Source: Bacillota bacterium (GTDB lineage Bacteria; Bacillota; Sulfobacillia; Sulfobacillales; Sulfobacillaceae). Taken from it: a DNA stretch of 14,812 bases. Made by a program: the position numbers and the translations under genes. Below are positions 1 to 14,812 of the stretch, one piece after another. Below the pieces are notes generated by a model. That model ran no database searches and was not told the DNA's origin. It saw only the letters and a list, made by a program, of their open reading frames with translations. Each line of letters begins with the position of its first letter. Position 1 is the first letter of the stretch. The stretch spans positions 1 to 14,812 of the forward strand of contig JAKADI010000005.1 in assembly GCA_021820675.1 (NCBI GenBank). The letters run 5' to 3'.

Positions 1-725
1 CAACAAGCCGACTTCAAGTCGAATGACTCGATCACGCCCGCTGAGGATCATCGTATCTTTGATCGCAGCGCTTACTCTGTGACAAAAAGTGTTCGGGGGA
101 CCTACGTGGCAAACTCGTTCCACGCAACCCGAAGGGGAGCCATGTTTTGTGATGACTTTAGCGCTCCTTTCACTTTTCCCCGAATGACAGACCCCTATTG
201 TTCAATTTCCAATAATAAATTGGGTTGGAATCAAACAATATCTGTGACTTCACGATCTTAATCTCGCCGAACCTTGTTGACATGAGATCGCGGGGAGGAA
301 TTGGTTGTCCAAGCGTACAGCTAGGCCGGCCAGACTAGCTCCTTGGGGAAAGTCCACCGACACAAACACCGATCTTAATAACCACAAACCAACAGTTCTC
401 TCGCCTCATCATAATTTAATCCTAGCCTCCAACATTCGCCAAGCCAAACAAAGAAATCCCCTGGTCGCCGCGCGTACCGGTGCCCGGAAACCGCGGAACA
501 CACTTAACAGCTCACTCGTAAAGGGAATTAACGTGCGGCAAAAGCCTGTCCGGCGGACGTCAAGATGAGATGTCTCATGTCGCCGACGTATTGCCTCCTA
601 CCGGAGTTGTGGCCACAACAAGGGGCCGAAAGGCGCGTAGTCCCTTTCACACCAAGCCTCCTGGAGCATTCCAGCCGCCCCGAGAGAGAAAAGGACAGAA
701 AGAGAGAGAGCATGCTTGGACGGGA
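1..725. other. Stretch without a convincing gene
   Basis: No protein family is recognisable here on either strand. One frame on the plus strand is open from base 1 to the stop at 259-261 without a clear start or RBS, so it could be the tail of a gene entering from the left, but its translation resembles nothing I know. The minus strand has a short open stretch beginning near base 51 and running off the left edge. A weak pair of related segments (79-102 and 171-194) is discussed as a possible insertion-sequence edge. Other details are a GGCCGGCC palindrome at 324-331 inside a short inverted repeat (319-324 with 335-340), a dyad ATGAGA-TG-TCTCAT at 566-579, and a purine-rich run at about 680-712. 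No tRNA, rRNA or CRISPR structure is seen. The small ORF at 305-568 is listed separately. Confidence 0.5.
305..568 (+). CDS. Possible small basic protein, function unknown
   Basis: This is an 87-residue reading frame starting with TTG, preceded by a good Shine-Dalgarno-like GGGGAGG about 6 nt upstream, which is the only reason to list it. The product would be strongly basic, with many Arg and Lys spread throughout and only two acidic residues (both Asp, near residues 19 and 23). I see no signal peptide, membrane segment, cysteine motif or known family. It lies on the strand opposite to every confident gene of the window, in a stretch otherwise free of genes. A basic composition can also arise by chance in non-coding DNA, so this may well be spurious. 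Confidence 0.2.
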   Translation: MSKRTARPARLAPWGKSTDTNTDLNNHKPTVLSPHHNLILASNIRQAKQRNPLVAARTGARKPRNTLNSSLVKGINVRQKPVRRTSR

Positions 726-1676
726 TCATTCGTACGATGCGTTAAGATTCTGGCGACGCCGATTGCTCAATAACAGGGTCAAAAATACTAGATAGGATAG
801 AGCCACATCCATTATCGACAAATCCCCGTGAGCCAAGGACGCATCGTAAAACCCATGAAATATCGCCGCCAGTAAATAAGCTCCCACAGCCAGATGCCAA
901 TCTCGGTATCCGCGTTGTGCGACTACCCCTAATCCATACGCCACGATCCCCGCCCAAATGGCGTGTAGAAATGGTGTGTACAACGCCCGCGTTAATGCCG
1001 TAATCGTTCCCAGACCCACGCTATGATGCAAGACATCAAACAAGATGCCGTGTTGCACATACGAAATATTTTCTACCGCCGAAAACCCCAACCCCGAGCT
1101 TATACCTACCATCATGTAAGATAGGGGGTTCCACACCTTCTTTTTCGCCCGATTAAAGAGAAAGACAAGCAAAATAAAGATTTGTTTGGCAAATTCCTCT
1201 GTTAATCCAATAAAGAGCACATAGGCCGGAGCGGAAATCAATAAGAACCGGTCGTGTAACAGCAAATTAGCCCCGTGACTAATCCAAAACGACTCCACTA
1301 CCAAGGCAAACAAGACCCCAACGGTCCCAGTAAAGATATACGCGGTAATGTCCAACAACAATGACCGAATGCGCAGTTGTGCAGCCATGAGTGGCTGAAA
1401 AATAAAAAACCAAAATAAGGAAAAATATACCATCATACCGTCAACCACGTTCAAATGAAGTGCTCCCAATAGAATAGGGGTCGTAGCAAAGACAAACAAT
1501 CCCAAAAAGAGCCGTGATTTCAAAATTGTCAGGATGTATAACAATAAGTTATTCGGCAAGGGTCGATAAGCGACAGCAAACAGCCCAGCCTGACGATTGC
1601 GGCAGCTATCACATAGCAGCTCGTCAATCGGTTCCCCGCAATTTTGACATTGGTGGCGATATGGAGGGAGATTCAT
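726..1676 (-). CDS. PrsW-like intramembrane metalloprotease with N-terminal zinc ribbon
   Basis: This 316-residue membrane protein resembles the PrsW/CPBP-type intramembrane protease superfamily. An N-terminal zinc ribbon is formed by C10xxC13 and C22xxC25. Several hydrophobic segments follow from about residue 45. The family motifs are in order: EE at 160-161 followed by K164, E202-N203 in a GFSAVEN context, H238, and H274 with D278 near the end (HGFYD). In Bacillus, PrsW starts cleavage of an anti-sigma factor; the substrate here is unknown and no anti-sigma gene is in the window. The ATG start has AAAGGCGG about 7 nt upstream. A possible sigma-A promoter lies at 1717-1744, so the gene may be transcribed on its own. 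No clear terminator is seen after the stop. The family call is solid, the role is open. Confidence 0.8.
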   Translation of the reverse strand: MNLPPYRHQCQNCGEPIDELLCDSCRNRQAGLFAVAYRPLPNNLLLYILTILKSRLFLGLFVFATTPILLGALHLNVVDGMMVYFSLFWFFIFQPLMAAQLRIRSLLLDITAYIFTGTVGVLFALVVESFWISHGANLLLHDRFLLISAPAYVLFIGLTEEFAKQIFILLVFLFNRAKKKVWNPLSYMMVGISSGLGFSAVENISYVQHGILFDVLHHSVGLGTITALTRALYTPFLHAIWAGIVAYGLGVVAQRGYRDWHLAVGAYLLAAIFHGFYDASLAHGDLSIMDVALSYLVFLTLLLSNRRRQNLNASYE

Positions 1677-1716
1677 CCAAGGTCCGCCTTTCTTGCCATT
1701 TCATGTGATTTGGCAA

Positions 1717-1744
1717 AATTTATCTGCCCGTGTAATTTCGTCAA
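1717..1744 (-). promoter_or_regulatory. Possible sigma-A promoter of the PrsW-like gene
   Basis: Read on the minus strand, TTGACG (1739-1744) is followed after 16 nt by TAAATT (1717-1722). This is a reasonable -35/-10 pair about 40 nt upstream of the ATG at 1676. The -10 matches the consensus at only four of six bases, so the call rests on pattern and position alone. Confidence 0.35.
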
Positions 1745-1888
1745 ACAAAAAATCCCGGCAAGGTCGTCTTTTCTCTCTCGGTCTACGCCGTGTGCTTCCA
1801 AGAGCACTAGGCCGTCATATTGTCTCCCCTTAACGAAACATAACGAAACACGCGACAACCTCATGATACACAACATCTGCTTAAGTGC

Positions 1889-2233
1889 CTAATCGTGCAA
1901 TAACCCGTGTCGCCAGGCGGCATCGATTCGATCATTCCATGCTTGCCATATATCTTGGGGCTCCTGATGTTCCATTACCCATATGGCGTACCAAATGGCG
2001 GCCCGCATTTCTTGTTCGGGAACACCGATGTCTTTAGCAATCGTCGCCAGAGAGGCTTGCTGTTCCAGTTCTTTGAACAGTTCGGGCACCGTTCGGCGAG
2101 AGCGCCTTCCATATGGCAGTTGGTCACATTGTGTCGGGCTATGCCCAATTTCTTTAAAAATCACCCATAACGGAAATTGCGGATGGGAACGCGTCTCCAC
2201 CCAATATTCTAAGCGCAATGATGCTTCATCCAA
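1889..2233 (-). CDS. Small protein with a DUF433-like region, function unknown
   Basis: From a TTG start this encodes 114 residues. The TTG is preferred because AAGGGAGGT sits 7 nt upstream; the longer frame reaching 2314 has no RBS at its ATG and would run close to the terminator of the sHdr operon. The middle and C-terminal part, with 'VPELFKELEQQAS', 'IAKDIGVPEQEM' and 'AAIWYAIWVM', resembles the DUF433 fold: a short helix-turn-helix-like domain with an AL.YA-type ending, often found in antitoxin-like proteins. The match is loose and the usual GTRIPV-like segment is not evident. No toxin partner is beside it. It lies between the operon terminator and the PrsW-like gene, on the same strand. 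Function is unknown. Confidence 0.6.
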   Translation of the reverse strand: MDEASLRLEYWVETRSHPQFPLWVIFKEIGHSPTQCDQLPYGRRSRRTVPELFKELEQQASLATIAKDIGVPEQEMRAAIWYAIWVMEHQEPQDIWQAWNDRIDAAWRHGLLHD

Positions 2234-2240
2234 TTGTCCT

Positions 2241-2249
2241 ACCTCCCTT
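2241..2249 (-). promoter_or_regulatory. RBS deciding the TTG start at 2233
   Basis: AAGGGAGGT on the minus strand lies 7 nt before TTG at 2233-2231. It is the only good ribosome binding site in this frame and so argues for the shorter protein. Confidence 0.6.
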
Positions 2250-2322
2250 TGCTTTTTCCTCGTCCTCTCCACGTCATAGACTTCACCAATAAAGACAGCC
2301 GTATCGCCGAACATATAGAAAC

Positions 2323-2356
2323 GAGCCGAATGATCCCACCCGGTATCATTCGGCTC
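2323..2356 (-). terminator. Intrinsic terminator closing the sHdr operon
   Basis: A perfect 12-bp stem (GAGCCGAATGAT paired with ATCATTCGGCTC) encloses a 10-nt loop (2335-2344). It begins 19 nt after the stop of the GAF gene at 2376. On the minus strand the stem is followed by GTTTCTATATG, a moderately U-rich tail; on the plus strand no T-run follows. Position and strand fit the end of the long transcript. Confidence 0.8.
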
Positions 2357-2375
2357 ATCCGCCCTTGGGACCCTC

Positions 2376-2828
2376 TCAATTTAGCATCGAAGCTATTCGT
2401 CCCAGCCATTCAATCGCCACTAAATCGATGCCGTCAATTTCCGGCGACTGGCAATCCAACACCGCATAAAGATGATTATCCCGAACAAGGGGAATCCCCA
2501 CTTCACATTGGGTCTCCGGTATTACCGCCACGTACCCCGGAAATTTCTTAATCGAACCCACTATTTGAACGGCACGTTCTGCTGCACAAGACCCTACAAC
2601 ACCTTGTCCCCATGGGATCACAAGCGGAGCAGGAGGGCCGGAAAACGGCCCTAGTGCCATATCATGTCCTAAATGCCACACGCGGTAAAATCCAATCCAC
2701 GACCATGAAGGATATAAGAGGCGAATTTGAGCGACAACGTTTGCCATGACCGCTACATCGTCAGGGCTTCTTTGGCACCAATCGGCAATGCGTGTGAGAG
2801 TATTGTGAAAATCTATCGGTTCGTTCAT
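2376..2828 (-). CDS. GAF-domain protein, degenerate free-methionine-(R)-sulfoxide reductase homologue
   Basis: A single-domain GAF protein of 150 residues matching the fRMsr (MsrC) family in length and layout: W44-IGFYRV, LGPFSGPPAP (59-68), IPWGQGVVG (71-79), FPGYVAV (96-102). fRMsr reduces free methionine-R-sulfoxide using three cysteines, in the contexts P-A-C, G-V-C-G and H-I-A-C. Here those positions read P68, V78 and V102, so all three are gone; the cysteines present are C18, C81, C108 and C126. C81 sits three residues after the lost one and could be a shifted substitute, but classical activity looks unlikely. A ligand-sensing or redox role is an alternative. It is the last gene of the operon, 12 nt after the DsrE-family gene, with only a weak RBS, which suggests translational coupling. 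A terminator follows directly. Confidence 0.75.
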   Translation of the reverse strand: MNEPIDFHNTLTRIADWCQRSPDDVAVMANVVAQIRLLYPSWSWIGFYRVWHLGHDMALGPFSGPPAPLVIPWGQGVVGSCAAERAVQIVGSIKKFPGYVAVIPETQCEVGIPLVRDNHLYAVLDCQSPEIDGIDLVAIEWLGRIASMLN

Positions 2829-2840
2829 ATCGCACGCCCA

Positions 2841-3221
2841 TCAAAAGGATATGACGACATCGGCTTCTAATGCCATTTCGTTAACCGCGCTACCCCCAAC
2901 CACGCCTTCCGTTTCGATCAGATCATCTAACGTGCAATCATTAAGATCTAAGCTGGGAGCACATACAAAAAACTTCACCCCGGCATCACGCGCCTGGTCA
3001 ATGAAAAATTGCAGACGCGCTCCATCGCCGCCCTCCTTAACGGTTAACTCCTCGGCCACGCCACGTTTCAGCAAACCCGTAGCGCGAATGGTAAACACCA
3101 TAGAGACATCATGATCCATCAACGCTGCAGTCGTTGCCAGAAAGAACGGGGAGGCAGCGCGATATGCAATCTCGGGCCCGGTTGTGAGAATATATAAATA
3201 CTTCTTGATATCTGAAGACAT
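2841..3221 (-). CDS. Small DsrE-family sulfur carrier
   Basis: This 126-residue protein belongs to the DsrE/DsrF-like family. Its length is close to that of the small DsrE3 subtypes (B or C) linked to sHdr clusters. It begins with a beta strand and 'TTGPEIAYRAASPFFLA', typical of these proteins. The likely sulfur-binding cysteine is C87 in FFVCAPS, at the end of the central strand; C96 follows nine residues later. DsrE proteins of this kind bind sulfane sulfur as persulfide and exchange it with TusA. The tusA gene is 23 nt upstream, which supports a direct partnership. The ATG has AAAGGAG about 8 nt upstream. The exact DsrE subtype cannot be settled by eye. Confidence 0.85.
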   Translation of the reverse strand: MSSDIKKYLYILTTGPEIAYRAASPFFLATTAALMDHDVSMVFTIRATGLLKRGVAEELTVKEGGDGARLQFFIDQARDAGVKFFVCAPSLDLNDCTLDDLIETEGVVGGSAVNEMALEADVVISF

Positions 3222-3244
3222 AAGCCGCTCCTTTCTTACTGTCC

Positions 3245-3487
3245 CTACTTCATCCGACGAATAAGAAACCGAAAGACTTCTCCCTGCTGTTCAGCCAACA
3301 ACAGTTCGTGACCGGTGGAACGGCACCAGGCTTTGAAATCAGCCATTGATCCCGGGTCGGTACTCAGAATTTCCACTACTTGACCTATCTCCTCAGTCGT
3401 AATACCTTTTTTGGCACGTATAACCGGCATCGGGCATTTCAAACCCGACGCATCAACCTTTAAATCGACCTCAACAGGAGTACTCAT
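3245..3487 (-). CDS. tusA: TusA-family sulfurtransferase
   Basis: An 80-residue SirA/TusA-fold protein. The hallmark motif LKCPMPVIRAKK (CPxP) is near the N-terminus, with the active cysteine at residue 18. TusA receives sulfur as a cysteine persulfide and passes it to protein partners in the cytoplasm; in sulfur oxidisers it links rhodanese or DsrE proteins to the oxidation machinery. The start is placed at the ATG (3487), which has AAAGGA 10 nt upstream. An in-frame GTG three codons earlier (3496) is too close to that site. The gap to the preceding ligase gene is 58 nt, the largest in the operon, but I see no convincing promoter in it. The small DsrE-family gene follows. Confidence 0.93.
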   Translation of the reverse strand: MSTPVEVDLKVDASGLKCPMPVIRAKKGITTEEIGQVVEILSTDPGSMADFKAWCRSTGHELLLAEQQGEVFRFLIRRMK

Positions 3488-3545
3488 GCCATTCACGTCC
3501 TTTCATCGTTTTCCAAACTTTTGGATCCAGCTTCCCTCCAACGAG

Positions 3546-4601
3546 TCACAACTCTGCTCTGCGAAAACATTCTACGATATTCGCTGCGCTAACGCCTGGA
3601 ATTGATACCTGTTGCAACAATCTTTGGCTCTCCTGCAACACATTATCTTCACGGGCGTCCTGACCCTTCAGGTGATTTTCAAAGGCCGCTAAAGCGGGAC
3701 TGTCCCATGGTTGCATAAAGAAATCCCCACTCAGGTGAACATCATCAAAAATTCCCTCGTTTACCCGGTACAACAAGCGCAACAATCCACCTGGGGCTTT
3801 GAACATCCCTTCTCTCACATATACTGAGTCCCGAATTTTGACTCCCGGACTTTCCAGTCCGCTTTCGCCCTGAAATACAAAATCTGGGTCAAAAAGACGC
3901 CTGGCATACTCCTGAACGACCATCTCTTCGGAGTGGGATAACCGGTCCAAATGGATGGACTCATCCAGTATCCCTGCAAAATTGGTGACCAGTGCCGCCA
4001 CGACTTGGTCCCTGCGGGGAGGAGATGTTAATTCTCGGGGAATTGTCGTCATATAATCCCGTAGGCTTGAAATCACTTTGTCGCGAAATTTTTCCGAGGG
4101 CACATTCAAAACACGAGCCATGATCTCCACATCAAAGTCAAACATCAAACTCCCCACGATAACGGTGGTGGTACCGATTGTCGATGCCCCTGTCCCACCG
4201 ATTTTTCGTGGTCCGACTACAATGTCATTGACAGGACGAAAATCCGCCGGAATTCCCATTTGCCGATAAGTGACAATGGGAGCTTGCAATACGTGCCGAT
4301 ACAGCTGCTCTACAGTCCCTATGGGTCTGGGAAGCAGTAGATGCCAGAACACCTGATCTCTATCTAAATACACGGCGCCTCCACCGACATATCGCCGAGC
4401 GATGGGAATTTGGCGCTCTTCACAAAACTGCCGGTCAATTTCCCGACTGGCTAGTTGATGATAGCCCACACAAACATACGGCCTGTCAGGACTTACTGTG
4501 ATTAGGGTACTCTCATGGTCTGGTCTCATTTGCTGGGCCAGAGCATGATAAACCGCTTGAGACACCCGCGCATCAACCGTGCCTAAGTTGAGATATCGCA
4601 C
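3546..4601 (-). CDS. lplA: Lipoate-protein ligase with both LplA and LplB domains (sLpl type)
   Basis: A 351-residue lipoate-protein ligase. The catalytic domain carries RRYVGGGAVYLD (69-80), the lipoate-binding RRxGGGxVxxD signature, and NDIVVGPRKIGGTGAS (125-140) with the catalytic lysine at K133. From about residue 250 a C-terminal accessory domain (LplB-like, needed for adenylation of lipoate) is present, so the enzyme can in principle activate and transfer free lipoate alone. The gene lies 18 nt behind two lipoate-binding protein genes, which points to LbpA rather than 2-oxoacid dehydrogenases as substrate; this matches the dedicated lipoylation recalled for sHdr sulfur oxidisers. It starts with GTG, with AGAGGGG about 8 nt upstream. 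No lipoyl synthase (lipA or lipS1/lipS2) is in the window. Confidence 0.9.
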   Translation of the reverse strand: MRYLNLGTVDARVSQAVYHALAQQMRPDHESTLITVSPDRPYVCVGYHQLASREIDRQFCEERQIPIARRYVGGGAVYLDRDQVFWHLLLPRPIGTVEQLYRHVLQAPIVTYRQMGIPADFRPVNDIVVGPRKIGGTGASTIGTTTVIVGSLMFDFDVEIMARVLNVPSEKFRDKVISSLRDYMTTIPRELTSPPRRDQVVAALVTNFAGILDESIHLDRLSHSEEMVVQEYARRLFDPDFVFQGESGLESPGVKIRDSVYVREGMFKAPGGLLRLLYRVNEGIFDDVHLSGDFFMQPWDSPALAAFENHLKGQDAREDNVLQESQRLLQQVSIPGVSAANIVECFRRAEL

Positions 4602-4619
4602 CTCACGCCCCTCTTTTCA

Positions 4620-5102
4620 TCACGTATTGCCGCCTACTCCGGCACTAGCGTCTTGCAGTGGAGCACAACGCATACAGGTGATACCTTCTTCCTCCAATTT
4701 TATCCGGTAAATAGGTGCCACGTCAGACCCGGGAATAAATTCATCTTGAGGCCATCTATCACTAACCGGATCGATTTCGGCGATCCAACCCTCACCATAG
4801 GGACCCCGATTAATCGCGTTGGGATCGGCCAATACACGCTCGTTAACCCGGCTTACCTTCCCGTCTACGGGAGCTGGAAAAGGACCCACCCATTTGGCCG
4901 ATTCGATAGTCGCCACATTTTTCCCTGCCGTCACAATCTTTCCACCTCGAGCTCTAACGTGAAGGATCTTTCCCGCCCGAGTTTGAGCGGGATCCGTCAT
5001 GCCCAGGCGCAAGGTTCCACAGGGTAGTCTCATGATCCACACATCGCGTTTGACATCAAACCATAAGTCGTCAGGAAATTCACAGGCAAAAACCTGCGAC
5101 AC
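4620..5102 (-). CDS. lbpA: Lipoate-binding protein LbpA (GcvH-like), second copy
   Basis: A 160-residue GcvH-like protein. The lipoyl lysine is K70 in IESAKWVGPF, within the hammerhead fold, followed by the P-APVDGKV and GPYGEGWIAEI segments typical of H-proteins. In sHdr sulfur oxidisers such LbpA proteins replace glycine-cleavage H-protein function and act with the sHdr complex; no gcvP or gcvT is nearby. The GTG start at 5102 is chosen because GAGGAGGGG lies 6 nt upstream; the longer frame to 5213 overlaps the preceding lbpA by about 100 nt and would add an unrelated Arg-rich leader. The N-terminal part (VFACEFPDDLWFDV) differs strongly from the first copy. The C-terminus extends beyond it and has a CxxC (C143, C146). 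It lies 14 nt behind the first copy and 18 nt before the ligase. Confidence 0.88.
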   Translation of the reverse strand: MSQVFACEFPDDLWFDVKRDVWIMRLPCGTLRLGMTDPAQTRAGKILHVRARGGKIVTAGKNVATIESAKWVGPFPAPVDGKVSRVNERVLADPNAINRGPYGEGWIAEIDPVSDRWPQDEFIPGSDVAPIYRIKLEEEGITCMRCAPLQDASAGVGGNT

Positions 5103-5108
5103 AGCTCT

Positions 5109-5117
5109 CCCCTCCTC
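5109..5117 (-). promoter_or_regulatory. RBS deciding the GTG start of the second lbpA
   Basis: GAGGAGGGG on the minus strand lies 6 nt before GTG at 5102 and touches the stop codon of the preceding lbpA (5117-5119). It rules against the longer upstream start. Confidence 0.7.
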
Positions 5118-5554
5118 TACGCGCGGCAATGAATCCCGTCGTGCACCAACTTCTCTCGGTAGGCGTGCACGCCTTCTTCCCCTGTTTCTAGCGCTTTGGC
5201 ATCCTCGTCCCAATTATTAGGTTTCACTTTGAGTAACCAGCCCTCACCGTACGGGTCCTCATTAACCAAACTGGGATGGGATTTTACCGCTGCGTTGACC
5301 TCTATCACCTCCCCTGCTACGGGGGTTGGAATCGATCCAACCCATTTTCCGCTTTCTAAGGTTCCCCCACTCTTACCGCGAGCCAATGTTTTGCCCGCAG
5401 CTTTCAAATTCACCACGATAATTTTTCCCGCCAAGCTTTGGGCCACGTCTGTAAGTCCTACCATGATGTATTCTCCCTCAGGCTTGGCCCACACGTGCTT
5501 CTCGATCCAATAATACCGGTCTTCAGGAATGTTGCATCCTTCAACATCCGCCAT
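5117..5554 (-). CDS. lbpA: Lipoate-binding protein LbpA (GcvH-like), first copy
   Basis: A 145-residue GcvH-like lipoate carrier. It opens with GCNIPEDRYYWIEKHVWA, close to the usual LbpA N-terminus, then VGLTDVAQSLAGKI, and carries the lipoyl lysine K70 in LESGKWVGSIPTPV. The DPYGEGWLLKV segment (100-110) closes the fold. The family role is a lipoylated protein required together with the sHdr complex for thiosulfate or sulfane-sulfur oxidation to sulfite in the cytoplasm. The protein ends in GIHCRA, placing C143 at the same position as in the second copy. The ATG has a strong GGGGGAGGAGGG upstream, suggesting high translation. It follows emo by 17 nt. A true glycine-cleavage H protein is unlikely given the neighbours. 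Confidence 0.93.
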   Translation of the reverse strand: MADVEGCNIPEDRYYWIEKHVWAKPEGEYIMVGLTDVAQSLAGKIIVVNLKAAGKTLARGKSGGTLESGKWVGSIPTPVAGEVIEVNAAVKSHPSLVNEDPYGEGWLLKVKPNNWDEDAKALETGEEGVHAYREKLVHDGIHCRA

Positions 5555-5571
5555 CTTCGCCCTCCTCCCCC

Positions 5572-7569
5572 TTATTTAATCGCGAGTTCAGCATCCGGCA
5601 CGGTCAAGCCTACCGCCTGGGCCAGCAACTCTGCCACATCCACGACCTTCATGCGTCCATCGTTTCCTGTACTTTGAACGGCTGCTGAAAACATGGACAT
5701 ATCCTTAGGACATGCCACCACAAAATAGCCGACATCTTCCAAGGAGGCCGCTTCCTTTATGCGATTATCTGCAGGCCGTTCCTTTATCCCGTCTTCTTCC
5801 ATCCATATCCGGCCGCCGCCTGCACCACAACAGAAGCTATTCGGTCCATGACGGGGCATTTCAACCAATTCAACTCCCATCTTCTCCAGCAATTGTCGCG
5901 GCGCATCAAAAATACGATTCCATCGTCCTAAATAACAGGGATCGTGGTAGGTTACACGTACCCCTAAAGGCGCGGGGGAAAGCCGCCCCTGATCAATGAG
6001 ATCGACAAAAACTTGCGTATAATGTTTCACTGGCTTATCAAAACCCAATTTGCGGTATTCGTTACGTAACGCATTCAAAGAATGCGGATCTGTGGTGAAA
6101 ATTTGACGATATTGAGCCTCGTTTAACCATTTGAGATTTTTTTGGGCTAAACTCTCAAAGAGACCGTATTCCCCCAGGCGCAATGCTTCATTACCCGCAT
6201 TGGACTCTCCTTCATATAAAATTCCAAAGTCTAGACCCGCACGTTGCAGTAGTCTAGCCACCAATCGCGACAGTTCTTGAAGGCGAGGATCATAGGAAGC
6301 AAAATCTCCCACAAACCAGAGCCAGTCCACGGGCTCTTTTCGGGCGTCTTTGATGGCGACATCAAGTCCCTTGGTCCAGTTTGGGCGTCTCCGCAACGGT
6401 TGGCCGAAAGAGTTGCCTTGACGGTCCCACGCAACCAACACCTTCTGACTGTTTTTATCAATTTCTCCATCTTCCAGCAATGCTGCCCGTAATCCCGCAA
6501 TCTTGGGCACATGCTCAATAAACACGGGACATGCTTCCTGGCATGCGCCGCATGTCGTGCAGGCCCACAACTCTTCTGCACTGACCACATCTCCAGCCAA
6601 TGCTCTAGGCTCAGCGCCTGCCAACTCCTGACGCAGGGCGTCGCGTAACTCCAATATCACCATTTTGGGAGACAAGGGTTGCCCCGCAGCATGAGCTGGA
6701 CACACAGCCTGGCATCGTCCACACTCAGTACAGGTAAATACGTCAAGCACATCCTTCCAATTCATATCTTGGAAAGTCCGAATCGCCATCCCCGCATCTT
6801 CTGTCAGCGGTGGCACTAATTCGCCGGCAGGACGCGTTTTATGCAAAAAGATGCTCGGTACCGCCAAAAAAATGTGCAGGTGTTTGGACGTTGGCAAATA
6901 GGCCAGGAATGCAAAGACCATACCGATGTCCAACACATACCCGGTAATATATCCCGCTTCGGCAATAACTGGGGTAGACGCCATGCCCGTTTGAAGCCAT
7001 AAATGTCCTAGTGTATATCCGAGAAATTCCCAAGGATCCAACCGAACTTGCAGGTGATACCAATAGTGTGCGGCAAACGGATAGAAGGATTCATGGAGCA
7101 TGATGCCGACCATAATCACGCCAATCATGCCCAAAATCACATAACCGTCTTTCTCATCAGATCCATGATAACGCTCTGGTCTTATTATTGCCCGCTGATA
7201 CACGGCCAGAATTATCCCTACCAAAACCAAGGCGACCCACAAATCCACAATAAAGGCCAACGCGGCATCTAGTTTTAATCCGGGAACGAAAACCTGCCCT
7301 ATGGAAGCCACGATATCAATAAACAGGATGACAAAACCACTGAAGATAAAGAAATGGAGAATGCCGGATAACCGCTTTTGCAGTAACCGTTTGTGCCCGA
7401 AAACCTGACCCAGCATAAACCCAAGACGGCTGGGCCAGTTGTCCAAACGATCCGTTGCACGGGCTTTTCGCAACACACGCAAGATGGGCAGCATACGCGC
7501 GATAAAATAGGCAGTGGCTCCGGCAAATATGAGAATGGTGAAGACCGCTAACCCCTCTTGGCCCGTCAC
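5572..7569 (-). CDS. emo: EMO: membrane ETF:(mena)quinone oxidoreductase with HdrC/HdrB-like domains
   Basis: A 665-residue fusion. Residues 1-240 form a NarI-like cytochrome b region with about five or six membrane segments (near 5-27, 68-92, 104-124, 143-161, 206-225); candidate haem histidines include H72, H159, H168, H172, H189, H230 and H232. Next come two [4Fe-4S] sites: C280/C283/C286/C290 and C337/C340/C343/C347. The C-terminal HdrB/D-like part has a CCG domain with C545, C580-C581 and C620. EMO proteins take electrons from reduced EtfAB and pass them to menaquinone. Unusually, the first CCG domain lacks cysteines: VGDFASYDPR where relatives have a Cys after the Gly, and GESNAGN where they have EKCTGD; the last CxxC is also reduced to CPKD. 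The GTG start lies 1 nt after the etfA stop and its RBS is inside the last etfA codons, so translation is coupled. Confidence 0.9.
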   Translation of the reverse strand: MTGQEGLAVFTILIFAGATAYFIARMLPILRVLRKARATDRLDNWPSRLGFMLGQVFGHKRLLQKRLSGILHFFIFSGFVILFIDIVASIGQVFVPGLKLDAALAFIVDLWVALVLVGIILAVYQRAIIRPERYHGSDEKDGYVILGMIGVIMVGIMLHESFYPFAAHYWYHLQVRLDPWEFLGYTLGHLWLQTGMASTPVIAEAGYITGYVLDIGMVFAFLAYLPTSKHLHIFLAVPSIFLHKTRPAGELVPPLTEDAGMAIRTFQDMNWKDVLDVFTCTECGRCQAVCPAHAAGQPLSPKMVILELRDALRQELAGAEPRALAGDVVSAEELWACTTCGACQEACPVFIEHVPKIAGLRAALLEDGEIDKNSQKVLVAWDRQGNSFGQPLRRRPNWTKGLDVAIKDARKEPVDWLWFVGDFASYDPRLQELSRLVARLLQRAGLDFGILYEGESNAGNEALRLGEYGLFESLAQKNLKWLNEAQYRQIFTTDPHSLNALRNEYRKLGFDKPVKHYTQVFVDLIDQGRLSPAPLGVRVTYHDPCYLGRWNRIFDAPRQLLEKMGVELVEMPRHGPNSFCCGAGGGRIWMEEDGIKERPADNRIKEAASLEDVGYFVVACPKDMSMFSAAVQSTGNDGRMKVVDVAELLAQAVGLTVPDAELAIK

Positions 7570-7570
7570 A

Positions 7571-8521
7571 TTATTCCCCCCTTAATCGCTGTGCCAATGC
7601 CGGCATTAGCTCCAGCATATCCACGGTGGTTCCGTAATGCGCCACATCCATAATCGACGCGTTTTCATCCGTATTGACGGCAATAATGAGATCGGCATCC
7701 CGCATTCCTTGAAGATGCTCCGGGGCCCCAGAAATTCCCAAAGCCAGATATAATTTCGGTTTGACAGTTTGACCGGATTTCCCCACCTGTCGCGCCTTGG
7801 GAAGCCATCCCGCGTCCACTACCGGTCTTGAACAACTCACTACACCTCCCATTGAAGTTGCCAGGTCTTCAGCCAACGGCAAATTTTCGGGACTTTCAAT
7901 TCCTCTGCCAACACTGACTAAAATATCGGCTTTGGTAATGTCAACATCTCCTGTCTCAGGCTCAATGACCTTTAACACCTCCATCATTTGAGGAGTATCG
8001 ACCGGCCAGGTCTCAAAATCGGGGTCGCCCACATCCGTGTCGGCATTCCAAACGCCGGGGAGAACTGTGACGATCGCCCCCGAATCGGGGATGCGAATCT
8101 CCGCCACGGCCTTTCCGGCAAATATCTGGGACGTTGCCGTAATCTTGTTCCCATTGATCTGAAGATCCGTGCAGTAAGCGATTAGTGGCAAATTGCAGCG
8201 GCTTGCCACCCCCGCACCCAAATCGATCCCCAAAGTGGTATTAGCTATTAATGTGATGCAAGGGGCATTCGCTTTGATGATTTGATCCAAACAGGCTTCA
8301 TACGCGGCAGGGTTGTATGATGCCAGCAAGGCGCTATCCGCGCAAATCACGCGGTCCACGGCTAAACGGCGTAAGGCCTTTTCCGATTGCGGACCAAATC
8401 CAACCGCCATCACCTGGCCGTCCTGGTGTTTGGTCAACTCCCGAGCCTTTCCCAGAAGTTCTCGGCTGGCATCAGTAAATCCTGATGCCCCGTTCTCCAT
8501 TACAACGAGTATCAGCCCCAC
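7571..8521 (-). CDS. etfA: Electron transfer flavoprotein alpha subunit
   Basis: A 316-residue EtfA of usual length. The C-terminal FAD domain is complete: VSVGRGIES (202-210), SRPVVDAGW (231-239), RQVGKSGQTV (244-253), ALGISGAPEHL (260-270) and AVNTDENA (281-288). The N-terminal domain is more divergent. With EtfB it forms a soluble FAD carrier. Here the likely electron donor is the sHdr complex (sHdrA flavin or sHdrB3) and the acceptor EMO, encoded next; this assignment rests on gene order. The GTG start lies 5 nt after the etfB stop, with GAGGGG as RBS inside the end of etfB. Acyl-CoA dehydrogenase genes, the usual ETF partners, are absent from the window. Confidence 0.95.
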   Translation of the reverse strand: MGLILVVMENGASGFTDASRELLGKARELTKHQDGQVMAVGFGPQSEKALRRLAVDRVICADSALLASYNPAAYEACLDQIIKANAPCITLIANTTLGIDLGAGVASRCNLPLIAYCTDLQINGNKITATSQIFAGKAVAEIRIPDSGAIVTVLPGVWNADTDVGDPDFETWPVDTPQMMEVLKVIEPETGDVDITKADILVSVGRGIESPENLPLAEDLATSMGGVVSCSRPVVDAGWLPKARQVGKSGQTVKPKLYLALGISGAPEHLQGMRDADLIIAVNTDENASIMDVAHYGTTVDMLELMPALAQRLRGE

Positions 8522-8526
8522 GGTGA

Positions 8527-9294
8527 TTACCCCCTCATCAAATTGTGTTCCTGAAGAATCTCGATAATCCGGTCAACGGCCTCATCAACATCACCGTCAA
8601 TCATTTCCGCATGTCCTGATGCGATCGGCTTATAAAACCGTAGAATCTCAAGACTGGGAACCTCTTGTATGCTCATCTCAACTTCTTCGAGTTGAGATGA
8701 CTTTGCGATTTGCCGAACCTTGGCAATTGACGCATATCGCGGCGGTTTTCTGGCGGCCTGAACCCCAATTACTGCGGGAGTCGACACCTTAATCTCAGCC
8801 ACTAACCCTCCCGCATATTCCTGACGGAAGATCACGCGATTGTCGTGAGCCCGCACCTCGGTGACAACGGACGCGTGCGGCCACCCCAAAATACCCGCCA
8901 CCAACCCAGGGATCTGCCCGTCAATATCATCAATGGCCTGGACCCCGGACAACACCAAATCAAATGACTGTGGTCCGAGATACTGACTAAAAATGTGTGC
9001 GCGTTGACGATTGGGCAAAGACGGGTCAAAGTCGCCGACGAGTTTGACACCGTGATCTGCGCCTTTTGCCAGTGCCGTAAACAGCATCGTGTCGCTTTCT
9101 CCCGTGTCCACTGTAATGGCTGTTACCTCAGCTCCAGATTCTTCTTTTATCAACAAGGCTTCTTCTAAGGCTTGGTCGTCCCATTCACTGGGTATATAAC
9201 TCATTTCATCGTACAGAATCTCGCCGGATTCTTCGTCAATCGGAATGTCTTCGATTAAATCCGGTACTGATTTCAAAAGCACCGCGATGCGCAT
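8527..9294 (-). CDS. etfB: Electron transfer flavoprotein beta subunit
   Basis: A 255-residue EtfB. It has the opening strand and KSVPD (8-12), the nucleotide-binding segment SGVQAIDDIDGQIPG (116-130) followed by GWPHAS, and the family signature region ending in RKPPRYASI (182-190). It partners EtfA, encoded directly downstream. From the N-terminus alone I cannot say whether the pair bifurcates electrons; with EMO next to it, a simple carrier from sHdr to the quinone pool is the straightforward reading. The ATG has GAGGGGGGA about 6 nt upstream. A perfect 11-bp hairpin (8673-8700) lies in the coding region at codons 199-207. The gap to sHdrB3 is 34 nt. Confidence 0.95.
   Translation of the reverse strand: MRIAVLLKSVPDLIEDIPIDEESGEILYDEMSYIPSEWDDQALEEALLIKEESGAEVTAITVDTGESDTMLFTALAKGADHGVKLVGDFDPSLPNRQRAHIFSQYLGPQSFDLVLSGVQAIDDIDGQIPGLVAGILGWPHASVVTEVRAHDNRVIFRQEYAGGLVAEIKVSTPAVIGVQAARKPPRYASIAKVRQIAKSSQLEEVEMSIQEVPSLEILRFYKPIASGHAEMIDGDVDEAVDRIIEILQEHNLMRG
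8673..8700 (-). repeat. Perfect inverted repeat inside etfB
   Basis: TCATCTCAACT (8673-8683) and its exact complement AGTTGAGATGA (8690-8700) enclose a 6-nt loop. In the transcript this would be an 11-bp hairpin within the etfB coding sequence. It has no U-tract after it, so it does not look like a terminator. Confidence 0.7.
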
Positions 9295-9328
9295 GTACGT
9301 TCCCCCTCACAGAAATAACGTCATCACC

Positions 9329-10609
9329 CTAATTGGCTGCATATTCATCGGTCAATCCCACGCTATAGGCGAGTAATTCAGCAATATCCATAACCGCCAA
9401 TTTTCCCGCATTCCCCGTTGATTTGACCGCATCTTCAAAGCGCGGGACTTCATAGGGGCAAGTTACGGCTAAAATATCGGCTCCGTATTCAATGGCTTCC
9501 CGAACCCGTTTTTCAGATAAACGTTCGCTCGTATAGTCCCGAGTAAAACTATCAAGCCACATTCCGCCTCCGCCACCTCCACAACAGTAAGACGTTTCTC
9601 GGCAGTGCCCCATTTCGACCAATTCCACACCAGGTAGTGCGGTCAAGAGGCGACGAGGTGCGTCATATTCTCCATTGTGACGGCCTAAATAACATGGGTC
9701 GTGAAAAGTAATCCGACGGGGGATAGAGCGCACGAACGACAGTGCGGAAAGACGCTCTGCGAGATATTGGGTATAGTGTTGAACCGGCCAGTCTCCGCCA
9801 AGCTTAGGGTATTCATGAAGAAACGCGTTATAGGCATGAGGGTCCGTCACCACAATGTGATTAAAAGTGTACTTCGACAACATTTTAATGTTGTGCTCTG
9901 CAAGCATCTCAAATAATCCACGTTCTCCGGCCATGCGTTGAGAATCCCCCGCGCACTTTTCTTCATTGCCTAAAATTCCGAAATCGACATTTAGGGCGTT
10001 AAGTAGCCTGGCCAACGCAACCGAGGCCTGTTTACCCCGAGGATGATAGGCAGGGTAACACTCCACGAACCACAAGACATCAACCGGGGATTTCTTTTGG
10101 GCCATCACTGGAACCATAACGCCAGCGGTCTTTGCCCACTCAGCTCGCTTGCGGGGAGACTCCCCAATAGGATTACCGTAACGTGCTGTGTTTTCGAATG
10201 CCGTGAGCAGTTCGTCCGGAGCCTTCCCGTCTAATACCGCTCGCTCCCGGACAGCGGGCATAATCTGAATCATGTTCACCTCTTTAGGGCACACCCGCAG
10301 GCAATTTCGACAGGTTGTGCAGAGCCATAAATCCGGAGAATCCACAAGGGATACGCCCAGCTGTGTTCGGCGAAAGATCTTCCGTGGCGAATAGTCGCCG
10401 ACCGTGTCTACCGGGCAAACCGCGGTACATTTGCCACATTGATAGCAATATCCGAGAGATTCAGCACCTGGGATTGCGGTCGTTTCATCTAACACCGCGA
10501 TATCGTATTCGGATATCGCACGTGGCTCAAACATCCGATTCCAAGAGCCAGATAACTCAACTCCATCCACGACCGCGACATCTAATTCAATGGCTTTGGC
10601 TTTTTGCAA
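9329..10609 (-). CDS. shdrB3: sHdrB3: fused HdrC-HdrB-like iron-sulfur protein
   Basis: A 426-residue soluble fusion. An HdrC-like part carries two [4Fe-4S] sites: C55/C58/C61/C65 and C97/C100/C103/C107. The HdrB-like part has a first CCG region with only C184 and C219, and a second with C305, C342-C343 and C384; the final CxxC is reduced to CPYE. Six glycines follow the CC pair. In type II sHdr clusters this protein stands in place of HdrC2 and HdrB2, and with EtfAB and EMO provides the electron exit. It resembles the cytosolic half of EMO in this window along its whole length, so the two are paralogues. The TTG start has GGGAGGGG 7 nt upstream and overlaps the end of shdrH by 23 nt. Confidence 0.88.
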   Translation of the reverse strand: MQKAKAIELDVAVVDGVELSGSWNRMFEPRAISEYDIAVLDETTAIPGAESLGYCYQCGKCTAVCPVDTVGDYSPRKIFRRTQLGVSLVDSPDLWLCTTCRNCLRVCPKEVNMIQIMPAVRERAVLDGKAPDELLTAFENTARYGNPIGESPRKRAEWAKTAGVMVPVMAQKKSPVDVLWFVECYPAYHPRGKQASVALARLLNALNVDFGILGNEEKCAGDSQRMAGERGLFEMLAEHNIKMLSKYTFNHIVVTDPHAYNAFLHEYPKLGGDWPVQHYTQYLAERLSALSFVRSIPRRITFHDPCYLGRHNGEYDAPRRLLTALPGVELVEMGHCRETSYCCGGGGGGMWLDSFTRDYTSERLSEKRVREAIEYGADILAVTCPYEVPRFEDAVKSTGNAGKLAVMDIAELLAYSVGLTDEYAAN

Positions 10610-11294
10610 CGATATACCCCTCCCATCTGGGAATCCCTAACAGACGCGACACCACTTGAGGAAAAGATGGTAAGACCTGCGTAAATTCCTTGGTAAACCG
10701 CCACGAGGTCATCGTGTATAGATAAACAGCGTAAGTGATGGATAAGGCGACAAGGTGTCTAAAAGAAGGGTTGACCGCGGATAATCGGTGCCATCCATCT
10801 AAAACTTGTTCGGTAAATCTACTGGCTTGAACAATACGAAGATACAACACCGAAGGCTCTTCATTTAGGCATGATGGATCTGTCACGATTAAGGCTACGG
10901 CGCCGGTTTGCGTATCTGAGCGATACATCCACCGCGTCCACCAAACATAATTCTCCGGATGGAGATGAGCTAGCCAAAATGTTCCCCATTCCCACATCCA
11001 CGGAGGCGCCTCATTTTGGGCTAAAATCTCCACAACACGACTCGGTTGTTGTTCCACATCCCGAAGAATGGAGCTATGGATTTGGTTCCAAATGGGGTGT
11101 TGTTCCGGTCTAATCCGAGCCGTCGCCGGCACCACTTGCCGACAACCCGCTTCATCATGCAGCGCCCACCGGATGCCTTGAGCCCTTTGCTCCAACATAT
11201 GATTCCAATGCAGATAGTCCTGGGGGGATACAAACGACTGAGCCTTATCGAGGAATTCGGCCAGGGCCTCGGCGTCAATCACCGGCGGCTTCAT
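10587..11294 (-). CDS. shdrH: sHdrH: conserved hypothetical protein of the sHdr cluster
   Basis: A 235-residue protein of unknown fold that occupies the place of the 'Hyp' (sHdrH) gene between shdrA and the second HdrB-type gene, as recalled for sHdr clusters. It has no cysteine motif (only two cysteines) and is rich in tryptophan, with a cluster PPWMWEWGTFW near residues 97-107 and WWTRWMY shortly after. One hydrophobic stretch near 185-200 is too interrupted to be a sure membrane segment. The start ATG overlaps the shdrA stop (ATGA), so the two are translationally coupled, and the end overlaps shdrB3. The identification rests mainly on position and size; the function is not known to me. Confidence 0.7.
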   Translation of the reverse strand: MKPPVIDAEALAEFLDKAQSFVSPQDYLHWNHMLEQRAQGIRWALHDEAGCRQVVPATARIRPEQHPIWNQIHSSILRDVEQQPSRVVEILAQNEAPPWMWEWGTFWLAHLHPENYVWWTRWMYRSDTQTGAVALIVTDPSCLNEEPSVLYLRIVQASRFTEQVLDGWHRLSAVNPSFRHLVALSITYAVYLYTMTSWRFTKEFTQVLPSFPQVVSRLLGIPRWEGYIVAKSQSH

Positions 11295-12352
11295 CTCACT
11301 TCTAATTCCAGACGCTTCAAAGCCCCTACGGCTTTCGCCGCTGCGGACGCCCCCATCGAGACGGAATCTTCGATATCCTTCGGCCCTGCCGCCGCCCCAG
11401 CGACAAAAATACCGGGAACTGGGGTTGACACGGTATTCAAGGGTCCTCCGATGACTTGCAGGAACCCGTGTTCTTCACGCGGAATCTGAAAGATCCGTGA
11501 CATCTCGACGGTCCCTTTGGATGGCTCCATCCCCACCGACAAGATGACTAAATCCATGAGAACCTCCATGGGACGGCCCATTGTGGTGTCTTCCCCTTTG
11601 ATCAGTAATTTGTCACCCTTGCGAATAATTTCGGTGACAATGCCACGGATATAATTGACCTTATACTCCTCTTGGGCTTTCCAGTAGATCTGATCCTCCC
11701 AGAACCCGTACATCCGCATATCAATATAGAAAATAAAGACTTTCGCGTTTGGTAACATACGCTTGATTTCAATCGATTGTTTAGAAGCAATCCCACAGCA
11801 CACCTTCGAGCAATATTTATTGCCAATCTGACGGTCTCGAGAACCGACACATTGAATGAACGCCACCCGCTCAGGCGGTAATCCGGTAGAAGGCCGGACG
11901 ATGTTGCCGTCTTTGAACATTTTCTCTGCATCCACTAAGGTAATTACGTCGTCGTATTCGTAATACCCGTACATTTGTGTTTCCCGGCCCGGATCGAAGT
12001 GTTGAAATCCTGTGGCGACGACTATCGCTCCCACTTCCTCAACCGTCTGGGCTCCATCTCGATCCAACGTCACGTGAAAGGCTCCTAAAGAACCCTCACT
12101 ATGAACGACACGGGTATTGAGCCTCACATCCACTGCTGAATGATGCTCCACGGCGTCAAGTATCTCCTGCATCGAGTGCTCTGTTTCCTGCAAATCCGGG
12201 GTCAACGTGGCATAATAGGCGTAGGGTGTTCCTCCCAATTGGTCTTTAGTTTCAATGAGCATAGCGCGTTTACCAAGCTCCGCCACGGTACGGGCTGCCT
12301 CCAATCCGGCAGGGCCTGCTCCGACAATCAATACGGTGTCCGCCTTGGCCAT
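11291..12352 (-). CDS. shdrA: sHdrA: flavin and iron-sulfur subunit of the sHdr complex
   Basis: A 353-residue short HdrA-type flavoprotein. The FAD-binding GAGPAG is at 11-16, a second flavin region ATGF at 113-116, and the C-terminal FAD segment GIFVAGAAAGPKDIEDS at 314-330. The HdrA iron-sulfur signature is present as C168 (IQCVGSRD) with C181, C185 and C186 (YCSKVCC). It lacks the N-terminal extra domain and the ferredoxin-type inserts of methanogen HdrA, as expected for sHdrA. It is the central subunit, receiving electrons from sulfur oxidation. The ATG has AAAGGTGGGAG upstream. The 37-nt gap from shdrB1 has no promoter signal, and shdrH overlaps its stop. Confidence 0.93.
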   Translation of the reverse strand: MAKADTVLIVGAGPAGLEAARTVAELGKRAMLIETKDQLGGTPYAYYATLTPDLQETEHSMQEILDAVEHHSAVDVRLNTRVVHSEGSLGAFHVTLDRDGAQTVEEVGAIVVATGFQHFDPGRETQMYGYYEYDDVITLVDAEKMFKDGNIVRPSTGLPPERVAFIQCVGSRDRQIGNKYCSKVCCGIASKQSIEIKRMLPNAKVFIFYIDMRMYGFWEDQIYWKAQEEYKVNYIRGIVTEIIRKGDKLLIKGEDTTMGRPMEVLMDLVILSVGMEPSKGTVEMSRIFQIPREEHGFLQVIGGPLNTVSTPVPGIFVAGAAAGPKDIEDSVSMGASAAAKAVGALKRLELEVR

Positions 12353-12389
12353 GGATGTGATCTCCCACCTTTCTCGGCTTATCGTACGT

Positions 12390-13589
12390 CTACAGAACGT
12401 GTTCCCAGCTTAAATAATCCATCTCACCTTGCTTGATTTTTTCAACATCAGTTTGAAACTCCATCCATGCCTGATCCACGTCGATACCCATTTTCCGCAA
12501 CAACGGACGATAGTCGACCGAATGCCAATGTAACTGGCACACCCGAAATGGATGGGCGCCCAACGCCAACGCCGCAAACTGTGACTCGGACATAACCGGC
12601 ACGCCAACATCACGGCCATGGACTTGGGCTGCAAATTGACTTTTATCCAAGGAGGTGACACATCCTGTATCATGGGTCAGAACCACGTCAGGATTGGCCT
12701 CTTGCTTCATCACCTCAATTTTTCTCAGCGTTGCAAAACTCCGGGTAAAATCCCGCTGAACCAAAATGTGCCGGAAACCAAATCCACAGCAGTCATACCA
12801 AGTCGAGTAGTCGGCCACCCTAGCACCCAGTTCTTGCACAACCGCCGTAACGGCCGCTGTGCGTTGACCCCCATAAATTTCGGGGTCATAAATGGCATCG
12901 CCCGTTTGCAGTTTGTAATAATGACAGGCAGGATGGACCGTAGCTACAATGCCGGACAGGTCATATTGCACACGCTGAGCCAACGCGTCTCGCACCGCGT
13001 ACATCCATTCGCTATAATGGACGATTTCTTCGGGCATCACGAATGGTCGCCCCAATTTTTCGATAACAGCCCGCACTTGTCTACGCAACTTGGCGTCATG
13101 CACCAATTCGTGCCGTACTTCTTTATAATGGCCAAAACTGGTTCCGCAGTGGATGAGGGGAAAGTATCCGCTTTCATAAGCAGCCGAAAAGTTTCTCATT
13201 GCCACTGCAGCCTGAGCCGCCTGATTAGAAGTTGCTGACGCATAATAATTCCAAGCGGTACACGAAGTCTGATCTCGTGGATCGAAATAGTCAAAGCCCA
13301 GAACTCGATTGAGCCAAAAAATCGATGTCGAATATCCAGGAATGTGTCCGCATTGCCCACAACTCTTATGGTGCCAGGTCTTTTGCAGGGGAATTTTTTT
13401 CTGCCGTCCATACTTTGTGGGTGCCAAATAATAAGGTTCTGGCACCGGTTGCACGATCCATTCCCCTTCACGTCCAAGTTCCCAAATCGCTTCACGCAAG
13501 TCCTCGTCTTGCACAGTTTCAGGGTCTCTCTCAAACACTCGTGATGTTTGCACCTTAGTCCCTACGACAGGCAGCTCTTGAGCTTCCAT
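12390..13589 (-). CDS. shdrB1: sHdrB1: HdrB-like subunit, proposed active-site subunit
   Basis: A 399-residue HdrB-type protein with two CCG-related domains. Domain one has C77/C80 (CGQCGHIPGY), C110 (SCTAW) and C148 (HCGTS). Domain two has C222 (HPACHYYK), the CC pair C267-C268 in YDCCGFG, and C310 (TGCVTS); the second Cys of the final CxxC is replaced. About 70 residues before the first cysteine extend the protein beyond the roughly 300 residues of methanogen HdrB. In methanogens HdrB carries noncubane [4Fe-4S] clusters that split the heterodisulfide; in sHdr the bound substrate is thought to be a sulfur adduct, and the reaction runs in the oxidative direction. The ATG has a near-perfect AAGGAGG site. 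It follows shdrC1 by 27 nt. Confidence 0.92.
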   Translation of the reverse strand: MEAQELPVVGTKVQTSRVFERDPETVQDEDLREAIWELGREGEWIVQPVPEPYYLAPTKYGRQKKIPLQKTWHHKSCGQCGHIPGYSTSIFWLNRVLGFDYFDPRDQTSCTAWNYYASATSNQAAQAAVAMRNFSAAYESGYFPLIHCGTSFGHYKEVRHELVHDAKLRRQVRAVIEKLGRPFVMPEEIVHYSEWMYAVRDALAQRVQYDLSGIVATVHPACHYYKLQTGDAIYDPEIYGGQRTAAVTAVVQELGARVADYSTWYDCCGFGFRHILVQRDFTRSFATLRKIEVMKQEANPDVVLTHDTGCVTSLDKSQFAAQVHGRDVGVPVMSESQFAALALGAHPFRVCQLHWHSVDYRPLLRKMGIDVDQAWMEFQTDVEKIKQGEMDYLSWEHVL

Positions 13590-13616
13590 CTTACTGATCC
13601 TCCTTCGTGATCCCCA

Positions 13617-14303
13617 CTACCCGGGGAGAAGTCCCGACTCTTCTATCGCATCGTCCATAATTTCCTCCATGATGTCATGAAGGCCTTCATCGAGTTCGGC
13701 TATCATATCCAAAGTCCCTGTCATTTTCCAGATGGCGTATAACTCGTTCATGGTCCGTTCCTCGACTTGCCAAGACAAACCCGTGGTATGCAACGTTTCG
13801 GGCGGGAGCGCTCGCCTCCACAGATCCAGGTTGTCTGACACCTCTTTGACTTGGGGACCCCAGTCAGGAAATGCATCTTCTTGCAGCATGTCAGGCGAAA
13901 CCTGCGTACCGGTCGTCGTAATCTTATAAATAATACGGGTGTATCCGGCCAAAGCTTCTTTCGTCGTTCGTAAACCGTTTTTCACGGCAACTTCGCGCAT
14001 GATCGTAATTAGACCGCCCGGGCTATTCTGGCGAGGGCAACGGTTACAGGAGAAGCACTGGGAACAGTTCCACACGTCATCATTAAGTTGCTCATAAAAC
14101 AAATCGACGTCTTCTCTGGCCAGAGTCTGAGTAATTTTTCGGGGAGAAAAATCATAAAAACGCGCTGAGGGACAAGCAGCAACACAAATTCCACATTCGT
14201 AACATCCGTAAAGATAGTTTTTATAGCGAGGATCGGCAGCAACCTGGTCAAATAGTCGTTGTTTTTCTTCGAACGAAACCTCGGTATACAAATCAGAGGG
14301 CAT
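13617..14303 (-). CDS. shdrC1: sHdrC1: HdrC-like ferredoxin subunit
   Basis: A 228-residue protein with two [4Fe-4S] motifs: C34/C37/C40/C44 (CYECGICVAACP) and C80/C83/C86/C89 (CSQCFSCNRCP), the second lacking the usual CxxxCP spacing. It relays electrons between sHdrB1 and sHdrA. The ATG at 14303 is chosen because TAAGGAGGT lies 7 nt upstream; a longer frame from a TTG at 14333 has no RBS and overlaps the preceding stop. The C-terminus is acidic (about residues 198-222, many Asp and Glu), a possible docking surface. It follows the first DsrE gene by 26 nt. Confidence 0.92.
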   Translation of the reverse strand: MPSDLYTEVSFEEKQRLFDQVAADPRYKNYLYGCYECGICVAACPSARFYDFSPRKITQTLAREDVDLFYEQLNDDVWNCSQCFSCNRCPRQNSPGGLITIMREVAVKNGLRTTKEALAGYTRIIYKITTTGTQVSPDMLQEDAFPDWGPQVKEVSDNLDLWRRALPPETLHTTGLSWQVEERTMNELYAIWKMTGTLDMIAELDEGLHDIMEEIMDDAIEESGLLPG

Positions 14304-14310
14304 CGTACTA

Positions 14311-14319
14311 ACCTCCTTA
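14311..14319 (-). promoter_or_regulatory. RBS deciding the ATG start of shdrC1
   Basis: TAAGGAGGT on the minus strand, fully complementary to the 16S 3' end, lies 7 nt before the ATG at 14303. It excludes the longer frame from the TTG at 14333. Confidence 0.75.
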
Positions 14320-14329
14320 GCTCCAACAC

Positions 14330-14797
14330 TCAAATAAACAACGAGATTTTGGCGTCCCGGGCAAAATCCAAAAAGGTCGCAGCTCCCACCACATCCTCAA
14401 CTTCGGTCACCAAATCTTCTCGCTTAACGCCTAAGACATCCATGGACATTTGGCACGCCACCATGTGCACACCCAAATCCTTAGCCTCGGTGACGAATTC
14501 CCGAATCGACATGACATGAGAACTGGCAAATTGGTTTTTCATCATCGATGACACCATTTTGGTACCAAATGGAACCATACCAGCAACCTTGGCTAAGGCA
14601 GGCATCCCAGGGTTCCCTGCAATGGAGACCGACAAGTTATCGATTTTATCCTTGTGAATGACATCTAAACCCCAAAAGGTGAAAAACAGCATGCACTCCA
14701 TATCTATGGCCGCAGCCGCTGTTGCCAAAATAAACGGCGGATAGGCCATGTCTAAACTTCCTTTAGAGACAATAATGGCTAAACGATCTTGTTCCAC
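14330..14797 (-). CDS. DsrE3-type sulfurtransferase (DsrE3A-like)
   Basis: A 155-residue DsrE-family protein of the longer DsrE3A/peroxiredoxin-like type. It opens with AIIVSKGSLDMAYPPFILA and ends the central strand with C115 in ACQMSMDVLG, the cysteine expected to carry sulfane sulfur; C35 (MECMLF) is the other one. A Met- and Gly-rich segment at 61-90 (PGMPALAKVAGMVPFGTKM) is typical of this subtype. The protein delivers sulfur, probably together with TusA, to the sHdr complex encoded directly behind it. The GTG start has AGGGGGG about 6 nt upstream. Only 15 bases remain before the window edge, so the operon may begin further upstream, and its promoter is not seen. Confidence 0.88.
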   Translation of the reverse strand: MEQDRLAIIVSKGSLDMAYPPFILATAAAAIDMECMLFFTFWGLDVIHKDKIDNLSVSIAGNPGMPALAKVAGMVPFGTKMVSSMMKNQFASSHVMSIREFVTEAKDLGVHMVACQMSMDVLGVKREDLVTEVEDVVGAATFLDFARDAKISLFI

Positions 14798-14812
14798 GTA
14801 ATCCCCCCTATA

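What the first reader, a model, noticed from the sequence alone, without database searches (positions are those of the whole stretch)
2376..14797. A complete type II-like sHdr sulfur-oxidation operon with its own lipoate-carrier system and quinone exit
Fifteen minus-strand genes with gaps of at most 58 nt join sulfur transfer (two DsrE proteins, TusA), the sHdr core (C1, B1, A, H), a fused HdrB3, EtfAB, EMO, two LbpA proteins and their ligase. The cluster type is recalled as known (sHdrC1B1AH-B3-EtfAB-EMO); the presence of ligase, tusA, dsrE and a GAF gene in the same unit makes it a compact self-contained pathway. It implies that electrons from cytoplasmic sulfur oxidation reach the quinone pool through an ETF, which is inference from gene order.
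Basis: partly seen in the sequence, partly recalled or inferred. Interest (0 to 1): 0.75.

Follow-up and report, generated by a model that had tools for sequence, protein, structure and literature searches.

The report
Known sulfur-oxidation operon, odd extra gene
The window holds a sulfur-oxidation operon of a kind already published for Sulfobacillus bacteria; what stands out is that its last gene is a relative of a methionine-repair enzyme that has lost its active-site cysteines yet stays tied to this operon in nearly all the related genomes examined.

Summary
In detail: fifteen minus-strand genes (14797-2376), largest gap 49 or 58 nt, encode DsrE, sHdrC1-B1-A-H, fused sHdrB3, EtfBA, an EMO-like membrane protein, two LbpA, a lipoate ligase, TusA, DsrE and a GAF protein. 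It meets the published definition of a type II sHdr cluster. It is not new: Justice et al. 2014 report this 'hdr gene cluster II' in all Sulfobacillus genomes they studied, in two forms. 'Self-contained' fails: no lipoate synthase is encoded in the window (a LipS2-like gene lies on another contig), and the contig ends 15 nt above the first gene.

[quoted passage not shown] All 28 out-of-cluster copies compared keep both active-site cysteines; 0 of 27 cluster copies keep either, and 27 of 27 share a tryptophan found in 0 of 28. It follows DsrE directly in 26 of 26 clusters that have it and in Alicyclobacillus tolerans. Two orphan genes, orfX (in the window) and orfY (beyond it), co-occur with the cluster. 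Best reading: a known type II sHdr pathway with a lineage-specific, non-catalytic accessory protein.

The parts
14330..14797 (-). DsrE family sulfur carrier (DsrE_a), first gene; Cys35 and Cys115
   Evidence: Pfam DrsE_2 152.6 bits; NCBIfam DsrE2 136.3 bits, under its 210 cut-off; cysteines
13617..14303 (-). sHdrC1, 4Fe4S dicluster domain (likely ATG start 14303; ORF opens at 14333)
   Evidence: Fer4_8; HdrC models, all under their cut-offs; start from ribosome-binding site
12390..13589 (-). sHdrB1, proposed catalytic subunit
   Evidence: CCG domain; HdrB model under cut-off; 81-91% identity in the Sulfobacillus-like loci and A. tolerans
11291..12352 (-). sHdrA, FAD and Fe-S
   Evidence: Pyr_redox_2; HdrA2 model under cut-off; CVGSRD...CSKVCC
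10587..11294 (-). sHdrH, no Pfam family; helical, confident AlphaFold model (mean pLDDT 92.7)
9329..10609 (-). sHdrB3, fused C2-B2 type
   Evidence: two 4Fe4S motifs plus two CCG stretches in one ORF
8527..9294 (-). EtfB
   Evidence: Pfam ETF
7571..8521 (-). EtfA
   Evidence: Pfam ETF and ETF_alpha
5572..7569 (-). EMO-like membrane protein with 4Fe4S and CCG domains
5117..5554 (-). LbpA1, ESGKWVG
   Evidence: Pfam GCV_H 124.6 bits; motif
4620..5102 (-). LbpA2, ESAKWVG (GTG start)
   Evidence: Pfam GCV_H 86.7 bits; start
3546..4601 (-). lipoate-protein ligase, catalytic plus C-terminal domain
   Evidence: LplA-B_cat 132.7 bits; Lip_prot_lig_C 21.7 bits, under cut-off 24; LplB 52.1 bits, under 65
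3245..3496 (-). TusA (CPMP)
   Evidence: Pfam TusA 81.4 bits
2841..3221 (-). DsrE family sulfur carrier (DsrE_b)
   Evidence: Pfam DsrE 49.8 bits
2376..2828 (-). fRMsr-derived GAF protein without the active-site cysteines
1889..2233 (-). orfX, conserved orphan, candidate helix-turn-helix protein (ORF opens at 2314)

Best explanation
This is the Sulfobacillus-type (Justice cluster II) type II sHdr operon. Sulfane sulfur is handed along DsrE/TusA carriers to the sHdrC1-B1-A-H-B3 complex and its lipoylated LbpA proteins and oxidised in the cytoplasm to sulfite; the electrons leave through EtfAB to the EMO-like protein and the menaquinone pool. The ligase attaches lipoate made by synthases encoded elsewhere in the genome. 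The lineage added one protein to the unit: an fRMsr paralogue that gave up methionine sulfoxide reduction and now most likely serves as a non-catalytic partner of the DsrE_b step. Shown here: gene content, order, conservation, intact motifs, loss of the cysteines, constraint on the dead copy. Inferred: every reaction, the direction of electron flow and the partner role. The confidence below is for the operon's identity and direction; for the partner role of the GAF protein alone I would say about 0.45.
For: Families and motifs. The published type II rule (shdrC1B1AHB3 and etfAB in one syntenic cluster) is met. Core genes in 25 of 28 loci from relatives; type II cores also in Chloroflexota, Actinomycetota, Bacteroidota, Calditrichota, Planctomycetota and Gemmatimonadota. 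Core tree: the window's gene order forms one side of a branch (SH-aLRT 99, quick search, no bootstrap). GAF: nearest solved structures are 3ksg/3ksf (E 2.6e-18, 4.9e-18, unnamed by depositors) and 3mmh, a methionine-R-sulfoxide reductase (1.6e-17); cysteines 0 of 27 against 28 of 28, W73 27 of 27 against 0 of 28; one branch parts the two sets, 100/98; dN/dS 0.06-0.24 in seven pairs; directly after DsrE_b in 26 of 26, overlapping it in 17 of 26 (L050 was added by position).
Against: In S. acidophilus TPY all six hdr genes were more abundant on FeSO4 than on elemental sulfur (PMC5114278, passages), which does not fit simple induction by sulfur. I found no biochemistry for this operon. A relative with a reduced cluster (G035, L036) lacks the GAF gene, orfX and orfY, and none of the 63 loci from other lineages shows the cluster GAF in the stretch held, so none of these is needed for a type II system as such. 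Some dS values are saturated.
Confidence: 0.8

Rival explanations
1. The unit runs as a reductase or disproportionation module: sHdr takes up electrons through Etf, or electrons from sulfane oxidation go to sulfur reduction rather than to quinone.
For: Higher hdr mRNA on FeSO4 than on sulfur in S. acidophilus TPY. Justice et al. suggest electrons from sulfane oxidation at Hdr could reduce sulfur.
Against: In Hyphomicrobium denitrificans LbpA2 and the ligase are needed for thiosulfate oxidation with sulfite formation (passages). The EtfAB-EMO set suits quinone reduction (inference).
Confidence: 0.12
2. The GAF protein is still a redox enzyme in the window's genus: two new cysteines (C81 in GSC, C126 in LDC) give a different thiol chemistry.
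For: Both are present in 8 of 8 genus members, window included.
Against: Neither is in any of the other 19 cluster copies, so this cannot be the shared function.
Confidence: 0.12
3. The GAF protein is a small-molecule sensor that tunes the operon together with orfX and orfY, not a partner of DsrE.
For: GAF is a common ligand-sensing fold (general knowledge); orfX and orfY co-occur with the cluster, orfY is divergent from it in relatives, and orfX resembles helix-turn-helix folds weakly.
Against: The GAF protein has no DNA-binding domain by Pfam; position and overlap tie it to DsrE_b.
Confidence: 0.3
4. The GAF gene is a decaying fRMsr copy carried along by the operon.
For: Catalytic residues are gone; it changes faster than most operon genes.
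Against: dN/dS 0.06-0.24, new invariant residues, one origin, and kept in 25 of the 26 relative loci long enough to show it.
Confidence: 0.04

Closest known systems
hdr gene cluster II (IIa/IIb) of Sulfobacillus, Justice et al. 2014, PMC4378227 (passages seen)
   Same: EtfAB, a long membrane HdrC-like protein, DsrE, TusA, GcvH-like and ligase genes; two forms. AMDSBA1 and AMDSBA4, listed there under IIa, show the window's gene order here (L092, L095).
   Different: The main text has 0 occurrences of GAF; its Figure 4 is not held, so the gene may be drawn there as 'hypo'. They count 2 CCG domains and 6 helices in the long gene; I find one CCG stretch and 5 helices.
Type II sHdr as defined in PMC11582611 (passages seen)
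   Same: shdrC1B1AHB3 and etfAB in one syntenic cluster.
   Different: TusA and DsrE_b lie downstream of the ligase and are followed by the GAF gene; in most loci of other lineages that show them they lie upstream of C1.
Type I sHdr-LbpA of Hyphomicrobium denitrificans
   Same: C1, B1, A, H, LbpA, DsrE, lipoate ligase.
   Different: Type I is defined by separate C2 and B2. A second, more distant cluster is also in this genome (C110, B1 fragment 57% identical); its type was not tested.
Free methionine-(R)-sulfoxide reductase (fRMsr)
   Same: Sequence similarity over 22-149 to solved members.
   Different: Both essential cysteines are lost in 27 of 27; the second aspartate of LDxD is lost in 27 of 27, the first is kept in 11 of 27, the window among them.

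Membership tests
Type II sHdr system | shdrC1, B1, A, H and fused B3 in one syntenic cluster | tested here: met
Type II sHdr system | etfAB in the same cluster | tested here: met
Type II sHdr system | lipoate-binding LbpA with lipoylatable lysine | tested here: met
   two copies; lipoylation itself not tested
Type II sHdr system | oxidises sulfane sulfur to sulfite in the cytoplasm | not testable with these tools
   none
EMO (ETF:menaquinone oxidoreductase) | membrane domain fused to 4Fe4S and CCG domains, next to EtfAB | tested here: met
   5 predicted helices, two 4Fe4S motifs, one CCG; the family name and this definition are recalled, and no model for it was in the libraries' answers
EMO (ETF:menaquinone oxidoreductase) | accepts electrons from ETF and reduces menaquinone | not testable with these tools
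   none
sLpl(AB) ligase with LipS1/LipS2 synthase | dedicated ligase and synthase | tested here: inconclusive
   ligase present but under the Lpl cut-offs; a LipS2-like gene on contig C112 (query scored 203.7 of 270 for NCBIfam LipS2); LipS1 not searched in this genome
fRMsr | two essential cysteines (Cys60 and Cys84 in the T. acidophilum enzyme, PMC6211008) | tested here: not met
   0 of 27 cluster copies have either; 28 of 28 outside copies have both. That these alignment columns are Cys60 and Cys84 of that enzyme is inferred from the motif
DUF433 or helix-turn-helix regulator (orfX) | family score over cut-off or clear fold match | tested here: inconclusive
   [not shown]
HhH-GPD glycosylase fold (sHdrH; fold name recalled) | fold match over the domain | tested here: inconclusive
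   [not shown]

The most novel reading that the evidence does not exclude
This bacterial order turned a methionine-repair enzyme into a dedicated, non-catalytic component of cytoplasmic sulfur oxidation. The dead fRMsr was recruited once, fixed behind DsrE in the type II sHdr operon, gained its own signature (W73, Q88), and was passed with the operon to or from Alicyclobacillus; with orfX and orfY it forms a lineage-specific accessory set for the pathway.
Probability: 0.6. Interest if true: 0.5.

Novelty: new member of a known kind. Interest (0 to 1): 0.35.

Why it matters
The operon adds one more species to a published system, so by itself it is ordinary. The GAF gene matters more: an enzyme that lost its chemistry yet stayed tied to a sulfur-transfer step across related families points to an unrecognised part of the type II sHdr machine. 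With orfX and orfY it gives three named genes to test in a pathway of acid-mine and bioleaching bacteria.

Tried and rejected
Chance grouping of ORFs: rejected, the core recurs in relatives. GAF as an active fRMsr: rejected on the cysteines. The L112 GAF hit (54 bits) is a 780-aa protein that looks by eye like a multi-domain sensor, not counted. out_L091 was a duplicate of a cluster copy (G039) and was dropped from the tree and the 28. Six weaker matches are not among the 28: G042 (keeps a cysteine at the second position, not the first) and G045 (keeps the first; the match stops before the second) were looked at; those of G050, G052, G054 and G060:C205, in ORFs of 459-930 aa, were not. Consensus promoters 19 against 17.4 expected and terminators 11 against 15.7: uninformative. 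Near-identity search of window 2376-6000 in plasmids: no match. No tRNA. orfX in the A. tolerans genome: no hit, which shows little. PDB sequence searches with orfX, orfY and sHdrH profiles: 0 hits, 1 and 6 chance-level hits. Literature searches: 30 of 1,121 listed; 20 of 34 listed; none held both 'sHdr' and 'GAF' as whole words, none held GAF domain with heterodisulfide reductase-like and sulfur oxidation. Most subscription papers are not in that library; the 2024 sulfur-transferase paper on sHdr and the papers naming EMO were not seen.
Full report
WHAT IS THERE. The window is the whole of contig C391 (14812 nt) of a genome given as 61% complete. Two starts need correction: LbpA2 at GTG 5102 and C1 probably at ATG 14303. 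Gaps are at most 49 nt, or 58 nt with the internal TusA start. The contig ends 15 nt above the first gene. Below the GAF gene come orfX and a PrsW-family gene.

WHOSE IT IS. By C1, B1, A and B3 together the nearest relative is 91% identical over 1403 columns. The same-genus genome G006 has a 314209-nt contig, the length of the one named Sulfobacillus benefaciens AMDSBA1 in the named collection, so I place the window in that genus. No call names the order; 'Sulfobacillales' is my label for the order that the genome search reports as the window's own.

IS IT KNOWN. Yes. Passages of Justice et al. 2014 (PMC4378227) describe 'hdr gene cluster II' in all Sulfobacillus genomes of that study, with many of the subunits of their cluster I (HdrA, B, C, two DsrE, TusA, a GcvH homologue, a lipoate ligase), plus EtfAB and a long HdrC-like gene with six membrane helices and CCG domains; the legend names forms IIa and IIb. 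Passages of PMC11582611 define type II as shdrC1B1AHB3 plus etfAB in one syntenic cluster, which this window meets.

DISTRIBUTION. Many of the 63 carry the same type II core; several lie on short contigs. Two gene orders exist among the window's relatives: A, with EtfBA-EMO right after B3 (window, its genus, genus g11, A. tolerans), and B, with EtfBA-EMO at the end after the GAF gene. Order A is one side of a branch in the core tree (SH-aLRT 99). Several Chloroflexota and Actinomycetota loci also run B3-EtfBA-EMO-LbpA-LbpA-ligase, so A looks ancestral; that is inference.

THE GAF GENE. It scores below cut-off for Pfam GAF but matches solved proteins of the fRMsr kind, the best named one being 3mmh, a methionine-R-sulfoxide reductase. 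In the loci of relatives it is present in 25 of 28 (24 by score, L050 by position); L041 and L059 are contig fragments and L036 (G035) lacks it. With the window and A. tolerans that makes 27 cluster copies. In the named set it is in 15 of the 16 Sulfobacillus-like loci (many of them the same genomes; L096 is a 6-kb contig) and in 0 of the 63 others, the L112 sensor aside. I compared the 27 with 28 copies from elsewhere in the searched genomes; six weaker matches were left out (see Tried and rejected). Both active-site cysteines are in 28 of 28 outside copies and in 0 of 27 cluster copies; the aspartate of HIACD in 28 of 28 against 1 of 27; the second aspartate of LDxD in 28 of 28 against 0 of 27, the first in 28 of 28 against 11 of 27; W73 in 0 of 28 against 27 of 27; Q88 in 1 of 28 against 26 of 27. 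One branch separates the two sets (100/98; unrooted). The gene is under constraint (dN/dS 0.06-0.24 in seven pairs, some with high dS), though it changes faster than most operon genes. It follows DsrE_b directly in 26 of 26 (25 loci and the window), overlapping it in 17. PMC6211008 (passages) states that the two cysteines are critical in the archaeal enzyme, so reductase activity by the known mechanism is very unlikely.

ORFX AND ORFY. orfX is found in 26 of 61 genomes, all among the 29 with sHdrH, and in 0 of the 32 without. The three exceptions are G027 (cluster only as a fragment), G028 (71% complete) and G035. In G008, G017, G024 and G026 it lies on a different contig from the cluster, yet is still there. 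orfY, upstream of the operon and divergent in relatives, is found in 25 of 61, again all within the 29; the four without are this genome, whose contig ends there, and the same three. In some order-B genomes orfY and orfX overlap by four bases, e.g. L035. Relatedness inflates such counts; three within-genus contrasts (g3: G018/G009; g8: G022/G014; g9: G023/G015) go the same way for sHdrH, cluster GAF, orfX and orfY; G009 and G019 have only a more distant B1. orfX is modelled at mean pLDDT 68.8 with a confident helical stretch; fold rows are mostly helix-turn-helix DNA binders but weak, and the top row is not one.

LIPOATE. No lipoate synthase lies in the window. LipA was not found in this incomplete genome but over cut-off in 7 of 7 other genus members. 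A LipS2-like gene is on contig C112. Of the 29 genomes with sHdrH, 13 have such a gene at E below 1e-150; the other 16 have none at the 1e-30 limit, and 15 of these 16 have LipA, so LbpA there may rely on LipA. The unit is not self-contained.

HOW IT WORKS. I take over the published sHdr-LbpA model (passages): carriers deliver sulfane sulfur, sHdr with LbpA oxidises it to sulfite, electrons leave. The EtfAB-EMO route to menaquinone is inferred from gene order and domains. Against simple sulfur induction stand the S. acidophilus TPY transcripts. The GAF protein most likely acts beside DsrE_b without redox chemistry of its own; a sensor role is the main rival.

VERDICT. Known system, new member; the unusual part is the dead fRMsr.

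Noticed in passing
L044:13971-14372 (+); L215:6591-7043 (+); beyond the window's end: orfY, a ~120-aa orphan family divergent from the sHdr operon in relatives and directly behind the GAF gene in A. tolerans; no Pfam match at E 0.1 in 13 of 13 members.
   Followed up: partly
L217:1315-1584, L218:1492-1800, L219:2354-2680: Beside orfX in three genus-g11 genomes lies a TusA-like gene whose CPMP cysteine is replaced (RPMP): a second sulfur-carrier relative without its active-site cysteine.
   Followed up: no
[not shown]
   Followed up: partly
L221 (G000:C110): A second, more distant sHdr-like cluster in the same genome: B1 fragment 57% identical, C1, LbpA, TusA, DsrE and ligase genes.
   Followed up: partly
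L046:4819-9678: In G005 shdrA shows as two ORF pieces about 3.5 kb apart, as if interrupted by an insertion.
   Followed up: no
G017, G022-G027, G029, G031, G032, G034, G036, G038-G040: Fifteen sHdrH genomes without a detected LipS2-like gene but with LipA, so LbpA lipoylation there may not need LipS1/S2.
   Followed up: partly
window 726-1676: PrsW-family membrane protease gene next to orfX, in the same place in several genus members.
   Followed up: no
about L044:13830-13980 and upstream of DsrE_a in L045, L042, L046, L052, L056, L058: Conserved AT-rich block (AAGTTA...TTCACAAA) above the operon, shared between two genera.
   Followed up: partly
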